The notes beneath the pieces are model-generated. The model ran no database searches. It worked only from the letters and a program-made list of their open reading frames with translations, and was not told where the DNA came from. DNA of 64,000 nucleotides from Gaiella sp. (GTDB lineage: Bacteria > Actinomycetota > Thermoleophilia > Gaiellales > Gaiellaceae): contig JAOSJZ010000001.1 in assembly GCA_027493885.1 (NCBI GenBank), positions 310,001 through 374,000 on the forward strand. The letters run 5' to 3'. Position 1 is the first letter of the stretch; every line of letters starts with the position of its first letter. Both the position numbers and the translations under genes were made by a program. Below are positions 1 to 64,000 of the stretch, one piece after another.

Positions 1-1239
1 CCGAACGACGCCGAGGTCGTCGTCAAGGTGCAGCGCCCGAACGCCGCGCGGCAGATCGAGTCGGACCTCAAGCTGATGGCGTCGGCGGCCCGCGTCGCGC
101 GGGAGCGTGTCCGCCAGCTCGACTTCATCGACACGGGCGAGCTCGTCGAGGAGTTCGGACGCTCGATCCGGCTCGAGCTCGACTACCAGCAGGAGGCACG
201 GAACGCCGAGACGTTCAGGCGGAACTTCGCGGACGACGAGCGGATCGCCGTGCCGCGGGTCTGGTGGCGCTACACGACCGGCCGGCTGCTCACGCTCGAC
301 CGGCTGGACGGCACGCACGTTCGCGACCTCGACCTCGCGTCCTGGGAGGACGATGCCCGGCGCGAGCTGGCCTACACGATGACGGACGCGTGGATGGCGA
401 TGATCTTCCGGCACGCGTTCTTCCACGGCGACCCGCATCCCTCGAACATCCTCCACCTCGAGGACGGACGGCTCGGGCTGATCGACTTCGGGCTCGCCGG
501 CCGGCTCACGGAGATGGACATGGCGCGGCTGACCCGCCTGTTCGTCGACGCAGCGACGGAGAATGTCGAGGCGCTGCCTCGCCGCCTGTCCGACCTCGGC
601 GTCCGTTACCCGCGCGAGCGCGAGGAAGAGCTCCGCTCGCGACTGGAGGAGCTCTACTACCGGTACTACGGCTCCCGACTCTCCGAGATCGACCCGATCG
701 AGGCGATCCGCGAGGGGCTCACGCTGATCTACGCGATGAACCTGCGGCTGCCGACGCGGTTCGTGATCCTCGACAAGGCGATCGCGACGCTCGGCTCGGT
801 CGCTGCCGAGGTCTACCCGGACTTCAACGTGTTCGAGGTCGCGCGGCCCTACGCGAGGCAGCTGATCTCGGAGCGGTTCTCGCCGCGCCGGCTCGCGCTA
901 CGCACGAGGAGCGAGATCCAGGACCTGGGCGAGATCGCGCTCGAGGTGCCGCGGCAGGTGCACGACGTCCTGAACGAGCTGCGCGACGGGGAGCTCCAGG
1001 TGAGGATCTCGAACCCCGGGATCGACGATCTCGCGCACCACATGGACGTGTCCGTCAACCGGATCGCGGTCGCGCTCGTGATCCTGGGCGGCCTCGTCGG
1101 CTCCTCCCTGATCGGCGTGCTCGCGGAGAGCGGCCCGCACCTCCTCGGGCTGCACATCCTCTCCGTCGTCGGCTTCGTCCTCGCCGGCGCCTTCGGCCTC
1201 TGGCTGCTCTGGGGCGTCTTCCGCTCCGGAAGGCTGTGA
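1..1239 (+). CDS. ABC1/UbiB-family atypical kinase, 5' end outside the window
   Basis: The reading frame is open from base 1, so the start lies upstream. The first visible residues (VVVKVQRPN) are the family's VKVQxP lysine strand. Further on are HGDPHPSN (catalytic loop) and LIDFGLAG (metal-binding DFG). The last ~60 residues form two hydrophobic segments, the usual C-terminal membrane anchor of UbiB/AarF proteins. Known members bind ADP/ATP and support quinone or lipid metabolism. The substrate here cannot be told from sequence. The gene ends four bases before a palindromic repeat at 1244. No quinone-biosynthesis neighbour is visible. Confidence 0.9.
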   Translation, partial: PNDAEVVVKVQRPNAARQIESDLKLMASAARVARERVRQLDFIDTGELVEEFGRSIRLELDYQQEARNAETFRRNFADDERIAVPRVWWRYTTGRLLTLDRLDGTHVRDLDLASWEDDARRELAYTMTDAWMAMIFRHAFFHGDPHPSNILHLEDGRLGLIDFGLAGRLTEMDMARLTRLFVDAATENVEALPRRLSDLGVRYPREREEELRSRLEELYYRYYGSRLSEIDPIEAIREGLTLIYAMNLRLPTRFVILDKAIATLGSVAAEVYPDFNVFEVARPYARQLISERFSPRRLALRTRSEIQDLGEIALEVPRQVHDVLNELRDGELQVRISNPGIDDLAHHMDVSVNRIAVALVILGGLVGSSLIGVLAESGPHLLGLHILSVVGFVLAGAFGLWLLWGVFRSGRL

Positions 1240-1243
1240 GCCA

Positions 1244-1272
1244 GGGGTCTGGCACCACAGGTGCCTGACCCC
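1244..1272. repeat. REP-like palindrome, copy 1
   Basis: GGGGTCTGGCACC, spacer ACA, then GGTGCCTGACCCC. The arms match with one mismatch. The element sits 4 bp after the stop of the UbiB-like gene. A near-identical copy lies at 27442 and a related palindrome array at 43481. There is no T-run after it, so it is not a standard terminator. Confidence 0.7.
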
Positions 1273-1393
1273 GGTGACGCCCCCGCCCGGTGCATTCCCC
1301 CGGCTGATCGCTTCGAGCAGAGACCGCGATCACCCGATCCGTCCGCGGCCGGTAGCGTGGGCGGATCGTGCTCGACGACCTCGGAGCCACGTC

Positions 1394-2287
1394 GTGAGCA
1401 GGCGGGGCTGGCTGCTCTTCGCCTCGATGTGCGTGATCTGGGGCGTCCCGTACCTGCTGATCCGCGTGGCCGTGCGCGATCTCAGCCCGGCGTCGCTCGT
1501 CCTCTCCCGGACCGCGATCGCGGCATTGCTGCTGGTCCCACTCGCCGCCCGCCGGGACGAGCTGCGCCCGCTGCTGCGCCACTGGCGGCCGCTGGCCCTC
1601 TTCGCCGGGATCGAGATCGCGATCCCGTGGTTCCTGCTCGGAACGGCCGAGCAGCGCCTCTCGAGCTCGCTGACCGGCCTCCTGATCGCGGCGGTGCCGC
1701 TCGTCGCCCTGGTCGTGGCCACGACAACGGGGGAGCGGGAGCGGGTGGGAGGCGCCCGCCTCGCGGGGCTGCTCCTGGGCGTTGCGGGCGTCGCCGCGAT
1801 CGTCGGTGTCAATGTCGACGGGGCGAGCGCGGCGCCGCTCGCTGAGGTCGGGCTCGTTGCCGTCTGCTACGCGATCGGGCCGCTGATCCTGCAGCGGTAC
1901 CTTGCGCACCTGCCGGCGCTCGGGGTGATCGCCGCGTCGCTCGCGCTGACCGCGCTCCTCTACGTCCCCATCGCCGCGTTCAGCGCGCCGAGCGAGGTGC
2001 CGTCGGCTGCAGCCGTCGGGTCGGTGGTGGGCCTCGCCGTCGTCTGCACCGCGCTCGCGTTCGTCGTCTTCTTCGCGCTCATCGGCGAGATCGGCCCGGT
2101 GCGGGCGACCGTGATCACCTACGTGAATCCGGCGGTCGCCGCGATCCTCGGCGTCGTCGTGCTCGGCGAGCACCTGACGGTCGGCGTGATGCTCGGGTTC
2201 GGGCTCGTGCTCGCGGGCTCGGTGCTCGCGACCCGGGCGCCTGGGTCGCAACCGGGCGCGCTCGAGCCGGCGCCGGACACGGGCTAG
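1394..2287 (+). CDS. EamA/DMT-family transporter
   Basis: About 297 residues with some ten hydrophobic segments arranged as two EamA repeats. 'WGVPYLLIRVAVRDLSPASL' near the N-terminus and 'TYVNPAVAAILGVVVLGEHL' near the C-terminus are the family's two diagnostic stretches. Members export small metabolites or amino acids. The substrate is unknown. I chose the GTG at 1394 because the first membrane helix begins right after it (SRRGWLLFASM) and the upstream in-frame residues are low-complexity. A TAGCGT -10 candidate lies at 1353-1358. A second EamA gene sits inside the cell-wall cluster at 18724. Confidence 0.85.
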   Translation: MSRRGWLLFASMCVIWGVPYLLIRVAVRDLSPASLVLSRTAIAALLLVPLAARRDELRPLLRHWRPLALFAGIEIAIPWFLLGTAEQRLSSSLTGLLIAAVPLVALVVATTTGERERVGGARLAGLLLGVAGVAAIVGVNVDGASAAPLAEVGLVAVCYAIGPLILQRYLAHLPALGVIAASLALTALLYVPIAAFSAPSEVPSAAAVGSVVGLAVVCTALAFVVFFALIGEIGPVRATVITYVNPAVAAILGVVVLGEHLTVGVMLGFGLVLAGSVLATRAPGSQPGALEPAPDTG

Positions 2288-2300
2288 GTGTAGGGCTCGG

Positions 2301-2543
2301 TCAGCCGAGCCAGGCGAGGAGAAGGATCACGACCGCCGCGAGCGAGGCGAGCGCCACCGTCGCCACGTTGGCGATGAGGAGACGGCGCAGCGTGACGGAG
2401 GAGAGGCCCTGCGGCGCGCTGCCGGAGCCGTTCGCGGCCGGGTGGCCGACGGCCTCGCCCAGCCGGGCGATGATGTAGCCGTTGAGGCTCGTTCCCTCGC
2501 GCTCGGCCGCCTGCGCGAGCTCGCCGTGGAGCTCGGGAGGCAT
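2301..2543 (-). CDS. Small ribbon-helix-helix (HicB/Arc-type) protein with C-terminal membrane helix
   Basis: The 80 residues begin MPPELHGELAQAAEREGTS, followed by LNGYII, the helix-turn-helix half of an RHH fold as in HicB-type antitoxins. The last ~28 residues are a single hydrophobic helix, which is unusual for an antitoxin and would tether it to the membrane. The codons just upstream read RLLLR, the expected beta strand, but lie before the only ATG. The next in-frame stop upstream is about 80 bp away, so the true start may be a non-standard codon near 2567. It follows the sigma factor gene on the same strand at a distance of about 130 bp. Confidence 0.6.
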   Translation of the reverse strand: MPPELHGELAQAAEREGTSLNGYIIARLGEAVGHPAANGSGSAPQGLSSVTLRRLLIANVATVALASLAAVVILLLAWLG

Positions 2544-2675
2544 GCGAAGCAGCAGGCGGCCGCTCGGCGACGGCGCCCTCGCGCGGCTCGTCTCGGGAGC
2601 ATCCGGGGGAAGGTTGAGCGCTCACCCACTCGCGAGTGTACGGGCTCGTGCGGGTACGCACAATTCCGCGCCGCG

Positions 2676-3269
2676 TCACGCGACCTCGAGCCGCGCGCGC
2701 ATCTTCGCGAGCGACGCCGTCAGCACGCGCGAGACCTGGACCTGAGAGAGGCCGACCTCGGCGGCGATCGTCTGCTGGCTCCAGTCGCCGAAGAAGCGAA
2801 GGGCGACGACGCGCCGCTCGCGCGGGCTCAGCGCCCCGAACGCGACCCGCACGAGCTCCCGCGTCTCGCTCACGTCGACCTGCCCCCGCGCGTCGTCCTC
2901 GAGCGCGTCGTCGTCGAGCGCCTCCACGGGCGGCCGTCCCCCCCGCGATGCCTGCGCGTTGCGAACATGGCGGCGCAGCTCGCCCACGATCGTCGGGACC
3001 GCGTACGCGCCGAGGTCGCGGCCGCGCTCCTCACGGAAGCCGTCGACAGCCTTGATCAGCCCGATCGCGCCGACCTGCACGAGGTCGTCGATCGGCTCGG
3101 ACGGCCGCGAGAAGCGACGGGCGAGCGCATGGACGAGCGGGAGGTTCTCCTCGATCACGCGCGTGCGGGCGCCTCGATCGCCTCGGCGGTGATACGCGCA
3201 GAGCAGCGCCGCGCTGGCACTGCACCGTGCCTCGTTCCGTCGTCCCCGATCGCCCGACCGATCCACCAT
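2676..3269 (-). CDS. SigB/SigF-type RNA polymerase sigma factor lacking region 3
   Basis: Region 2 is clear (residues ~40-103: ENLPLVHALARRF, DDLVQVGAIGLIKAVDGF, AYAVPTIVGELRRHVRN), and region 4 ends the protein (SPRERRVVALRFFGDWSQQT then EVGLSQVQVSRVL). At 197 residues it is ~60 short of SigB/SigF. The linker (~104-140) is acidic and shows no sigma-3 helices. The family directs general-stress or developmental promoters and is normally held by an anti-sigma factor, none of which is encoded here. ATG at 3269. The intergenic gap to the divergent secreted-protein gene is 101 bp and AT-richer than its surroundings. Confidence 0.85.
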   Translation of the reverse strand: MVDRSGDRGRRNEARCSASAALLCAYHRRGDRGARTRVIEENLPLVHALARRFSRPSEPIDDLVQVGAIGLIKAVDGFREERGRDLGAYAVPTIVGELRRHVRNAQASRGGRPPVEALDDDALEDDARGQVDVSETRELVRVAFGALSPRERRVVALRFFGDWSQQTIAAEVGLSQVQVSRVLTASLAKMRARLEVA

Positions 3270-3370
3270 CTCTTGTCTCGATCAACATAGCGCACCGTCT
3301 GAGAAGCGTCCAACGATCTTGTGGAGAATCATGAATAGAAATCGTCGCGCAAATGCATAGATGAATACAC

Positions 3371-5104
3371 ATGACTCCTCTCTCACGCGCGCGAGTCGCG
3401 ACGTGCTTCGCAGCGGTTGCCGTGGTTGGCGGCTCGGAGGCCCTCTTCGCGTCGTCCGCACGCGCCGACGACGGCATCTCGGCGACGTCGCCGAGCAGCT
3501 CACTCGCCCCTGTCGTGCCCGGCGACGACGTCGGCGCGATCCTCGAGGCCGTCCCCGCGCTCGACGACACGGCGGACGCCGGGCTCGCCGCGACGCCGGC
3601 CGGCGACACGGGCACGACCGCGGTCGAAGGCCCGACCGAGGCCGCAAGGACGGCGTCGCCCACGGCCGCCGGCACCTCAGAGGAGGGGCTCTCCACGCCG
3701 CCTCCTCCCCCGGCCGAGCCGACCGCCGTCGAGACGCCCGAGGGCGGCTTGCTCGCGTCCCCGCAGCCCGCTGTTGACGGCGATCAGCGCTCCGGTACGA
3801 CCGGTGCGGGGGACACCATGGCGAGCGCAGCGGAGACGACGGATACCGCAGCTCCCAGCGGCGATACCAGCGCCGATACCGGGTCGACCGGCGACGACGA
3901 CGAGACCGGGGCGACCGCGCCTCCCCCGGCGCTGCAGTCGTCCCCGAGCAACGTCAACGTCAGCGTCCGGATCGGCAGCCCGGGCGATACGGGCCCGGTG
4001 ACGCAGGTGAACCTGGCCGCGCTCGCCCCGGCCGGCGCGACCGATGCAGTATCACCGACCGGCGATCCGCCCGCCCCCGGCGGTGCCCGCGGCGCCGGGT
4101 CGGTCACTCCTTCCGCAGCTGGGATCGGGCCGCAGCCCTCCGCGGACGCCGGCTCGGGAACATGGGCCTGGCAGTGGGACTGCCTTTCGGTACCCGATTT
4201 CACCGCGATATCGGACAGTGGATCAGGAACGGGATACATCCCGGTGAATTGGACGTGGATCTGGAACTGCGGAGACAATCCCGGACAGTATCAGGGAGCA
4301 ACTCATTCGCAGTATCGTCCTTCGAACGTCAACGTCTCGATTCGGATCTCGAGCCCCGGGGCCGACGGGCCCGTGACGCAGTCGAACGTCGCTGTCGCGG
4401 TCGTCGCCGGCGTCGGCGCGTCCAGCGGCTCGGTGGAGGCGATCGCGCCGCAGACCGCGCCGCCGAGGACTCCCGGTCTCCCGTCGCCTCCGCCCCCGAA
4501 CCTTGCCGCGATCACGGCGGCCGTCGCAGCTCCCCTCGCAGGCGTCCTCTCGCCCGCGGTCGCGGCTGCCGCACCCGTCACCGAGCAGAGGGCGGCAGTC
4601 GCCGTCCTCCCGGCCCTCCCGTCCTCGATCGACGAGCAGCTCGAGATCCGTTTCGTCCCCGCACCTGCCGGAAGCTCGATCCTCGCGGCTCTCTCGGCCC
4701 CCGCGCTCCGTCGGCCCATGCCGGGCCGCGCGAGGCCCGCGACGGCGATCGGCCCGATCGCGGAGGTCGGAGCGGCCATGCCGCGGCCCGCGCCCGTCGC
4801 CCTGACGTCGGGGGAGGCGTCGGCGCGTGGGGACGCGGGCGCGGCCCGGCCCGGCGGCGGCCGCGTGCGCGACGGACAACGTCCGCGGTGGCACGCACCG
4901 GCTCCGCAGCCTGCCCCGGAGCCGGCGCCGTCGGCCGCGAGCGCGGCGCCGGCGGCGGGGGGCGGCTCCTCGAGCGGCGGGATCCCGATCTTCCTCGCAC
5001 TTCCCTTCCTGGCCGCGATGCTCGACCTGGCCAGGCGCGTCGTGCTGGACGGCACGGCGCTGCCCTCCGGGCACCGCAGCCGCATGCCCGACGACCCCGG
5101 CTAG
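3371..5104 (+). CDS. Exported Pro/Ala-rich protein with two SPG repeats and C-terminal membrane anchor
   Basis: 577 residues that I do not recognise as a named family. Residues 1-33 form a signal peptide ending SSARADDG. The next ~150 residues are Thr/Ala/Pro-rich linker. Two copies of a motif N-V-N-V-S-[VI]-R-I-x-SPG-x2-GPV-TQ-x-N occur at about 191-213 and 316-338. Between them are two aromatic motifs ending in cysteine, WAWQWDC and WTWIWNC. A long Pro/Ala tail leads to a hydrophobic segment (IPIFLALPFLAAML) and a basic end, so the C-terminus is probably in the membrane. The SPG motif recurs five times in the next gene. ATG 3371 is 7-8 nt after a TAGATG/ATAGAT -10. Confidence 0.75.
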   Translation: MTPLSRARVATCFAAVAVVGGSEALFASSARADDGISATSPSSSLAPVVPGDDVGAILEAVPALDDTADAGLAATPAGDTGTTAVEGPTEAARTASPTAAGTSEEGLSTPPPPPAEPTAVETPEGGLLASPQPAVDGDQRSGTTGAGDTMASAAETTDTAAPSGDTSADTGSTGDDDETGATAPPPALQSSPSNVNVSVRIGSPGDTGPVTQVNLAALAPAGATDAVSPTGDPPAPGGARGAGSVTPSAAGIGPQPSADAGSGTWAWQWDCLSVPDFTAISDSGSGTGYIPVNWTWIWNCGDNPGQYQGATHSQYRPSNVNVSIRISSPGADGPVTQSNVAVAVVAGVGASSGSVEAIAPQTAPPRTPGLPSPPPPNLAAITAAVAAPLAGVLSPAVAAAAPVTEQRAAVAVLPALPSSIDEQLEIRFVPAPAGSSILAALSAPALRRPMPGRARPATAIGPIAEVGAAMPRPAPVALTSGEASARGDAGAARPGGGRVRDGQRPRWHAPAPQPAPEPAPSAASAAPAAGGGSSSGGIPIFLALPFLAAMLDLARRVVLDGTALPSGHRSRMPDDPG

Positions 5105-5175
5105 CGCTCCTTCCGCGTCGATGCGATTCGCGGGGCGCCGGCCCCGCTCGACCCAAGGGAAGGAGCAACATCCGC

Positions 5176-6522
5176 ATGAAACGCATGACGACACTCCTCG
5201 GGGCGCTCGTCGTCGCGCTGGTGTTCGGCGCGGGGCAGGCGATCGCCTCCGAGGGAGGAGGAGACGCGGCGCAGACCGCGGGCCAGGCTGCCGCGAGCGG
5301 CCAGACGGCCGGCGGCGAGAGCGGCGCCTACCAGCTGGGGCCGTCGAACCACGCGAGCTCGATTCGCGTCCTGAGCCCCGGCGACGACGGCAGCGTCTCG
5401 CAGTCGAACACGACGACCGCGGGCGCCCTCGCCGCGAACGGCAATGCGACGAGCCAGGACACCACGCAGTCGCAGCTGGGTGGGACGGGCTCCGACCAGA
5501 CGCAGGTCGCCGGTCAGGCGGCGAAGAGCGAGCAGGATGCAGACGCCGACGCGACGGCGGTGCAGCTCGCACCGAGCAACCAGGTCGGATCCATCCGCGT
5601 TCTGAGCCCAGGTGACAACGGCAACGTGATGCAGTCGAACGAGGCGACCGCCGGCGCGGCCGCCCTGAACGGCAACGAGACGCAGCAGACGACCGACCAG
5701 TTGCAGGGCGGTGGCGGCTACGGGTCCGACCAGACCCAGATCGCCGGACAGGCCGCCGGGAGCGACCAGACGGCCGATGCCGACGCGACGGCGGTACAGC
5801 TGAAGCCGTCCAACTCGGCGTCGTCGATCCGGGTGCTGAGCCCGGGCGACGACGGTAACGTCTCGCAGACGAACGCGGCGACCGCCATCGGCATCGCCGG
5901 GAACGGCAACTCGACGGATCAGTCCCTCGGCCAGTCGCAGACGGGCGGTGGGTACGGATCCGACCAGACGCAGGTCGCCGGCCAGGAGGCCTCGAACCAC
6001 CAGGACGCCGACGCGGATGCGACGGCGGTACAGCTCGCGCCGTCGAACACGGCATCGTCGATCCGGGTGCTGAGCCCGGGCGACGACGGCGACGTCTCGC
6101 AGCGGAACAGTGCCACCGCTGTGGCGGCGGCGCTGAACCTGAACACGACCGGTCAGTCGCTCGTCCAGTCACAGGCGGGTCGCGGAACGGGTGGCACCGT
6201 GCTTCAGGTGGCGGGACAGGGCGCCTGGAACCGGCAGAGTGCCTCTGCGGGGGCGGCGTCGCTCCAGCTCGGCGCGTCGAGCGAGACCGCCCCCATCCGG
6301 GTCGGCAGCCCGGGCGGCGGCGGCTCGGTACGGCAGTCGAACGACGTCGCGGCGCTCGCCGTGGCGCTCAACCTCAACGAGACCTGCCAAGCCCTGATGC
6401 AGAGGCAGGCGGGCAGCGGCTCCGACCAGCTGCAGGTCGCGGGCCAGGGCTCGTGGGACGACCAGCGTGGAGGCGCATGGGCCCACGCGATCCAGGGAGG
6501 GATGCCGAAGAAGAAGCGCTAG
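5176..6522 (+). CDS. Exported protein of five ~78-residue Gln/Asn/Ala repeats, curlin- or solenoid-like
   Basis: Start ATG 5176 has a GGAAGGAG ribosome site and opens with a signal peptide (MKRMTTLLGALVVALVFGAG, cut near AIASE). The remaining ~420 residues are five tandem units of about 78 residues. Each contains PSN-x4-SIRVLSPGDDG-x-V-x-QSN, then an alternating stretch (A-x-A-x-N-x-N-x-T-x-Q-x3-Q-x-Q), then SDQTQVAGQAA and ADADATAVQLA. SPG motifs fall near residues 56, 133, 211, 289 and 366. Units 4-5 diverge and the end is basic (GGMPKKKR). Regular Q/N spacing with small residues resembles curlin and beta-solenoid repeats, so a surface fibre is plausible but inferred. A strong hairpin follows at 6534. 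Confidence 0.8.
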   Translation: MKRMTTLLGALVVALVFGAGQAIASEGGGDAAQTAGQAAASGQTAGGESGAYQLGPSNHASSIRVLSPGDDGSVSQSNTTTAGALAANGNATSQDTTQSQLGGTGSDQTQVAGQAAKSEQDADADATAVQLAPSNQVGSIRVLSPGDNGNVMQSNEATAGAAALNGNETQQTTDQLQGGGGYGSDQTQIAGQAAGSDQTADADATAVQLKPSNSASSIRVLSPGDDGNVSQTNAATAIGIAGNGNSTDQSLGQSQTGGGYGSDQTQVAGQEASNHQDADADATAVQLAPSNTASSIRVLSPGDDGDVSQRNSATAVAAALNLNTTGQSLVQSQAGRGTGGTVLQVAGQGAWNRQSASAGAASLQLGASSETAPIRVGSPGGGGSVRQSNDVAALAVALNLNETCQALMQRQAGSGSDQLQVAGQGSWDDQRGGAWAHAIQGGMPKKKR

Positions 6523-6533
6523 ACGGCCCGAGT

Positions 6534-6565
6534 GGAGCGGCCGCCGGATCGCCGGCGGCCGCTCC
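6534..6565 (+). terminator. 14-bp perfect hairpin after the repeat-protein gene
   Basis: Arms at 6534-6547 and 6552-6565 pair perfectly around an ATCG loop, 12 bp after the stop codon. There is no long U tract, as is common in high-GC actinobacteria. Confidence 0.7.
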
Positions 6566-6577
6566 CACCTGTGCGTA

Positions 6578-6607
6578 TTGACACGTGTGCGTCCGCGGAC
6601 GTACCGT
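6578..6607 (+). promoter_or_regulatory. Consensus sigma-70 promoter
   Basis: TTGACA at 6578-6583, 18-bp spacer, TACCGT at 6602-6607. It lies between the terminator and the GTG at 6632 and would drive the next exported-protein pair. The AGGGAGGG ribosome site at about 6619-6626 shows this transcript has a leader. Confidence 0.65.
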
Positions 6608-6631
6608 GAGTCTCCGAAAGGGAGGGACGTG

Positions 6632-7304
6632 GTGCCTACGTGGACGTCGTCTCTGCGGCCCGGGCGCGAATCGGTCGTCGCCGGCGCCTGCTTGGCGCTG
6701 CTCGCCTGGCCGTCGGCGGCAGCGGCGGCCGGCGGGACGCCGATGCCGGAACCGGACGACCCGCCCGTCTCCGCGACCGCGCCGACCGCGACGGCGTCCG
6801 CCGTCTCCGGCTCGACCTCCGTCACGTCACCCAGCCGGCGCCGCGCGGTGTCGGCGCAGCCGGTCCCGACGCCGGACGCGCCACTCGCCACGGGCTCGAC
6901 GTCGACCGTGGCGGCGAGGCAGGCGGTGTCGACGCCGCAGCCCGACGCGTCGCCGGCGCGGGCCACACAGACCGTGCCGTCGCGACCACCGGCCGGTAAA
7001 GCAGCGGCGCGTGAGCCCGCGCCGGTGCCTGCCAGCGCGAAGCCGGCTCGCGCCCGGCCCGGGAGGGCGGCAGGCGCGCCCACCCCCGCGCCGGCGAAGA
7101 AGCATCCCGCCCCGCCCCTCGGCGGACGAGCGCCCCCGGGACGCGGTCCGGCTCGGGCTTCCGGTAGGGGCGCTCGCGGCGGGGCGCCCGGACGGGGATG
7201 CGAGCCGCGCTCTGCTCCTCGTCGCAGCCTGCCTCTTCGCCGTCGCCGCGGGAGGGAGCACGCTCCTCGGGGCCGCTGCCCGAAGCGCCGCGAGGCGGGC
7301 GTGA
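6632..7304 (+). CDS. Exported Ala/Pro-rich membrane-anchored protein, frame interrupted
   Basis: Starts at GTG 6632 (alternative 6629) five bases after GGAGGG. A signal peptide (ESVVAGACLALLAWPSAAAAA) leads to a Ser/Thr/Pro/Ala linker. The first frame turns Arg-rich near 7115, while the frame shifted by one base encodes a good membrane segment (ALLLVAACLFAVAAGGSTLL) and basic end stopping at 7304, where TGA overlaps the next GTG as GTGA. One extra C in the CCCC run at 7115-7118 would explain this. Without that correction, this frame and the next gene form one 660-residue open frame. Layout (signal, linker, C-terminal helix) is like the protein at 3371. Function is unknown. Confidence 0.55.
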
Positions 7305-8626
7305 GGACCGTTCGGGCGGTGTGCGTCGTGGCCGCCCTGGCGGCTGGATGCGCCGCCCTCCCAGGCGCGGCGGCAGCGCTCGACCCGCCCGTCGCAAGCT
7401 GTAACGGCGGCGGCTGCGGCGGTTGGTTCAGGTCGGCAGTCGCCGTCGCGTGGTCATACAACTCGAGTGGAGTCACGGGCACAACCGGTTGCGGGGCGGC
7501 GAGCGTCTCGGACGACACCGGCGGCGCGACCTTCACGTGCACCGTCAACTACGGCGGCTCGTTCGTCGGCAGCAGCGTCACGGTTCGCAAGGACTCCACG
7601 CCGCCCGGAGTCACCGGCTCGGCGGCACGGGGACCCGACTCGAACGGCTGGTACACGAGCCCCGTCTCGTTCGGCTTCAAGGGGGAGGACGGCGCCTCCG
7701 GGGTCGCGTCGTGCACGTCCGGCACCTACGGCGGGCCCGACAGCGGCTCCGCGGCCGCCACCGGGTCGTGCACGGACAACGCCGGCAACACGGGGTCGGC
7801 CACGCTCACGTTCAAGTACGACGCGACACCGCCGACCGTCGTCGGCGTTCCCTCGCGTCAGCCGGACGCAAACGGATGGTACAACCACCCGGTCGACGTC
7901 ACCTTCCGGGGCAACGACGGGGGCTCCGGGGTCATCGAGTGCTCGCCGGCGGTGCGCTACGCGGGCCCGGATGCGAGCCCGGCCAAGCTCGTCGGGCAGT
8001 GCCGGGACGCCGCCGGGCACCTGAGCGCGCCGACGACGGTCGATCTCCGCTACGACGCGTCCCCGCCCGCACGCCCGAACGTCACCTGGGTGCACCGAGG
8101 ACGCTCGATCGCGCTCTCGTGGACGCGGGGCAAGGACGTCGTGCGGGCGAAGGTCGTCCGGGCACCGGGACCGAAGCGTGCGAAGCCGGGCATTGTCTAC
8201 CAGGGCAAGGCCCGGAGGCTCGTCGATAGGAGGATCCGGCCGGGCACGCGGTACTGGTACCAGGTCGTGCTGATCGACCGGGCCGGAAACGAGGCAGCGA
8301 AGACGATCGGCCTGCGGCCCGCGACCGGCATCTACGTACCGGCCGAGGGCTCGATCGTCGGCAAGCCCCCGCTCGTCCAGTGGTCGCCCGTCGCGAAGGC
8401 ACGGTTCTACAACCTCCAGCTCTGGCGCGGGAACCTGAAGCTCCTGACCACATGGGTGACACACCCGAGGGTGGCGCTGCGGGGACAGTGGTCGTTCAGG
8501 GGGCAGCGGCACTCGCTGGCGAACGGCTCGTACCGGCTCTACGTCTGGCCCGCGTTCGGGACACGGCGCAACCCGCGCTACGGGAAGCTCCTCGACCAGG
8601 TCTCGTTCGTCGTCAGGCTGCAGTGA
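7301..8626 (+). CDS. Secreted protein with Ig-like modules and a fibronectin-like domain
   Basis: About 441 residues from GTG 7301, with a signal peptide (VCVVAALAAGCAALPGAAAA). Then come repeats with the pattern TPP-x-V-x-G, PD-x-NGWY, PV-x-F-x-G-D-G-x-SGV-x-C, GPD and C-x-D-x-AGN at about residues 80-165 and 165-250. Each has paired cysteines. These Ig/bacterial-adhesion-like modules are common in secreted proteins of this class. Residues ~255-340 resemble a fibronectin type III fold (SIALSWTRG, TRYWYQVVLIDRAGNEA). The C-terminal ~90 residues (FYNLQLWRGN, YRLYVWPAF) are another beta domain. A surface-binding role is inferred. It is probably translationally coupled to the preceding gene. Confidence 0.75.
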   Translation: MRTVRAVCVVAALAAGCAALPGAAAALDPPVASCNGGGCGGWFRSAVAVAWSYNSSGVTGTTGCGAASVSDDTGGATFTCTVNYGGSFVGSSVTVRKDSTPPGVTGSAARGPDSNGWYTSPVSFGFKGEDGASGVASCTSGTYGGPDSGSAAATGSCTDNAGNTGSATLTFKYDATPPTVVGVPSRQPDANGWYNHPVDVTFRGNDGGSGVIECSPAVRYAGPDASPAKLVGQCRDAAGHLSAPTTVDLRYDASPPARPNVTWVHRGRSIALSWTRGKDVVRAKVVRAPGPKRAKPGIVYQGKARRLVDRRIRPGTRYWYQVVLIDRAGNEAAKTIGLRPATGIYVPAEGSIVGKPPLVQWSPVAKARFYNLQLWRGNLKLLTTWVTHPRVALRGQWSFRGQRHSLANGSYRLYVWPAFGTRRNPRYGKLLDQVSFVVRLQ

Positions 8627-8738
8627 GCGCCGCCCGCACGGCCGTGGCCGGGCGGGACGCGTGTGGGCGAATCGTCACAGAGTCGCCACAAAGGACATCT
8701 GGCGTGGTGGTCGCAGGCGCTCTAGCCTCGTTCGGACG

Positions 8739-9416
8739 ATGACTCCGAACGCCGTTCTCCTCGCCGAGCACGAGCCCGGGTCGAGGGAGTACCTCGAGCG
8801 GCAGCTTCGCGACGACGGGTTCACCGTGTTCGGGGCGGCCTGGACCGCGCGGGCGCTCGACCTCGCCGAGAGCGTCTCGCCCGACCTCGTCATCGCCGGC
8901 GAGCCCGATCTGTGTCGCAGGCTCCGGGCGGGAGAGCCTGGGCGACGCTGGAATCGGAACGTGCCGGTGATCGTCCTCACCGAGCCCGGCGCCGACCCTG
9001 CCGTGCGCGTCCGCGCGCTCGAGAGCGGGGCGGACGACGTCGTTCCGCGCGACGTGTACCTCGAGCTGCTCGCGCGCGTCAGGGCGCTGCTGCGGCGCGC
9101 CCTGCTCGGGCAGGCCGACGTCGTCGAGGCCGGGCCGCTCGTCGTCGACCACCGCGCGCGTCAGGTGCGCGTCGGGGGAGGCGGCCGTGCGCCTCGCGGG
9201 GCGCGAGTTCGAGCTCGCGGCGAAGCTCGCGAGCGACCCGCGGCGCGTCTTCACGAAGGCGGAGCTCCTCCGCGACGTCTGGGGATCCGCGCCGCCGGGA
9301 TCCGTACCCGTACCGTCGACTCGCACGCTTCACGTCTGCGCCGGAAGCTCGAGGCGGCAGGCGCCCGCGACGTCGTCGTGAACGAGTGGGGCGTCGGCTA
9401 TCGGCTGTTGCTGTGA
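8739..9416 (+). CDS. OmpR/PhoB-type response regulator with atypical receiver, frame interrupted twice
   Basis: ATG 8739 follows a TAGCCT -10 by 10 nt. Residues ~1-115 are a receiver fold (VPVIVLTEPGA, ALESGADDVVPRD, ELLARVRALLRR), but the usual phospho-aspartate strand reads PDLVIAGEP (no Asp), the acidic pocket is AEHE and the conserved Lys is Arg. The winged-helix part is split. An extra G in 9174-9178 moves the frame to LAGREFELAAKLASDPRRVF and TKAELLRDVWG, and a missing base near 9286 returns it to RTRTVDSHASRLRRKLEAAG and VVVNEWGVGYRLLL. Corrected, it is a normal ~225-residue regulator. No partner kinase is adjacent. Confidence 0.7.
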   Translation: MTPNAVLLAEHEPGSREYLERQLRDDGFTVFGAAWTARALDLAESVSPDLVIAGEPDLCRRLRAGEPGRRWNRNVPVIVLTEPGADPAVRVRALESGADDVVPRDVYLELLARVRALLRRALLGQADVVEAGPLVVDHRARQVRVGGGGRAPRGARVRARGEARERPAARLHEGGAPPRRLGIRAAGIRTRTVDSHASRLRRKLEAAGARDVVVNEWGVGYRLLL

Positions 9417-9446
9417 CGTGGTGTCCGGCTCGAGTCGGGCACCGGG

Positions 9447-10007
9447 CTAGAGGATCGCGCCTTCGAGCCGCAGGAGGCGCTCCTTGCGCGGGAGGCCGCC
9501 GCCGTAGCCGACGAGCTCGCCCGACGTACCGACGATGCGGTGGCAGGGGAGGACGATCGGGATGCGGTTGCGGTTCATGACCGTGCCGACCGCGCGCGAG
9601 GCACGCGGGTTCCCGGCGCGCTCGGCAAGCTCGCCGTACGTGGCCGTCTGCCCGTAGGGGACCTTCGCGAGCTCGCCCAGGACGCGGAGCGTGAACGCGG
9701 GCAGCCCGCGGAGGTCGAGCTCGAGGTCGAACGCGGTCCTGCGCCCGGCGAAGTAGGCGTCGAGCTCGCGCCGAGTCTCGTCGAGTGCGCGGGGCGACCG
9801 GAGCACGCGCGGTCCCGCGAGGCGCGCGAGGAGCTCGAGCTCGCGCTCCGGCTCGGGATCGAAGGAGATGCGGGCAAGGCCGTGGTCGGTGACGGCGGCG
9901 AGCAGCGGGCCGAGCTCGCTCTCGATCACGTCGTAGGCGGTGTCGAGGAGCCCCGCGCGCGCCGCCGCGTCGCGGAACTGCCGGTCGAGACGAGTCGGGA
10001 CGGTCAC
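9447..10007 (-). CDS. ogt: Methylated-DNA-protein cysteine methyltransferase
   Basis: 186 residues from GTG 10007. The C-terminal domain carries the active site PCHRIV (acceptor Cys about residue 155), preceded by PYGQTATYGELAERAG and NPRASRAVG and followed by the GYGGGLPRKERLL segment, all diagnostic of O6-alkylguanine transferases. The enzyme moves the alkyl group from O6-methylguanine to its own cysteine and is consumed. The start overlaps the stop of the upstream ECF sigma gene as GTGA, so the two are translationally coupled. This is a sigma factor/Ogt operon, which suggests but does not prove that the sigma responds to DNA or alkylation stress. Confidence 0.93.
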   Translation of the reverse strand: MTVPTRLDRQFRDAAARAGLLDTAYDVIESELGPLLAAVTDHGLARISFDPEPERELELLARLAGPRVLRSPRALDETRRELDAYFAGRRTAFDLELDLRGLPAFTLRVLGELAKVPYGQTATYGELAERAGNPRASRAVGTVMNRNRIPIVLPCHRIVGTSGELVGYGGGLPRKERLLRLEGAIL

Positions 10008-10471
10008 GCGATCCTCCTTCGCAGGCGACGGACGCCGGAGGAGGCCGCCTGGCGGGCAGCGTCCTCGCTCGAGCCCAGCGCGGCCGCGATCTGGTCGTAG
10101 TCGAGGTCGTAGCCGTAGCGGAGCACCACGGCCGCGCGCTCCTTCGGCGGCAGGGTGTCCGTGAGAAACGCGAGCTCCTCGTACGCCGGGCGGCCGTCCG
10201 TATGAGGCACGTCGGGAAGCTGGCCGGTCGGCTCGCCCGCGCGCCGGCGTGCGTCGATCGCGACACGCGAGGCGATGGTGAGGACCCACGCGCGGAGGTG
10301 CGCGCCGTGCTCGAGCCGGCCGTACGCGCGCAGCGCCCGAAGGAACGTCTCCTGGAAGGCGTCGTCGGCCCGCTCGCGGCCGAGGCGCCGGCGGAGCATG
10401 CCGAGGACCTCGCCCGCGTGCTCGGCGTAGAACGTCTCGAAAGGAGGGATCGCTGCCACCGCGGTCATCAT
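10004..10471 (-). CDS. ECF-type (sigma-70 family) RNA polymerase sigma factor
   Basis: 155 residues starting at the tandem ATG pair 10471/10468. Region 2 is ERADDAFQETFLRALRAYGR plus HLRAWVLTIASRVAIDARRR. Region 4 is LPPKERAAVVLRYGYDLDYD and QIAAALGSSEDAARQAASSG followed by VRRLRRR. There is no recognisable extra regulatory domain and no anti-sigma gene next to it. Its stop overlaps the ogt start. The upstream extension in the same frame is Arg/Pro-rich and non-coding in character, supporting this start. It is divergent from the PfkB-family gene, with 56 bp between starts. Confidence 0.87.
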   Translation of the reverse strand: MMTAVAAIPPFETFYAEHAGEVLGMLRRRLGRERADDAFQETFLRALRAYGRLEHGAHLRAWVLTIASRVAIDARRRAGEPTGQLPDVPHTDGRPAYEELAFLTDTLPPKERAAVVLRYGYDLDYDQIAAALGSSEDAARQAASSGVRRLRRRIA

Positions 10472-10527
10472 CGTCTGAAACCCTGGCGCCCGTGTCGCTG
10501 TGAGACGGAGTGGTGCACACTTCGACG

Positions 10528-11346
10528 ATGCGGGTCGCCGTCGTCGGGCACGTGGAGTGGATCCGGTTCGCGCGTGTCGACCGGATTCCGGGTGCCGGGC
10601 AGATCGCGCATTCGTTCGAGGACTGGGAGCAGGCGGGCGGGGGCGGCGGGGTCGCCGCGGTGCAGCTCGCCCTGCTCGCGGACGAGGCACACCTGTTCAC
10701 GATGCTGGGCAACGACGAGCTCGGCCTCCGTGCGCGGAGCGAGCTCGCGGATCGCGGGGTCGTCGTGCACGCCGTGAGCGCCGAGCGGCCGCAGCGCTGG
10801 GCGTTCACGCAGGTCGACGACAACGGCGAGCGGACGATCACGACCGTCGGGCCGAAGCTGCGCCCGCGGGGCCACGACGAGTCGCTGCCGTGGCACGAGC
10901 TCGCCGCGATGGACGCCGTGTTCTTCGTCGCCGGTGACGTCGACGCGCTCGTCCACGCCCGCCGCGCGCGGGTGCTGACGGCGACGTCGCGCGAGCTCGA
11001 GGTGCTCGTCCGCGGCGGCGTCGAGCTGGACGCGCTGATCGGCAGCGGGGAGGACGACGCCGAGCGATACCGCCCGGGGGAGCTCGATCCGCCGCCGAGG
11101 CTCGTCGTCTCGACGTCGGGCGCGCTCGGCGGGTGGGCGCGGCCGGGCGGGCCCTACTCGGCGGTCGAGCCGCCCGGGGAGGTGATCGACGCCTACGGCG
11201 CGGGGGACAGCTTCGCCGCAGGGCTCACGTTCGCGCTCGCCGCCGGCCTCGACGGCTCGGACGCCCTCGGGTTCGCAGCACGCTGCGGCGCCGGCGCCCT
11301 CACGGGGCGCGGCGTCGCGCCCCGGCACGTCGCCGTCCACGGCTGA
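10528..11346 (+). CDS. PfkB-family carbohydrate/nucleoside kinase
   Basis: 272 residues. The N-terminal strand VAVVGHVEWIRFARVDRIP, the Gly-rich AGGGGGVAAVQLALL (substrate-lid region) and the C-terminal signature VIDAYGAGDSFAAGLTFALA place it in the ribokinase/PfkB family, with the Asp of GAGDS as catalytic base. It phosphorylates a sugar or nucleoside hydroxyl with ATP. The substrate is not predictable. ATG 10528 is preferred to GTG 10510 because the beta strand starts there and a CACACT -10-like hexamer lies 6 nt upstream, matching the leaderless starts elsewhere. The following 197 bp hold G/C-rich inverted repeats and then the mraZ promoter. Confidence 0.85.
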   Translation: MRVAVVGHVEWIRFARVDRIPGAGQIAHSFEDWEQAGGGGGVAAVQLALLADEAHLFTMLGNDELGLRARSELADRGVVVHAVSAERPQRWAFTQVDDNGERTITTVGPKLRPRGHDESLPWHELAAMDAVFFVAGDVDALVHARRARVLTATSRELEVLVRGGVELDALIGSGEDDAERYRPGELDPPPRLVVSTSGALGGWARPGGPYSAVEPPGEVIDAYGAGDSFAAGLTFALAAGLDGSDALGFAARCGAGALTGRGVAPRHVAVHG

Positions 11347-11469
11347 GACCGCGACGCGAGCGGACCGCCGGCGGGCCGGGCCGGCCACGCCCGGCGATCT
11401 GCGAGGCAGAGGGCACGCACGGTCGTCCGTGAGCCCCCGCGCCGGGACGGTCGTCAGGGCCGGAAAGCC

Positions 11470-11509
11470 TTGACAGTGGGAAAATGTGGCGTAAAGTGGG
11501 GGATCGTGG
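11470..11509 (+). promoter_or_regulatory. mraZ promoter overlapping four MraZ boxes
   Basis: TTGACA at 11470-11475, 16-bp spacer, TAAAGT at 11492-11497. Four direct GTGG repeats begin at 11476, 11486, 11496 and 11506, exactly 10 bp apart, covering the spacer, the -10 and the transcription start. MraZ is known to bind tandem TGGG/GTGG repeats on one face of the helix, so this is the expected autoregulatory operator for the whole cluster. Confidence 0.8.
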
Positions 11510-11543
11510 AGATCACGAAGGGGATCGGCCACGCGCGCAGGCG

Positions 11544-11978
11544 ATGTTCATCGGGACCTACGAGCACACGATCGACGAGAAGAGCCGGCTCACGCTGCCC
11601 CGGCGCTTCCGCGACGCGTTCGCCGCGGGCGTCGTGCTCACGCGTGGGCTCGACCGCAACGTCGCCGTCTATCCGCGGGAGACGTGGAAGGTGAGCGTCG
11701 AGGACCGCATCTCGGCGCTCGACCCGCTCTCACGGGAGGCGCGGGAGCTCCGCACCTTCTTCTTCTCGGGGGCGGCCGAGGCGGACCTCGACTCGCAGGG
11801 GCGGATCCTCGTCCCGGCCGTCCTCACGCGCCATGCCGGGCTCGACCATGACGTCGTCGTCGCCGGGAACTACGACCACCTCCAGCTCTGGAGCCCAGCC
11901 GCCTGGGAGCAGCACCTGCACGCCGTCGAAGGGAGCGCCGAACATGCTGCCGAACGTCTTGCCGCACGCGGAATCTGA
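11544..11978 (+). CDS. mraZ: Transcriptional regulator MraZ
   Basis: 144 residues with the two SpoVT/AbrB-like repeats: MFIGTYEHTIDEKSRLTLPR, then FRDAF at the N-terminus, and ADLDSQGRILVPAVLTRHAG in the second half. The DxKxR and DxxGR motifs are intact. MraZ is a DNA-binding ring protein that represses its own operon through repeats upstream, which are visible at 11476-11509. ATG 11544 gives the canonical MF[IM]G start. The in-frame extension upstream lacks family similarity. It overlaps rsmH by 35 bp and is the first gene of the division/cell-wall cluster. Confidence 0.95.
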   Translation: MFIGTYEHTIDEKSRLTLPRRFRDAFAAGVVLTRGLDRNVAVYPRETWKVSVEDRISALDPLSREARELRTFFFSGAAEADLDSQGRILVPAVLTRHAGLDHDVVVAGNYDHLQLWSPAAWEQHLHAVEGSAEHAAERLAARGI

Positions 11979-12900
11979 CCACGTCCCCGTCCTCGCCGAC
12001 GAGGTGCGCGAGCTCCTCGCCGTACGGCCGGGGGAGACCGTCGTCGACGCGACGTTCGGTGCCGGAGGGCACGCGCGGATCCTCGCCCAGGACCTCGCCG
12101 GCCGGGGGAAGCTCGTCGCGATCGACCGCGATCCCGGTGCGAAGCGCTACTTCGACCGGTTCAAGGCGGCGGCCGGAGTCGACGTCCGCTTTCTGCGCGG
12201 CGACTTCGCCGTCGTCCTCGCGCAGCTCGCCGCGAACGGCGTCGAGGCGGACGCGATCCTGCTCGACCTCGGCATCTCGTCGATGCAGGTCGACCGGCCC
12301 GAGCGCGGCTTCTCGTACGCGACCAACGCGCCGCTCGACATGCGGATGGACCCCTCCTCGGAGACGACGGCCGCCGCGATCGTGAACACGTGGGACGAGC
12401 GCGATCTCGTGACGATCTTCAGACGCTACGGCGAGGAGCGTTACGCGAGACCCATCGCCCGGGCGATCGTACGGCGTCGCGGCGAGCGTCCCTTCGCCGG
12501 CACGGGCGAGCTCGTCGACGTCGTCAAGCTCGCGATTCCGACGCCGGCCCGGTTCGGCGAGGGCCATCCCGCCAAGCGCGTCTTCCAGGCGCTCCGGATC
12601 GCCGTCAACGACGAGCTCGGACAGCTCGAGGCGGCGCTGCCGGCGGCGCTCGAGATGCTCCGCCCCGGCGGCCGCCTGGCCGTCATCTCGTTCCACTCGC
12701 TCGAGGACCGGATCGTGAAGCGCTTCCTTGCCGAGCAGGCGAAGGGCTGCACGTGCCCGCCCGACTTCCCGGTCTGCGTCTGCGGCAAGGAGCCGACGCT
12801 ACGGCCTCTGACGCGGAAGCCCGTGCGGCCGGCGGGCCACGAGCTCGACCTCAACCCGCGCGCCGCGTCGGCCCGGCTGCGGGCGGCGGTGAAGGCCTGA
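11944..12900 (+). CDS. rsmH: 16S rRNA m4C1402 N4-methyltransferase RsmH (MraW)
   Basis: 318 residues beginning near HVPVLADEVRELL, the family's N-terminal motif. SAM binding is shown by VVDATFGAGGHARILA and LVAIDRDPGA. ILLDLGISSMQVD, RGFSY and PLDMRMD follow, then the C-terminal RPGGRLAVISFHSLEDRIVK. The CxC-rich insert (CTCPPDFPVCVCG) is common in actinobacterial members. It methylates N4 of C1402 in 16S rRNA. The start lies inside the end of mraZ and its stop overlaps the ftsL start (TGATG). Confidence 0.95.
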   Translation: MLPNVLPHAESDHVPVLADEVRELLAVRPGETVVDATFGAGGHARILAQDLAGRGKLVAIDRDPGAKRYFDRFKAAAGVDVRFLRGDFAVVLAQLAANGVEADAILLDLGISSMQVDRPERGFSYATNAPLDMRMDPSSETTAAAIVNTWDERDLVTIFRRYGEERYARPIARAIVRRRGERPFAGTGELVDVVKLAIPTPARFGEGHPAKRVFQALRIAVNDELGQLEAALPAALEMLRPGGRLAVISFHSLEDRIVKRFLAEQAKGCTCPPDFPVCVCGKEPTLRPLTRKPVRPAGHELDLNPRAASARLRAAVKA

Positions 12901-13223
12901 TGTCGACGCTCGCCCAGCCGCTCGCACGGCGCGCGCGCGCACGCGTCGGCAATGGGCCCTTCACCGGCGGAGTGCTCTGGATCGTCCTGGTTGCCGTGCT
13001 CCTCGCCGGCGTCGTCGCGATCAACGTCCTCGTGCTGCGGCTGAACGTCCAGCTCGACGACCTACGGCACGACCGTGCCGAGTTGAAGGCCGAGATCGCC
13101 TCGACCCGTGCCCAGCTGTCGAGCGCGTCGGCGAACGCGCGCATCGAGACCGAGGCGGCGACGAAGCTCGGGCTCGTCGAGGCCGACCCCAACGCCACCA
13201 CCTATCTCAGGCTCGACCGGTGA
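12900..13223 (+). CDS. ftsL: Septum-formation initiator / FtsL-like protein
   Basis: 107 residues. A basic cytoplasmic N-terminus (ARRARARVGN) is followed by one membrane helix at ~26-48 (GVLWIVLVAVLLAGVVAINV) and a short coiled coil (LNVQLDDLRHDRAELKAEIA). That is the FtsL/DivIC bitopic layout, with a leucine-zipper-like periplasmic part that pairs with FtsB/FtsQ in the divisome. Identification rests mainly on layout and on position between rsmH and ftsI. The ATG overlaps the rsmH stop and the TGA overlaps the GTG of ftsI. Confidence 0.8.
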   Translation: MSTLAQPLARRARARVGNGPFTGGVLWIVLVAVLLAGVVAINVLVLRLNVQLDDLRHDRAELKAEIASTRAQLSSASANARIETEAATKLGLVEADPNATTYLRLDR

Positions 13224-14929
13224 GAGCGGACCGTCGGGCGAACACCCGGATCCGCGTCCTCGTGCTCGCCTTCGGCGTCCTCTTCGCCGGCACGCTCGTC
13301 CGGGCCGCCTGGATCCAGGTCGTCGACGGCTCCGCCTACGCGGCGATGGCGTCGAAGCAGCAGCGCGAGACGATCGAGATTCCGGCCGGCCGGGGACGAT
13401 CTACGACCGTACGGGGGAGCCGCTCGCGATCGGCGAGCAGGCGACGACGGTGTACGCCGACCCGCGTCACATCGTCTCGCCGAAGAAGGCGGCGGTCGCC
13501 GCCGGCCGTACCCTCGGCATCGACCCGAACGCGGTCTTCCCGGGGCTGGCCAACCCGAACAAGCGGTTCGTGTACGTCGAGCGCAAGGCAGACCCCGCCA
13601 AGGCGAAGGCACTGCAGCGGCTCGGGATCGCCGGCTTCGGGTTCTATCCCGAGGAGCGGCGGACGTATCCGCAGGGGCGGGTCGCCGCGCAGCTCCTCGG
13701 CTTCGCGGGAATGGACAACCGGGGGCTCGACGGCCTCGAGCGCTCGCTCGACACGAAGCTCGCCGGCCGCTCGGGGTACGAGATCGTCGTCCGCGATCCG
13801 GCCGGACAGGCGATCGACGTCGTCACGTCGCGCAAGGAGCGCCCGGGGAAGAGCGTCGTGCTGACCCTCGACCACCAGCTGCAGGCGACGGCCGAGCGGC
13901 TCCTGGTCACGGCGGTACGGCGGTGGAGCGCGAACGGCGCGACGGCGATCGTCATGGACCCGCGCACGGGAGGCATCCTCGCGATGGCGAACGCGCCCAC
14001 GTTCGACGCGAACGGCTTCACGAAGGCACCGCCCGCAGAGCGGCGGAACCGGGCCGTGACCGACCTCTACGAGCCGGGCTCGACGTTCAAGATCGTCACG
14101 ATCGCAGGTGCGCTCGAGGACAACCTCGTCACTCCCGAGACGTCGTTCACGCTCGCGCCCACGATCAGGGTCGCGGACCGGGTCATCCACGAGTCGCACA
14201 CCCGCCCGACCGAGCGCATGTCGGTGCGGCAGATCCTCGCCGAGTCGTCCAACGTCGGAACGATCACGATCGCCAAGGACAGGCTCGGTGGGCCGGAGCT
14301 CGCGCGCTGGATCTCCCGCTTCGGCTTCGGCAAGACGACGGGGTCCGACCTGCCGGGCGAGAGCCCCGGGATTGTGCTCCCGTACGACCGCTGGTCGGGC
14401 TCGACGATCGGCACCGTGCCGATCGGCCAGGGGATCGCGGTGACGCCGCTCCAGATGGTGAGCGCGTACGCCGCGATCGGGAACGGCGGCGTGATGCCGC
14501 CTGCGCACGTGACCTCGAAGATCGGCGGCAAGAAGGTACGCCACGGCAAGGGCCGGCGGATCGTCTCGAAGTACACGGCCGACCGCATGACCGCGATGTT
14601 CCGCGACGTGGTGCTGGAGGGAACGGGCACCGAAGCCGCGATCCCCGGTTACACCGTCGCCGGGAAGACCGGCACCGCGAACAAGGCTGAGAACGGCCGC
14701 TACGTCTCCAAGTACGTGGCCTCGTTCGTGGGGCTCGTCCCGGCTCGCAAGCCACGTCTCGCGATCCTCGTCATGGTCGACGAGCCCCATGGCCAGATCT
14801 GGGGCGGTGTCGTCGCGGCGCCGATCTTCCGTGACCTCGCTCGGTTCGCGCTCCAGTACCTCGAGGTGCCGCCCGACGCGCCCGGAGGCGAAGAGCTCGT
14901 CGTCGCTGGTGGCGGCGGCCCTTCCGTAG
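13220..14929 (+). CDS. ftsI: Penicillin-binding protein, FtsI type (division transpeptidase), frame interrupted
   Basis: GTG 13220 begins a cytoplasmic tail and membrane helix (IRVLVLAFGVLFAGTLVRAA). The frame breaks at the GGGG run 13392-13395. One more G restores IEIPAGRGTIYDRTGEPLAI. After that come the dimerisation domain and the transpeptidase domain with S-x-x-K in YEPGSTFKIVTIAGALED (catalytic Ser), the SxN motif ESSNVGT and the KTGTA box GKTGTANKAENG. It cross-links septal peptidoglycan. The C-terminus is uncertain. The main frame runs without stop into murE, while a one-base shift after ~14885 ends at TAG 14927 with an Ala/Ser tail, and I annotate to there. Confidence 0.88.
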
Positions 14930-14948
14930 GCGTCCGTTCCGGCATCCC

Positions 14949-14954
14949 TAGAAT
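14949..14954 (+). promoter_or_regulatory. -10 element for a leaderless murE transcript
   Basis: TAGAAT followed by CGCCCCG (7 nt) and ATG of murE. The same TAnnnT plus 6-8 nt arrangement recurs before many genes in the window. Confidence 0.55.
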
Positions 14955-14961
14955 CGCCCCG

Positions 14962-16410
14962 ATGGAGCTCGACGCGCTCATCCGCGCGATCGCGCCGGGT
15001 GACGTGATCGGGCGGCGTCCCGTCGAGATCACCGACCTCGCGTACGCCACGGGTCGCGTCCGCGAGGGCACGCTGTTCTTCTGCGTCGTCGGGGCGCGCG
15101 TGGACGGCCACGAGCTCGCCGCCGACGCCGTCTCGGCGGGCGCTGCGGCGCTCGTCGTGGAGCGTCCCGTCGACGCGGCGGTGCCGCAGCTCGTGGTCGA
15201 GTCGTCGCGGGCGGCGATGGCGGTCGCCGCCGACGCCTTCTTCGGAGCCCCGACGGAGGCGCTTGCCGTCGCCGGCGTCACGGGGACGAACGGCAAGACG
15301 ACGACGGCGTACCTCCTGCGCTCGATCCTCGAGGCGGACGGTCGCCGCACGGGCATGGTCGGGACCGTCGAGTGGGTGGTGGGCGGTGCCTCTCGCGCTG
15401 CACCGCACACGACGCCCGAGGCGATCGACCTGCAACGACTGTTCCGCGAGATGGTGGACGCCGGTGACGACGCGGTCGCGCTCGAGGCCTCGTCGCACGG
15501 CTCGCACTACCGCCGGCTCGACCGCGTGCGGTTCGACGCGCTCGCGTTCACGAACCTGAGCCAGGACCACCTGGACCTCCACGGTGACCTGGAGAAGTAC
15601 TTCCAGGCGAAGCGCCGGCTCTTCACCGGGATCACGCCGCCGCCCGCCGCCGTAAACATCGGCGACCCCCACGGTCGTCGCCTCGCCGACGAGCTCGCGG
15701 GGGCGCACCGCGCGCCGCTCGTCACCTTCGGCCTCCGTCCCGAGGCGGAGGTGCGCGCGGACGACCTGGAGCTCGGACCTCGCGGCTCGAGGTTCGACGC
15801 CGCAGGCATCCGCGTCGAGACGCCGCTCCTCGGCATCTTCAACGTCGAGAACGTCCTCGCCGCCGTCGCCGCCGCGCTGCTCCTCGACGTCGACGAGAGC
15901 GCCATCGTGGAGGGCATCCGCCGGGTGACCGGCGTCCCGGGACGGTTCGAGGCGATCGACGAGGGGCAGGACTTCGCGGTGGTCGTCGACTATGCGCACA
16001 CGCCGGATGCGCTCGCGACCGTCCTTCGCGCGGCGCGTCCCCTCGGCGACGGGCGGCTCGTGGTCGTGTTCGGCGCGGGCGGCGACCGCGATCGCGAGAA
16101 GCGCCCGCTGATGGGGCAGGTGGCACGGGAGCTCGCCGACCGCGTCGTCGTGACGAGCGACAACCCTCGCTCCGAGGAGCCGCTCGCGATCGTCGAGGCG
16201 ATCCTGCAGGGGACGGGAACGGACGTGGAGGTCGACCTCGACCGCCGCTCGGCGATCGAGTCGGCGATCGTGGGAGCCGCTGCGGGAGACGTCGTCGTGA
16301 TCGCGGGCAAGGGCCACGAGCAGGGCCAGGAGATCGCGGGCGTCGTCCACCCCTTCGACGACCGCGAGGTCGCGCGCGAGGCGCTCCGTCGCGAAAGGGA
16401 CGCCCGGTGA
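14962..16410 (+). CDS. murE: UDP-MurNAc-L-Ala-D-Glu ligase MurE
   Basis: 482 residues starting MELDALIRAIAPGDVIG. The N-terminal uridine-binding domain is followed by the ATP loop AVAGVTGTNGKTTTAYLLRS, then TNLSQDHLDLHGDLEKYFQA with the carbamylated-lysine region, and the C-terminal domain (VVDYAHTPDALATVLRAARP, GAGGDRDREKRPLMG, DNPRSEEP). The DNPR motif is typical of enzymes adding meso-diaminopimelate. It adds the third residue of the peptidoglycan stem peptide in the cytoplasm. Its own -10 at 14949 suggests an internal promoter. The stop overlaps the murF GTG. Confidence 0.95.
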   Translation: MELDALIRAIAPGDVIGRRPVEITDLAYATGRVREGTLFFCVVGARVDGHELAADAVSAGAAALVVERPVDAAVPQLVVESSRAAMAVAADAFFGAPTEALAVAGVTGTNGKTTTAYLLRSILEADGRRTGMVGTVEWVVGGASRAAPHTTPEAIDLQRLFREMVDAGDDAVALEASSHGSHYRRLDRVRFDALAFTNLSQDHLDLHGDLEKYFQAKRRLFTGITPPPAAVNIGDPHGRRLADELAGAHRAPLVTFGLRPEAEVRADDLELGPRGSRFDAAGIRVETPLLGIFNVENVLAAVAAALLLDVDESAIVEGIRRVTGVPGRFEAIDEGQDFAVVVDYAHTPDALATVLRAARPLGDGRLVVVFGAGGDRDREKRPLMGQVARELADRVVVTSDNPRSEEPLAIVEAILQGTGTDVEVDLDRRSAIESAIVGAAAGDVVVIAGKGHEQGQEIAGVVHPFDDREVAREALRRERDAR

Positions 16411-17680
16411 TCCCGCTCGAGTGGGACGAGGTGGAGGCGCTCGGGCTCGGGGTGCTCTCCGGCCGGCCGGCCGACGGCCTCGTGCGGCGCGTGCACGACG
16501 ACTCGCGGGAGGCGCGGCCGGGGGACCTCTTCGTCGCGCTGAACACCGGCGTTCGCTTCGTCGACGATGCGCTCGCGGCCGGGGCGGCCGCCCTCGTGCC
16601 GGACGACCAGGAGGTGGCCCTCGCGGCGCTCGCACGGCTCGTCCGCGGCCGCTCGGATGCCGCCGTGGTCGCGGTCGTGGGCGCCACGGGCAAGACGACG
16701 ACGAAGGACGCCCTCGGGGCGCTCTGCGCGGCCGTCACGCCGACGGTCGCGGCGGCGGCGAGCAAGAACAACGAGCTCGGTCTCCCGCTCACCGTCCTCC
16801 GCCTCGAGCCGGAGACGCGCGTGCTCGTCACGGAGATGGGGATGCGCGGGCCGGGGCAGATCGCCGAGCTCTGCGAGATCGCGCGGCCGACGCTCGCGCT
16901 CGTCACCTCGATCGGCCCGGAGCACCTCGAGCTCGTCGGCACCGTGGCGGACGCCGCCCGCGCCAACGCGGAGGCGATCGAGGCCCTGCCGGCCGGGGGA
17001 TCGCGGTCGTCCCCGCGGACGAGCCGCTGCTCGAGCCGTTCCTCCGCGCAGACCTCGACGTCCGCCGCTTCGACCGGGACGCGGTCGCGCGCGACGGTGA
17101 CGCCTGGGTCTTCACGCTTGCGGGGCGAAAGGTGAAGCTGGAGCTGCCCTTCACCCAGCGGCACCTCGCGGGGAACCTCGTGGCTGCGCTCACGGCCTAC
17201 GACGCGCTCGGCCTGCCGCTCGAGCGCGCCCGGGAGGGGGCGCGCGGAATCAGCCTCAGCCCGTGGCGCGGCGAGGTGCAGGAGCTCCCCGGCGGCGGCC
17301 TCGTCGTCAACGACGCCTACAACGCGAACCCCGTCTCGATGCGCGCCGCCCTCCTCGACCTCGCCGAGCGCGCGGGCGGACGCCGGCGCGTGGCGATCCT
17401 CGGCCAGATGGCAGAGCTCGGCGCCGAGAGCGACCGCTACCACGCCGAGATCGCCGCCCTCCTCGCGGAGCTCGGGGTCGAGGTCGTCGTCGCGGTCGGG
17501 GACGGGGCCGGCCGCTACCTCGCCGGCGTCGAGGGCGGCGTCGCGATCCCGGACGCGACCGCGTTCGGGCGCATCGCCGACGTCCTCTTGCCCGGTGACG
17601 CGGTCCTCGTCAAGGGGTCGCGCGCCGTCGGTCTCGAAGGCATCCCCGCGCTGATCCAGAAACACTCCCGCACATGGTGA
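16407..17680 (+). CDS. murF: UDP-MurNAc-tripeptide:D-Ala-D-Ala ligase MurF, frame interrupted
   Basis: Starts at GTG 16407 overlapping murE. The first part has the MurF nucleotide loop AVVAVVGATGKTTTKDALGA, SKNNELGLPLTVLR and TEMGMRGPGQIAEL. The frame breaks at the GGGGG run 16995-16999. With one more G it continues GIAVVPADEPLLEPFL, LPFTQRHLAGNLVAALTAYD, VVNDAYNANPVSMRAALLDL and VLVKGSRAVGLE to 17680. Corrected length (~424 residues) and motif order are normal. It adds D-Ala-D-Ala to the UDP-linked tripeptide. The break is more likely a base-calling error than a lost gene. The stop overlaps the mraY ATG. Confidence 0.92.
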
Positions 17681-18690
17681 GGGTCCTGATCGGGGGCCTC
17701 GTCGCGATGGTGATCGCCGTCGCGGTGGGACCGCAGTTCATCGAGTGGCTGCGGCGGCGCTCGATCGGGCAGCAGATCCGCGAGGAGGGACCGGCCAGCC
17801 ACCGCGTCAAGCAGGGAACGCCGACGATGGGCGGGCTGCTGATCATCGTCGCGGCGTTCGTGCCGGCGCTCGTCGTCTCGCTCTACACCATCCCCGGCGT
17901 CACGCTGCTCCTCGCCACGCTCGGGTGCGCGCTGATCGGCTTCACGGACGACTTCCTCAAGGTGCGCAGGAGGCGCTCACTCGGCCTTTCCGGCCGCTGG
18001 AAGATGCTCGGGCTGCTTGCGATCACCGCCGGCGTCGGCTGGGCGACGACGCGGATCGGCTACATGGACACGGAGATCTACTTCCCGCTGATCGACGTCA
18101 ACATCGACCTGCACTGGCTCTACTTCCCGTTCCTCTTCGTCGTGATCGCCGGGACGTCGAACGGCGTCAACCTGACGGACGGCGTCGACGGACTCGCGGC
18201 CGGTACCTGTGCCATCTCGCTGATCACGCTGCTCGCGATCGCGTCGATCGACTGGATCCGCAGCGCCGACGAGGTTGCGAACCGGAGCGACGAGTACCTC
18301 GACCTCGCGATCGTCGCGGCGGCGCTGATCGGCGGTGTGATCGGGTTCCTCTGGTTCAACGCCTTCCCGGCGGAGCTGTTCATGGGCGACACCGGCTCGA
18401 TGGCGCTCGGCGGCGCGATCGCGACCCTTGCGATCCTCACCGAGACGGAGGTGCTGCTCGTGTTCGTCGGTGGCATCTACCTGATCGAGGCGCTGTCGCT
18501 GATGATCCAGGTGGCGAGCTTCAAGCGCACCGGCAAGCGCGTGTTCCTGATGGCGCCGATCCACCACCACTTCGAGCTGAAGGCGTGGTCGTCGACGAAG
18601 ATCATGGTGCGCTTCTGGATCGTCGGCGCGATCCTCTGCGCGATCGGCTTCGTCCTCTACTACCGCTACTACCTTCGCTTCCAGCTCTGA
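17674..18690 (+). CDS. mraY: Phospho-MurNAc-pentapeptide transferase MraY
   Basis: 338 residues, intact. Family motifs appear in order: EGPASHRVKQGTPTMGGLLI near the N-terminus, FTDDFLKVRRRRSLGLSGRW (the Asp pair for Mg2+/substrate), GTSNGVNLTDGVDGLAAGT, FLWFNAFPAELFMGDTGSMA, and KRVFLMAPIHHHFELKAWSS. About ten membrane helices. It transfers phospho-MurNAc-pentapeptide from UDP to undecaprenyl phosphate to give lipid I. It is the last gene before the cluster is interrupted by an EamA transporter and a glycosidase on the opposite strand. Confidence 0.96.
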   Translation: MVRVLIGGLVAMVIAVAVGPQFIEWLRRRSIGQQIREEGPASHRVKQGTPTMGGLLIIVAAFVPALVVSLYTIPGVTLLLATLGCALIGFTDDFLKVRRRRSLGLSGRWKMLGLLAITAGVGWATTRIGYMDTEIYFPLIDVNIDLHWLYFPFLFVVIAGTSNGVNLTDGVDGLAAGTCAISLITLLAIASIDWIRSADEVANRSDEYLDLAIVAAALIGGVIGFLWFNAFPAELFMGDTGSMALGGAIATLAILTETEVLLVFVGGIYLIEALSLMIQVASFKRTGKRVFLMAPIHHHFELKAWSSTKIMVRFWIVGAILCAIGFVLYYRYYLRFQL

Positions 18691-18723
18691 CAGGGCGCGG
18701 GAAACCGCACGAAGGGGGCGCAC

Positions 18724-19620
18724 GTGACTGCCGGGAGGAAGGCTCGAGGCTGGATCTCTGCGCCCGTCCTCGTCTCCCTCTTCGTGATGGTCTTCTGGGG
18801 CGCGACGCCGGTCGTGACCCGGATCGCGACCGACGACCTCGAGCCGCTCTGGGTCGCGGTTCTGCGGACGGTGATCGCCGGGGTCGTCGCCGTGCCGCTC
18901 GTCGCGACGACCGAGCGGAAGCCACCCTCGAGCGCCCGCTCGCGGCTCCTGCTCGTCGTCTCGGCCGCGGCCGGATTCGTGATCTTCCCGGTCGTGTTCA
19001 CGCTCGGGCAGGAGCGGACGTCCGCGATGCACGGCGTCGGCATCCTTGCCGCGCTGCCGGTGCTCACGGGCCTCTACGGCGCTCTCGTTGCCCGCCGCAG
19101 GCCGGGGGCGTGGTGGCTCGCCGGCTGCGCGCTCGCGCTCCTCGGCGAGGCGGTGATCGTCGCGGTGCGCGCGGGAGGAGGAGGGACGGCGACGCTCCTC
19201 GGCGACCTTCTCGTGCTCGCGTCGGCCCTCGTCGTCTCCGCTGGCTACGTCGCCGGCGCGCTGCTCGTCCCGCGCGGGTTCTCGAGCGCCTCGACGACGT
19301 ACTGGGGGGTGATGCTCGGCGCCGTCGCCCTCGCGCCGCTGGGTCTCACCCTGCTCGTCGTCGAAGGGCCGCCGCGGGGGGGAGCGGCATCGTGGGCCGC
19401 GGTCGGATTCCTCGCCGTCGTAACCTCGATCGCCGGCTACGTCGGCTGGTACTGGGCGCTCGCACGCGGCGGGATCGCGAGGATCGCGCCGCTGCAGTTC
19501 CTGCAGCCGCTCTCCGGCCTCGTGCTCGCCGGGCTCCTCCTCGGCGAGAGGCTGACCTGGCCGCTCGCCGTCGGCGCCGCCGCGGTGATCACCGGCGTCG
19601 CGATCGCACGGAGCACGTGA
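18724..19620 (+). CDS. EamA/DMT-family transporter inside the cell-wall cluster
   Basis: 298 residues from GTG 18724 with ~10 hydrophobic helices in two EamA halves: VMVFWGATPVVTRIATDDLE at the start and GGIARIAPLQFLQPLSGLVL, then LLGERLTW, near the end. This is the usual DMT export fold with unknown substrate. It lies 33 bp after mraY on the same strand, with a GGAGGA stretch nearby, so it may be co-transcribed with the mur genes. Transporters of this family are not standard dcw members. A flippase-like or accessory role cannot be excluded but nothing in the sequence shows it. Confidence 0.85.
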   Translation: MTAGRKARGWISAPVLVSLFVMVFWGATPVVTRIATDDLEPLWVAVLRTVIAGVVAVPLVATTERKPPSSARSRLLLVVSAAAGFVIFPVVFTLGQERTSAMHGVGILAALPVLTGLYGALVARRRPGAWWLAGCALALLGEAVIVAVRAGGGGTATLLGDLLVLASALVVSAGYVAGALLVPRGFSSASTTYWGVMLGAVALAPLGLTLLVVEGPPRGGAASWAAVGFLAVVTSIAGYVGWYWALARGGIARIAPLQFLQPLSGLVLAGLLLGERLTWPLAVGAAAVITGVAIARST

Positions 19621-19638
19621 CGCCGCCGGCCGACGTCG

Positions 19639-21774
19639 TCACCTCGGCGGGCGCCGGGTCGTGACGTCGCGGAACGCCTCGGCGACGGCCTCGTGACCGG
19701 CCTTGAGGCGCTCCGTCGCGCGCACGACGTTCCATTCCTCCCACCGGAGCGTGGCGGTCGCGCTCGCACCGCGCGAGGGCACGACGCGGAGGCCGACCGA
19801 TCGCACAGGGACGGTGGTGGCGGTCGTCACGCCGTCCTTCGCGACCGGCACCAGGGCGCTGTGGGACGACGGGTCGACAATCCCGATCTGCATCCACGGG
19901 ACGCGGATCCAGACGTCCCTACCGCTCACGCGCCACGTGGCGAGGCTGTCGTACGCAGGCGACGCGGGGCTCCAGTCGCCGCGCCGCAGCGCGCCGACGT
20001 CCATCGTCTCGTAGGGAAAGCGCTGTCGGGTGGTGGGGATCGTGACCGGCCGGTTCGTGGAGAGGAGCATCTCGTTCCAGCCGTCCTCCGTCCGGACGAC
20101 GCCCGCCGGCAGCGGCGAGTAGTCGAGACGGAGCGGCTCGAGGGCGGGGCGGACGTACGCCTGCCCGGTGCCGTGGTCGACATCCAGCACGACGGCGTAG
20201 TCGCTCGTCCCGTCTGTGCGCGTCGAGCCCGGAAGGCGCGCCGCGCCGCCGGGGACGACGTCGAACCCGAGCCGCAGGGTGCCCGTGGCCGGCTGGTCGA
20301 GATGGATCCGCAGGTGGAGCCATGCCGGATCGGTGGCCAGGCGGATCTCGCGCACCTCGGCCCTGCTCTCGGAGACCACGCGTCCCGCCGGGTATGCCGG
20401 GCCCGGGTCCGTGGCCACCAGGCCGAACCACTGCTCGTTCGTCCACGGGTCGTGCCAGAGCTGCCGCCTGTCGGCGACGGGCTCGTGCCGCAGCAGGGTG
20501 TTCCAGGTGAACTTGAACCACTCGTCGGCCCAGGCGAAGAGGAAGGCGCCGGCGAGCCGCTGGCGACCGATCAGGCGCAGCAGCTCCGCGTCGATCCGCA
20601 TCGCCTCCTGCTCCGTGTGTGCTCCCTGGCTGCGACCGAGCGGGCCGTCGTGTGCCGAGCCGACCGACGCGGGGACGCCGAACTCGGTGATCATCACCGG
20701 CAGCGCGCCGTGGTGGTCGCGCAGTGCGGCCAGGTAGCCGGCATAGGGATCGACCCGGCCGTCCACGCGGTAGCGCTGCAGCGCCGGCTCGTGGCGCTGG
20801 AAGTCCGGGTAGTACGGATACGCGTGGTAGCTCGCGAACGTCCCGCCCGGCCAGGCCCGCGTCGGGAGGACGTGGTTCGCGTCCACGCCGGCCAGGTCCT
20901 CGCGCTCGAGCGGCTCGCTCGGATGGTCCAGCGGGTCGGTCGTCGGCCAGTTCGCGAACGCGACCGGCATCGACACGCCGTGGCGGTGCTCGAGCGTCGC
21001 GAGCCGATCGAGGTGGCGCGCGAGCCAGCGTTCGGTCGGCGTCGCGTCGCCCGTGCTGTGGAAGTAGCGGCCCCTGACCGCCGGCGCGCCGCGGTTGGTC
21101 CGGTCGGTCCGCTGCACGCCGAACGGATCCCACTCCACGCCGACGATCCACGCGACGAGCCAGCGGCCGGCGTCGGCCCGCCAGCGGCCGGATGCCCGGC
21201 CCCGCCGGGGCGCGCGGCTCAGGGTGCCGTGCACAGCCGCGACGGCGTCGGCCAGCTCGGCCCCGAAGGCGGTGTCGACCGCCGGGTCGTACAACCCACG
21301 GGGACGCGAGGGATAGGTCTCGTCGGGGAGGTAGACGCCCTGGACGAGGTAGAGCGGCGCATCGGCGTGCGCGCGGTTGTAGCGCACGAGCTCGCCGTAG
21401 AAGGCGGGCGGATGGATCGTGTAGATCCGCACGGCGCGGATCCCGAGCTCACCCATCTCGGCGAACCAGCGCCGGTAGTGCCCGGCGCTGACCGCCAGCT
21501 CGCCGGGCTGGTGCCCCGGGATGGTGGCGCCGAGGTTGACGCCGGGGAGGAAGTCGACCCCGCCGTGCGCCGTGTGCAGGACGAAGCGGCCCTGCCCGGC
21601 AGAGGCGAGCACCGAGACGTTCGCCGCGCGAACCGGCGCCGGACGCCAGGAGGCAGCGGACGCACCCTCCGCTCCGCCGCTGCCGCTCACGAACAGCGCC
21701 GCGACCGCGGCGCCGACGGTGGCGAGGGCGGTCAGAGCGAGCGCCGCCCGCCGGTCGATCGAGGTCAGCTGCAT
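19639..21774 (-). CDS. Exported glycoside-hydrolase-like protein (clan A TIM-barrel type)
   Basis: About 711 residues from ATG 21774 (alternative 21798). The N-terminus has one hydrophobic export segment (ALALTALATVGAAVAALFVS) after RR. Residues ~75-430 resemble a GH5/GH2-like barrel: GVNLGATIPGHQPGE, IRAVRIYTIHPPAFY, IVGVEWDPFG (candidate acid/base Glu), SYHAYPYYPDFQR and MITEFGVPASVG (candidate nucleophile Glu), then FLFAWADEWFKFTWN. The last ~250 residues are a beta-rich module. It probably acts on extracellular or envelope polysaccharide. The family could not be fixed without a search. It is on the minus strand and splits the dcw cluster between mraY and murD. Confidence 0.7.
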   Translation of the reverse strand: MQLTSIDRRAALALTALATVGAAVAALFVSGSGGAEGASAASWRPAPVRAANVSVLASAGQGRFVLHTAHGGVDFLPGVNLGATIPGHQPGELAVSAGHYRRWFAEMGELGIRAVRIYTIHPPAFYGELVRYNRAHADAPLYLVQGVYLPDETYPSRPRGLYDPAVDTAFGAELADAVAAVHGTLSRAPRRGRASGRWRADAGRWLVAWIVGVEWDPFGVQRTDRTNRGAPAVRGRYFHSTGDATPTERWLARHLDRLATLEHRHGVSMPVAFANWPTTDPLDHPSEPLEREDLAGVDANHVLPTRAWPGGTFASYHAYPYYPDFQRHEPALQRYRVDGRVDPYAGYLAALRDHHGALPVMITEFGVPASVGSAHDGPLGRSQGAHTEQEAMRIDAELLRLIGRQRLAGAFLFAWADEWFKFTWNTLLRHEPVADRRQLWHDPWTNEQWFGLVATDPGPAYPAGRVVSESRAEVREIRLATDPAWLHLRIHLDQPATGTLRLGFDVVPGGAARLPGSTRTDGTSDYAVVLDVDHGTGQAYVRPALEPLRLDYSPLPAGVVRTEDGWNEMLLSTNRPVTIPTTRQRFPYETMDVGALRRGDWSPASPAYDSLATWRVSGRDVWIRVPWMQIGIVDPSSHSALVPVAKDGVTTATTVPVRSVGLRVVPSRGASATATLRWEEWNVVRATERLKAGHEAVAEAFRDVTTRRPPR

Positions 21775-21902
21775 CGTGAGCGCTTCCGTTGCGGCCATCG
21801 ACCGCCGTGCGGCGCGACTTGAGCACGCACGCCGCTCGGCGGCCTGGGAATGCGCTGGATGCGTCACAGAGTTGGCACGGTTTCGTGACGCTCTCGTCGC
21901 TA

Positions 21903-21928
21903 CTTCCGCGATAGCGTGACATCAGGGA
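21903..21928 (+). repeat. Dispersed element with embedded TAGCGT promoter, copy 1
   Basis: CTTCCGCGATAGCGTGAC at 21903-21920 followed by atCAGGGA. The same 18 bases plus CAGGGA occur at 59436. Both copies lie 45-85 bp upstream of a + strand operon start (murD here, the hut genes there) and are followed by a G-rich stretch. TAGCGT inside it could be a -10. Confidence 0.5.
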
Positions 21929-21974
21929 CACGGGAGTGCCCCTGGGGGAGTTTGGGGATGCGTACGCTTGCTCC

Positions 21975-23257
21975 GTGAGCAGGGTGCTCGTGGTCGGGCT
22001 GGCCCGTTCGGGGCGGGCCGCGGCGTCCGTCCTTCGGGCGCGCGGGCGCTCCGTCGTCGCGTTCGACGCGGACCGAGGGCTGGACAGCACCGGCATCGAC
22101 GCCGAGGTTCGGCTCGGGGACTGGGACGACGCGTTGCTCGACGGCGTCTCACTCGTCGTCAAGAGTCCCGGCGTGCCGGCCACGGCGGAGCCGGTGGCGG
22201 CCGCGCGCGCACGCGGCATTCCCGTGATCTCGGAGATCGAGCTCGGCGCACGCCTCTTGCCGAACCCGCTGATCGGCGTCACCGGGACGAACGGGAAGAC
22301 GACGACGACGGCGCTGCTGGGCGCGATCCTCGAAGCGGCGGGATGGGACGTGGAGGTGGCGGGGAACATCGGCCGACCGCTCACCTCGCTGGCCGGCGAA
22401 GTCGCCGACGAGACGTGGATCGTCTGCGAGCTGTCGTCGTTCCAGCTCGAGGACGTCGACACGCTGCGACCGCGGGTCGCCGTCCTCACGAACGTCGAGC
22501 CCGACCACCTCGACCGTCACGGGACGCTCGACGCGTACGCCGCTGCGAAGCTCCGCGCCTTCGAGCGTCAGGGGCCGAACGACATCGCGGTCGTGCCGCG
22601 CGGGTTCCCCGCCGTTCCGGGCGCCGCCCGTCGCGTGGAGTTCGCCGGCGACGACGAGCTTCCGGCCGAGCCGCGCATCCGGGGGCACACAACCGCGAGA
22701 ACGCAGCCGCGGCGGCGGCGGCGGCGAGAGCGATCGGCGTACCCGACGACGCGATCGGCCGCGCGCTGGCGACGTTCCCCGGGGTCGAGCACCGCATCGA
22801 GGAGGTCGCCACGATCGACGGCGTCCTCTACGTCAACGACTCGAAGGCGACGAACGCCGCCGCAGCGCTGTGCGCGCTCGCATCCTTCCCCGGCAGGCGG
22901 AAGCACGTCATCCTCGGGGGGCGCGGCAAGGCCGAGCCCTACGACGCGCTTGCGAGCGCGCTCGCCTCCGGCGACCGCGCCTATCTCATCGGCGAAGCCA
23001 CGCCCGAGCTCGCCGCGGCCTTCGATGCCGCAGGTGCTGCCTACATCCAGGCCGGGACCCTCGACCTGGCACTTTCGGAGGCCTCGGCGACAGCCTCCGA
23101 AGGTGATGTCGTCCTCCTCTCACCCGCATGCGCGTCTTTCGACCAGTTCGCGAGCTTCGAGCACCGGGGGGAGGAGTTCCGCCGCCTCGTGAAGAACCTC
23201 CGGGGGTGGGGACGAGACGACGCGCGGACCGGGGCCAGCTCGAACAGCGCCTGCTGA
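21975..23257 (+). CDS. murD: UDP-MurNAc-L-Ala:D-Glu ligase MurD, frame interrupted
   Basis: GTG 21975 (6 nt after TACGCT) begins SRVLVVGLARSGRAAASVLR. The ATP loop is LIGVTGTNGKTTTTALLGAI, followed by CELSSFQLEDVDTLRPRVAV and LTNVEPDHLDRHGTLDAYAA. The frame breaks at GGGGG 22681-22685. One more G gives RGAHNRENAAAAAAAARAIG, then VLYVNDSKATNAAAALCALA, ILGGRGK and LLSPACASFDQFASFEHRGE to the end. It adds D-Glu to UDP-MurNAc-L-Ala. The start of the second block of the dcw cluster has its own promoter. The C-terminus overlaps the probable ftsW start by ~50 bp. Confidence 0.92.
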
Positions 23258-24404
23258 TCCTCGTCACGCTCGGGCTCGTCGCGTTCGGGCTCGTGATGGT
23301 CTTCAGCGCGACGTCGGCGTCGGCTGCCCTGGGGAGGGCGACCCGATGCGGTTCCTCGTCAAGCAGTCGCTCTACGCCGGTGCCGGGCTCGTGCTGCTCG
23401 CCGTCCTGACGCGGGTCGACTATCACGCGCTCCGGCCTCTGGCGCCGCTCCTGCTCGCGGCCGCATTCGCCGGCTGCGTCGCCGTGCTCGCTGTCGCCCC
23501 GTCGATCAACGGCGCGCAACGCTGGTTCGTGCTGGGCCCGATCAGCGTCCAGCCGGCCGAGCTCGCAAAGCTCGCCGTGCTCGTCTGGGCGTGCGCCGTC
23601 CTCTCGCGGAGGCCCGCTCCCACGACGCTCGGCGAGCTCATGAAACCGGTGGGGATCGTCGTCCTCCTCTTCGGCGGGGTGATCGTGATCGAGCCCGACC
23701 TCGGAACGACCATCTCGCTGTTCGCGATGGTGGCGGCGATCCTCCTCGTCTCGGGGATCCCCCTGCGGGTCTTCGGGCTCGCGACGACGCTCGCGGTCGG
23801 GGCCGGGCTGCTCGCGATCTGGATGGAGCCGTATCGCCGCGAGCGCGTCTTCAGCTTCCTCGACCCGTGGAAGGACGCCGAGGGCTCCGGCTTTCAGAAC
23901 GTCCAGGCGATGATCGGCATGGGCTCCGGCGGGATCACCGGCGAGGGGCTCGGGCAGGGCATCCAGAAGGTGAACTTCCTGCCGGAGGCGCATACGGACA
24001 TGATCTTCGCGGTCATCGGCGAGGAGCTCGGCTTCGTCGGGTCGGCGCTCGTCGTCGCGGCGTTCGCCGTGTTCGCCTGGGCGGGCTTCCGCGTCGCGCT
24101 GCAGTGTCGCGATCCCTTCGGCAAGCGGCTCGCCGCCGGCATCACGACGCTGATCTGCGGGCAGGCGGCCGTGAACCTCTCCGCCGTGCTCGGCATCGCG
24201 CCGTTGACCGGGATCCCGCTTCCCTTCGTCTCCTACGGCGGCTCGTCGCTGCTCGTGCTGCTCTGCTGCGTCGGGGTGCTCCTTAACATCGCGGTGAATG
24301 ACCGCGTCGTCGAAGCTCGCGTGCGTGATCGCGGCCGGGGGAACCGCCGGCCACGTCAGGCCCGCGCTCGCAGTCGGGGGAAGCTCTCCGCGCACGCGGA
24401 CTGA
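23206..24404 (+). CDS. ftsW: FtsW (SEDS-family peptidoglycan polymerase), frame interrupted
   Basis: Likely start GTG 23206. QLEQRLLILVTLGLVAFGLV and MVFSATSAS are the first SEDS helix. At GGG 23336-23338 one more G is needed to continue GRGDPMRFLVKQSLYAGAGL. Later motifs are intact: INGAQRWFVLGPISVQPAEL, VIVIEPDLGTTISLF, AEGSGFQNVQAMIGMGSGGI, FLPEAHTDMIFAVIGEELGF and PLPFVSYGGSSLLVLLCCVG. The loop carries the essential Asp of EPDLG and the family's FLPEAHTD sequence. It polymerises glycan strands with FtsI during septation. The 3' end overlaps murG by ~100 bp in this frame. A TGA directly before the murG ATG lies in another frame, so the exact end is uncertain. Confidence 0.9.
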
Positions 24405-25375
24405 CGGTGACGTTCGCCGGCACTCCCGACCGCGTCGAGTCGCGGCTGGTGCCTGAGGCGGGCTTTCCGCTCGACACGTTCCCCGTCTCCGGCCTGCCAC
24501 GGAGGCCGAGCGCCGCGCAGCTCCGGGCGGCCTGGCGCGCCTCCGCCGCGCCCGCGCACTGCCTGCGGATCCTCCGGCGCCGCCGGCCCGATGTCGTCCT
24601 CGGCGCGGGCGGGTACGTCGCCGGGCCGATGGTGCTGGCGGCGCGGCTGCGGGGGATCCCGGCGGCGCTCACCGAGGCGGACGCCCATCTCGGGCTCGCG
24701 AACCGGCTGGCGGCTCCCTTCGCGCGACGGCTGTTTCTCGCCTACGAGATCCCCGACCGGCGAGGCGCGAAGGTGCGCGTCGTCGGCCGCCCGATCCCGC
24801 GCGCCCATCTCGTCGGCTCTCGCGAGTCCGGCCGTGCGCTGTTCGGCCTTCCGCCCGCGGGGCCGGTGGTCGGCGTGTTCGGCGCGTACGCCGGGGCGCT
24901 CTCGATCAACATGATGGCCATCGACGCCTGGGCAGCTTCGGGGCCTGCGGTCATTCACCAGGCCGGCGCACGCGACTTCGAGCTCGTGCGGTCGCGCGTC
25001 GCGCGCGACGACTACGTCGTCATCGAGGCAACGGACGACTTCGGCGAGCTCCTCCGTTGCGTCGATCTCGCCGTCTCGCGGGCGGGCGGCACGGTGTGGG
25101 AGCTCGCCGCGGCGGGGACGCCCGCGATCCTCGTCCCGTACCCGCACGCGACCGCCGACCACCAGACGCTGAACGCGCGGCATTTCGAGCGGGGCGGAGG
25201 CGCGGTCGTCGTCCCCGACACGGACGTGGAGCGTGTGCCGGCGCTCGTCGACGAGCTGCTCGCCGCGCCGGAGCGCCTCGCCGCGATGCGCGAGGCGATG
25301 CTCTCGCTCGCGCGCCCCGACGCCGCCGACGTCGTCGCCGACGAGCTCGTCGCTCTCGCGCGGGGCGGGAGCTGA
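24298..25375 (+). CDS. murG: UDP-GlcNAc:lipid I N-acetylglucosaminyltransferase MurG, frame interrupted
   Basis: ATG 24298 opens KLACVIAAGGTAGHVRPALA (the GGTGGH-type donor loop). The frame breaks at GGGGG 24376-24380. Removing one G gives VGEALRARGLTVTFAGTPDR and the rest: PDVVLGAGGYVAGPMVLAAR, ALTEADAHLGLANRLAAPFA, PVVGVFGAYAGALSINMMAI, then SRAGGTVWELAAAGTPAILV and PYPHATADHQTLNARHFERG. In most MurG the acceptor pocket reads HEQN. Here it is TEAD, as in some actinobacteria. Converts lipid I to lipid II at the inner face of the membrane. This is the only clear +1 insertion among the dcw breaks. Confidence 0.92.
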
Positions 25376-25379
25376 GCTC

Positions 25380-26582
25380 GTGGTGGATCGACACAAGCCC
25401 CTCGCCGGCCGCCGGCTGTACTTCGTCGGGATCGGCGGGTCGGGGCTGTCCGCCTACGCGAACATCGCGCGGGCCTTCGGGGCGGAGGTGCGCGGCTGGG
25501 ACGAGCAGAAGACGATCTTCAGCGAGACGCTCGACGGGATCGAGGTCGATCTCGGTGGGGAGCCGCGGCCGCCGGACGGGTTCGAGGTGATCGTCTCGAC
25601 CGCGCACCTCGGCCGGGCGGAGGGCATGCCCCGCGCCGCGTTCCTCGCCGAGCTCGTCGCGGCCCGGCCGTCGATCGTCGTCACCGGGGCCCACGGCAAG
25701 ACGACGACGACCGCGATGATCGCGTATGCCCTGCGGGAGACGGGCGACGACCCCGCCTGGATCGTGGGCGGCGTCGTGCCGCAGCTCGGCGGCAACGCGG
25801 GCACCGGATCGGGGTGGCTCGTGGTCGAGGGCGACGAGTCCGACCGCTCCGCGTTCGCGTTGCAGCCGCGGATCGCGGTGGTGACGAACGTCGAGCTCGA
25901 CCACCACGCTGCGTACGGGTCGACCGCCGAGCTCCAGGACGCGATCGACGCCTGGCTCGAGGGCGTCCCGGACGTGGTACGCGGCTGGGAGCTCGAGCCG
26001 GTCGCGTTTCCACTCGCGATTCCCGGCGAGCACAACCGCCGCAACGCGGCCGCGGCACGTGAAGCGCTCGTGCGGGCCGGGGCCGACGCGACGGCGGCCG
26101 AGGTCGCGCTCGCCCGCTTCGCGGGCGCCGACCGCCGTTTCCAGCTCGTCGGCGAGCGCGGGGGCGTGACGGTGGTCGACGACTACGGTCACAACCCGAC
26201 GGAGATCCGCGCGGCGCTCGAGACGGCGCGGGTGCGGACGACCGGCAGGCTCGTCGCCCTCTACGTCCCTCATGTGGTCGAGCGGACGCGCCACCTCCAT
26301 CGTGAGCTGGGCGAGGCGCTCGGGCTGGCCGATATCGCGATCGTCACGGACTTCGTGGGTCGACGGGACGCTCCCCGCGAGGGAGTCACGGGCCGCCTCG
26401 TGCTCGACGCGGTGCCGCACGGAGCCCGTCGCATCTGGGCGCCGACTCTCGAGGACGCGAGCTTCCTCGCATTGCGCGTCGTCCGCCCCGGCGACGTCGT
26501 CGTGACGCTCGGCGTGGGGGAGCCCTGGCGCGCGGCGCGGGCGATCCTCGAGGCCCTCCCCGACGTGGTCGGCGAGGGCTGA
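25380..26582 (+). CDS. murC: UDP-MurNAc:L-Ala ligase MurC, unusually short
   Basis: GTG 25380 (or 25383), four bases after murG. LYFVGIGGSGLSAYANIARA is the MurC-specific N-terminal Rossmann loop, IVVTGAHGKTTTTAMIAYAL the ATP loop, VEGDESDRSAFALQPRIAVV and TNVELDHH the central motifs, IPGEHNRRNAAAAREALV and VVDDYGHNPTEIRAALETAR the C-terminal ones. The frame is intact but only 400 residues. Family members usually have 455-490. About 50 residues are missing between the TNVELDHH block and IPGEHN, where a loop of the central domain normally lies. All catalytic motifs remain. It adds L-Ala to UDP-MurNAc. Confidence 0.93.
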   Translation: MVDRHKPLAGRRLYFVGIGGSGLSAYANIARAFGAEVRGWDEQKTIFSETLDGIEVDLGGEPRPPDGFEVIVSTAHLGRAEGMPRAAFLAELVAARPSIVVTGAHGKTTTTAMIAYALRETGDDPAWIVGGVVPQLGGNAGTGSGWLVVEGDESDRSAFALQPRIAVVTNVELDHHAAYGSTAELQDAIDAWLEGVPDVVRGWELEPVAFPLAIPGEHNRRNAAAAREALVRAGADATAAEVALARFAGADRRFQLVGERGGVTVVDDYGHNPTEIRAALETARVRTTGRLVALYVPHVVERTRHLHRELGEALGLADIAIVTDFVGRRDAPREGVTGRLVLDAVPHGARRIWAPTLEDASFLALRVVRPGDVVVTLGVGEPWRAARAILEALPDVVGEG

Positions 26583-26592
26583 GGGGGACAGC

Positions 26593-27458
26593 ATGAAGGT
26601 CGAGCCCGAATATCTGTTGTCCAGACTGACGACGATCGGGACCGGAGGGCCTGCTCGGGCGTTCGCTCGACCGGAGTCGCTCTCCGACCTCGAAACCGCT
26701 CTCGCGTGGGCCGCGGAGCGGAAGCTCGCGGTGCGCACGGTCGGGCTCGGATCGAACCTCCTCGCTGCGGACGACGGGGTCGACGCGCTCGTGCTCCGTC
26801 TCGCCGGCGACCTTGCGGACGTCGAGATCGACGGCCGGCTGCTTCGCGCGGGCGGGGGGGCGACCAACGCCGTCTGCCTCCACCGCTCGCGGGATGCCGG
26901 GCTCGGCGGCCTCGAGTTCGCATGCGCGATCCCGGGCACCGCGGGGGTGGTGTGCGGATGAACGCCGGCGCGTATGGCTCGGACTGGTCGGACATCCTCG
27001 AGCGGGCGCTGGTCGTGTCCGAAGCGGGCAGCGGGTGGCTCACGCCCGCGGAGCTCGGCCTCTCGTACCGTCACTCGGAGCTCGCGCCGGGCCAGGTCGT
27101 CGCGCGCGTCGAGTTTCGCCTCGAGCCGCGACCGGTCGAGCAGATCAAGGCCGATGTCGCCGAACTGGTCGCGCGGCGCAAGGCGACGCAGCCGACGAAC
27201 AAGCGGACGTTCGGCTCGGTGTTCAAGAACCCGCCGGGCGAGCTGGGCGCCGGGCAGGTGCTCGAGCGCTGCGGCTTGAAGGGCCATCGGATCGGCGGCG
27301 CGGTCGTCTCGCCTCGGCACGCGAACTTCATCGAGAACGCCGACGGCGCCACCAGCGCGGACTGTCTCGCGCTGATGGCCGAGGCGCGGCGACGTGCGCG
27401 CGAGCAGTTCGGCGTCGAGCTCGAGCACGAGGTGGTGCTCTGGGGTCTGGCACCGTAG
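26593..27458 (+). CDS. murB: UDP-N-acetylenolpyruvoylglucosamine reductase MurB, frame interrupted
   Basis: ATG 26593. LTTIGTGGPARAFARPESL and VRTVGLGSNLLAADDGVDAL are the FAD-binding PCMH-type motifs of MurB. The frame breaks at GGGGG 26943-26947. One more G turns PGTAGVVCG-stop into PGTAGGGVRMNAGAYGSDWS, the expected IPGTxGGAxxxNAGAYG motif. It then continues LSYRHSELAP, KATQPTNKRTFGSVFKNPPG and SPRHANFIENADGATSADCL. The short type (no Tyr-loop domain) is typical of actinobacteria. It reduces the enolpyruvyl group with NADPH. The stop codon lies inside a REP-like palindrome. Confidence 0.92.
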
Positions 27459-27470
27459 GTGCCCGACCCC
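27442..27470. repeat. REP-like palindrome, copy 2, overlapping the murB stop
   Basis: GGGGTCTGGCACC, GTA, GGTGCCCGACCCC. 26 of 29 bases equal the copy at 1244. The murB TAG (27456-27458) is in the loop, so the element encodes the last five residues of MurB. Confidence 0.7.
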
Positions 27471-27556
27471 GGAGGCGCGCCAGGAAACCAGCGCCTCGCG
27501 CAGAACAGGAGGCGGTGGCCGGAAGGGGACGACCTCGGGACACGACGCGGCCGCGG

Positions 27557-28375
27557 ATGCGCTCGGCGAGCGTCGTCGTCCCGCTTCCGCGCGCGGCTCC
27601 CGGCGAGAGCCCCGGGCTCGGTCCGTTCGTCCCTTCCGGTCGCTCGCTGCTCGTCGCGTTCGCCGTGCTCGGCGGGGTGCTCCTCGCGCTCGTTCTCGCG
27701 CGCGAGACGTCGCTCTTCGCCGTCCGCTCGATCGAGGTCACGGGCGCATCTCCCGCCGTCGAGCGGCAGGTCGAGCGAGCGCTGCGGGATCGCTCCGGCG
27801 AGAGCCTCTTCGCGATCGATCTCGGCGCGGCCCGCGTCGACGTCGCGTCACTGCCGACCGTCGCCGGCGTCTCGTTCGACCGCGCGTATCCGCACACGCT
27901 CCGGGTGACCGTCGTCCCCGAGAGGCCGGTTGCCGTCGTCCGCCAGGGCGCCGCCTCGTACCTCGTCTCAGAGCACGGCCGCGTGATGGCCCGCGTCTAC
28001 CGGACGGCACAGCGTCCGCTCGCGCGTATCTGGGTCACGAGAGACGTGTCCCTGACTCCCGGCGCGTTCGTCGACGGCGCGCTCGACACGGCGGTTCGCG
28101 CGGTCGCCCCGCTCGCCGGCATCCACTTCCCGAGCAGGGTCGTCTCGGTCCGGACGACCGACGGGCTCACCCTGCGGCTCCGCTCCGGGCTGGAGCTGCG
28201 CCTGGGAGACACGCGGGACGTCGAGCTGAAGCTTGCGGTCGCAGACCGCGTCCTCCGGAGACTGCCGGCGGGCTCGGGCTACCTCGACGTCAGCGTCCCC
28301 GATCGCCCGGTCGCGGGCCCCAGATCCCTCGACCCTCAGGTAGAGGTCGAGCCCGTTGCCTCCAGTGGGGCTTGA
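27557..28375 (+). CDS. ftsQ: Cell-division protein FtsQ
   Basis: 272 residues from ATG 27557 (GTG 27515 also in frame). One membrane helix at ~32-53 (SLLVAFAVLGGVLLALVLAR) is followed by a POTRA domain (LFAVRSIEVTGASPAVERQV, ERALRDRSGESLFAIDLGAA, FDRAYPHTLRVTVVPERPVA) and the FtsQ beta domain (YLVSEHGRVMARVYRT, LELRLGDTRDVELKLAVADR, YLDVSVPDRP). It links early and late divisome proteins at the periplasmic/extracytoplasmic face. It is separated from murB by the palindrome and a ~100-bp spacer, then from ftsZ by a strong promoter. Confidence 0.88.
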   Translation: MRSASVVVPLPRAAPGESPGLGPFVPSGRSLLVAFAVLGGVLLALVLARETSLFAVRSIEVTGASPAVERQVERALRDRSGESLFAIDLGAARVDVASLPTVAGVSFDRAYPHTLRVTVVPERPVAVVRQGAASYLVSEHGRVMARVYRTAQRPLARIWVTRDVSLTPGAFVDGALDTAVRAVAPLAGIHFPSRVVSVRTTDGLTLRLRSGLELRLGDTRDVELKLAVADRVLRRLPAGSGYLDVSVPDRPVAGPRSLDPQVEVEPVASSGA

Positions 28376-28383
28376 GGGTTCCG

Positions 28384-28413
28384 TTGACAATGTCGACAAG
28401 GAGTCCGTACCCT
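28384..28413 (+). promoter_or_regulatory. ftsZ promoter
   Basis: TTGACA at 28384-28389, 18-bp spacer, TACCCT at 28408-28413, about 68 bp before the ftsZ ATG. This is one of the few full -35/-10 promoters in the window and would uncouple ftsZ from the rest of the cluster. Confidence 0.7.
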
Positions 28414-28480
28414 GGCTTCGAATCGGGGATCCACGCCCTTTCCGCAGCTCGATGAGAGCTTGACCCTCAGGCAGGTCGAG

Positions 28481-29557
28481 ATGAGCACCCAGAACGGCAA
28501 CTACCTCGCGGTCATCAAGGTCGTCGGCGTCGGCGGCGGCGGGACGAACGCGGTCAACCGGATGGTCGAGTCCGGCCTCACCGGCGTCGAGTTCATCGCG
28601 GTCAACACGGATGCGCAGGCGCTACTCGACACCGACGCCGACGTGAAGATCCACATCGGCTCCAAGGCGACGCGCGGCCTCGGCGCCGGCGCGAACCCCG
28701 AGGTGGGTCTCGCGGCGGCCCAGGAGAGCCGCGACGAGCTGAAGGAGGCGCTGAAGGGCGCGGACATGATCTTCGTTACCGCGGGAGAGGGCGGCGGCAC
28801 CGGCACCGGGGCCGCACCCGTCGTCGCGGAGCTCGGCCGCGAGCTCGAGGCGCTCACCGTCGGCGTCGTGACGAAGCCGTTCGCCTTCGAGGGACGCCGC
28901 CGCGCCGAGCAGGCCGAGGGCGGAATCCAGAATCTCCGCGATCGGGTCGACACGCTCATCGTGATCGAGAACGACCGACTGCTTCAGGTCGTCGAGAAGA
29001 CGACGCCGATCCTGGAGTCCTTCCGCATGGCCGACGACATCCTCCGTCAGGGCGTGCAGGGGATCACCGATCTGATCACCGTGCCCGGCCTCGTGAACCT
29101 CGACTTCGCGGACGTCCGGACGATCATGCGTGACGCCGGCTCCGCGCTCATGGGCATCGGCATGGCGCGCGGGGAGGGACGCGCCACCGCGGCCGCGAAC
29201 GCGGCCGTATCCTCGCCGCTGCTCGAGACGACGCTCGACGGGGCGACCGGTGTGCTTCTGAACATCACGGGGCCGTCGGACATCGGTCTCTTCGAGGTCA
29301 ACGAGGCGGCCGAGGTGGTGACCGGCCATGCCGACCCGAACGCGAACGTGATCTTCGGCGCCGTCATCGACGAGGGCCTCGGCGAGGACGTGCGGGTGAC
29401 CGTGATCGCCACGGGCTTCGGGGGTGGGCGTCCACGGCGCAGACGTGTCGAGACGCCGGCCGCGACCGGGTCGTCGGAGTCGGTGGTGCCGAGCTACGCC
29501 CCCCGCACGCGCTCGGACGAGCCGGAGATCGACGTTCCGAGCTTCCTGCGGGATTGA
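28481..29557 (+). CDS. ftsZ: Cell-division GTPase FtsZ
   Basis: 358 residues from ATG 28481. [33 protein letters not shown] and the tubulin signature [15 protein letters not shown] (near residues 103-115) bind GTP. The T7 loop is [18 protein letters not shown]. The C-terminal linker is short and the tail ends [12 protein letters not shown], the conserved DxPxFLR peptide that binds SepF and other partners. It assembles the Z ring at midcell. The family is unmistakable. The stop codon lies in the left arm of a 15-bp perfect hairpin, so the gene ends the transcript of the dcw cluster. Confidence 0.98.
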
Positions 29558-29582
29558 TCGACGCTTCGCGTCGATCAATCCC
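29550..29582 (+). terminator. Hairpin overlapping the ftsZ stop
   Basis: 15-bp perfect inverted repeat (29550-29564 with 29568-29582) around TTC. It contains the TGA of ftsZ. There is no U tract. It probably marks the end of the dcw transcript. Confidence 0.65.
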
Positions 29583-29671
29583 GAGTCCAGGCCGTCGCGA
29601 TGTCGGCCGGACGCCCGTGCAGGTGTCGCACGCGCCTACGGCTCCAGCCAAGGCACGGGCGCAGCCCGCGC

Positions 29672-29677
29672 TATTGT
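29672..29677 (+). promoter_or_regulatory. -10 element for leaderless gcvT
   Basis: TATTGT, 7 nt (CGCGCCC), then the gcvT GTG. The 100 bp upstream show no glycine-riboswitch motif. Confidence 0.55.
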
Positions 29678-29684
29678 CGCGCCC

Positions 29685-30737
29685 GTGAGCGCGACCCTCC
29701 GTAGGACGCCCCTCTACGACCGCCACGTCGCCGCCGGCGCGCGGCTGGTGCCGTTCGCCGGCTGGGAGATGCCGGTGCAGTACGAGGGCGTCATCCCCGA
29801 GCATCTCGCAGTTCGCTCGGACGCCGGCGCGTTCGACGTCTCGCACATGGGGCAGCTGCACGTCGAGGGCCCTGCAACGGCCGAGTTCCTGCAGTCGATG
29901 CTCTCCAACGACATCGGCCGGATCGGCGACGGCGGGGCCCAGTACACGCTCCTGACGAACGAGGGCGGGGGGATCGTCGACGACCTGATCGTCTACCGGA
30001 TGGCACACGGGCACTACCTGCTCGTCGTCAACGCAGGCAACAGAGAGGCGGCGTACAGATGGCTCAAGGATCGCGAGCCCCGCGGCACCGAGGTGCGCGA
30101 CGCCTCCGACGAGTACGCCCTGATCGCCGTCCAGGGCCCGCGCTCGCTCGGGCGTCTCGGGCTCGGCGAGGCGCCCGCATTCACGCACGCGATGGGCGAC
30201 GTCGACGGGATCGAGGTCATGGTCTGCCGCACCGGGTACACGGGAGAGACGGGCGTCGAGCTCCTCTGCCCGGCGGACGACGGCGCCGCACTGTGGGACG
30301 CGGTTCTCGAGCGCGGTGCCGTGCCCTGCGGGCTCGGCGCACGGGACACCCTGCGGCTCGAGGTCTGCTACCCACTCCACGGCAACGACATCACTCAGGA
30401 CACCGACCCGATCTCGGCCGGCCTCGGCTGGACGTGCGCGCTCGATACCGACTTCACCGGCGCAGACGTGCTCCGGCACGTGAAGGAGGACGGGCCGGCC
30501 CGCCGGCTCGTCGCGTTCGTGATGGAGGAGAAGGCGATCCCGCGGCAGGGCATGCCGATCGAAGGGGGCGGCGAGGTGACGTCCGGCACGCAGTCGCCGT
30601 CGCTCGACGTCGGCATCGGGATGGGGTACGTCCCCGCCGGGCAGGCGGCGCCCGAGACGGAGCTCGTGATCGACGTGCGCGGCAGGCCGCGGCGCGCGCG
30701 GGTCGTCCAGAAGCCGATCTACCGGAAGGAGAGCTGA
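29685..30737 (+). CDS. gcvT: Glycine cleavage T-protein (aminomethyltransferase)
   Basis: 350 residues. TPLYDRHVAAGARLVPFAGW and EMPVQYEGVIPEHLAVRSDA form the N-terminal folate-binding fold. DVSHMGQL contains the catalytic-loop Asp. Further on are YTLLTNEGGGIVDDLIVYRM, TGYTGETGVELLCPA and LRLEVCYPLHGNDI. It moves the methylene group from the lipoyl arm of GcvH to tetrahydrofolate and releases ammonia. The GTG at 29685 is chosen because residues upstream in frame are unrelated and a -10 lies 7 nt before it. First gene of gcvT-gcvH-gcvPA-gcvPB. Confidence 0.95.
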   Translation: MSATLRRTPLYDRHVAAGARLVPFAGWEMPVQYEGVIPEHLAVRSDAGAFDVSHMGQLHVEGPATAEFLQSMLSNDIGRIGDGGAQYTLLTNEGGGIVDDLIVYRMAHGHYLLVVNAGNREAAYRWLKDREPRGTEVRDASDEYALIAVQGPRSLGRLGLGEAPAFTHAMGDVDGIEVMVCRTGYTGETGVELLCPADDGAALWDAVLERGAVPCGLGARDTLRLEVCYPLHGNDITQDTDPISAGLGWTCALDTDFTGADVLRHVKEDGPARRLVAFVMEEKAIPRQGMPIEGGGEVTSGTQSPSLDVGIGMGYVPAGQAAPETELVIDVRGRPRRARVVQKPIYRKES

Positions 30738-30745
30738 GAACGGTC

Positions 30746-31141
30746 ATGGCAGGCAGCGAGAGCTACCCCGACGACCTCCGGTACCACCCGGAGCACGACT
30801 GGGCACGGGTGGACGGCGACGAGGCGGTGATGGGCATCACCTGGTACGCGCAGGACTCGCTCGGAGAGCTCGTCCTCTTCGACGGCCCCGAGGTCGGCGC
30901 GACGCTGACGAAGGACGAGGCGTACGCCGAGGTCGAGTCCGTGAAGGCGGTGTCCGACGTCATCGCGCCGCTCTCCGGCGAGGTGCTCGAGGTGAACCAG
31001 AAGGCGGTGGACGAGCCCGAGACCGTGAACGAGGACCCGTACGGCGAGGGCTGGCTCGTCCGGATCAGGATCTCCGCTCCGGGTGAGGTCGAGGCGCTGC
31101 TGGACGCCGGGGCATACAGAGCGCACATCGCCGAGCTCTGA
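30746..31141 (+). CDS. gcvH: Glycine cleavage H-protein
   Basis: 131 residues from ATG 30746, eight bases after gcvT. Contains YHPEHDWARVDGDEAVMGIT, then WYAQDSLGELV, and the lipoylation site AEVESVKAVSDVIAPLSGEV with the modified Lys at about residue 67. PETVNEDPYGEGWLVRIRIS closes the hammerhead fold. It carries the aminomethyl intermediate between GcvP and GcvT as a lipoyl-linked shuttle. Length and motifs are standard. No lipoate ligase or lipoyl synthase gene is visible in the window. Confidence 0.97.
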   Translation: MAGSESYPDDLRYHPEHDWARVDGDEAVMGITWYAQDSLGELVLFDGPEVGATLTKDEAYAEVESVKAVSDVIAPLSGEVLEVNQKAVDEPETVNEDPYGEGWLVRIRISAPGEVEALLDAGAYRAHIAEL

Positions 31142-31144
31142 GAC

Positions 31145-32482
31145 ATGAGCACCGCCGGCTACCTCTCCCTTACCGCCGCGGACCGCGACGCGATGCTGGA
31201 GGCGATCGGCGTCGACTCGATCGACGACCTCTTCGAGCAGATTCCGGTTGGCGTTCGCTTCGCTCGCGAGCTCGACGTCCCGGAGGCGTTGCCCGAGGCG
31301 TCGCTCGTCCGTCGCCTCGAGGAGCTCGCCGCCCGGAACGCCGACACGTCGCGCGAGCTGAGCTTCCTCGGGATGGGGATCTACGACCACTACGTCCCGG
31401 CGATCGTCGACACGTTCCTCTCGCGCGGCGAGTTCCTCACGGCCTACACGCCCTACCAGCCCGAGATGAGCCAGGGCGTCCTGCAATCGATCTTCGAGTA
31501 CCAGACCGCGATCTGCGAGCTCACCGCGATGGACGTGTCGAACGCGTCGGGCTACGACGGCACGACCGTTGCCGCCGACGCGTGCCTGATCGCCCGTCAC
31601 GCGACCGGCCGCTCGAAGGTCGTCCTCGCGGAGGCGCTCAGCCCGCAGGTGCGACAGGTCGTGAAGACGTACGCCCCCGGGTTCGGGATGGAGGTCGTCG
31701 AGGTCCCGCACGACGAGGGCGCGACCGATCCCGCGGCGCTCGGGGCCGCGGCGCAGGACGCGGCGGCAGTCGTCTTCCAGCAGCCGAACGTGTTCGGCTG
31801 CCTCGAGCGGGCCCCAGCGCTCGCCGCGGCCGCCGCCGACGCGGGCGCGCTCCCGGTCGCGCACGTCGACCTCGCGTCACTCGGCCTCCTCGAGGCGCCG
31901 GGGAGCTACGGCTGCGCGATGGCGATCGGCGAGGGCCAGTCGATCGGGAACCACCAGTCCTACGGCGGCCCGCACTACGGCTTCCTCGCCGCGCGCAACG
32001 AGTTCATCCGCCGCATGCCGGGGCGGATCGTGGGGGAGACGACGGACCTCGAGGGCAGGCGCGGGTTCGTGCTGACGCTGCAGACACGCGAACAGCACAT
32101 CCGCCGCGAGAAGGCGACGTCGAACATGACGACGAACCAGACGCTGCTCGCCCTGGCGGGGCTCATCACGCTGTGCTGGCTCGGGCCCGAGGGGCTACGC
32201 GAGCTCGGCGAGACGTGCACGGCGCTCGCCGCGTACGCGAAGGAGCGCGTGGGCCTGCCCGTCGCGTTCGACAGGCCGCACTTCAAGGAGGTCGCCTTCC
32301 GGACGCCGATCCCCGCGCGCGAGGTGGTCGCGCGCGCCCGCGAGCACGGTGTCCACCCCGGCTACCCGCTGGGACGCGACTACCCTGGCCTCGACGACGT
32401 CCTGCTCGTCGCCTTCACTGAGAAGCGGACGCCCGCTGACGTCGACCGGCTCGCCGAGGTGCTGGCCGAGGTGTGCGGCTGA
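31145..32482 (+). CDS. gcvPA: Glycine dehydrogenase (decarboxylating) subunit 1
   Basis: 445 residues from ATG 31145, three bases after gcvH. Motifs: SFLGMGIYDHYVPAIVDTFL, TAYTPYQPEMSQGVLQSIFE, YQTAICELTAMDVSNASGYD, and LTLQTREQHIRREKATSNMT near the C-terminus. This is the non-PLP half of the split P-protein, which pairs with GcvPB to decarboxylate glycine and load the remaining carbon on GcvH. A two-subunit P-protein is usual in this part of the actinobacteria. Its stop overlaps the next ATG (TGATG). Confidence 0.96.
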   Translation: MSTAGYLSLTAADRDAMLEAIGVDSIDDLFEQIPVGVRFARELDVPEALPEASLVRRLEELAARNADTSRELSFLGMGIYDHYVPAIVDTFLSRGEFLTAYTPYQPEMSQGVLQSIFEYQTAICELTAMDVSNASGYDGTTVAADACLIARHATGRSKVVLAEALSPQVRQVVKTYAPGFGMEVVEVPHDEGATDPAALGAAAQDAAAVVFQQPNVFGCLERAPALAAAAADAGALPVAHVDLASLGLLEAPGSYGCAMAIGEGQSIGNHQSYGGPHYGFLAARNEFIRRMPGRIVGETTDLEGRRGFVLTLQTREQHIRREKATSNMTTNQTLLALAGLITLCWLGPEGLRELGETCTALAAYAKERVGLPVAFDRPHFKEVAFRTPIPAREVVARAREHGVHPGYPLGRDYPGLDDVLLVAFTEKRTPADVDRLAEVLAEVCG

Positions 32483-33948
32483 TGGAGCTGATCTTCGAGA
32501 AGTCGCAACCGGGCCGGCGAGCCGGTCGCGTCCCGTCGTACGACCTGCCCGTCCCTGAGATCCCGGCCGAGTTGCGGCGCGAGACGCCGCCGCGACTGCC
32601 CGAGGTGCCGGAGAACGAGATCGTGCGCCACTTCACCGAGCTCGCCGACCGGAACTTCGGGATCGACACGGGCTTCTACCCGCTCGGCTCCTGCACGATG
32701 AAGTACAACCCGCGCGTCAACGAGCGCGTCGTCGGGCTTCCCGGCTTTCGCGACCTGCACCCGCTGCAGGAGGACGAGGGCGCCCAGGGCGCGCTCGAGC
32801 TCATGTGGGAGCTCCAGGAGATCCTCGCCGAGGTGGCGGGGCTGCCGGCGGTGACGCTGCAACCGGCCGCCGGCTCGCAGGGCGAGCTCACCGGGCTGAT
32901 GCTGATGCGCGCCGCGTTCGCCGACCGCGGCGAGCACGGGCGCAACGTGATCATCACGGCGGACACCGCCCACGGGACGAACCCGGCGAGCGTGACGATG
33001 GCGGGCTTCGAGCTCGCGAAGGTAGCGACGACCGATCGCGGCAACCTCGACCTCGACGACCTGCGCGGGAAGGTCGACGACCGCACGGCGGGGCTGATGC
33101 TGACGAACCCGTCCACGCTGGGCCTGTTCGACGAGGGCATCGAGGAGGTCGCCGAGGTCTTCCACTCCCGAGGCGCGCTTCTCTACTACGACGGCGCCAA
33201 CCTGAACGCCGTCGTCGGCCGCTCCCGCCCGGGCGACATGGGGTTCGACATCGTCCACTACAACCTCCACAAGACGTTCTCGCAGCCCCACGGCGGCGGC
33301 GGGCCGGGCGGCGGGCCGGTCGCAGTGCGCGCGGAGCTCGAGCCGTTCCTGCCGGCGCCGGTCGTCGTGCGCGACGGGGACGCGTTCCGGCTCGACCACG
33401 ACCGGCCGAGATCGATCGGGCGCGTGCGCGGCTTCGCGGGCCCGTTCGGCGTGTTCGTCCGCTCGTACGCCTTCATGCGCGCCTACGGGGCGGCGCTTCG
33501 CGAGATGTCCGACGCGGCCGTGCTCAACGCGAACTACCTGCTCGCGCGGCTCAAGGACGTCTACGACCTGCCGTACGACCGGCTCTGCATGCACGAGTTC
33601 GTGCTCTCGGCGCGGAGCCTCAAGCGCGAGCACGGCGTCACGGCGCTCGACGTTGCCAAGCGGCTGATGGACCACGGCATCCACCCGCCGACGATCTACT
33701 TCCCGCTCGTCGTCTCCGAGGCGCTCATGATCGAGCCGACCGAGACGGAGACGAAGGAGCGGCTGGACGAGTTCGTCGACGCGATGCGGTCGATCGCCGC
33801 CGAGGCCGCCACCGACCCCGAGACGCTGAAGGGCGCGCCGCATACCCGGCCCGTGCGGCGGCTCGACGAGGTCAAGGCGGCGAAGGAGCCGGTCGTGCGC
33901 TACGCGTTCGAGCAGCCGGGCGCCGCGGCTACGATCGAATCGCGATGA
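32482..33948 (+). CDS. gcvPB: Glycine dehydrogenase (decarboxylating) subunit 2
   Basis: 488 residues from ATG 32482. The PLP-binding half: FYPLGSCTMKYNPRVNERV, LQPAAGSQGELTGLMLMRAA, ADTAHGTNPASVTMAGFE and DIVHYNLHKTFSQPHGGGGP, with the Schiff-base Lys at about residue 264. The C-terminal part (MHEFVLSARSLKREHGVTAL, DHGIHPPTIYFPLVV) forms the small domain. It forms the active P-protein with GcvPA. ATG is preferred to GTG 32473 because it overlaps the gcvPA stop, the coupling pattern seen across the operon. The stop overlaps the NTF2-like ATG (ATGA). Confidence 0.96.
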   Translation: MELIFEKSQPGRRAGRVPSYDLPVPEIPAELRRETPPRLPEVPENEIVRHFTELADRNFGIDTGFYPLGSCTMKYNPRVNERVVGLPGFRDLHPLQEDEGAQGALELMWELQEILAEVAGLPAVTLQPAAGSQGELTGLMLMRAAFADRGEHGRNVIITADTAHGTNPASVTMAGFELAKVATTDRGNLDLDDLRGKVDDRTAGLMLTNPSTLGLFDEGIEEVAEVFHSRGALLYYDGANLNAVVGRSRPGDMGFDIVHYNLHKTFSQPHGGGGPGGGPVAVRAELEPFLPAPVVVRDGDAFRLDHDRPRSIGRVRGFAGPFGVFVRSYAFMRAYGAALREMSDAAVLNANYLLARLKDVYDLPYDRLCMHEFVLSARSLKREHGVTALDVAKRLMDHGIHPPTIYFPLVVSEALMIEPTETETKERLDEFVDAMRSIAAEAATDPETLKGAPHTRPVRRLDEVKAAKEPVVRYAFEQPGAAATIESR

Positions 33949-34316
33949 CCACCACGGCCGTCTCGCACGAGCTCGTCGAGCTCGCCCACGACCTCGCCCG
34001 CGCCGTCGCCGAGCACGACGTCGCGCGGCTCGAGGAGCTGCTCGCGGACGAGTTCACGCTCCAGGGGGCGGCCGGCCGGCTCGACCGGGCGGAGTTCCTC
34101 GAGGCGGCTGCCGGGCCGTACGAGATCGACGAGTTCGCGTACGAGCAGATCGATCCGGAGATCTACGGGAACACCGCGGTGCTCGTCTCGCGCTACAGCC
34201 AGTCCGCGCGGCTCGACGGCCGCGACCTGAGCCACCGGATGCACGTGACGGACATCTGGACGCGCCGCGACGCGCGCTGGCAGATCGTCCGCCGCCACGC
34301 GACGATCGCCGACTGA
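33945..34316 (+). CDS. NTF2/SnoaL-like domain protein (DUF4440 type)
   Basis: 123 residues. ELAHDLARAVAEHDVARLEE and LLADEFTLQGAAGRLDRAEF are the two N-terminal helices of the cone-shaped NTF2 fold. TAVLVSRYSQSARLDG, HRMHVTDIWTRRDARWQIVR and RHATI are the curved sheet. Such proteins bind or isomerise small hydrophobic ligands. No catalytic residue set is recognisable. It overlaps the gcvPB stop by four bases but also has TACGAT 9 nt upstream, so it may be both in the gcv operon and separately transcribed. A role in glycine metabolism is not shown. Confidence 0.75.
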   Translation: MTTTAVSHELVELAHDLARAVAEHDVARLEELLADEFTLQGAAGRLDRAEFLEAAAGPYEIDEFAYEQIDPEIYGNTAVLVSRYSQSARLDGRDLSHRMHVTDIWTRRDARWQIVRRHATIAD

Positions 34317-34438
34317 GCCTGCCACCGCAGCGTGGAGGGCTTCGGGACCGAGACCCTCGAGACGTTCGACTCGCCCGACGGCCGCGCGCCCGACCTGTGG
34401 CATCGACACTCGGGTCGCCCGGTCGGGCACCGTGAGAG

Positions 34439-34474
34439 CGGGTCGTGCGGCGCCGGTTGACGCCGCACGACCCG
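34439..34474. terminator. Hairpin between convergent genes
   Basis: 14-bp perfect arms (34439-34452, 34461-34474) with loop CCGGTTGA. It lies 6 bp past the stop of the minus-strand Ig-repeat gene and 120 bp past the NTF2-like gene, so it may serve both. Confidence 0.7.
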
Positions 34475-34480
34475 TGACGC

Positions 34481-36904
34481 TCATCCTGCCGTTCGCACCT
34501 GGACGAGACGGCGCGTCGAGACACCCGCGAGCAGGTTCCCGCCGGGCTTGCGGGCCCGGAGGAAGAACTGGACGTTGTAGCCCGTCCGGAGCGGGAACGA
34601 CGCCTTGGGCACCATCCGCAGCACGGCCCAGCCGTTCATCGCGGTGCGCTGCTCGCCGGCAGGCGAGGTGAGCAGCGGGGTCGAGCGGGCGAAGATCATC
34701 GCGTCGCGTACGACGAACCCGCGAGTGTCGACTACGTGCACGCGCAGCTCGAGGGTCGTCCGCCGCGTGCGCACCGGGTTCGGCCGGAAGGACACGCCGT
34801 TGATGACGAGGCGCACCGGGAGCGACACGCTCGTCACCGGGATCGAGTAGCGCCCGTTCGGGAGCTTCACGGCCCCCGCCGGGAGAGCTGGCTCGCCGCC
34901 GGCGATCCGCACGGTGGCGTTCGACGCCACCGTCCGGACGCCCTTCGCGTTTCGCCCGGTCACGCGTACCCGCAGCCGGCGGCCGACGTCCGCAGCGACG
35001 AGCGCGTACCTCGTCTTCGTCGCCCCGGGGATCGCCGCGCAGTTCGAGCCGTCGGGGCGCCCGCCGTCTGCCCCGCACCGGACCCACTGGTACGAGAACG
35101 TGATCGGCGTGGCACCGACCCACGCGCCGCTCGTCGCGGTCAGCGTCTGGCCCTGGACGGTGCTGCCCGCGATCGCGGGCTCACGCGTGTCCCGCGGCGG
35201 CCCGGAGGCGAGAGGCGCGACCTGGGCGGTCGCGTTCGACGCCGCCGTCTGCTGGCCGCCGGCGTTCCGCGCGATGATGCGTGAGCGGATCCGCTTGCCG
35301 ACGTCGCCCGCGGCGAGCACGTACTTGAGCGTCGTCGCACCGGGGATCACCGCGCAGTTCGAGCCGTCCGCTCGACCGCCGTCGGCCCCACATCGCACCC
35401 ACTGGTACGCGTAGGTGATCGGCTGGGCGCCGGCCCAGTCGCCGAGCGACGTCGTCAGGGTCTGGCCTTCCGTCGGCGTCCCCGTGAGCAGCGGCTCGCG
35501 CACGTTCCGGGGCGCTGCCGGCGCGGCCTGTGCCTGGGTCGTCGCCGTCGGCGCCGAGACGGCGGCCGCCGTGCCCGCGCGGTTCGACGCGGTGACCCGC
35601 ACGCGCAGTCGCGTGCCGACGTCCGCGCGCGTCAACCGGTACGCGGCCCCGGTTGCGCCCGGGATCGCCGTGCAGCCCGACCCGTCGGGGGATCCGCCGC
35701 TCGCGCCGCAGCGCAGCCAGCGGTAGGCGAACGCGATCGGGGCTGTGCCGCTCCAGCTTCCGCTCGTCGCGGTCAGCACCTGGCCCATGCGGGCCGTGCC
35801 TCTGAGCGTCGGCGCGCCGGCGGCGCGGGGCGGCTCGGGCTGAGCAGGCGCCGCGACCACAGCGGCGGTCGGGTTGGACGTCGCGGTGGCCGACCCGGCA
35901 GCGTTCGTCGCGGTCACCCGCACGCGGAGCCGTGCTCCGAGGTCGGCGCGGTGGGCGACGTAGGTCGCCGAGGTGGCTCCGCCGATCACGCGGCAGTCCG
36001 ACGCGTCAGGAGCACCCGCCCCCTGGCAGCGCCGCCACTGGTAGGCGAACCGCAGCGGCTGGGTCCCCCGCCAGTCCCCGCGGGTCGCCTGGAGCACGCT
36101 TCCGACCTGCGCCGTGCCGCCGATCACCGGCTCACCGGTGGACGTCGGAGGAACGACTCCGGGGAGCGTCACGGCGGTCGTCGGGTCCGACAGCGCGCTC
36201 CCGGTGGAGACGGCGTTCTTCGCCGTCACCAGCACGCGCAGCGTCTGGCCGACGTCCCGGCGGCGCACGACGTACGTCTCGGCCACGCGGGTCAGGTCAC
36301 GGCAGGCACCGCCGTTTGCGGGGCAGCGCCGCCAGCGCACACGCAGGCGGACGGGCTCGGTACCCGCCCAGGTGCCGGTCTGCGCCGTGAGCACCTTGCC
36401 CACGGCGGGTGTGCCGACGATCGTCGGACGGACGGTGACCGCCGGCGCCCCGGCCTTCGCGGGCTCGACGACAGCCGTCGCGGCCGACGCCGCAGGCGTC
36501 GTGCCGCCGTCGGACGTTGTCGCGGTGACGACGGCGACGAGCGTGCCGCCGATGTCCCCGTGGCGAACGGCATAGACGGCGTCGGTCGCCTGGGCGATGT
36601 CGGTACATGCCGCGCCGGCCGCGTTGCAGCGCTGCCACTGGAAGGTGTAGACGGCACGTTTCACGGTGTCGGCTCGCCACCGTCCGACGTCGGCCCGTAG
36701 GAGCTGTCCCTCGCGCGCGGGTCCGTGGATCACCGGTGCGCGCACGTTCTGCGGCGGTGCGGCGGCACTCGTCCCCGCGTACCCGGTCGCCGCGCCCGAC
36801 ACCGCGAGAAGCGCCAGCGCGAGGATGGTTCCCGCACCCAGCGACCGGAGTCGCGGGCGGCGTCCGTGGGGAGCGTCCGAGTGCCAACTCGTCGACCGTT
36901 TCAT
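34481..36904 (-). CDS. Secreted protein with six Ig-like 'WxRC' repeats
   Basis: 807 residues from ATG 36904, chosen for GGAGG six bases upstream and the signal peptide (LGAGTILALALLAVSGAATG) that follows. Six ~100-residue modules each read P-x-[IL]-x-G-[TS]-x2-[EVM]-G-x2-L, W-x-G-x2-P, [FV]-x-[YV]-x-W-x-R-C, C-x-x-[IL], GAT, Y-x-L-x2-[AR]-D-[VL]-G, R-x-R-[VI]-x-[AV]-x-N, at about residues 50-640. Each has two cysteines, probably a disulfide. The C-terminal ~150 residues (VRLVINGVSFRPNPVRTR, GWAVLRMVPKASFPLRTGYN) are a separate beta domain. Such arrays are frequent in Thermoleophilia secretomes. Function unknown, adhesion likely. A terminator hairpin follows. Confidence 0.8.
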   Translation of the reverse strand: MKRSTSWHSDAPHGRRPRLRSLGAGTILALALLAVSGAATGYAGTSAAAPPQNVRAPVIHGPAREGQLLRADVGRWRADTVKRAVYTFQWQRCNAAGAACTDIAQATDAVYAVRHGDIGGTLVAVVTATTSDGGTTPAASAATAVVEPAKAGAPAVTVRPTIVGTPAVGKVLTAQTGTWAGTEPVRLRVRWRRCPANGGACRDLTRVAETYVVRRRDVGQTLRVLVTAKNAVSTGSALSDPTTAVTLPGVVPPTSTGEPVIGGTAQVGSVLQATRGDWRGTQPLRFAYQWRRCQGAGAPDASDCRVIGGATSATYVAHRADLGARLRVRVTATNAAGSATATSNPTAAVVAAPAQPEPPRAAGAPTLRGTARMGQVLTATSGSWSGTAPIAFAYRWLRCGASGGSPDGSGCTAIPGATGAAYRLTRADVGTRLRVRVTASNRAGTAAAVSAPTATTQAQAAPAAPRNVREPLLTGTPTEGQTLTTSLGDWAGAQPITYAYQWVRCGADGGRADGSNCAVIPGATTLKYVLAAGDVGKRIRSRIIARNAGGQQTAASNATAQVAPLASGPPRDTREPAIAGSTVQGQTLTATSGAWVGATPITFSYQWVRCGADGGRPDGSNCAAIPGATKTRYALVAADVGRRLRVRVTGRNAKGVRTVASNATVRIAGGEPALPAGAVKLPNGRYSIPVTSVSLPVRLVINGVSFRPNPVRTRRTTLELRVHVVDTRGFVVRDAMIFARSTPLLTSPAGEQRTAMNGWAVLRMVPKASFPLRTGYNVQFFLRARKPGGNLLAGVSTRRLVQVRTAG

Positions 36905-37019
36905 CGTCGACCTCCAATCCTTCTGCTTCGCCCTCGAGCGCTTCGCTCTCGAAGCCAGAAGATGTGTACCCAGGCTAGGAGCTCGCATATCGCAGTCCGG
37001 CGGGACTCACCGAACGTTT

Positions 37020-37225
37020 ACGAAGGTCCGGACGAACGCTCACGCAGCTCACGAAATCCCGACATCCGGTGCCAGTCCGTGCGCCGCGTGCCGAGCAGCC
37101 GACCTCGAGGTCACTGATCCCTGCCCGTGCGAGCTCTCCCGGGCTGCCCGGGGCTCGATCGCCGCGCGGACGCTCGCGTGACGCAGCCGGGTGAGGACGC
37201 TCCTGTCGACCAGATGCTTCGCCAT
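37020..37225 (-). pseudogene. Remnant of a VapC-type PIN-domain toxin
   Basis: From ATG 37225 the minus strand reads MAKHLVDRSVLTRLRHASVR, then AAIEP, the N-terminal PIN motif (first acidic residue in LVDRS). The frame then fails near 37130. The neighbouring frame continues GELARAGISDLEVGCSAR, the second PIN motif with its Glu, and then loses similarity. The last two-thirds of a normal ~130-residue toxin is absent, and no antitoxin is visible upstream. The region 36905-37314 otherwise holds only the promoter side of the Ig-repeat gene. Confidence 0.5.
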
Positions 37226-37314
37226 CACCGCGGCATATGCGAGGGTGCGCGCATCTATCTTGCTGCCTGGCTGTGAGGCAGCGCGCAGGAGCCTACGGCG
37301 CTCGCGCGGCTGGG

Positions 37315-37494
37315 CTACGCGCGACGGTCGTGCTCGCTGCGACCGGCCCGGAGGAGAAGCAGGCCGGCGACGACCGGCGGGAGCGCGATCTCGACCGCCC
37401 AGAAGAGCGACAGGTCCTGCGCGACGAGCACGACGACGTACGCCTCCTTTCTCGTGTGCACCCCGAGTGTCGGGCCGAGCCTCACGGCGCGCAT
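37315..37494 (-). CDS. Small hydrophobic protein, 59 residues
   Basis: From ATG 37494, 38 bp downstream of rlmN on the same strand. After a short polar start (VRLGPTLGVHTRKEAY) come hydrophobic segments (VVVLVAQDLSLFWAVEI, ALPPVVAGLLLLRAG) and a charged end. It could be a one- or two-helix membrane peptide. No family is recognised. Support is position, strand and hydrophobic pattern only. Confidence 0.4.
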   Translation of the reverse strand: MRAVRLGPTLGVHTRKEAYVVVLVAQDLSLFWAVEIALPPVVAGLLLLRAGRSEHDRRA

Positions 37495-37532
37495 CGGGGA
37501 AGACGCTGACTCCCGGGAGAGAAAACACCCGC

Positions 37533-38537
37533 TCAGGCGCGGACGCGGGTGCGCGCCCGCGGAGCGGCCGCGAGCTGCCCGCACGCGGCGGCGATGTCGC
37601 GGCCACGGGTGAGGCGAACCGTGGCCGGGACACGGGCGCGATCGAGCTCGACCTTGAACGCGGCGATCGCGTCCCGAGACGAGCCGTCGTACATCCCGGT
37701 CGGGTTGTACGGGATGAGGTTCACCTTGAATGCGCCTCCACCGAGGAGCCCCGCGAGGAGCCGCGCCTGCGCCGGCGAGTCGTTGACGCCGGCGAGCATC
37801 ACGTATTCGACGAAGACGCGCCGGTTCGTGCGCTCGAAGTGGGTCCGGCAGAGCGCCAGCACCTCGTTCAGCGGATAGCGGTCGTTCACGGGCATCAGCT
37901 CGCTGCGGAGCGCCGGGTCGGCCGCGTGGAGCGAGAGTGCGAGGCGGATCGGCTCCGAGATCTCGTCGACGAACCGCCGGAGCCCCGGCATCCAGCCCAC
38001 CGTGGAGATCGTCGTGCGGCGGTGCGTGACGCCGGCATCCGGGAGGCGCCTCGCCGCGGCGAGCACGTTGTCCACGTTCATGAACGGCTCTCCCATTCCC
38101 ATGAAGACGACGTGGTCGACCGCCTGCGTGCGCCGGAAGTGGAGCACCTGGTCGAGGATCTCCCACGCGGTCAGGTTTCGCCCGAACGCCATCCGGCCGG
38201 TCGCGCAGAACGTGCAGGTGAGCGGGCAGCCGGACTGCGAGGAGATGCACACCGAGCGCCTGCCGTCCCGGTAACGCATCAGCACGGCCTCGACCGGATG
38301 CCCGTCGTGCGTCCGGAAGAGCGTCTTCACCGTGCCGTCGCGGGCGCGCTGCTCCGTCTCGGGCTCGAGGGTCGAGAACGGGACCTCGCCGGCGAGCGCG
38401 TCGCGAAGCGGGCGGGGGACGTTCGTCATCGCGTCGTAGCCGGAGGCGCCGCGCGCCGTCCATTCCCAGACCTGCCGGACGCGGTACGAGGGCTCTCCGA
38501 GCTCCGCGATCCGGCGCTCGAGGAGCGTGAGATCCAT
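37533..38537 (-). CDS. rlmN: Dual-specificity 23S rRNA/tRNA adenine-C2 methyltransferase RlmN
   Basis: 334 residues from ATG 38537. The radical-SAM cluster motif CPLTCTFC (Cys 105, 109, 112) follows SVCISSQSG. VVFMGMGEPFMNVDNVLAAA, RTTISTVGWMPGLRRFV, LALSLHAADPALRSELMPVN and VFVEYVMLAGVNDSPAQARL are all family hallmarks. The C-terminal VRLTRGRDIAAACGQL carries the second catalytic cysteine. It methylates C2 of A2503 in 23S rRNA and A37 in some tRNAs. It shares a 23-bp divergent promoter region with ltaE. Confidence 0.96.
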   Translation of the reverse strand: MDLTLLERRIAELGEPSYRVRQVWEWTARGASGYDAMTNVPRPLRDALAGEVPFSTLEPETEQRARDGTVKTLFRTHDGHPVEAVLMRYRDGRRSVCISSQSGCPLTCTFCATGRMAFGRNLTAWEILDQVLHFRRTQAVDHVVFMGMGEPFMNVDNVLAAARRLPDAGVTHRRTTISTVGWMPGLRRFVDEISEPIRLALSLHAADPALRSELMPVNDRYPLNEVLALCRTHFERTNRRVFVEYVMLAGVNDSPAQARLLAGLLGGGAFKVNLIPYNPTGMYDGSSRDAIAAFKVELDRARVPATVRLTRGRDIAAACGQLAAAPRARTRVRA

Positions 38538-38543
38538 GCCGCA

Positions 38544-38553
38544 ACGGTAGCGT
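38544..38553. promoter_or_regulatory. Overlapping antiparallel -10 elements for rlmN and ltaE
   Basis: Only 23 bp separate the two start codons. Plus strand: TAGCGT (38548-38553), 7 nt, GTG of ltaE. Minus strand: TACCGT (38549-38544), 6 nt, ATG of rlmN. The core AACGGTAGCGTT is nearly symmetric. Both transcripts would be leaderless. Confidence 0.6.
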
Positions 38554-38560
38554 TCCGTCC

Positions 38561-39604
38561 GTGATCGACCTGCGCTCGGACACCGCGACGCGACCTACCG
38601 ACGGCATGCGCGCGGCGATCGCCGCGGCAGAGGTCGGCGACGAGCAACGGCGCGAGGATCCGTCGGTCAACCTGCTGCAGGAGCGCGCCGCGGCGCTGCT
38701 CGGGCAGGAGGCGGCGCTCTTCTTCCCGACCGCGACGATGGCGAACCAGATCGCGCTCAAGCTCCACTCGCGGCCCGGCGACGTCCTCGTCGCGGAGCGG
38801 CACGCGCACGTCGTGATCTACGAGTACGGCGGCGCGGCGGCGCACGCGGGCCTGATGATCGAGGCGATCGACGGACGCCACGGCCGCTTCGGCGTCACGG
38901 AGCTCGACGCCGTGACGATGCCGGGCACGAAGTCGGCCGACCAGCGCCCCGCCGTGCTCGCGCTGGAGAACACGCACAACTCGTCGGGCGGGCGCTGCTG
39001 GCCCCTCGCCGAGCTCGAGCCGCTGACGGCGGCGGCGCGCGAGCGCCGCCTGCGCATCCACCTCGACGGGGCGCGGCTCCTGAACGCGGCGGTCGCGACG
39101 GGCGTCGTCCCCGCGCAGATCGGGCGGCTGTTCGACACGGTCACGCTCTGCCTCTCGAAGGGCCTCGGCTGCCCGCTCGGGGCGCTCCTCGCGGGCTCCA
39201 CCGAGACGATCGAGCGCGCGTGGCGGGAGAAGCACCTGTTCGGCGGCGCGATGCGCCAGGCCGGGATCGTCGCGGCGGCGGGCGTCTACGCGCTCGAGCA
39301 CCACGTCGACCGGCTGGCGGACGACCACGGCCGCGCGAGGCGGCTCGCAGAGGGCTGGCACGCGGCCGGCCTCCCGGTCGATCTCGAGCAGGTGGAGACG
39401 AACTTCGTCCAGCTCGACGTCGGTGCGCTCGGGCTCGGACGCGACGAGGCGCTCGCACGGCTCCGGGAGGCGGGAGTCGGGCTCTCGTCGACGATCCACC
39501 CGACGGTCGTCCGCGCCGTGACGCACCTCGATCTCGACGACGGAGCGATCGATCGCGCGATCGAGCTCGCGCCGCAGGCGCTCGGGGCCCGTGTCGCCGC
39601 CTGA
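38561..39604 (+). CDS. ltaE: Low-specificity L-threonine aldolase / beta-eliminating lyase family
   Basis: 347 residues. DLRSDTATRPTDGMRAAIAA at the start, ALFFPTATMANQIALKLHSR, ERHAHVVIYEYGGAA, LENTHNSSGGRCWPLAELEP, RIHLDGARLLNAAVATGV and TLCLSKGLGCPLGALLAGST (PLP Lys near residue 200) are the aldolase motifs. It cleaves threonine or allo-threonine to glycine and acetaldehyde. The glycine-cleavage operon 5 kb upstream could consume the glycine, though they are not one transcript. The 3' end overlaps the next gene by 14 bp. Confidence 0.92.
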   Translation: MIDLRSDTATRPTDGMRAAIAAAEVGDEQRREDPSVNLLQERAAALLGQEAALFFPTATMANQIALKLHSRPGDVLVAERHAHVVIYEYGGAAAHAGLMIEAIDGRHGRFGVTELDAVTMPGTKSADQRPAVLALENTHNSSGGRCWPLAELEPLTAAARERRLRIHLDGARLLNAAVATGVVPAQIGRLFDTVTLCLSKGLGCPLGALLAGSTETIERAWREKHLFGGAMRQAGIVAAAGVYALEHHVDRLADDHGRARRLAEGWHAAGLPVDLEQVETNFVQLDVGALGLGRDEALARLREAGVGLSSTIHPTVVRAVTHLDLDDGAIDRAIELAPQALGARVAA

Positions 39605-40934
39605 GCGGCTCGCCGAGCGGCTCGGCGGCCTCGTCGCGACCGCGCAGGCCGAGCAGCGCATCCCGTCGGTCAGCGCAGCCGCCTTCCGCGACGGCGAGGT
39701 GCTCTGGCAGGAGGCCCTCGGCTCCGCCGACGTCGGGCGCGGCGAGGAGGCGACTCCGGGCCACGCCTACCGGATCGGCTCGATCACGAAGACGTTCACG
39801 GCCGTCTGCATCCTCCAGCTGCGCGATGCAGGGGTGCTCGACCTCGACGACCCGCTCCGCGCGCACGTGCCCGAGGTGCCGCCCGGGCCGACCGTGCGCG
39901 ACGCCCTCTCGCACCTGAGCGGCCTCCAGCGCGAGCCCCCGGGCGACATCTGGGAGACGCTCGAGCCGCCGACACGGGAAGGGCTGCTCGCCGGGCTCGA
40001 GGATGCCGAGCGGGTGCTGCGCCCGGGCGAGTCGTGGCACTACTCGAACCTCGCGTTCGGGCTGCTCGGCGAGATCGTCGCCCGCCGGAACGAGGGCGAG
40101 TACGAGGATGCGCTCCGCGCCCGCGTGCTGGCGCCCCTCGGGCTCGCCCGTACGGGCTTCGATCCGCCGCCGCCGCGAGCGACCGGGTACTACGTCGACC
40201 CGTACTCGGACCGCGTCACGGTCGAGGCCGACCCGCGTGCGGAGGGGCCGATCGCGGCGATGGGCTGGCTCTGGTCGACCGTCGACGATCTCGCCCGCTG
40301 GGCGGACTTTCTCGCGACCGGGCGAGACGGCGTCCTGGCCGCGGCGACGCTCGACGAGATGGCGCGCGCGAGGACGATGGTCGATCAGGCGAAGTGGTCG
40401 CTGGGATGGGGCCACGGGCTCGAGCTGTACCGGCGCGGCGAGCGCGTCTTCGTCGGCCACGGCGGCGCAATGCCCGGCTTCCTCGCCGCGGTCTGTGTCC
40501 ACCGGCCCGAGCGAACCGGCGCGGTCGTCCTCTGCAACACCGGTGCAGGCGCCCGCCCCGAGGCGCTCGCGCTCGACCTCGCGGAGGCCGTGCTGGAAGA
40601 GCTGCCCCGCGCGCCCGCGCTCTGGCGTCCCGACGGCGGAGCCCCGGAAGAGGTCGCTCCGCTGCTCGGCCACTGGTGGTCGGAGGGCTCGGAGCTCGTC
40701 CTCTCCTGGAGCGGCGGGCGCCTGCGCCTCGAGCTCGTGGACGGGCCGCCGGGGCGGAGCGTGTCGTGGCTCGAGCCCGAGGGCGATGACCGCTGGCGGA
40801 TCGTGGAGGGCCGCGAGCTCGGCGAGCTGCTCCGGGTGGCCCGCGACGGCGGCGGCGCGCCGGAGAAGCTCTACGTCGCGACGTACCCGCTCACGAGGGC
40901 GCCGGTCGCATTCGCACGCGACGCCTCCGGATGA
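39591..40934 (+). CDS. Serine hydrolase of the beta-lactamase (class C-like) family
   Basis: 447 residues from GTG 39591. The SxxK motif is in YRIGSITKTFTAVCILQL (Ser ~64, Lys ~67). The Y-x-N is WHYSNLAFGLLGEIV, and the third element HGG is VFVGHGGAMPGFLAAV. There is no signal peptide, so it acts in the cytoplasm. The last ~110 residues (LLGHWWSEGSELVLSWSGGR) are the beta-barrel extension seen in many esterases and peptidases of this family. Substrate unknown. The start overlaps ltaE. Its 3' end overlaps the antiporter gene on the other strand by 64 bp. Confidence 0.88.
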   Translation: MSPPERLAERLGGLVATAQAEQRIPSVSAAAFRDGEVLWQEALGSADVGRGEEATPGHAYRIGSITKTFTAVCILQLRDAGVLDLDDPLRAHVPEVPPGPTVRDALSHLSGLQREPPGDIWETLEPPTREGLLAGLEDAERVLRPGESWHYSNLAFGLLGEIVARRNEGEYEDALRARVLAPLGLARTGFDPPPPRATGYYVDPYSDRVTVEADPRAEGPIAAMGWLWSTVDDLARWADFLATGRDGVLAAATLDEMARARTMVDQAKWSLGWGHGLELYRRGERVFVGHGGAMPGFLAAVCVHRPERTGAVVLCNTGAGARPEALALDLAEAVLEELPRAPALWRPDGGAPEEVAPLLGHWWSEGSELVLSWSGGRLRLELVDGPPGRSVSWLEPEGDDRWRIVEGRELGELLRVARDGGGAPEKLYVATYPLTRAPVAFARDASG

Positions 40935-41998
40935 TCGCCCCGGTCGCCGGCCGCATAGAAGGCGACCGCGATGGCGGCGTACGCGACGAGCAGCACGACT
41001 CCGCGGGCCTTCGACGCATGTCCGCCCGCGAGCGTGAGGGAGGTCACGGTGAGGCCGCCGGCCAGGGCCGCGATCTCGACCTGCCGGAAGCCCAGCGAGA
41101 GCGGCTCGATCAGCCATGAGAGGAGGGCGACAGCCGGGATCAGGAAGACCGCCACCTGCGCTGCCGAGGCAAGCGCGATCTCGGCGGCCAGTCTCACCTT
41201 GCCCCGCCGGGCGACGACGACCGCACCGCCGTGCTCGGCCGCGTTCCCGACGATCGCAACGATCACCGCGGCCACGAAGAAGTCGGAGAGCCCGACCTTG
41301 TCCGCGAAGTCCTCGAGCGAGCCGACGAGGATCTCGGCGACGAGAGCCGTCACGATGGTCGCAGCACCGAGCACCGTGAGCGCCTGGGTGAGCGTCCATC
41401 CCTCGATCGTCTCGTCGCTCGACACGTGCAGCCCTCGATGACGGCGGAGGGAGTAGGCCGTCACCACGCTGTAGACGGCGAGCAGCGCGATCGCGACGGG
41501 CACCGAGAGCTGCGCGACCGCGTGGCGATCGGGGTCGCCCTCCCACGAGGGGATCGACGGCACGAGGAAGAGGAGGACTGCGAGGCCGATCGTCCCGAAC
41601 GAGAGGAAGCTCGACGTCCGGTCGAGGGTGTCCCGCGGCCCGGCGATCAGCGAGAAGCCGAGAACGAGCAGCAGGTTCCCGACGACCGATCCGGTGAGCG
41701 AGCCGCGGACGACCTCCGTCAGGCCCTCCCGCACGGCGATCAGGGCGATGATCAACTCCGGTGCGTTCCCGAACGTCGCGTTGAGGAAGCCGCCGATCCC
41801 GGGGCCGGTGTGTTCCGCGGCATGCTCGGTCGCCTCTCCGATCAGCCAGGCGAGCGGGACGAGCGACGCGGCCGCGAGCACGAACTCGGCGGTCGCGCCG
41901 ATGCCCGTCGCGTAGTGCAGGAGGATCGTGAGCGGCCCGAGCACGAGGCCGAGGAAGAGGACGCGACGGACCACGAGAGCGGGAACCCTAGTTCGCAC
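40871..41998 (-). CDS. cax: Ca2+/H+ antiporter (CaCA superfamily)
   Basis: 375 residues from GTG 41998 with ~10-11 membrane helices in two inverted repeats. Each repeat has its alpha motif: GGFLNATFGNAPELIIALIA and AAVIVAIVGNAAEHGGAVVV, with GNxxE residues that bind Ca2+. The acidic loop between halves is short. It exports Ca2+ using the proton gradient. The C-terminal 20 residues come from DNA that also encodes the end of the convergent serine hydrolase, an overlap of 64 bp, so neither gene can be lengthened without changing the other. Confidence 0.93.
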   Translation of the reverse strand: MRTRVPALVVRRVLFLGLVLGPLTILLHYATGIGATAEFVLAAASLVPLAWLIGEATEHAAEHTGPGIGGFLNATFGNAPELIIALIAVREGLTEVVRGSLTGSVVGNLLLVLGFSLIAGPRDTLDRTSSFLSFGTIGLAVLLFLVPSIPSWEGDPDRHAVAQLSVPVAIALLAVYSVVTAYSLRRHRGLHVSSDETIEGWTLTQALTVLGAATIVTALVAEILVGSLEDFADKVGLSDFFVAAVIVAIVGNAAEHGGAVVVARRGKVRLAAEIALASAAQVAVFLIPAVALLSWLIEPLSLGFRQVEIAALAGGLTVTSLTLAGGHASKARGVVLLVAYAAIAVAFYAAGDRGDHPEASRANATGALVSGYVAT

Positions 41999-42098
41999 GG
42001 CGTCGTGTCAGCTGGCGACACACCGGCCGGCGCCTACCCGTTTCGGCGGCCCGCGTCAAGTCTTGCGCGAGCCCGCCGGACCTTGCCACCATCCGACC

Positions 42099-42515
42099 AT
42101 GAGCGACGTCGCTCCCGTCACCGAGGCGCCTCCGGAGATCCCGCTCCGCCCTCAGGACGAGCTCGAGTGCCGTCGCTGTGAGGTGCACTGCGACCGCGTC
42201 GTGTACCCGGGAGCGTGCATCGCGCGGAACTGCCCGTTCGTCTACGCCTACGAGGCCTGGGGGCACACGTTCATGGGGTGCCTGCAGAAGGTGTTCGAGG
42301 TGGAGATCGACGTCGACGCGCTGAGCGAGCTCGAGGGCCGCCGCGGCGGCTTCGGCGCGGTGAAGGCGCGGCGGACACCGCTCCCGATGTGCCACTCGGA
42401 CATCTCGCCGTGCTACGAGCACCGGCTCGACGAGCTCGGCTGCCGGAACCCGGAGTTCTACGAGCTCCCGCTCGAGCGCCCGAGCTTCCGGGTGTTCGCC
42501 CAGATCGCGGACTGA
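42099..42515 (+). CDS. Cys-rich conserved hypothetical protein
   Basis: 138 residues, not recognised. After a Pro/acidic start the core reads ECRRCEVHCDRVVYPGACIA, RNCPFVYAYEAWGHTFMGCL, then QKVFEVEIDVDALSE, and later PMCHSDISPCYEHRLDELGC. That is nine cysteines with two C-x2-3-C pairs and several histidines, suggesting a bound metal (Zn or Fe-S). Soluble, no signal peptide. ATG 42099 fits the onset of the conserved part. It is divergent from the antiporter (100 bp) and convergent with nfo (9 bp). Function cannot be assigned. Confidence 0.75.
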   Translation: MSDVAPVTEAPPEIPLRPQDELECRRCEVHCDRVVYPGACIARNCPFVYAYEAWGHTFMGCLQKVFEVEIDVDALSELEGRRGGFGAVKARRTPLPMCHSDISPCYEHRLDELGCRNPEFYELPLERPSFRVFAQIAD

Positions 42516-42524
42516 GCCTCTGGC

Positions 42525-43376
42525 TCAACCCGGGCCGCGGCCGCGCGCGCGCAGGTCGCGGAGGATCCGCAGCTCGCCGGCATACGTCCCGTCCGGGCCG
42601 GCCGTCTCGAGGATGGCCGGGAGCCCCTGGAACGCCGGGTGCGCGAGAAACGTCGCGAGACCCTCTCCGATCGTCCCCGCCCGCAGCGACGCGTGCCGGT
42701 CGCGGTTGGTGCCGAGCCCGACCTCGGCGTCGTTGACGTGCAGGCAGCGCAGCCGGTCGAGGCCGATGCGCCGGTCGAGGTCCTCGACGGCCGTGTCGAG
42801 CGTGGCGCGGTCGGTGACGTCGATGCCGGACACCCACCAGTGGCACGAGTCGATACAGATCCCGAGCCGCGGGTGCCCGTCGAGGCGGTCGACGATCGTC
42901 GCGAGCTCGTCGAGCGAGCGCCCGATGGTACCGCCTGCTCCCGCAGAGTTCTCGAGCAGGAGCCAGAGGCGGTCGCCGGTCAGCTCGAGGAGCTCGGCGA
43001 GTGCGGGCACGACGAGCGCGAGCCCCGGCTCGAGTCCGCGACCGAGGTGCGACCCGACGTGGAAGACGACGCCTTCGGCCTCGATCGCCGCCGCTGTCTC
43101 GAGCGACGCGCGCATCGCCGCGACGGACTTGGCGTGGATCTCGGGGTCGGGGCTCGCGAGGTTGACGAGATAGAGGGCATGGCACGCGACGTACTCGATG
43201 CCCGCCTCGTGCCGGCGCTCGCGGAACCGAGTCAGCTGCTCCTCCGTGTGGGCGGTCGGCTTCCACATCCTCGGGCTCTGGGTGAAGACCTGGACGGCGT
43301 CGCAGCCGAGCTCCTCGGCCCGATCGATCGCGGTCGAGATGCCGCCCGAGGCGGAGACGTGGGCGCCGTACAGCAC
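42525..43376 (-). CDS. nfo: Deoxyribonuclease IV (AP endonuclease, Nfo type)
   Basis: 283 residues from ATG 43376. YGAHVSASGGISTAIDRAEE, VFTQSPRMWKPTAHTE, YVACHALYLVNLASPDPEIH, VFHVGSHLG, LLLENSAGAGGTIGRSLDEL and CIDSCHWWVSGIDV give most zinc ligands in order. CLHVNDAEVGLGTNRDRHAS and GLPAILETAGPDG complete the site. The usual CHLFASGYD reads CHWWVSGID here. It cleaves 5' of abasic sites in base-excision repair. Encoded opposite the Cys-rich gene. The upstream region carries the palindromic tandem repeat. Confidence 0.94.
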   Translation of the reverse strand: MLYGAHVSASGGISTAIDRAEELGCDAVQVFTQSPRMWKPTAHTEEQLTRFRERRHEAGIEYVACHALYLVNLASPDPEIHAKSVAAMRASLETAAAIEAEGVVFHVGSHLGRGLEPGLALVVPALAELLELTGDRLWLLLENSAGAGGTIGRSLDELATIVDRLDGHPRLGICIDSCHWWVSGIDVTDRATLDTAVEDLDRRIGLDRLRCLHVNDAEVGLGTNRDRHASLRAGTIGEGLATFLAHPAFQGLPAILETAGPDGTYAGELRILRDLRARGRGPG

Positions 43377-43475
43377 GCGGCAACGCTACCCCGGGGCCGA
43401 CGCGCCGGCCGGCGCGGAACGCCTCGTAGCATGTGGAGCGATCGGCGCACATTCGGCACGATTTCCTCTTGACAG

Positions 43476-43642
43476 GAAACGGTGTCTGACACCGACCTCG
43501 GTCGAGTGGCCGCTCTGGAGAGTGGTCGGGGAAACGGTGTCTGACACCGTCCTCGGTCGAGTGGCCGCTCTGGGAGAGTGGTCGGGGAAACGGTGTCTGA
43601 CACCGTCCTCGGTCGAGTGGCTGCTCTGGACGGTGCTCGGGG
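43476..43642. repeat. Three tandem ~55-bp units each with a GGTGTCTGACACC palindrome
   Basis: Palindromes start at 43481, 43536 and 43592 (spacing 55 and 56 bp), each preceded by GAAAC and followed by CG[A/T]CCTCGGTCGAGTGG and a GGTCGGG-like end. Unit 3 is degenerate in its second half. The 13-mer resembles the GGGGTCTGGCACC arms at 1244 and 27442. It fills most of the 290-bp gap between nfo and the MFS gene. Confidence 0.85.
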
Positions 43643-43666
43643 GTGGTGTGACTACGCTCGGCCCAC

Positions 43667-44905
43667 ATGGCGATGCCCCTCCGAGAGCGGCTGGGTGCCC
43701 TGCAAGAGCGCGACTTCCGCCTGCTCTTTACCGGGACGATGGTCACGACGGTCGGCGACCGGCTCGCCGGCATCGCGCTCGCGTTCGCCGTCCTCGACAT
43801 CGCGTCCGCGACCGCGCTCGGCATCGTGTTCGCGGTCAGGCAGGGCGTGCAGGCGCTGGTCGTCGTCGCGGGCGGCGTCCTCTCCGACCGCCTGCCGCGC
43901 AACCTGGTGCTCGTCGGCGCGTCGCTGATCCAGGCCGCGGCCCAGGCGGCGACGGCGGCGTGCGTCCTGGCAGGTGTCGGCGGCGTCGTTGCGATCGTCG
44001 CGCTGCAGGCCGTCTACGGGCTCGGGCTCGGGCTCGTGATTCCGGCCGAGGTCGGGCTCGTTCCCCAGACCGTGAGCCCCGACCGCCTGCAGCAGGCGAA
44101 CGCGCTCCAGGGCCTGACGCGAAACATCGTCGGCGTGCTCGGGCCTGCGGTGGGCGGGGCGATCGTCGTCGCCGGCAGTCCCGGCATCGCGCTCGCGATC
44201 GACGCGGCGAGCTTCCTCGTCTGCGCCGAGCTCCTCCGCCGCATCCGCGCGACACCGCGCGAGACGGCGGATGCGCCGGGATTCGTGGCCGAGCTGCGGG
44301 AGGGCTGGCAGGAGTTCACGTCGCGGACGTGGCTGTGGGCATCGGTCGTCCTCTTCGGGATCGGGAATCTCGCGTTCGCCGGGTGGATCGTCCTCGGGCC
44401 AGCCGTCGCCGACGAGCGGCTCGGAGGCGCCGGACCGTGGGCGGTGATCCTCACCGCGGGCGGCGCCGGTGCCGTCGTCGGAGGCGTGGTCGCGATGCGC
44501 CTTCGCCCCCGGCGCCCGCTCGTCGCCTGCACCGTTGCCGCCATGCTGCTCTCGCTGCAGACGCTGTCGCTTGCGCTGGGCGCGCCGACGGCGGTCATCG
44601 CGGCCGCGGCCCTCGTCGGCGGGGCGGGCGTCGCGGTCCACCTGACCCTCTGGTTCACGGTCTTCCAGCAACAGGTACCGGAGCGCGCACAGTCGCGAGT
44701 CGCGTCGTACGACACGCTCGGCTCGTTCGTCCTGATGCCGCTCGGAATGGCGCTCGTCGGGCCGCTGGCGGATGCCGTGGGGATCGTCGAGACGCTCTGG
44801 ATCGCGCTTGCCGTGATGTGGTCGTCATGGGCGGCGATCCTCGCGCTGCCGTCGGTATGGGCGATCCGGCGACCTGCTTTCGCTCCGACGGCTGTGCCCA
44901 CGTAG
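43667..44905 (+). CDS. MFS transporter
   Basis: 412 residues, about twelve helices. The first-helix block RDFRLLFTGTMVTTVGDRLA and GVLSDRLPRNLVLVGASLIQ (the loop 2-3 MFS signature) are typical of the enterobactin-exporter/MFS_3 group. GLVPQTVSPDRLQQANALQG is a conserved extramembrane block of that group. It probably exports a drug-like or siderophore-like compound. The substrate is unknown. ATG 43667 follows TACGCT by 8 nt, immediately after the palindromic repeat array. The stop TAG is the first three bases of the gltX -10 TAGCAT. Confidence 0.88.
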   Translation: MAMPLRERLGALQERDFRLLFTGTMVTTVGDRLAGIALAFAVLDIASATALGIVFAVRQGVQALVVVAGGVLSDRLPRNLVLVGASLIQAAAQAATAACVLAGVGGVVAIVALQAVYGLGLGLVIPAEVGLVPQTVSPDRLQQANALQGLTRNIVGVLGPAVGGAIVVAGSPGIALAIDAASFLVCAELLRRIRATPRETADAPGFVAELREGWQEFTSRTWLWASVVLFGIGNLAFAGWIVLGPAVADERLGGAGPWAVILTAGGAGAVVGGVVAMRLRPRRPLVACTVAAMLLSLQTLSLALGAPTAVIAAAALVGGAGVAVHLTLWFTVFQQQVPERAQSRVASYDTLGSFVLMPLGMALVGPLADAVGIVETLWIALAVMWSSWAAILALPSVWAIRRPAFAPTAVPT

Positions 44906-44917
44906 CATCCTCGCGCG

Positions 44918-46177
44918 ATGAGCGTCCGCGTCCGCATGGCTCCGTCCCCGACCGGTCTGCTCCACATCGGCGGCGTGCATACCTTCCTGTTCAACTGGCT
45001 CTATGCACGCGGGCGCGAAGGTGCGTGCCTGTTGCGGATCGAGAACACCGACACGAGTCGAGAGGTGCGGGAGGCGACCCAGCAGATCCAGCGCTCGCTC
45101 GCGTGGCTCGGCATCGACTGGGACGGGCCGGTGACGTTCCAGCTCGACGCGATGGACCGCTGCCGCGAGCTTGCCGCGCGCCTCGTCGAACGAGGCGAGG
45201 CCTACGAGGACGAGGGTGCGATCCGGTTCCACATGCCGGACGAGGGCGTCACCGGCTGGGACGACGTGGTGCGCGGACGCATCGAGTTCCCGAACGAGCA
45301 GCTCGAGGACGTGGTCATCGTCCGCTCCGACGGGCGCCCGACGTACAACTTCGCCTCGCCCGTCGAGGACATGGACGACGCGATCACCCACGTGATCCGC
45401 GGGGACGACCACATCTCGAACACCCCGAAGCAGCTCCAGATCCTCCGCGCGCTCGGGCACGAGCCGCCGGTGTACGCGCACATCGCGAACATCCTCGGCA
45501 CCGATGGGAAGAAGCTCTCCAAGCGGCACGGCGCGGTCTCGGTCGACGAGTTCCGCGTCGCCGGATACCTCCCCGATGCCCTCGTCAACTTCCTCGCCCT
45601 GATCGGGTGGGCTCCCGACGGCGAGACGACGATCATGCCGCGGGCCGAGATCGTCGAGCGGTTCACGCTCGAGGCCGTGAGCGCGAGCCCGGGGACGTTC
45701 GACTATGCGAAGCTCGACTGGATGAACGGCGTCTATCTCCGCGAGCTCTCTCCCGAGGCGTATGCCGACGAGGTCGTGACGTACCTCCGCGAGCGCGGGA
45801 GCGACTGGCCGGAGGCCCGCGTTCGCGCGATGGCGCCGCTCGTCCAGGAGAAGGTGGGGAAGCTCGGCGAGATTCCGGCGTTCACCGGCTTCCTCTTCGG
45901 AGACGTCGCCCCCGACCCGGCCGAGCTCGACGCACCGCTCCTCGAGGCCGCGGAGCGCTCGCTCGCCGGCGTCGAGCCGTGGTCGGCGCAGGCGATCGAG
46001 ACCGCGCTCAGACAGCTCTGCGAGGAGCTCGGCCAGAAGCCGCGGAAGGTCTTCGCCCCGATCCGGGTAGCGGTCACAGGCTCGCGCGTGTCGCCGGGCC
46101 TCTACGAGTCGCTCGAGCTGCTCGGCCGGGAGACGTCGCTCGCGCGGATCCGCCACGGCGTGGAGCTCGCAGCGTGA
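44918..46177 (+). CDS. gltX: Glutamyl-tRNA synthetase (class I)
   Basis: 419 residues. The HIGH motif is in RMAPSPTGLLHIGGVHTFLF and the KMSKS counterpart is GKKLSKRHGAVSVDEF (around residue 200). LLRIENTDTSREVREATQQI, PTYNFASPVEDMDDAITHVI and RGDDHISNTPKQLQILRALG are GluRS motifs. It charges tRNA-Glu (a tRNA-Glu gene lies at 54802). The anticodon-binding part is short compared with the 460-490 residues usual in bacteria. Whether it also charges tRNA-Gln cannot be decided. The stop overlaps the next GTG. Confidence 0.95.
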   Translation: MSVRVRMAPSPTGLLHIGGVHTFLFNWLYARGREGACLLRIENTDTSREVREATQQIQRSLAWLGIDWDGPVTFQLDAMDRCRELAARLVERGEAYEDEGAIRFHMPDEGVTGWDDVVRGRIEFPNEQLEDVVIVRSDGRPTYNFASPVEDMDDAITHVIRGDDHISNTPKQLQILRALGHEPPVYAHIANILGTDGKKLSKRHGAVSVDEFRVAGYLPDALVNFLALIGWAPDGETTIMPRAEIVERFTLEAVSASPGTFDYAKLDWMNGVYLRELSPEAYADEVVTYLRERGSDWPEARVRAMAPLVQEKVGKLGEIPAFTGFLFGDVAPDPAELDAPLLEAAERSLAGVEPWSAQAIETALRQLCEELGQKPRKVFAPIRVAVTGSRVSPGLYESLELLGRETSLARIRHGVELAA

Positions 46178-47676
46178 GCGCCCTCGATGTCGCAGGGTAC
46201 GCCGAGCGGCTCGATGCCTACCTCCAGGAGCGCTCGGAGGAGGCCCGCGCCGTACGGGTGGGCGAGAAGGAGGCCTCCGAGCAGGCAGCGATCGTCGCGC
46301 GGTACGCGGACCTCTTCACGCGCGAGCAGCTCGCCGTGCTCCATGAGCGCGAGGACGCCGTCACCGGAGACGCCGTGGAGGAGATCGCGCGCCTGCGGCT
46401 CACCTGCCAGGAGGGGCTCGTCGACCGTGAGCTCGCCGAGCGGGAGGACGCCCTCGAGAACGCGCTTCTCGCCGCGCGCGTCCCCTGGGACGGCGAAGAG
46501 CTGCCGCTCCGCTCGGCGCAGGCCCGGCTCGCGGTCGAGCCGGCATACGCCGACCGCGACACGCTCGGACGGGCGGTGCTCGAGGCCTCGGCGTCCTTCA
46601 ACGACGAGCGCCGCGCGCTCCTGGCCGCGCGAAACGAGCTCGAGACCGAGATCACCGGCATCGCCGACCCGGTCGCACGCAACGAGTCCGAGAAGGCCGT
46701 GGCGCTGCGCCCGATCCTCGACGCGGTCGCCACGGCGCGGGTCGAGAGCACGCCCGCGTTCACCCTCCAGCGAGAACGCTGGCTCGAGCAGCTGCTCGGT
46801 CCCGAGCGCGAGGAGACCCCGCTGAGCGTGCACGTGCCGTGGATCAGGAGGCTTTCCCCGCTCGAGGCGACCTACACGAAGGAGCGTTGCGTCCCGATCT
46901 GCCTCGCGACACTCCATGCCCTCGGCTTCGACCTCGAGTCCGAGCAGGGCATCCGGCCCGATCTCGAGGACCGGCCGCAGAAGTCGCCGCGTGCGTGCGT
47001 GATCGCCGCCGACCCGCCGCGCGTCGTCCACCTGATCACGCGCGCGCAGGGCGGCCTGCACGACTACGAGGCGTTCCTCCACGAGGCCGGCCACGCGCTC
47101 CACTACGCCGGTTGCGACCCGGGCCTGCCGCTCGCCTTCCGGCGGCTCGCGCGCGACCACGCGCTCACCGAGATCTACTCGTTCCTGCTCGACTCGATCT
47201 CGAGCGAGCCCGGCTGGCACGCCGAGCACTTCGGCCTCTCCGACGAAGGGGCGCGCGAGAACGCCGACGCGGCCCGGTTCTCGAACACGCTGCTCTTCCG
47301 CCGCTACTCCGCCAAGCTCGGCTACGAGATCGACTTCTGGACGCGCTTCCCGTCGGACGGCGGCACGCCCGAGGGCTACGAGGAGCGGCTCACGGCGGCG
47401 ACCGGGATCCGCTACCCGGCGTCGAGCCACCTCTCCGACATGGACGCCGGCTTCTACTCGGCCGACTACCTCCGGGCCTGGGTCCGGGCCGCCCAGCTGC
47501 GCGCCCACCTGCGGCGCGCGGTCGGCGAGGACTGGTGGCGGCGGCCGGAGACCGGGGCGACCCTGCGCGAGCTCTTCCGCGAGGGCACCCGCCCGACGAG
47601 CGAGGAGATCGCCGCGCGGATCGGCTTCGACCCGCTCGACACCGCGCCGCTCGTCGCCGAGCTCGTCGCGCGCTGA
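46174..47676 (+). CDS. M3-like zinc metallopeptidase (oligopeptidase F/thimet type)
   Basis: 500 residues from GTG 46174, coupled to gltX (GTGA). The N-terminal half is helical and highly charged. The zinc site is EAFLHEAGHALHYAGCD (HExxH, His ~303, Glu 304, His 307) with the third ligand expected in LTEIYSFLLDSISSEPGW. The C-terminal SSHLSDMDAGFYSADYLRAW resembles the M3 substrate-binding region. No signal peptide. Likely cleaves peptides in the cytoplasm. The family assignment rests on motif order rather than close similarity. Confidence 0.8.
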   Translation: MSALDVAGYAERLDAYLQERSEEARAVRVGEKEASEQAAIVARYADLFTREQLAVLHEREDAVTGDAVEEIARLRLTCQEGLVDRELAEREDALENALLAARVPWDGEELPLRSAQARLAVEPAYADRDTLGRAVLEASASFNDERRALLAARNELETEITGIADPVARNESEKAVALRPILDAVATARVESTPAFTLQRERWLEQLLGPEREETPLSVHVPWIRRLSPLEATYTKERCVPICLATLHALGFDLESEQGIRPDLEDRPQKSPRACVIAADPPRVVHLITRAQGGLHDYEAFLHEAGHALHYAGCDPGLPLAFRRLARDHALTEIYSFLLDSISSEPGWHAEHFGLSDEGARENADAARFSNTLLFRRYSAKLGYEIDFWTRFPSDGGTPEGYEERLTAATGIRYPASSHLSDMDAGFYSADYLRAWVRAAQLRAHLRRAVGEDWWRRPETGATLRELFREGTRPTSEEIAARIGFDPLDTAPLVAELVAR

Positions 47677-47795
47677 GGCCGGCGCGCAGGCCAACCGCGC
47701 CGACCGCGCGGCGTCTCAGTCTCTGGCCGCCACGCCGGCAGTAGGCCCGAGGAGGGCGGAGGGCAGCATGCAGCGGTGGTACAAGCTCGCAGCGG

Positions 47796-48410
47796 GGGCT
47801 CACGGAGGCCGCGCCGAACGTCCTCTGCCTGCCGCCCGAGGAGGCGAAGCGAAAGCTCGGCTTCGCCGGCAAGCCCTATCCACACGTCGACGTCGCACTC
47901 CGCGACGCCGACAGCGGCGAGCTGCTCGACGGCGCGGCAACCGGCGAGCTCGTCGTGCGCGGACCGAACGTCTTCGCAGGCTACTGGCACAACGAGGAGG
48001 CGACCGCCGCCGCGTTCGCGGGCGGCTGGCTCTCGACCGGCGACGTCGCCGAGCGCGCCGAGGAGGGCTTCTACCGGATCGCCGGGAGGATCAAGGAGCT
48101 GGTCATCTCGGGCGGCGAGAACGTCTACCCGGCCGAGATCGAGGACGTCCTCCACGCGCACCCGGACGTGGTCGAGGCCGCCGTGGTCGGCGTCCCGGAC
48201 GAGCGCTTCGGCGAGGCGTGCGCCGCCTTCGTCGTGCTCCGCGACGGCGCGACCGCGACCGGCGACGACCTGCGCGCGCACTGCCGCGGCCGGCTGGCGC
48301 GGTTCAAGGTGCCGAAGGCCTTCACGGTCGTCGCCGCGCTGCCGCGCTCCTCGATGGGGAAGGTGCTGAAGGACGATCTGCGTGCGGCGGCCGCGGGGGC
48401 ATCACGGTGA
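47796..48410 (+). pseudogene. 5'-truncated acyl-CoA synthetase (AMP-binding enzyme)
   Basis: The open frame reads GLTEAAPNVLCLPPEEAKRK, LGFAGKPYPHVDV, GELVVRGPNVFAGYWHNEEA, GWLSTGDVAERAEEGFYRIA, GRIKELVISGGENVYPAEIE and ends RSSMGKVLKDDLRAAAAG with the catalytic Lys. This is the C-terminal ~205 residues of a ~500-residue ligase. The N-terminal domain is missing and no start codon precedes GLTE in frame (only internal ATG/GTG such as 47955). Upstream sequence is unrelated, so a deletion or assembly junction lies near 47690-47795. Its stop overlaps the TetR GTG. Confidence 0.75.
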
Positions 48411-49033
48411 GCTCCGAGGCGGTCAGGAGCGCCGACGGGCGGCCGCTCTCGAAGCGGGGCGAGCGGACGCGCCGGAAGCTGCTCGAGGCGGCCGAGGCGG
48501 TGTTCGCGGAGCTCGGCTACCACGACGCCTCGATCGTGAAGATCATCGAGGCGGCCGGCGTGGGGCAGGGGACCTTCTACCTCTACTTCGCGAGCAAGAA
48601 GGACGTCTTCGACGAGCTCGTGGTCGACCTGAACCACCGCGTCCGCCAGGCGATGACCGAGGCCGCCTCGCAGGGAGAGACGCGCGCGGAGAAGGAGCGG
48701 CTCGGGCTTGCGGCGTTCTTCCGCTTCACCGCGGAGCACCCGGCGCTCTACCGGATCATCCGGCAGGCCGAGTTCGTCTCGCCGGAGACGCTCCAGCTCC
48801 ACTACGACCGCTTGACGAGCGGGTACGTCTCCGGCCTGCGCCAGGCGATGGAGTCCGGCGAGATCGCCGAGGGCGACCCGGAGTTGCTCGCGTGGGCGCT
48901 GATGGGGATCGGCGAGCTCGTCGGGATGCGCTGGATCCTGTGGGCCGGCCGCGACGAGCTCTCAGCCGAGATGCTCGACGAGCTCGGACGGATCATCGCC
49001 CGAACGCTCGGGTCTCCGGACGGCGGGCGATGA
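48407..49033 (+). CDS. TetR/AcrR-family transcriptional regulator
   Basis: 208 residues from GTG 48407. The HTH domain is RGERTRRKLLEAAEAVFAEL, YHDASIVKIIEAAGVGQG and TFYLYFASKKDVFDELVVDL. The ligand-binding part (FFRFTAEHPALYRIIRQAEF, GMRWILWAG) resembles regulators of fatty-acid and phenylacetate-type genes (TetR_C with the RIxRE-like helix). It lies inside the acyl-CoA gene module and overlaps both neighbours, so it probably controls it in response to an acyl-CoA. A TetR-type operator is found 4 kb away at 53014. Confidence 0.88.
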   Translation: MSSEAVRSADGRPLSKRGERTRRKLLEAAEAVFAELGYHDASIVKIIEAAGVGQGTFYLYFASKKDVFDELVVDLNHRVRQAMTEAASQGETRAEKERLGLAAFFRFTAEHPALYRIIRQAEFVSPETLQLHYDRLTSGYVSGLRQAMESGEIAEGDPELLAWALMGIGELVGMRWILWAGRDELSAEMLDELGRIIARTLGSPDGGR

Positions 49034-49948
49034 GCCGCGTCGGGCTCGTTGCCACCGCCCACTACCTTCCCGAGCGCGTCATGACCGCCGCGGAGGTCGC
49101 AGCGGCGAGCGGGATCCCGGCGAGCGTCCTCGTCGAGAAGTTCGGCCCGTGCGGCAAGCACGTCGCCGCCCCGGACGAGCACGTCTCCGACCTCGCCGTG
49201 GCGGCGGCCGCGCGGCTGCTCGACGAGCAGGACCTCGACCCGTCCACCATCGGCGCGCTCGTCTACTACGGCTCGATCTGGAACTCGGGCTCGGCAAGGC
49301 CTTCCTCACCGCCGAGCCAGAGCTACGAAATGTCCTGCTGGTGGCGGCGGCCCAGGAGTCCTACCTCCTGGACTACGCGAACGAGCGCTCGCGCTTCATG
49401 TTCAACTTCGGCGACGGTGCCGTGGCGGGCCTGCTGGAGGCGGGCGCAGGTCGGAACCTCCTGCTCGGGTCACATGCGATCACCAACGGATCGTTCTCGC
49501 TCCAGGTGAAGGTGCCGGCGGGCGGCAGCGAGCCCGCCTCGCACGCGACCGTCGACGGTCGCCGGCACTTCCTCGACGTCGCCGACTTCGCGCAGATGAA
49601 GGGCGGGCTCGGCGAGGTCTCGCTGCCGAACTTGTCGCCGCGGCGGAAGGGGCGCTCGCCCGGAGCAGCGCCAGGCTCGCGGACGTCTCGTACCTGTGCG
49701 GGATCCACATGAAGCGCTCGATGCACGAGGCGATCGCGGACACGCTCGGGGTCCCGCTCGAGCGCGCGGCCTACCTCGACGACACCGGCCACATGAGCGG
49801 CGTCGACCCGCTGCTCGCGCTCGACCGCGCAGTGCGGGACGGCGACGTGCGTGACGGAGATCTCGTCCTCCTGCTCGCCGCGGGTACCGGCTACACGTGG
49901 GCGGCGAGCGTCATACGCTGGGGGACCGCGCCCGGCGGCGCGGACTAA
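49030..49948 (+). pseudogene. KAS III-like 3-oxoacyl synthase, internally deleted and frameshifted
   Basis: From ATG 49030: VGLVATAHYLPERVMTAAEV, VEKFGPCGKHV, DLDPSTIGALVYYGSIW. The next ~40 residues, which should contain the nucleophilic Cys, are absent. A second frame resumes GKAFLTAEPELRNVLLVAAA, SRFMFNFGDGAVAGLLEAGA to about 49633, and a third (one base lost near AACTTGTCG) continues CGIHMKRSMHEAIADTLG, DDTGHMSGVDPLLALDRAV and AAGTGYTWAASVIRWG. The His and C-terminal motifs are a KAS III variant (GIHMKRS instead of HQAN). Without the Cys region no condensing activity is expected. Confidence 0.75.
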
Positions 49949-49979
49949 CCGAGTCGAAACGAAGAGGAGCAGTGGATCG

Positions 49980-50414
49980 ATGAGCGCATTTCCGGAGCTG
50001 CTCGGCAAGGAGCTCGGCCCGACCGAGTGGTTCGAGGTGACCCAGGAGCGGATCGACGAGTTCGCGCGGGCGACGGACGACCCCCAGTGGATCCACACCG
50101 ACCCCGTTCGCGCCGCCGAGGGCCCGTTCGGGACGACGATCGCGCACGGCTTCCTGACGCTCTCGCTGTGCATCCCGCTGATGACGAAGACGCTCGGTCT
50201 CACGGGGTACCGGATGGGCGTCAACTACGGCGTCAACAGGGTGCGCTTCCCGGCGCCGGTCCCGTCCGGCTCTCGCATCCGCGCCCGCTTCACGGTGCAG
50301 TCGGTCGAGGAGGTCCCGGGCGGCGAGCAGGGCGTCGTCCTCGCGACCGTCGAGCGCGACGGTGGCGAGAAGCCGGTCTGCGTTGCCGAGCTCGTCCTGA
50401 GGATGATCCGGTGA
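49980..50414 (+). CDS. MaoC-like (R)-specific enoyl-CoA hydratase
   Basis: 144 residues from ATG 49980 with a GAGGAG site 10 nt upstream. WFEVTQERIDEFARATDDPQ, WIHTDPVRAAEGPFGTTIAH and GFLTLSLC contain the hydratase-2 catalytic Asp and His of the D-x5-H-type hot-dog motif. NRVRFPAPVPSGSRIRARFT follows. It hydrates 2-enoyl-CoA (or ACP) to the (R)-3-hydroxyacyl form, a step shared by PHA synthesis and fatty-acid pathways. The stop overlaps the next GTG, so it is coupled to the SDR. Confidence 0.9.
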   Translation: MSAFPELLGKELGPTEWFEVTQERIDEFARATDDPQWIHTDPVRAAEGPFGTTIAHGFLTLSLCIPLMTKTLGLTGYRMGVNYGVNRVRFPAPVPSGSRIRARFTVQSVEEVPGGEQGVVLATVERDGGEKPVCVAELVLRMIR

Positions 50415-51147
50415 GGCGTTTCGAGGGGCAGACCGCACTCGTCACGGGCGGTGCGAAGGGAATCGGCGCGGCGACGGCGGAGCGGCTCGCCTCCGAGGGC
50501 GCGCACGTCGTCGTCGCGGACTTCGACGAGGCCGCCGCGACCGAGACGGCCGAGCGGATCGGCGGGCGCGCCGTCCGCTGCGACGTCACCTCGCGCGCCG
50601 ACGTCGAGGGGGCGGTGGCGGCGGCGACGGAGACGGGACGGCTCGACGTGCTCGTCACCTGCGCGGGGATCATCCGCGACAACCTCGTCCACAAGCTGAC
50701 GGACGACGACTGGGACGCGGTCATCGCCACCCACCTGCGCGGCTCGTTTCTCGCCGCCCAGGCCGCACAGGCGCAGATGACGGGGCAGGGGGCGGCGCGA
50801 TGGTGCTCATCTCGTCGACCTCGGCGCTCGGCAACCGGGGCCAGGCGAACTACTCGGCGGCGAAGGCCGGGATCCAGGGGCTGACGAAGACGCTCGCGAT
50901 CGAGCTCGGACGCTTCGGGGTGCGGGTCAACTGTGTCGCGCCGGGATTCATCCAGACCGCGATGACGCAGCAGACCGCCGACCGGCTCGGGGTCTCGTTC
51001 GAGGACTTCGAGGCCGCGGTCGCTGCGCAGGTCCCCCTCCAGCGGATCGGCCAGCCCGACGACGTGGCGGGCGTGATCGCGTTTCTCTGCTCGGACGACG
51101 CGGCGTACGTCTCGGGCCAGGTCGTGTACGTCCGCGGCGGCCCCTGA
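50411..51147 (+). CDS. FabG-like short-chain dehydrogenase, frame interrupted
   Basis: From GTG 50411: TALVTGGAKGIGAATAERLA (NAD(P)-binding TGxxxGIG), VLVTCAGIIRDNLVHKLTDD. The frame breaks at GGGGG 50788-50792. One more G gives GQGGGAMVLISSTSALGNRG and QANYSAAKAGIQGLTKTLAI (catalytic Ser, Y-x3-K), then VNCVAPGFIQTAMTQQ and VPLQRIGQPDDVAGVIAFLC. The IIRDN and SSTSALGNRGQANYSAAKAG pattern is close to 3-oxoacyl-ACP reductases. Follows the MaoC hydratase, consistent with a 3-hydroxyacyl reductase. Confidence 0.85.
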
Positions 51148-51148
51148 C

Positions 51149-51886
51149 GTGGCGGAGGCCGCCCTCGTCACCGGCGCCGCGAGCGGGATCGGGCGTGCGA
51201 TCGCGGAGCGGCTCGTCGCAGACGGCTGGGACGTGCTCGCGGTCGACATCGCGCCGGCAGAGGACGGGCCCGGCGACCCGCTCGTCGCCGATCTGACGAC
51301 CCGCGAGGGCAACCGGGGGGCGGTCGACGCCGCGCTCGCGCGCTTTGGCCGTCTCGACGCGGTGATCCCGAACGCCGGCTTCCAGCACGTCTCGCCCGTG
51401 GAGTCGTTCGACGAGGATCGCTGGGACGCGCTTCTCGCGCTCCTGCTCACGAGCCCGTTCCTGCTCTCCCGCTACGCCTGGCCGGCGCTGCGCGACTCGG
51501 GCAACGGCCGGATCGTGGTGGTGGCGTCCGTGCACGGCCTCGTCGCGTCGCCGTTCAAGGCGGGCTACGTCTCGGCGAAGCACGGCGTGATGGGGCTCGT
51601 GAAGACGCTCGCGCTCGAGGGCGCAGCCGTCGGGATCCGCGCGAGCGCCGTCTGTCCCGGCTACGTCCGGACGCCGCTGGTCGAGGAGCAGATCGCCGAC
51701 CAGGCGCGCGCCCACGGGATGCCCGAGGAGCGCGTGCTCGAGGACGTCCTCCTCGCCCCGCAGGCGCTCAAGCGGATGCTCGAGCCGGCCGAGGTCGCGG
51801 ACGCGGTCGCGTACCTCCTCGGCCCCGGTGGTGTGCTCCACACCGGCGCCCCGCTCGTGCTGGACGGCGGCTGGACCGCCCGTTGA
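51149..51886 (+). CDS. Short-chain dehydrogenase, 3-hydroxybutyrate dehydrogenase-like
   Basis: 245 residues from GTG 51149, one base after the previous gene. LVTGAASGIGRAIAERLVAD binds NAD. VIPNAGFQHVSPVESFDEDR, IVVVASVHGLVASPFKAGYV, SAKHGVMGLVKTLALEGA and CPGYVRTPLVEEQIADQA match the D-beta-hydroxybutyrate dehydrogenase group (QHVSP and CPGYVxTPLVxxQ are typical). It would interconvert 3-hydroxybutyrate and acetoacetate, in keeping with the hydratase and FabG-like neighbours. Substrate not proven. Confidence 0.88.
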   Translation: MAEAALVTGAASGIGRAIAERLVADGWDVLAVDIAPAEDGPGDPLVADLTTREGNRGAVDAALARFGRLDAVIPNAGFQHVSPVESFDEDRWDALLALLLTSPFLLSRYAWPALRDSGNGRIVVVASVHGLVASPFKAGYVSAKHGVMGLVKTLALEGAAVGIRASAVCPGYVRTPLVEEQIADQARAHGMPEERVLEDVLLAPQALKRMLEPAEVADAVAYLLGPGGVLHTGAPLVLDGGWTAR

Positions 51887-51988
51887 GGTCACCGGTTCCT
51901 CACAGGATCGCGCCGACGACGTGGACGAAGCGGAAAAGCTAGTAGCGCATCGACGGTCTCGTCTCCGGCCCGGCGGGCCGTGCCTGAC

Positions 51989-52972
51989 TCAGCGCCCGTC
52001 GTCGACGGTGTAGACGCCGGGCCGGTCGTAGCCGGGCTCGTTGGGCCTGTGCATGGCGACGCCGAATGCGAACGCGCGGTGGCCGCGGTCGAGCAGGCTG
52101 CGATAGGCCTCGTGGCGCCCCGTGTTGACGCCGGCGAGGAGGCGCGTCAGCCCGCGCGCGGCCGCGTAGCCTTCGCAGGCGTCGAGCAGGCGCTCGAAGC
52201 GCTGCGGAGTCCCCTCTCCGTGCCGGACGGTCGCGAACTTGAGGTAGCAGGCGCCCGGCCCGGCCTCGGAGCCGGCGCCCGCGTGGCAGACGGCGAAGCC
52301 GCAGATGCCACCCTCGTCGTCGAGGAGGATCGTGTCGCCGAGCGCCTGCAGGTCCACGGAACGGATCTCCTGCTCGAGATCGAGGCCCGGGTAGAGCGCA
52401 TCGGTGAGCAGTCGGCAGTCGGCGAGGGCGCCTTCTCGTGCACCCGCGGGCAGCTCCGAGAAGGGGTGCGAGACGACCGGGCTCGGGACGACGTCGAGCT
52501 GCTTGCCGGTGAGGGCGGTAAGCGACCCGGGCCAGAAACCGAGCTTCTGGTAGAGGTGCACGTTCTTCGGCTCCGCTCGCGTGAACAGGGCTGTGTGGGC
52601 GGCGCGCCAGCGTTCGAGCGGTGGTAGGCAGGCCTCCCAGAGAAGCCGCCCGACGCCGCGGTCCCAGTAGTCGGGGCGGACGGCGAGTGGCCCGAAGAGG
52701 GAATAGCTCCCCCAGCGGCTGACGAAGACGCAGCCGACGAGCTCGCTGCCTGCCTCGGCCTTGAAGGCGCGGGCCGGGTCGGCCCGGAAGCGCGTTCGCA
52801 CGAGCTCCGTGCCCTCCGCGAAGCGCTGGGGCTCGGGGAGCCCGAGCGCCGTGCCGAACGCGAGGCGAAGGACGGCGTCGGCCGCCGCGAGATCGCTCTC
52901 CTCGAGGCTCGCGACGGTGATGTCGCCGTCCGTGACGGAAGGGGCGGCTGTCTCGTCGAGTGTGGTCCTCAT
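51989..52972 (-). CDS. GNAT-family acetyltransferase, two-domain
   Basis: 327 residues from ATG 52972, chosen over ATG 52993 because an AGGAGAGGAG site lies 7 nt upstream of it. The first GNAT half has LVGCVFVSRWGSYSLFGPLA and VRPDYWDRGVGRLLWEACLP (acetyl-CoA loop, R-x2-G-x-G-like) and NVHLYQKLGFWPG. The second half (GFAVCHAGAGSEAGPGACYL, NTGRHEAYRSLLDRGHRAFA) resembles a second, degenerate GNAT fold. Substrate unknown. The promoter upstream contains a TetR-type operator. Confidence 0.82.
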   Translation of the reverse strand: MRTTLDETAAPSVTDGDITVASLEESDLAAADAVLRLAFGTALGLPEPQRFAEGTELVRTRFRADPARAFKAEAGSELVGCVFVSRWGSYSLFGPLAVRPDYWDRGVGRLLWEACLPPLERWRAAHTALFTRAEPKNVHLYQKLGFWPGSLTALTGKQLDVVPSPVVSHPFSELPAGAREGALADCRLLTDALYPGLDLEQEIRSVDLQALGDTILLDDEGGICGFAVCHAGAGSEAGPGACYLKFATVRHGEGTPQRFERLLDACEGYAAARGLTRLLAGVNTGRHEAYRSLLDRGHRAFAFGVAMHRPNEPGYDRPGVYTVDDGR

Positions 52973-53008
52973 CGTCGTCTCCTCTCCTGGCATGGACGCG
53001 CTCGAGAT

Positions 53009-53037
53009 AAGATACCAACCGGTCGGTTTTTTATCAA
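53009..53037 (-). promoter_or_regulatory. Promoter with a TetR-type operator inside its spacer
   Basis: Minus strand: -35 TTGATA (53037-53032), 17-bp spacer, -10 TATCTT (53014-53009). The plus-strand sequence ACCAACCGGTCGGT (53014-53027) is a 14-bp palindrome with one mismatched pair, of the ACCGACC/GGTCGGT kind bound by TetR-family repressors. It fills the spacer, so bound repressor would block RNA polymerase. It controls the acetyltransferase gene. Confidence 0.65.
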
Positions 53038-53148
53038 GCGAACGGCGCGAGAACCCGGACGCAGGTCGTGACGGCGGGGTGAGCGTGCCGGCGACGACGC
53101 GCGGATCGCGCGCTGCGCCCGCTTTCGCAGGCGCAGCGCCTGGGTGCG

Positions 53149-53619
53149 TCAGTCCTGGCAGAGGTCAGCGGTTTGCGCGCTCGTGAGCCGGATGAGGTCT
53201 TCGGTGCGGACGCGCACCGAGTCGGCGTGCGAGCCCGCCTCGAAGACGAGCCACTCGCGGCCCGCGAGCTTCTGGTCGAGGATCACCGGGTCGGGGTGGG
53301 CGCCACCGATGGGCGGCACCGCGCCGAGCGCGAACTCCGGGTAGTCCCGCGCCATCTCATCCTCGGTCGCCAGCTGCACCTCGTCCTTCGACCCGCCGAC
53401 GGCGTCTCGGAGCTTCCGCATGTCGATCCGCTCCGATGCCGGGACGAGCGCCCTCAGGTGCCCATCAGGGGTACGCGCGATCAGCGTCTTCGCGACGTCG
53501 GCCGGGGCGAGCCCGAGCGCCTGCGCCTCTGCGGCGGCGTCCTCGGTGTGCCCGTGGTGCAGGAGCTCGTACCGGACGCCGGCGTCGTCGAGTGCCTTCG
53601 TGAGGTCCGAAACGGCCAT
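53149..53619 (-). CDS. YbaK/EbsC-family aminoacyl-tRNA deacylase
   Basis: 156 residues from ATG 53619 with GGAGG seven bases upstream. LTKALDDAGVRYELLHHGHT, LGLAPADVAKTLIARTPDGH, VPASERIDMRKLRDAVGG, DYPEFALGAVPPIG and VILDQKLAGREWLVFEAGSH match the YbaK/ProX editing domain, with the conserved Lys in the AKTL segment. Such proteins hydrolyse mischarged tRNA-Pro or tRNA-Cys in trans. The upstream in-frame extension is Arg/Pro-rich and non-coding in character. Confidence 0.9.
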   Translation of the reverse strand: MAVSDLTKALDDAGVRYELLHHGHTEDAAAEAQALGLAPADVAKTLIARTPDGHLRALVPASERIDMRKLRDAVGGSKDEVQLATEDEMARDYPEFALGAVPPIGGAHPDPVILDQKLAGREWLVFEAGSHADSVRVRTEDLIRLTSAQTADLCQD

Positions 53620-53987
53620 CTCTCCGCCTCCTTCGTCTCCGCCTGATGATTCCAGATCCGACCGCGGGCGAGCCTCGCGGCACGCACGGTCGGCGCCCGG
53701 GCCGTCGTTCGCCGACCCGTGCTCGGGCGAAGGATCGACGTGGCGGTGCCCGCCCGGCATCGGGGCGCCCGCTGAGCAGTGCTGCAGCAATCTACGGAGC
53801 GGCGCGCCGGCCCCGCCCTCCGTGCCGTCGGTCGAGGCGGGACCGGCGGGGCGAGCCTGACGGACGCGGCGCCCGCGCGCAACCGGGGGCGGTCGGGGCT
53901 CGGTAGAACCGTGCAAGTGCCCTCAGTGGCCTCGCGGATGCGCCGTCGCGGCACGCGAGGCAGCGTTTTGGTGAGGAGCTACCGAGC
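53620..53987. other. 368-bp stretch with no recognisable gene
   Basis: G/C-rich sequence with many incidental inverted repeats. No RNA gene or conserved reading frame is recognised. A TAGAAC hexamer near 53903 and a GAGGAG just before 53988 suggest the right end carries the promoter and ribosome site of the following small gene. Confidence 0.5.
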
Positions 53988-54311
53988 ATGGTCATGAGCG
54001 TGCAACGAGGTCCCGCGGCCGTCCCGGCGCCGTCGTGGCTCGACGGCGCCCGCCGGTACAAGTCCGTGCACGACCGGATCGCGCACCACGACCGGACGTG
54101 CGACGCGATGTACCCGGGCACGTGGCTCGACCTCGACGGCCGCTGTGTCCTGCCCAAGGGACACGCAGGCCCGCATCTGTACCGCCGCGAGCTCGAGCAC
54201 GAGCCCACCAGGGAGCAGGCCTACCAGGCCGAGCGGGAGCGGAAGATTCGCGAGCGACTCGGGCGCGAGCGCGCCACGAGGGTCAAGCGCGCCGTCGGCT
54301 ACCCCGGCTGA
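53988..54311 (+). CDS. Small hypothetical protein with CxxP-GHxGPH motif
   Basis: 107 residues from ATG 53988 (GAGGAG eight bases upstream). The middle reads HDRTCDAMYPGTWLDLDGRC then VLPKGHAGPHLYRRELEHEP. The C-x-LPKGH-x-GPH segment with an upstream Cys looks like a small zinc-binding knuckle that recurs in actinobacterial proteins. The last ~35 residues form a charged helix (TREQAYQAERERKIRERLGR). No function can be assigned. Confidence 0.6.
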   Translation: MVMSVQRGPAAVPAPSWLDGARRYKSVHDRIAHHDRTCDAMYPGTWLDLDGRCVLPKGHAGPHLYRRELEHEPTREQAYQAERERKIRERLGRERATRVKRAVGYPG

Positions 54312-54416
54312 GCACCGGCGCTGAGGAGCCGCTCCCTCGAACGAGCGACTCAAGCGCGCAAGCCTCGCGTCCGACCCACCGAGGATCCAGCAACACCACG
54401 ACAGAGGGGGCCGCCA

Positions 54417-54662
54417 ATGGTGTTGGAAGGTGTATCGCTCGACGAGCGGGTCATCCGTGACCTCGCCGCGCTCGTGGACAAGCCGCTCAGGGAGAAGCTC
54501 GAGCGGGCGCTGTTCTTCAGCTCCGAGATCGTCGCCCTCACGTTCCACGAGCGCGTTGCGGTGCTGAGGACGCTGGACGGGGCGCCGTGGCGCTTCGACG
54601 AGGTGCGAGCGCGTCTCATGGACTGCGAGACGTGGTGCAGGACCCAGGCAGGTGTCGCCTAG
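54417..54662 (+). CDS. Small hypothetical alpha-helical protein
   Basis: 81 residues from ATG 54417, with AGAGGGGG upstream. The sequence VSLDERVIRDLAALVDKPLR, EKLERALFFSSEIVALTFHE and RVAVLRTLDGAPWRFDEVRA has regular amphipathic-helix spacing and few Arg/Pro runs, unlike shadow frames. No family recognised. The gap before it (54312-54416) shows nothing else. A hairpin terminator lies 90 bp downstream. Confidence 0.55.
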   Translation: MVLEGVSLDERVIRDLAALVDKPLREKLERALFFSSEIVALTFHERVAVLRTLDGAPWRFDEVRARLMDCETWCRTQAGVA

Positions 54663-54749
54663 ACGCCGGAGCAAGAGACGCACGCGGCGGCGCGAGCCCG
54701 CGCGCCGACGCGCAAGCGCCGAGACGGCGAAGGAGCCCGGCAACTACGC

Positions 54750-54775
54750 CAAACCCCGCATGAGAGCGGGGTTTG
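54750..54775. terminator. Hairpin between a small gene and tRNA-Glu
   Basis: CAAACCCCGC, loop ATGAGA, GCGGGGTTTG. Ten paired bases with T-rich outer ends on both strands. Positioned to end the tRNA-Glu transcript (minus) and the gene at 54417 (plus). Confidence 0.75.
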
Positions 54776-54801
54776 CGGTTGTGCCAAGCTGTAGAGCCCC
54801 A

Positions 54802-54874
54802 AGGCCCATACGGGATTCGAACCCGTGCCGCCGCCGTGAGAGGGCGGTGTCCTAGGCCACTAGACGAATGGGCC
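54802..54874 (-). tRNA. tRNA-Glu (CTC)
   Basis: Cloverleaf on the minus strand: acceptor GGCCCAT/ATGGGCC, D-arm TCGTCTAGTGGCCTAGGAC, anticodon arm CCGCC-CTCTCAC-GGCGG with anticodon CTC, T-arm GGGTTCGAATCCC. CCA is not encoded. The discriminator base reads T. Confidence 0.92.
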
Positions 54875-54942
54875 GTGGCGAACGGGCAGTGTAGCGAACC
54901 GCTCCCGCGCCTCCGCCGACGCGCTTCGCCGACTGCGCGAGC

Positions 54943-55182
54943 TCAGCTGCTGACCGACGGCGTCAGCGTGGCCGGGTTGAGCGGAGGGTCCGGGTCGCGG
55001 CCGTCGATCCGCTCCTCGAACCGCCGCCTGATCTCCTCGCCGGTGGCAAGCAGGTCATAGCGGGCACGGCGCGGGGGAAGCTTGACGACGCGGACGGAGT
55101 CGTCGCGGTCGCCGTGGCAGCGCGCGTAGGCGGCTGCCTCGTCGAGAGGCCTCAGGCGGTCGGGCTTCCGCCAGAAGGGCAC
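54943..55182 (-). CDS. Small hypothetical protein
   Basis: 79 residues from GTG 55182. TAGAGA (55194-55189) lies 6 nt upstream, the leaderless pattern seen at other genes. PFWRKPDRLRPLDEAAAYAR, CHGDRDDSVRVVKLPPRRAR and YDLLATGEEIRRRFEERIDG are compositionally normal for a soluble protein and rich in conserved-looking charged helices. No family or motif recognised. It lies between tRNA-Glu and the lytic transglycosylase on the same strand. Confidence 0.55.
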   Translation of the reverse strand: MPFWRKPDRLRPLDEAAAYARCHGDRDDSVRVVKLPPRRARYDLLATGEEIRRRFEERIDGRDPDPPLNPATLTPSVSS

Positions 55183-55268
55183 GCCCGTTCTCTACCAGCG
55201 ATCGCGCGCCGTGGGAACCCGGCCCGGCGGCCGGGTCCCGCACTTTGCGCACGAATCGTCTTCGCGGA

Positions 55269-55868
55269 TCAGTACCAGGGCTTGCACGACCACGGGCTCC
55301 AGTCGCGGCCCGAGCGGACGAAGTAGCGGTAGGCCGCCTGTGCCTGCTCGAGGGCACCAGCGCCGTGGCCGAAGATCTGGCGCTCGCTCGAGCCCATCTG
55401 GAAGAGACCGCGGTACTGGCCGTTCCGGGCGTTGACGCTGTAGCCGGATTCGCAGCGTGCGACCCGGAGCGCCTGGCCGCAGTAGGAGCCGAAGACGTGG
55501 CAGATGGCCTTCCTGGGCGATCGCGCGAGCGAGGCGAGCTGTCGTCGCTGCTCTGCTGCCTCGCGACGGCGTGCGAGCTCGGCGCGAGCGCGCGCGGCCG
55601 TGGCGCGGCTGGCGGCGAGTGTCCGGCGGGCGATCCCGAGCCGGAGCGCCGCCTCCTTCTCGAAGCGTGGGTCGGAGAGGAGCCAGCGGTGTGTGTCGAA
55701 GAAGCGGATGACGGAGGTCGACTTCTTCATGGCTGCGACATGGCGGGCCAGCTGAGCGCCGAGCTCGGCGGACGAGCGTGCCTGGGCAGCGGCCGGCGTG
55801 ACCAGCAGAACGAGGGCGCACAGGCCCGTGAGGAGGGCTTTCAGGAGGAACCTCCGCGTCGGGGACAT
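55269..55868 (-). CDS. Secreted lysozyme-fold transglycosylase-like protein
   Basis: 199 residues from ATG 55868. A signal peptide (FLLKALLTGLCALVLLVTPA) is followed by a ~90-residue helical region rich in Arg/Ala (probable coiled coil) and a C-terminal SLT/Rpf-like domain: ALRVARCESGYSVNARNGQY (catalytic Glu in CESGY), RGLFQMGSSERQIFGHG and AQAAYRYFVRSGRDWSPWSC with paired cysteines. It probably cleaves peptidoglycan glycan strands outside the membrane. The longer in-frame start 55961 would precede the signal peptide by 31 polar residues and is less likely. Confidence 0.85.
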   Translation of the reverse strand: MSPTRRFLLKALLTGLCALVLLVTPAAAQARSSAELGAQLARHVAAMKKSTSVIRFFDTHRWLLSDPRFEKEAALRLGIARRTLAASRATAARARAELARRREAAEQRRQLASLARSPRKAICHVFGSYCGQALRVARCESGYSVNARNGQYRGLFQMGSSERQIFGHGAGALEQAQAAYRYFVRSGRDWSPWSCKPWY

Positions 55869-56026
55869 GGTCGATGGCGCGCGCCGCAGTGGGGCCCCAC
55901 GCGGGGGGAGGCCCGGCGCCGCCGTTCGTAGCAATCGAGCGAGGCTAGCGAGGGCGCACAAGCATGCTCGGATCGCTTACGAAACCTTCACAGGGGTTGT
56001 CACAAGCGTTTTCGGTTCCCAGAACG

Positions 56027-56054
56027 CGAAACGCCCCGGTACCGGGGCGTTTCG
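56027..56054. terminator. Perfect 14-bp palindrome next to tRNA-Gln
   Basis: CGAAACGCCCCGGT joined directly to ACCGGGGCGTTTCG, 4 bp past the 3' end of tRNA-Gln on the minus strand. Probable tRNA terminator. Confidence 0.75.
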
Positions 56055-56058
56055 GAGG

Positions 56059-56129
56059 CTGCGGGACAGGGACTCGAACCCCAACTTCCGGAGCCAGAAT
56101 CCGGCGTCCTACCATTAGACGATCCCGCA
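56059..56129 (-). tRNA. tRNA-Gln (CTG)
   Basis: Minus strand: acceptor TGCGGGA/TCCCGCA with discriminator G, D-arm TCGTCTAATGGTAGGA, anticodon arm CCGGA-TTCTGGC-TCCGG with anticodon CTG, T-arm GGGGTTCGAGTCCC. CCA is not encoded. Confidence 0.93.
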
Positions 56130-56165
56130 GGGCGTGGCCGGATTGTACCCGCGCGACGACGGCGC

Positions 56166-57053
56166 TCAGATCTCGAGCCGGTACTCCGGAACGAGCCGCT
56201 TCTCCGCCTCGGTGTCGATGTGGGCGATCACCTCGACGTGCGGCTCGAGCCCCGAGCCGCGGAGCTTCGCCTTCAGGAGGCCGTCGACCTGGAACAGACC
56301 GGAGGAGTTGTTCATCACGATCTCGATACGGACGGGCTTTGTCTCGCCGTCGCCGATCACGACCTCCTCCACGGCCGCCGCGGAGAGCGAGTGCATCGTC
56401 ACCTGTCCCTTCTCGAACGGGATGCGCGAGCGGCCCTTCGCCATGTCGAGCGCGTCGGCGACACGGAGGATCCCCGCCTCCAGCGAGAGCGGCTCGCCGT
56501 CCGCGCGGTGACTCGTGATCGCCTGGAGCACCTCGGAGACGACGACGGTGCGCTCGGGCTCCTCGTAGATCCCCTCGAGCAACTCCCGGAGCTTAGGCTC
56601 GGCGAGGAAGAGGCTCCAGTCCTCGTGGCTTCTGCGATGCACGGACATCCCGACGTCATGGGTGAACGCCGCGAGCACGACGACGACCTCGGCGTCCTCG
56701 TTCGTCATCGCGTAGTCGCGAACGAGCGAGGGCTCGACGTGGTGCTTGGTGAGCTGACGCAGGAGCTTGAGGGCGATGTTGGAGACGATCTGCACGTGCA
56801 CCCAGGAGTGGTCGTTGATCTCCAACCGGACGATCGCGTTCACGTTCGACACGTGCCACCAGCCCTTGAGCTCCCGGTCCGCGTTCGCGCGCTCGAGCAC
56901 GCGCCGGAGCCTGCGGTTGCCCCGGTCGGGCAGGCGGATGCGCATTTGCGCGACCGCCTCGGCCGGCGTGAGACGGGTTTCGCGGAGCGCCTGTGGAGAG
57001 ATGGGACCGGCGGCGTCCGGCGAGGGAACCATGGGCTCGTGCTCGCCCTCCAC
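56166..57053 (-). CDS. HD-domain phosphohydrolase
   Basis: 295 residues from GTG 57053. TAGACT (57065-57060) lies 6 nt upstream. The metal-binding set is H in NDHSWVHVQIVSNIALKLLR, then AAFTHDVGMSVHRRSHEDWS with the HD pair, and a later AGILRVADALDMAKGRSRIP with Asp. The C-terminal ~80 residues (VRIEIVMNNSSGLFQVDGLL, HVEVIAHIDTEAEKRLVPEY) are a beta domain seen in archaeal/actinobacterial HD proteins of this type. Substrate, probably a nucleotide, is unknown. Confidence 0.82.
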   Translation of the reverse strand: MEGEHEPMVPSPDAAGPISPQALRETRLTPAEAVAQMRIRLPDRGNRRLRRVLERANADRELKGWWHVSNVNAIVRLEINDHSWVHVQIVSNIALKLLRQLTKHHVEPSLVRDYAMTNEDAEVVVVLAAFTHDVGMSVHRRSHEDWSLFLAEPKLRELLEGIYEEPERTVVVSEVLQAITSHRADGEPLSLEAGILRVADALDMAKGRSRIPFEKGQVTMHSLSAAAVEEVVIGDGETKPVRIEIVMNNSSGLFQVDGLLKAKLRGSGLEPHVEVIAHIDTEAEKRLVPEYRLEI

Positions 57054-57098
57054 GCCCTGAGTCTACGTCCGGCCGTGCGTGCGGCCGCTCCCGGACGA

Positions 57099-57716
57099 TC
57101 AGGGACGCTCCGTGTGCGGCGGGTGAGCGATGCGCTCGAGCTCGCGCCGAACGTGCGTGAGCGCCTTGCCGAGCCGCTTGCGGTTCGTTTCGTCGTTGAG
57201 CCATCCGCTCGCTCCCGACGGGTGGGGAAGCGGTACCGCCACGGCGTCGTCGAGCAGATAGCTCTTGCCGACGGCGTCGGCGAGACGCCGGACGCCGAGC
57301 AGTTGCGCCGCGGCGGGGAGCCCGACCGTCACGACGAGCGCGGGGCGGAGGAGGCGGAGCTCGTCTTCTCGCCAGGAGGCACAGAGCTCCTCCTCGGCGG
57401 GCGTGGCCCGGCGGTCGCCGCGTCCGCCGGGACTCGGGCCGGGGAAGCAGCGCGTCACCGACGCGCAGTAGAAGCGCTCGAAGAAGTCCTTTTCCTCGAG
57501 CCGGAGCCAGCGCCGTAGCGTCGCCCCCGCGCGCCCTTGCCAGGGGAGACCCGTCTCCGCCTCGACCCGGCCGGGCGCGAGGCCGTAGAGGTACGCTCGC
57601 TGACCCACGTGGCCGGCGAACACGGGCGGCGGGACGATCGGGTAGCCCGCCTCGAGGCAGCGCCGGCACGCTGCGTTGCGCCGCTGCAGCGCGACGACCG
57701 AGCGCGCCCGGCTCAC
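57099..57716 (-). CDS. Uracil-DNA glycosylase-like protein (family 4/5 type)
   Basis: 205 residues from GTG 57716, whose GTGA overlaps the stop of the methyltransferase. RRNAACRRCLEAGYPIVPPP is the Cys-bearing N-terminus. YLYGLAPGRVEAETGLPWQG and RAGATLRRWL form motif A (GxAPGxxEAxxGxPFxGxAG). FYCASVTRCFPGPSPGGRGD, LVVTVGLPAAAQLLG and VPLPHPSGASGWLND (motif B, HPS) follow. Only a few of the four cluster cysteines of family 4 are evident, so an Fe-S cluster is likely but not certain. Removes uracil from DNA in base-excision repair. Confidence 0.85.
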   Translation of the reverse strand: MSRARSVVALQRRNAACRRCLEAGYPIVPPPVFAGHVGQRAYLYGLAPGRVEAETGLPWQGRAGATLRRWLRLEEKDFFERFYCASVTRCFPGPSPGGRGDRRATPAEEELCASWREDELRLLRPALVVTVGLPAAAQLLGVRRLADAVGKSYLLDDAVAVPLPHPSGASGWLNDETNRKRLGKALTHVRRELERIAHPPHTERP

Positions 57717-58330
57717 CCGGCCGACCGGGGCGAGCGCACGACGACGAACCACCGTCCCGCGTGGAGCACCTCGCCGCCGCCGAGCTCGCCGAGCAGCGGG
57801 TCGGGCGCGAAGTAGCGTTTGTAGACCTCCCAGCGCGAGCCGTCGAGCAGCCGGCGCTCGGACCACTCGTCGTCGACCGGCGAGTGCTCGCGCGAGGCGT
57901 CGACGAGCACGAGCTCCGGCGCGACGCGGCGGGCCTCACGGAGGAACGCTGCGCGCTCACGCGCGTCGACGTGGCCGTAGAAGTGGCCGCTGACGACGCG
58001 ATCGAACGCGTCGTCGGGGAACGGGAGCGCGAAAGCGTCTCCCTGCACCAGCGTCGCGTGGGGCAGGCGGCCCGCCGCCACCTCGAGCATCCGCGAGCTC
58101 TGGTCGAGCCCGGTGACCTCGCCGCGGAGGTGCCGCGTGAGGAAGCCGGTGCCGCAGGCGACGTCCAGGGAGCGTGTGGGCGGCAGCGCGAAGAGGGTCT
58201 CGCAAACGCGTGCGAGCTCCTCGTCGAAGCCCTCGCGGTCTCTCTCCACCCAGGCCCCGTGCCCGAGATACCAGTCGTCGTACTCGCGCGCGCGGCGGTC
58301 GTAGTACGCGGGTGCGGTCGGCTCGCGCAT
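57713..58330 (-). CDS. SAM-dependent methyltransferase (class I)
   Basis: 205 residues from ATG 58330. YYDRRAREYDDWYLGHGAWV, then motif I SLDVACGTGFLTRHLRGEVT, LDQSSRMLEVAAGRLPHATL (motif II), GDAFALPFPDDAFDRVVSGH (motif IV) make a UbiE-like fold. The C-terminal third (SERRLLDGSRWEVYKRYFAP) is shared by a group of actinobacterial methyltransferases of unknown substrate. The -10 TACCCT lies 7 nt upstream and overlaps that of ftcD on the opposite strand. It is coupled to the uracil-DNA glycosylase gene. Confidence 0.87.
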   Translation of the reverse strand: MREPTAPAYYDRRAREYDDWYLGHGAWVERDREGFDEELARVCETLFALPPTRSLDVACGTGFLTRHLRGEVTGLDQSSRMLEVAAGRLPHATLVQGDAFALPFPDDAFDRVVSGHFYGHVDARERAAFLREARRVAPELVLVDASREHSPVDDEWSERRLLDGSRWEVYKRYFAPDPLLGELGGGEVLHAGRWFVVVRSPRSAG

Positions 58331-58336
58331 CGGTCG

Positions 58337-58343
58337 TAGGGTA
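58337..58343. promoter_or_regulatory. Overlapping antiparallel -10 elements for ftcD and the methyltransferase
   Basis: The start codons are 19 bp apart. Plus: TAGGGT (58337-58342), 7 nt, GTG 58350. Minus: TACCCT (58343-58338), 7 nt, ATG 58330. The two hexamers share five base pairs and the spacing is equal on both sides, so both transcripts would be leaderless. Confidence 0.65.
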
Positions 58344-58349
58344 TGCGCC

Positions 58350-59294
58350 GTGACGCTCCTCGAGGCCGTGCCGAACGTGTCCGAAGGTCGCAACCCGTCG
58401 GTCGTGACCGCGATCGCGGACGCGTTCGCAAGTGCCGGGGCACGCGTGCTCGACACGCACCTCGACGGTGACCACCACCGGGCCGTGGTGACCATCGTCG
58501 GCGACGAACGCGCCCTCGGGGACGGGCTCGTCGCGGGCATCGACGCGGCTCGGCGCTCGATCGACCTTCGACGCCATGACGGTGTCCACCCGCGGGTCGG
58601 CGCAGCCGACGTCGTGCCCCTCGTCCCGCTCGCGGCCGGTGACCAAGGCCGGGCGGCGGAGCTGGCCCACGCGGTCGGAGCACGGGTCGGCAGCGAGCTC
58701 GGGCTGCCCGTCTTCCTCTACGGCGAGATCCGCGACGGACGGCGTCCGGCCTTCTTCCGGCATGGAGGCGTTCGGGAGCTCGAGGCGCGCATGGCCGCCG
58801 GCGAGCTCGAGCCGGACTACGGGCCGAGGAGGCTCGACCCGGGCGCGGGAGCAGTGCTCGTCGGCGTGCGCAAGCTGCTCGTCGCGTTCAACCTCGAGCT
58901 GCAGGGTACGTTCGACACGGCTCGCGCCGTCGCCGCCGCCGTACGCGAGTCCTCGGGCGGGCTTCCGGGCGTGCAGGCGCTCGCGCTCGCTCTCCGGAGC
59001 GGCGGGGTGCAGGTCTCCACGAACGTCGTCGACCTCGATGCGACCGCGCCGCATGTGATGGTGGAGCGGATCGTCGAGGAGGCGGCCGCCCGCGGCGCCG
59101 AGGTGGGGCGCGGCGAGCTCGTCGGGCTGATCCCTGCACGCTGCGTGGCGGACGCCGCGCTCGCGGCGGAAGTCGCAAGCCCGCTCGATGCCCGTGGCGT
59201 CCCGACGACCGCCGCGCGGGCGGCGGCGGCACGTGCGCTGCGGCTGGAGCGGCTCGAGCCCGATCGCGTGCTCGAGTGGCACCTCGCAGGCTGA
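58350..59294 (+). CDS. ftcD: Glutamate formimidoyltransferase
   Basis: 314 residues from GTG 58350. LLEAVPNVSEGRNPSVVTAI, VLDTHLDGDHHRAVVTIVGD (His pair of the folate site), IDLRRHDGVHPRVGAADVVP, PVFLYGEIRDGRRPAFFRHG, and PDYGPRRLDPGAGAVLVGVR are the formiminotransferase N- and C-subdomain motifs. It has no cyclodeaminase domain, so it is the short form. It moves the formimino group to tetrahydrofolate in the last step of histidine degradation. It begins the hut gene run, ~250 bp before the intron. Confidence 0.94.
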   Translation: MTLLEAVPNVSEGRNPSVVTAIADAFASAGARVLDTHLDGDHHRAVVTIVGDERALGDGLVAGIDAARRSIDLRRHDGVHPRVGAADVVPLVPLAAGDQGRAAELAHAVGARVGSELGLPVFLYGEIRDGRRPAFFRHGGVRELEARMAAGELEPDYGPRRLDPGAGAVLVGVRKLLVAFNLELQGTFDTARAVAAAVRESSGGLPGVQALALALRSGGVQVSTNVVDLDATAPHVMVERIVEEAAARGAEVGRGELVGLIPARCVADAALAAEVASPLDARGVPTTAARAAAARALRLERLEPDRVLEWHLAG

Positions 59295-59415
59295 GCGACC
59301 CGCCTTCGTACCGGAGTGCCGCGCCGTTCCGCGTGCCGCCCCGTTCCGCGGCGGCTATGCATGAGGTATCGAGCGCCGCCTCGCGGGGTCGGAACGTTGC
59401 GAAGACGGCACGGTC

Positions 59416-59461
59416 CCGTCACACCCCCGTGACGGCTTCCGCGATAGCGTGACTCCAGGGA
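59416..59461 (+). repeat. Dispersed element copy 2 with inverted repeat and TAGCGT
   Basis: CCGTCAC, ACCCCC, GTGACGG (59416-59435) is a perfect 7-bp inverted repeat, directly followed by CTTCCGCGATAGCGTGAC (59436-59453) and CAGGGA, the sequence also found at 21903. Candidate operator plus promoter for the hut genes or a short RNA. Confidence 0.5.
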
Positions 59462-59525
59462 GCCTCGCTCCCCCAAGGGGGGAGGCATCGAGACGGCGCC
59501 CCGGTCGTGCTGGCCGCGACCGGTC

Positions 59526-59531
59526 TACACT
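59526..59531 (+). promoter_or_regulatory. -10 of the original leaderless hutH promoter
   Basis: TACACT, 6 nt (CGCGCC), GTG 59538. This matches the leaderless starts elsewhere, but the codons after GTG are the intron 5' end, so the start is now separated from the hutH body by 632 bp. Confidence 0.55.
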
Positions 59532-59540
59532 CGCGCCGTG

Positions 59541-60172
59541 GTGCGCCTTGAAAGCTGGATCGGGCCAGCGGGTGTGAGTCCCGTCCGGGTAAGCGCCGGA
59601 GCGCCCGGTAGCAGGCCCCAGTTGCGGGGAGGGATCCCCGTGGCCGAGCGGGGTGTCAAGAGCCTCTTGGAGGGAGCAGGCGCGTGGGCTGCGACTGCAG
59701 CCTCGTCAGAGTCACAATCGGGGAGCCGAGCCGCTCAGGTCACGGCGAAGGCCACGTCCTGCAGTCCTTTATTCCGGATTGGGCTGGGTGGGTCCGCGCG
59801 GGGTAGGGGAAGTGGCACGCGCGCACGGTCTGGTCACGGAACAAGGGAGGCCCGTCTGTCCAGCCTCGTCAGCAAAGACCGCTCGTATAAGCCGATGGTG
59901 AAGTCGAGCGGAGGGCAGCGGGAGTCCGAGGGGGCCGTAGTAGTGAGGATCGGCGTGCAGAAGAACGCGCCGGGAGCGAAGGGCCCTCACTTCGGTCGTG
60001 GTCGTGCAGCGGTGACGCGCTGCGGGTGGCATCCGAGGTTCGTGTCGTCGACGGGTACGTTGCGGCGTCAGGAAGACCGTCGGTGAGCCGTGTGCGGGAA
60101 AACCGCATGCACGGATCGAAAGGGGGATCTGGAAACGGGCTCGCCTAGAGCGAGCACCGCGCCAGTGACTAC
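59541..60172 (+). mobile_element. ORF-less group II intron (or relic) at the start of hutH
   Basis: The 5' end GTGCGCC fits the GUGYG intron start. Internal GAGCGGAGGGCAGCGGGAGT, then CCGAGGGGGCCGTAGTAGTG resembles the region before the reverse transcriptase in bacterial introns. Domain V is at 60085-60117: GAGCCGTGTGCGGGAAAACC, then GCATGCACGGATC, with the AGC triad strand, TGCGG/CCGCA stem, GAAA-type loop and the TG bulge. Domain VI-like sequence runs to about 60172. No reverse transcriptase or maturase frame exists. In the 3' strand GGATC the usual triad GUU reads GAU, giving a G-A mismatch. The 3' boundary is approximate. Confidence 0.75.
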
Positions 60173-60174
60173 CA

Positions 60175-61710
60175 GTGCCGACCGCAATCGAGCTGACGGG
60201 AGAAGCCCTTTCGATCGACGACGTCTGGGATGTCGCGGTCGACAGGCGCTCCGCCGTTCTCGGGGCAAGCGGTCGCGAGCGTGCGGCCGCGGCGCGGGCA
60301 TTCCTCGAGACGCACGCTGCCGATCACACCTACGGCGTCAACACGGGGTTCGGGCGGTTCGTGTCCGAGTCGATTCCTCCAGAGCGGGCTGCGGAGCTCC
60401 AGCTACGGCTGCTTCGGAGCCACGCCTGCGGCGTCGGCGATCCCTACCCCGACGACGTCGTCCGTGCCGCGATGCTGCTTCGCGCCAACACCCTCGCGAA
60501 GGGATTTTCAGGCGCCCGCGTCGAGACGATCGAGCTGCTCCTCGACGTGCTGCGAGCGGGGATCGTGCCGTTCGTTCCCTCGCGCGGGTCGGTCGGCGCG
60601 AGCGGTGACCTCGCTCCGCTCGCGCATCTCGCTCTACCTCTCGTCGGCGAGGGCGAGGCGACGGTTGACGGACGTCGCGTGACCGGCGACGAGGCGCTCA
60701 CCGCCGCGGGCCTCGCGCCGATCACGCTCGCCGCGAAGGAGGGCCTGTCGCTCATCAACGGCACGCAGTTCATGACCGCGATGGCCGCGCTGGCGCTCGT
60801 GCGCGCCGGGCGGCTGGCCCGCGTGGCGGACGCCGCGTGCGCGATGTCCGTCGAGGCGCTCCAGGGTACGCCGATGAGCTTTCATCCGGCCATCCACGCT
60901 GCGAGGCCGCTTCCGGGCCAGCGTGCGAGCGCCGCCGCGCTGCGCGGACTGCTCGCGGGCTCCGCGATCGTCGAGTCCCACCGCTGGTGCGACAAGGTGC
61001 AGGACGCCTACTCGCTGCGGTGCGCGCCGCAGGTCCACGGGGCGAGCAGGGACCTCCTCGACCACGTCAGACGCACGGTCGCCGTCGAGCTAAATGCCGC
61101 AACGGACAACCCGCTCGTCCTCCTCGACCAGGAGCTCATCGTCTCGAACGGCAACTTCCACGGCCAGCCGGTCGCCATGGGGCTCGACTGCATCGCGATC
61201 GCGTGCGCGGAGCTTGCGAGCATCAGCGAGCGGCGAACCGAGCGGCTCGTCAACCCGAGCCTCTCCGACGGCCTACCACCGTTCCTCGTCGCGCGAGAAG
61301 AGGGGCTCAACTCGGGCTTCATGATCCCGCAGTACGTCGCCGCTGCGCTCGTGTCCGAGAACAAGGCTCTCTGCCACCCGGGCTCGGTGGACTCGATCCC
61401 GACGAGCGCAGGGCAGGAGGACCACGTCTCGATGGGCAACGGCGCAGGGCTCAAGGCGCTGCAGGTCGTCGCGAACGCGGAGCGCGTGCTCGCGATCGAG
61501 CTTCTCGCCGGCGCCCAAGCGGTCGAGTTTCTCGCACCGCTCGAGCCCGGCATCGGCGTACGGGCGGCACGCGCCTTCGTCCGGACGCTGTCCTCCCGCG
61601 TGCGAGAGGATCGGCCGCTGTCGGCAGACATCGAACGTGTGGCGTCCGCGATCCGCGACGGCACGCTTCTCGCGGCGATCGCGTCCGCTGTCCCCGAGGT
61701 GATCGAATGA
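60175..61710 (+). CDS. hutH: Histidine ammonia-lyase
   Basis: 511 residues from GTG 60175. YGVNTGFGRFVSESIPPERA and the MIO triad Ala142-Ser143-Gly144 in SRGSVGASGDLAPLAHLALP form the electrophilic cofactor. NGTQFMTAMAALALVRAGRL, QDAYSLRCAPQVHGASRDLL, ELNAATDNPLVLLDQELIVS, NGNFHGQPVAMGLDCIAIAC and SIPTSAGQEDHVSMGNGAGL are HAL motifs. It deaminates histidine to urocanate. Length matches the family. The present GTG lies 3 bp after the intron, so unspliced mRNA would carry a ~640-nt structured leader. The stop overlaps the next ATG. Confidence 0.96.
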   Translation: MPTAIELTGEALSIDDVWDVAVDRRSAVLGASGRERAAAARAFLETHAADHTYGVNTGFGRFVSESIPPERAAELQLRLLRSHACGVGDPYPDDVVRAAMLLRANTLAKGFSGARVETIELLLDVLRAGIVPFVPSRGSVGASGDLAPLAHLALPLVGEGEATVDGRRVTGDEALTAAGLAPITLAAKEGLSLINGTQFMTAMAALALVRAGRLARVADAACAMSVEALQGTPMSFHPAIHAARPLPGQRASAAALRGLLAGSAIVESHRWCDKVQDAYSLRCAPQVHGASRDLLDHVRRTVAVELNAATDNPLVLLDQELIVSNGNFHGQPVAMGLDCIAIACAELASISERRTERLVNPSLSDGLPPFLVAREEGLNSGFMIPQYVAAALVSENKALCHPGSVDSIPTSAGQEDHVSMGNGAGLKALQVVANAERVLAIELLAGAQAVEFLAPLEPGIGVRAARAFVRTLSSRVREDRPLSADIERVASAIRDGTLLAAIASAVPEVIE

Positions 61711-61946
61711 GCGACCTGCCGACGCCACAGCGCGCGTACCGTGGAGCGGCGATCCTGCACGGGATCCTCGCCGTGGTGATCCTGGCCGTTGCCGCAATCT
61801 CAGGGGGTGGCCTCGTACGGGCGCTGCTGGTCGCGGTCGCCTACTTCGTCGTCGCGACCGGCTGGAGCTGGTTCAGGTTCCGGCAGCGCGAGATACGCGC
61901 AGACCCTCGGCGGCAGGCGGCGAGCAACGGGGGTAAGCGGTCGTGA
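61707..61946 (+). CDS. Small membrane protein in the hut operon
   Basis: 79 residues from ATG 61707 (ATGA overlap with hutH). Two hydrophobic segments ([20 protein letters not shown] and [20 protein letters not shown]) are followed by a basic tail ([12 protein letters not shown]). The next gene's GTG overlaps its stop as GTGA, so it is translationally coupled on both sides. No family known to me. It could assist a transporter or be a membrane anchor, but no histidine transporter is visible in the window. Confidence 0.7.
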
Positions 61947-63631
61947 GCGAGGCGCTGGTCGAGAAGCTCGTCGGCGATCTCTCCGCGATCCGAGCGCCCC
62001 GAGGGACGACGTTGAACGCGCGGTCGTGGCAGACGGAGGCACCACTCCGCATGCTCCTCAACAACCTCGACCCCGAGGTTGCCGAGCACCCCGAAGCGCT
62101 TGTCGTCTACGGCGGCTCCGGGCGCGCGGCGCGCTCGCACCGCGCGCTCCGCGACATCGTCAGGACACTGCTGCGCCTGGAAGACGACGAGACGCTGCTT
62201 GTCCAGTCGGGCAAGCCGGCGGGCGTGTTTCGTACGCATCCGGACGCGCCGCGGGTGCTGATCGCGAACTCGCTGCTCGTCCCGGCGTGGGCCTCGTGGG
62301 ACGAGTTCCGCCGACTCGAGGCCGAGGGTTTGACGATGTTCGGCCAGATGACGGCCGGGTCGTGGATCTACATCGGAACACAGGGAATCTTGCAGGGGAC
62401 GTACCAGACGTTCTGCGCCGCGGGCGAGGCGCACTTCGGCTCGCCCGACCTCTCCGGCAGGACGGTCCTGACCGCCGGCCTCGGCGGGATGGGCGGGGCA
62501 CAGCCGCTCGCCGCCACGATGGCGGGTGCCGCGATCCTCTGCGTCGAGGTCGACCAGCGGTCGATCGACCGGCGCCTGGCGACGCGGTACCTCGACGAGC
62601 AGGCGTCTTCGCTGGACGATGCGATCGCGCGCGTGCGGGCCGCAGCCGCCGAGCAGCGGCCGCTCTCGGTCGCCGTCCGGGCCAATGCGGCGGATGTCCT
62701 TCCCGAGCTCGCGGCGCGCGGTGAAGCCTTCGACCTCGTAACCGACCAGACCGCGGCGCACGATCCTCTCACGGGCTACATCCCGGCGGAGGTGCCGTTC
62801 GAGGAGGCTGCTGCACTGCGCGAGCGCGATCCGGAGGAATACCTTCGGCTGGCATCGCAGTCGATCGTGGCGCACGTGGAGGCGATGATCGACCTCGTCC
62901 GGATGGGGTGCTACGTTTTCGACTATGGAAACAATCTGCGAGGTGAGGCCTATCGGGCTGGCCTGAGCGATGCCTTCACATACCCGGGCTTCGTCCCGGC
63001 CTATCTCCGGCCGCTGTTCTGTCGCGGGATCGGGCCGTTCAGGTGGGCAGCGCTGTCGGGCGATCCGTCGGACATCGCGACGATCGATCGCGAGTTGCAG
63101 GCGCTCTTCCCCGACGATGGGCTCCTCCAGCGCTGGCTCGAGCTGGCGCCCGAGCGGGTGGCGTTTCAGGGGTTGCCGGCTCGCATCTGCTGGCTCGGTT
63201 ACGGCGACCGCGCCAAGGCGGGCCTCGCCATCAACGCGCTCGTCCGCTCCGGTTCGGTCTCGGCGCCCGTGGTGATCGGGAGGGATCACCTGGACTCGGG
63301 TTCCGTCGCGTCGCCGTACAGGGAGACCGAGGCCATGCGCGACGGCTCCGATGCCATCGCCGATTGGCCCATCCTGAACGCGCTCCTCAACACCGCCGCG
63401 GGCGCGACCTGGGTGAGCGTCCACCACGGCGGCGGCGTCGGGATCGGCAACTCGATCCACGCGGGCATGGTCGTCGTCGCCGACGGAAGCGTGGACGCCG
63501 AGCGCCGTCTCGAGCGCGTGCTCGCCGCCGACCCGGGCACGGGCGTGATGCGGCACGCCGACGCCGGCTACGAGGAGGCGATCGACGCGGCACGCGAGGG
63601 TGGTCTCGACCTTCCGGGCGTTACGTCGTGA
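61943..63631 (+). CDS. hutU: Urocanate hydratase
   Basis: 562 residues from GTG 61943. Motifs include [80 protein letters not shown], the NAD loop [60 protein letters not shown] (catalytic-site Cys) and [20 protein letters not shown]. It hydrates urocanate to imidazolone propionate using NAD as electrophile. Fully intact and of normal length. Next gene starts 19 bp later. Confidence 0.97.
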
Positions 63632-63650
63632 GTGCGGCGACCGTGGCCGC

Positions 63651-64000
63651 ATGACGCGGCTCCTCGTCCGCGATCTCGAGCAGCTCGCGACTCCCAGCGA
63701 CGCCCCGGCGCCTGTTCGCGGCAGAGCGCTGCGCGACGTCGAGCTGATCGAAGGAGCGTTCGTCCTCGCCCGCGAGGGCGTTATCGAAGCAGTCGGGTCG
63801 ATGCACGACCTGCCGTCCCTCCCCGGAGACGTCGAGGAGATCGACGGGCGTGGCCTCAGTGCCATCCCGGGCCTCGTCGACTGCCACACACACCCTGCGT
63901 TCGCCGGCGACCGCGTGCACGAGTTCGCGCTCCGCGCCGCGGGAGCGACGTACGAGGAGCTCCTCGCCGCGGGTGGCGGGATCCTCTCGACGATGCGGGC
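63651..64000 (+). CDS. hutI: Imidazolonepropionase, 3' end outside the window
   Basis: From ATG 63651 the frame is open to the window edge (116 codons). After the N-terminal beta domain (GAFVLAREGVIEAVGSMHDL) come IPGLVDCHTHPAFAGDRVHE (metal-binding H-x-H) and FALRAAGATYEELLAAGGGI, LSTMRA, the HutI signature. It hydrolyses imidazolone propionate to formimino-glutamate, the substrate of FtcD. A GTG at 63629 is an alternative start. Completes the set ftcD-hutH-hutU-hutI. Confidence 0.93.
   Translation, partial: MTRLLVRDLEQLATPSDAPAPVRGRALRDVELIEGAFVLAREGVIEAVGSMHDLPSLPGDVEEIDGRGLSAIPGLVDCHTHPAFAGDRVHEFALRAAGATYEELLAAGGGILSTMR

What the first reader, a model, noticed from the sequence alone, without database searches (positions are those of the whole stretch)
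3371..6522. Two neighbouring exported proteins share a seven-copy SPG/QSN motif: candidate undescribed surface-fibre system
The protein at 3371 has two copies and the protein at 5176 five copies of a ~20-residue motif S-[VI]-R-[VI]-x-SPG-x2-G-x-V-x-Q-x-N, preceded by PSN or its variant. Both have signal peptides. One ends in a membrane helix (possible anchor) and the other is almost entirely repeats (possible fibre subunit). Two more exported proteins follow. I know no named family with this motif. A curli-like anchor/subunit pair is an inference.
Basis: partly seen in the sequence, partly recalled or inferred. Interest (0 to 1): 0.8.

Follow-up and report, generated by a model that had tools for sequence, protein, structure and literature searches.

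The report
Soil actinobacterial anchored surface-fibre gene locus
This soil bacterium carries a previously unnamed pair of genes that probably make a membrane-anchored starter and a repetitive, amyloid-like fibre protein on the cell surface, and the same gene arrangement recurs in its distant relatives, which makes it a candidate new type of bacterial matrix fibre in a group where I found none described.

Summary
P0001 (3371-5104) carries two partial copies and P0002 (5176-6522) five full copies, plus a C-terminal half copy, of one repeat. The real unit is 76 residues, not ~20; the SPG/QSN stretch is its middle. Pfam, NCBIfam, PDB, plasmids and phages hold no credible relative. The unit is in 25 of 399 genomes of the window's class (Thermoleophilia) and 3 of 397 across the phylum. 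In 14 genomes a short unit-bearing gene with a C-terminal membrane helix sits beside a long all-repeat gene. The locus is larger than reported: divergent sigma factor and HicB-like membrane protein (fused in some relatives), anchor, fibre, Pro-rich protein, Ig-like protein. Four genomes keep the regulator without the fibre; in three it sits beside exopolysaccharide genes. One relative's fibre ends in a sortase signal. Two AlphaFold models from different subfamilies agree: two 24-30-residue strands per unit with Ala/Gln/Asn ladders, matching no solved fold. Best reading: a secreted, curli-like but non-homologous cross-beta matrix fibre with a membrane-anchored minor subunit. Export and the conserved locus are well supported; polymerisation, nucleation and sigma control are inferred. 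It is not curli: no curlin repeat, no CsgG.

The parts
2301..2621 (-). HicB-type ribbon-helix-helix domain followed by one C-terminal membrane helix; candidate membrane regulator. No ATG/GTG/TTG start before the domain in this copy.
   Evidence: Pfam HicB 2.2e-9 and Arc 4.9e-5; conserved in 13 loci; fused to the sigma factor in L077, L087, L090, L092
2676..3269 (-). Sigma-70 family factor, transcribed divergently from the anchor gene; shorter than its relatives, no region 3 found
   Evidence: Pfam Sigma70_r2 5.8e-18, Sigma70_r4 1.1e-11; same position in most relatives
3371..5104 (+). P0001, anchor / candidate minor subunit: signal peptide, low-complexity stretch, W/C motifs, two partial units, C-terminal membrane helix, chain ends in -DPG
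   Evidence: the anchors listed end in PG; 10 of 405 called genes in these loci end in PG, 7 of them anchors
3902..4021 (+). partial repeat unit 1 of P0001 (unit columns 15-54)
4163..4183 (+). WAWQWDC motif; W-rich/Cys motifs recur in several anchors
4247..4270 (+). NWTWIWNC motif; recurs in several anchors
4295..4399 (+). partial repeat unit 2 of P0001 (unit columns 21-55)
4967..5023 (+). C-terminal hydrophobic helix of P0001
   Evidence: hydropathy scan, ORF residues 535-553
5176..6522 (+). P0002, fibre subunit: signal peptide plus 5.4 tandem 76-residue units; GGAAGGAG ribosome-site-like sequence just upstream
5257..6414 (+). five full repeat units of P0002 (two long alternating strands each)
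6418..6498 (+). C-terminal half unit (strand A only); several homologues end the same way
6632..7306 (+). P0003, Pro/Ala-rich exported protein; membrane tail lies in another frame (frameshift near 7110)
7301..8626 (+). P0004, exported Ig-like repeat protein with a conserved C-terminal domain (8330-8617)
   Evidence: C-terminal domain in 72 of 399 class genomes

Best explanation
The locus encodes a secreted matrix fibre of a Gram-positive-type soil actinobacterium. P0002 crosses the membrane by Sec and folds into a flat, two-sheet beta-arch solenoid. Each 76-residue unit makes one layer: a 24-28-residue strand A, a short strand through NxNxxVxV, an SPGxxG turn, then a 28-30-residue strand C facing A. 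The core is Ala/Ser/Thr between Gln/Asn ladders. Open beta edges at both ends let subunits stack into ribbons, as curli subunits do. P0001 stays in the membrane by its C-terminal helix and offers one or two partial units as a docking or nucleating edge, a CsgB-like role. The divergent sigma factor switches the locus on, and the HicB-type membrane protein holds the sigma factor at the membrane or otherwise controls it. Shown by sequence: repeats, export signals, conserved gene order, regulator link, sortase-tagged relative. Modelled: the two-long-strand units. Inferred: polymerisation, nucleation, sigma control, matrix role.
For: Conserved 76-residue unit. Conservation on alternate columns over both long stretches (p about 1e-5), and inward residues of A and C of like class in 10 of 11 antiparallel face-to-face pairs (shuffles reach this in 0.5%; best direct register 8 of 11). 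AlphaFold of P0002: pLDDT 72.7, pTM 0.61, strands 24+9+28 per unit. A subfamily about 33% identical to P0002, with its own alignment: pLDDT 82.5, pTM 0.77, strands about 28+5+30. Anchor near fibre in 14 genomes. LPFTG signal on the fibre of G028; two sortases in the window's genome. Of 18 genomes with the HicB-membrane protein (E<1e-24), 14 have the fibre, against 11 of 381 others (Fisher p 5e-16). Three of the other four place the regulator at exopolysaccharide genes (GT4, Polysacc_synt, Wzz, Wzy_C). Published curli and FapC structures also rest on Asn/Gln ladders and stacked imperfect repeats (PMC10192328; PMC12392863).
Against: No experiment. Models are of middling confidence, three of five runs per job were weaker, and repetitive low-complexity sequence with a repeat alignment can push AlphaFold to over-regular strands. 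No coordinates could be inspected, so handedness and the face-to-face packing are not verified in the models. Unbroken 28-residue strands are unusual. No PDB chain matches at E<=0.001; curli CsgA ranks first both times (E 0.11 and 0.02) but with TM-score 0.05, so no real match. The locus is patchy: six other genomes of the same genus lack it. Some fibres have no anchor gene nearby, and the G056 anchor lacks the unit. Four of 18 regulator genomes lack the fibre, so the regulator is not exclusive to it. The counts treat related genomes as independent. No promoter motif was found.
Confidence: 0.58

Rival explanations
1. The repeats form a beta-solenoid domain that stays monomeric: a stiff surface stalk or adhesin held by the membrane (P0001) or wall (sortase form), not a polymer.
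For: One relative is sortase-tagged with its own 8 units. In G011 and G215 the anchor itself carries 5-7 unit hits and a membrane helix, so one chain could act as a stalk.
Against: Most fibre proteins have no anchor of their own, and a separate anchor gene is kept near them in 14 genomes. Half-unit ends leave the same strand exposed at both ends, as in the curli subunit R15.5 that polymerises.
Confidence: 0.22
2. P0002 is a disordered or loosely ordered Ala/Gln/Ser/Gly-rich wall or matrix filler; the strands in the model are artefacts of a repetitive alignment.
For: Composition A 17%, G 15%, Q 11%, S 11%, few large hydrophobics. Unrelated Pfam families match scattered members, which looks like composition bias. 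Model confidence is uneven.
Against: Gln/Asn columns are nearly invariant at fixed alternate positions across genera. A disordered filler would not need that.
Confidence: 0.12
3. The fibre coats spores, aerial cells or some other dormant form, like chaplins, under a stress-type sigma factor.
For: A sigma factor with regions 2 and 4, and 3 in relatives, lies next to the genes. Actinobacteria use chaplin amyloids on aerial hyphae (general knowledge).
Against: No chaplin match in Pfam scans of the family. No sporulation gene was recognised in the loci listed. The regulator instead recurs at exopolysaccharide genes.
Confidence: 0.05

Closest known systems
Curli, CsgA/CsgB (Pfam PF07012)
   Same: Secreted repeats stacking as two-strand layers with Gln/Asn ladders (modelled here); major subunit plus separate minor subunit; some end in a half repeat; curli CsgA is the first-ranked PDB chain for both models, though not significant
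   Different: Unit 76 residues against about 23; strands 24-30 residues; no PF07012 match; no CsgG; minor subunit has a membrane helix; host is an actinobacterium
Fap functional amyloid, FapC
   Same: Large imperfect repeats, one cross-beta layer each, held by conserved Asn/Gln (PMC12392863)
   Different: FapC is a Greek key of five short strands; here two very long strands; Foldseek E 1.0 and 0.61, no real match; no sequence match in the PDB search
Chaplins of Streptomyces
   Same: Actinobacterial secreted amyloid-type surface proteins; wall-anchored and free forms (general knowledge)
   Different: No Pfam match; different repeat, size and gene neighbourhood
PEP-CTERM/EpsH exopolysaccharide-linked protein sorting (PMC1569441)
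   Same: C-terminal homology domain on exported proteins, tied to exopolysaccharide genes
   Different: Here the helix is followed by a tail ending in -[RDPK]PG; no sorting enzyme was identified

Membership tests
Curli (CsgA/CsgB) | Curlin repeat, Pfam PF07012 | tested here: not met
   No match in P0002 or in the segments of its relatives; none in the genome, E. coli control rings
Curli (CsgA/CsgB) | CsgG secretion channel | tested here: not met
   None in the genome, which is 92% complete; E. coli control rings
Curli (CsgA/CsgB) | Repeat forms strand-arc-strand layers stacked with Gln/Asn ladders | tested here: inconclusive
   Two models and the residue pattern agree; TM-score to CsgA only 0.05
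Curli (CsgA/CsgB) | Amyloid polymerisation nucleated by the minor subunit | not testable with these tools
   needs purified proteins
Fap (FapC) | FapC sequence or Greek-key fold | tested here: not met
   no PDB sequence match; Foldseek E 1.0 / 0.61, TM at most 0.13
Chaplins | chaplin domain in Pfam | tested here: not met
   Pfam scans without a chaplin match
Sortase-anchored wall proteins | LPXTG, membrane helix, basic tail | tested here: inconclusive
   Not in P0001 or P0002; present in the G028 fibre, LPFTG; two sortases in the window's genome

The most novel reading that the evidence does not exclude
A new, non-homologous class of functional amyloid in the Thermoleophilia: giant-layer cross-beta ribbons about 9 nm wide (28 residues per strand), tethered by a membrane-bound nucleator with its own C-terminal -RPG tag, and switched on by a membrane-tethered sigma factor that in other lineages sits beside exopolysaccharide genes.
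Probability: 0.4. Interest if true: 0.85.

Novelty: new variant of a known kind. Interest (0 to 1): 0.66.

Why it matters
The papers searched here describe no surface fibre for the Thermoleophilia, a class known mostly from soil metagenomes. A conserved locus with its own regulator gives a concrete target. If the fibre is cross-beta with ~28-residue strands, it would extend the known range of functional amyloid layers well beyond curli and FapC and point to a shared sigma switch between protein and polysaccharide matrix.

Tried and rejected
Genome-contig scan with P0002 alone found nothing; the 46-row unit alignment was too diverse to search with; a closer two-unit alignment gave six named loci. 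Plasmids and phages: no match. Rfam: nothing in eight loci or the window's first 14 kb. Pattern search for SigF/SigB-type and similar promoters upstream of 15 anchors: no hit in any. Pfam hits such as EB1_binding or Agd3_C in the fibres are scattered over members and unrelated in function, and were rejected as composition artefacts. Viral structure matches have TM at most about 0.2 and were rejected. BLASTP of P0002 with E. coli CsgA gives only short Gly/Gln matches (E 0.02 for a single comparison). An ice-binding reading was dropped: outward positions are variable and often acidic, with no Thr array (seen in the alignment).

Full report
What was checked. A profile seeded with the five P0002 units and iterated over eleven genomes gives a 76-residue unit; 100 copies align. 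P0001 matches its middle twice, P0002 matches it five times in full and once as a half. Conserved columns fall on one parity in each stretch: mean excess about 2 bits, permutation p about 2e-5 and 1e-5. This is the signature of long strands with one face buried.

Structure. AlphaFold on P0002 with 31 segments of relatives gives pLDDT 72.7, pTM 0.61 and, per unit, strands of 24, 9 and 28 residues at unit columns 4-27, 30-38 and 47-74, the same columns that alternate. A subfamily about 33% identical to P0002, modelled from a separate alignment, gives pLDDT 82.5, pTM 0.77 and strands of about 28, 5 and 30. If strand A faces strand C antiparallel, 10 of 11 inward pairs are of like class (Gln/Asn with Gln/Asn, small with small), reached by 0.5% of shuffles; the best parallel register gives 8 of 11. 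I proposed this register after reading the columns, so it is a consistency check rather than a prediction. Foldseek finds no PDB match at E<=0.001 for either model; curli CsgA ranks first for both (E 0.11 and 0.02) and FapC is in the first ten, but TM-scores to the query are about 0.05, so this is a hint and no more.

Distribution. With the unit profile, 25 of 399 genomes of the class have it; in an even sample of the phylum 3 of 397 do, two of them in this class. Named relatives are MAGs labelled Thermoleophilia, Thermoleophilaceae, Solirubrobacteraceae and Candidatus Gaiellasilicea. Six other genomes of the window's genus lack it, so it is an accessory locus.

Gene order. In 14 genomes a unit-bearing gene with an anchor-type C-terminus lies on the same strand directly upstream of the long repeat gene or within about 1.5 kb. 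In G056 the upstream gene lacks the unit but keeps the W-rich motif and the C-terminal -RPG. The anchors commonly end in -[RDPK]PG; among 405 called genes of these loci ten end in PG and seven of those are anchors. Upstream and divergent lie a sigma-70 factor and a HicB-type ribbon-helix-helix protein with a membrane helix, in one open frame in several Solirubrobacteraceae-type loci. Downstream follow a Pro-rich protein and an Ig-like protein whose C-terminal domain is found in 72 of 399 genomes.

Regulator. Eighteen genomes have a strong HicB-membrane match; 14 also have the fibre, against 11 of the other 381 (Fisher p 5e-16, phylogeny not corrected). Of the four without a fibre, G026, G047 and G058 carry the regulator beside glycosyltransferase, flippase, Wzz and Wzy-type genes; the G043 contig is too short to tell. 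This links the fibre to an extracellular matrix programme, by inference.

Surface display. Nearly all fibres and anchors have an N-terminal hydrophobic stretch consistent with a signal peptide; a few fall below the scan's threshold. In G028 a single gene carries eight units and ends in LPFTG, a membrane helix and a basic tail. The window's genome has two sortases but neither P0001 nor P0002 carries LPXTG.

Membership. It is not curli, not FapC and not a chaplin. It may work like curli: stacked layers, Asn/Gln ladders, a separate minor subunit, half-repeat ends (compare PMC10192328, and PMC12392863). Searches of the open literature found no description of such a fibre in this class; subscription papers are not covered.

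Confidence. Repeats, export and conserved locus: high. Beta-layer fold: moderate. Polymerising fibre with anchored nucleator: about 0.58. Sigma control and tethering: plausible, untested.

Noticed in passing
window 7100-7200: P0003 changes frame near a C-rich run: signal peptide in one frame, membrane tail in another. Indel error or a broken gene.
   Followed up: partly
window 8739-9416: Response-regulator ORF appears to change frame twice inside its DNA-binding part; a similar gene in L030 (3947-4606) reads through.
   Followed up: partly
window 2301-2621: HicB-membrane ORF has no ATG/GTG/TTG before the conserved domain; relatives start about 30 residues earlier.
   Followed up: no
L077 4427-5953, L087 5165-6130, L090 9518-10522, L092 1546-2877: Sigma factor, HicB-type domain and a membrane helix in one open frame: a possible membrane-tethered sigma factor.
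   Followed up: partly
L096, L097, L098: The same sigma/HicB-membrane pair sits at exopolysaccharide gene clusters in genomes without the fibre.
   Followed up: yes
L028, L079, L080, L083 upstream of the anchor: Similar GGGGGGAGC-AAGACCC...GGGGTCTA inverted-repeat-like sequence just upstream of several anchors of one genus; no Rfam match.
   Followed up: partly
L028, L031, L033, L079, L080, L085 fibres: One subfamily has a conserved C-x-x-G-C-G-G at each unit junction, a possible disulfide at the layer edge.
   Followed up: no
L088, L089: G260 and G291 have a second fibre locus about 75 kb away, with no regulator detected nearby.
   Followed up: no

Follow-up and report, generated by a model that had tools for sequence, protein, structure and literature searches.

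A 19-bp gap between divergent ftcD and methyltransferase genes of Gaiella sp. as a putative bidirectional leaderless promoter with one shared -10 element

The 19 bp that separate the start codons of an ftcD-like gene and a divergent methyltransferase gene in Gaiella sp. (Gaiellaceae; Thermoleophilia, Actinomycetota) very probably act as one bidirectional promoter, from which both mRNAs would be transcribed leaderless or nearly so. The gap (CGGTCGTAGGGTATGCGCC) lies at positions 58331-58349 of the window, that is, the whole 64,000-nucleotide stretch of DNA analysed. Within it, the hexamer TAGGGT on the plus strand and the hexamer TACCCT on the minus strand overlap in TAGGGTA (58337-58343) and have the five positions 58338-58342 in common. 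The GTG of ftcD begins at 58350 on the plus strand, and the ATG of the methyltransferase gene occupies 58330-58328 on the minus strand. Exactly these two starts were picked by the gene caller, our own simple and uncurated script, which is blind to promoter motifs. The first-pass annotation of this DNA had given the same distance between the start codons, the same five common positions and the same 7 nt from each hexamer to its start, and these values proved exact. The sequence and spacing at the gap, the enrichment and the conservation are observed directly, and the last three support the reading, which that annotation had also proposed, of the site as a bidirectional leaderless promoter predicted from the sequence.

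The features concerned are listed in Table 1. The ftcD-like gene scored 219.7 bits against the NCBIfam model TIGR02024 (FtcD), slightly below the cut-off of 221.25. On the other side of the gap, the end of the methyltransferase gene is overlapped by 4 bp by the uracil-DNA glycosylase superfamily gene. The ftcD-like gene is part of a histidine-use gene cluster (58350-63631), in which it is followed, beyond an intron-like element, by genes for histidine ammonia-lyase (60175-61710) and urocanase (61943-63631). The element, which resembles a group II intron, extends over ~0.6 kb (59538-60160) between ftcD and hutH and matched Rfam RF02003 at 59566-59699. A 98-99% copy of it was found in two pieces at C1:1937100-1937621, and a diverged 80% copy begins at C1:42325, with further pieces up to 44990. 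The window also contains two minus-strand tRNA genes (54802-54874 and 56059-56129).

Table 1. Coordinates, strands and sources of the features at the two short divergent gaps of the window
Feature	Position	Strand	Source or remark
Whole 19-bp intergenic region, predicted shared promoter	58331..58349	no strand	sequence and gene calls
Putative -10 hexamer TAGGGT of ftcD	58337..58342	+	ends 7 nt from GTG
Putative -10 hexamer TACCCT of methyltransferase gene	58338..58343	-	7 nt from ATG; conserved in orthologues
ftcD-like glutamate formiminotransferase gene, GTG start	58350..59294	+	Pfam FTCD_N/FTCD; NCBIfam TIGR02024
Small SAM-dependent methyltransferase gene, ATG start	57713..58330	-	Pfam Methyltransf_11
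Uracil-DNA glycosylase superfamily gene	57099..57716	-	Pfam; gene calls
Other window case, 23-bp gap, back-to-back -10 elements with common TA (ACGGTAGCGT at 38544-38553)	38538..38560	no strand	sequence
rlmN (radical SAM rRNA methyltransferase), left gene of the 38538-38560 gap	37533..38537	-	Pfam/NCBIfam
PLP-dependent aldolase gene (Beta_elim_lyase; GntG / threonine-aldolase-like), right of the 38538-38560 gap	38561..39604	+	Pfam/NCBIfam

We sampled 1.07 Mb of the 3.29-Mb genome, namely 54 stretches and the window, with 967 predicted genes in all, and found a TANNNT hexamer 6-9 nt before the start of 175 of these genes (18%). The hexamer ended 6, 7, 8 and 9 nt before the start in 77, 48, 26 and 24 genes, respectively, and at any other distance from 0 to 34 nt in 0-5 genes, and its rate before internal ATG or GTG codons, used as the control, was 0.00-0.07% per position. 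The 18% is close to the average of 19.2% given for leaderless-type genes in Actinobacteria in a study that places TANNNT ~12 bp upstream of the start codon in the leaderless promoters of Actinobacteria and Deinococcus-Thermus (PMC3160421). On both sides of the 19-bp gap, the hexamer stands within this genome-wide peak. A Shine-Dalgarno-like GGAG was also enriched, 3-9 nt upstream of the starts in the sample. Since GGAG is enriched as well as TANNNT, both kinds of start are in use in this genome. When the 175 leaderless-type promoters of the sample were aligned, they showed no -35 signal, and for M. tuberculosis, too, it is reported that no conserved -35 motif was found (PMC3898074). In a genome of a second genus, placed in the same family (G024), TANNNT was located at 6, 7, 8 and 9 nt in 51, 31, 31 and 20 genes (133 in total) among 725.

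The sample contains 111 predicted divergent pairs. Overlapping opposed TANNNT elements were observed in all five pairs with gaps of 15-30 bp. For gaps of 31-60 bp, hexamers were present on both sides in 5 of 13 pairs and overlapped in none, and for gaps of 0-14 bp, they were present on both sides in none of three. The overlap is partly forced, as elements located 6-9 nt from their own starts must overlap in a gap of 17-23 bp. Three of the five shared cores are TANNNTA (17-, 19- and 20-bp gaps), and the other two, including that at 38538-38560, are ANNNTANNNT (22- and 23-bp gaps). The first-pass annotation had expected a shared TAnnnTA core in such gaps and had counted two cases in the window, the first of which it left unnamed and which we took to be 38538-38560. 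The expected core is thus present in three of the five gaps, the other two having the ANNNTANNNT geometry; the count of two stands in that both sites have a shared -10 element, although the element at 38538-38560 shares the TA of ANNNTANNNT and has no TANNNTA core. In shuffled gaps, the mean number of full cores was 0.04 versus the 5 observed, a number that was never reached in 5000 trials.

For the second genus (G024), full hexamers were seen on both sides in only one of the 10 divergent gaps of 15-30 bp. Its eight gaps of 15-25 bp comprise one with a full shared core, six with three of the four fixed bases, one outer base being missing, and one without a shared element. The single full core was matched by 44 of 5000 shuffles. 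At least three of the four fixed bases would be expected in 0.16 of the 8 gaps, and seven near-full or full cores were reached in none of 5000 shuffles. These results support the shared arrangement in the second genus in a relaxed form only.

The TANNNTA core is rare, with 38 copies in the 1.07-Mb sample, 26 of which lie outside predicted genes, suggesting either an avoidance of stray symmetric -10 elements or simply a scarcity of TA in coding DNA. A first pattern search, with a guessed longer palindrome, gave no match. The pattern CAY-N4-8-TANNNTA-N4-8-RTG matched at nine places genome-wide, versus none for the same core with N14-18 spacing. Eight of these nine sites have the best-of-six-frames ORF on both sides (the exception is L121), and two of the eight are weak on one side, the left ORF having 50 codons in L116 and a low score in L119. 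The ANNNTANNNT geometry gave 21 genome matches, two of them overlapping; among the 15 matches with loci, nine have best-scoring ORFs on both sides, one of them weak (L132). One ANNNTANNNT match (L137) sits inside a predicted gene. Another (L124, C1:42298-42326), located at the 5' end of a copy of the intron-like element with flanking ORFs that were not scored as coding, is likely a false positive. The back-to-back element was also seen at L130 (C1:505220-505251), where the right gene presumably resembles formimidoylglutamate deiminase and the left one CDP-alcohol phosphotransferase. As a control, the reversed pattern did not separate from the TANNNTA pattern in the genome (9 vs 9), gave 8 matches vs 21 for ANNNTANNNT, and across the family exceeded the pattern count in some cases and fell short of it in others. 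This control was judged unsuitable, because ATNNNAT greatly outnumbers TANNNTA in the sample (244 vs 38), and the off-spacing control was used instead for TANNNTA.

Across 103 genomes of the family, 1292 correctly spaced TANNNTA matches were obtained versus 144 off-spacing matches, a 9-fold difference in counts that may score one place twice if it has two possible start codons. The correct spacing was ahead in 101 of the 103 genomes, the remaining two showing 4 vs 5 and 5 vs 5. The first-pass annotation had suggested a general arrangement in this lineage, to be checked by the enrichment of the shared core in short divergent gaps. The enrichment was found both in the sample, in five of five short gaps, and in the family-wide counts, and the second genus conforms in the relaxed form, most of its cores being one outer base short. 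Chance or a gene-calling artefact, for which it may be said that the short gaps number only five and that the gene caller is simple and uncurated, is already contradicted by the shuffles in both genomes, by the spacing controls (9 vs 0 in the genome, 1292 vs 144 in the family) and by the retention of the site in 15 genera, and such an origin is hardly credible.

Outside the family, little signal was seen in 147 of the 149 genomes of a phylum survey, with 5051 correctly spaced and 4726 off-spacing matches. The 74 phylum genomes with at most 10 off-spacing matches gave 473 vs 231, a post hoc choice that favours enrichment. The highest ratios (4 to 6) were obtained for the families f9, f15, f16 and f35, of which f15 is mainly and f35 entirely one genome, and the ratio was 1.35 for f20 and f31. 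The enrichment was clearest in families where the TANNNTA core is rare. The spread of the pattern beyond the family is only suggestive.

For the ftcD/methyltransferase site itself, the 103 family genomes gave an ftcD match in 91 and a methyltransferase match in 46 (E <= 1e-20). The two genes are adjacent and divergent in 39 of the 46, these pairs being selected by homology and not by motif. The seven genomes left out have non-adjacent genes (G118, G093), genes on different contigs (G022, G066) or no ftcD match (G047, G057, G042). TANNNTA was present at the ftcD start in 37 of the 39 pairs and missing in two (G081, G090). In 32 pairs, from 15 genera and with gaps of 17-22 bp, both hexamers lie 5-10 nt from both starts; this number includes one genome (G021) in which the left start is unverified and the N-terminus of the methyltransferase was not found. 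The reverse spacing was 6-8 nt in about 30 of these 32 pairs, with distances listed as 6, 7, 8 and one 10. Four of the 39 were scored as misses because the script found no standard start-codon pair; three of them (G005, G044, G050) carry TANNNTA and one (G090) does not, and by eye G044 and G050 have a TTG methyltransferase start. The other misses are G049, in which the script took the nearer of two GTGs, G079, in which the gap measures 42 bp and the two elements stand apart, and G081. The middle bases of 34 aligned cores are GAG in 25 (TAGAGTA), GAC in five (TAGACTA), GGG in three (TAGGGTA) and CAG in one (TACAGTA); the four invariant bases follow from the selection of the cores and were not counted as evidence.

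Two individual genomes deserve description. In G005 (L017), no ATG, GTG or TTG was seen by eye at the conserved methyltransferase start, and the core beside it is intact. In G021 (L022), the methyltransferase match covers residues 118-201 only, the N-terminal part seemingly being missing, and CAC and a TAGACTA core are present at the usual spacing.

The base directly 3' of the ftcD hexamer corresponds to position -12 in the reverse promoter, and it is an A in 37 of the 39 divergent pairs. An A follows the hexamer in only 11 of the 175 leaderless-type promoters of the sample, and six of these 11 belong to the three shared TANNNTA pairs. Therefore, use of the core in both directions is indicated, with the reservation that the 39 genomes are related and non-independent.

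Alternatively, the core may drive only ftcD, or only the methyltransferase gene, the opposed hexamer being an accident of tight packing and the other gene being served by an upstream promoter. Such a one-way promoter would be in line with the retention of the core before ftcD where the methyltransferase is absent. Four genomes of the same genus gave no methyltransferase match (G001, G002, G003 and G006); in these, TANNNTA still precedes ftcD, and the divergent neighbour is a ~200-codon gene resembling the uracil-DNA glycosylase gene of the window; in the one of the four that was compared (G006), it is 62% identical to that gene and has a Pfam UDG match. In G024, the core reads TAGGGTA and the divergent neighbour of ftcD is an ABC transporter gene. 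The reverse hexamer was located 6 nt (G003), 8 nt (G024), 10 nt (G006) or 13 nt (G001, G002) from the neighbour start, so that the start is farther off than usual in three of these five genomes, which again would suit a one-way promoter. Since a distance of 6 or 8 nt is seen only in G003 and G024, a leaderless neighbour start is likely in only two of the five, and the 10 or 13 nt of the others would mean a short leader or a wrong start call. However, the A that follows the hexamer of ftcD is required only for the reverse direction and is nevertheless present in nearly all of the pairs, the reverse spacing is kept in the fully matching pairs, and an upstream promoter for a leftward gene that starts 7 nt away would fall inside ftcD. 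We therefore regard transcription from the core in one direction only as unlikely.

It is also possible to view the palindrome as an operator, bound by a regulator that controls both genes, and not as a promoter core, as it is palindromic at its outer bases and placed between the two genes. However, unrelated gene pairs at other places in the genome also have these outer bases at this spacing between them, the middle bases vary among the orthologues, and the hexamer fits the general leaderless -10 signal, which together make an operator very improbable.

Under the preferred reading, a bidirectional promoter, we infer transcription in both directions, leaderless starts and steric exclusion from the sequence. 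An RNA polymerase with the housekeeping sigma factor would load on the near-palindromic TAGGGTA in either orientation. The -11A and -7T of one direction would pair with the -7T and -11A of the other, so that a single melted element could serve both strands. The transcripts would begin at the ftcD GTG and the methyltransferase ATG or one base before them, and both mRNAs would therefore be leaderless or have a one-base leader. The predicted start sites would be 18 bp apart at the standard spacing, which places them one base before the codons, and 20 bp apart if they are on the codons. The two orientations could presumably not be occupied simultaneously, one bound polymerase excluding the other, and upstream promoter contacts, if any, would fall within the first codons of the opposite gene. 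Five bidirectional promoters of E. coli are described as having too little basal activity for competition, which was seen only once one direction had been strongly raised (PMC12825309). By analogy, the exclusion would affect the output only if one direction were strongly active.

Bidirectional promoters with a near-symmetric -10 element and reciprocal pairing of -7T and -11A are known from the work of Warman, Grainger and colleagues, in which 18 bp is reported as the most frequent distance between divergent start sites, distances of 10 and 23 bp being common as well (PMC10268837, PMC12825309). The site at 58337-58343 resembles these promoters, as its opposed -10 elements overlap and -11A and -7T are reciprocally paired on the shared -10. 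Divergent start sites 7-25 bp apart define a symmetric bidirectional promoter, and those predicted here would be 18-20 bp apart. TANNNTA corresponds to the published 18-bp class and ANNNTANNNT fits the 23-bp class, with the start sites here being predicted only. Unlike in the promoters of those accounts, the genes here start at the predicted transcription starts and the putative promoter takes up all of the intergenic DNA. For prpD/Rv1129c of M. tuberculosis, closely juxtaposed divergent promoters are described, with mapped leaderless starts for both genes (PMC3898074). That pair resembles the site here in being divergent and leaderless on both sides, as mapped there and predicted here, whereas the passage describing it does not state one common -10 element. 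In the published accounts concerned, leaderless TANNNT promoters are treated one direction at a time (PMC3160421, PMC3898074, PMC12340547), unlike here. No leaderless pair on one shared -10 element was recognised among the papers listed for leaderless genes and bidirectional or divergent promoters, in a collection that lacks most subscription journals.

Each ingredient is already known, namely leaderless TANNNT genes, symmetric bidirectional promoters and juxtaposed divergent leaderless promoters. We tentatively propose that a bidirectional leaderless promoter in its smallest form, consisting of four fixed A/T pairs within a gap of 17-22 bp and flanked by no untranslated DNA, may be a unit inherited in the family. 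Such a unit might persist while the gene on one side is swapped (methyltransferase, uracil-DNA glycosylase, ABC transporter) and might couple both genes when one direction is strongly active, the polymerase loading in one orientation at a time.

Overall, the site would join two known features in a very small divergent expression unit, suggesting an association of tight gene packing with symmetric -10 elements in lineages that are GC-rich and leaderless. The nine TANNNTA matches and the 21 ANNNTANNNT matches, two of them overlapping, form a candidate set in this genome, not all of which are real, and the orthologous series could be used for testing promoter competition and the co-evolution of promoters and genes.
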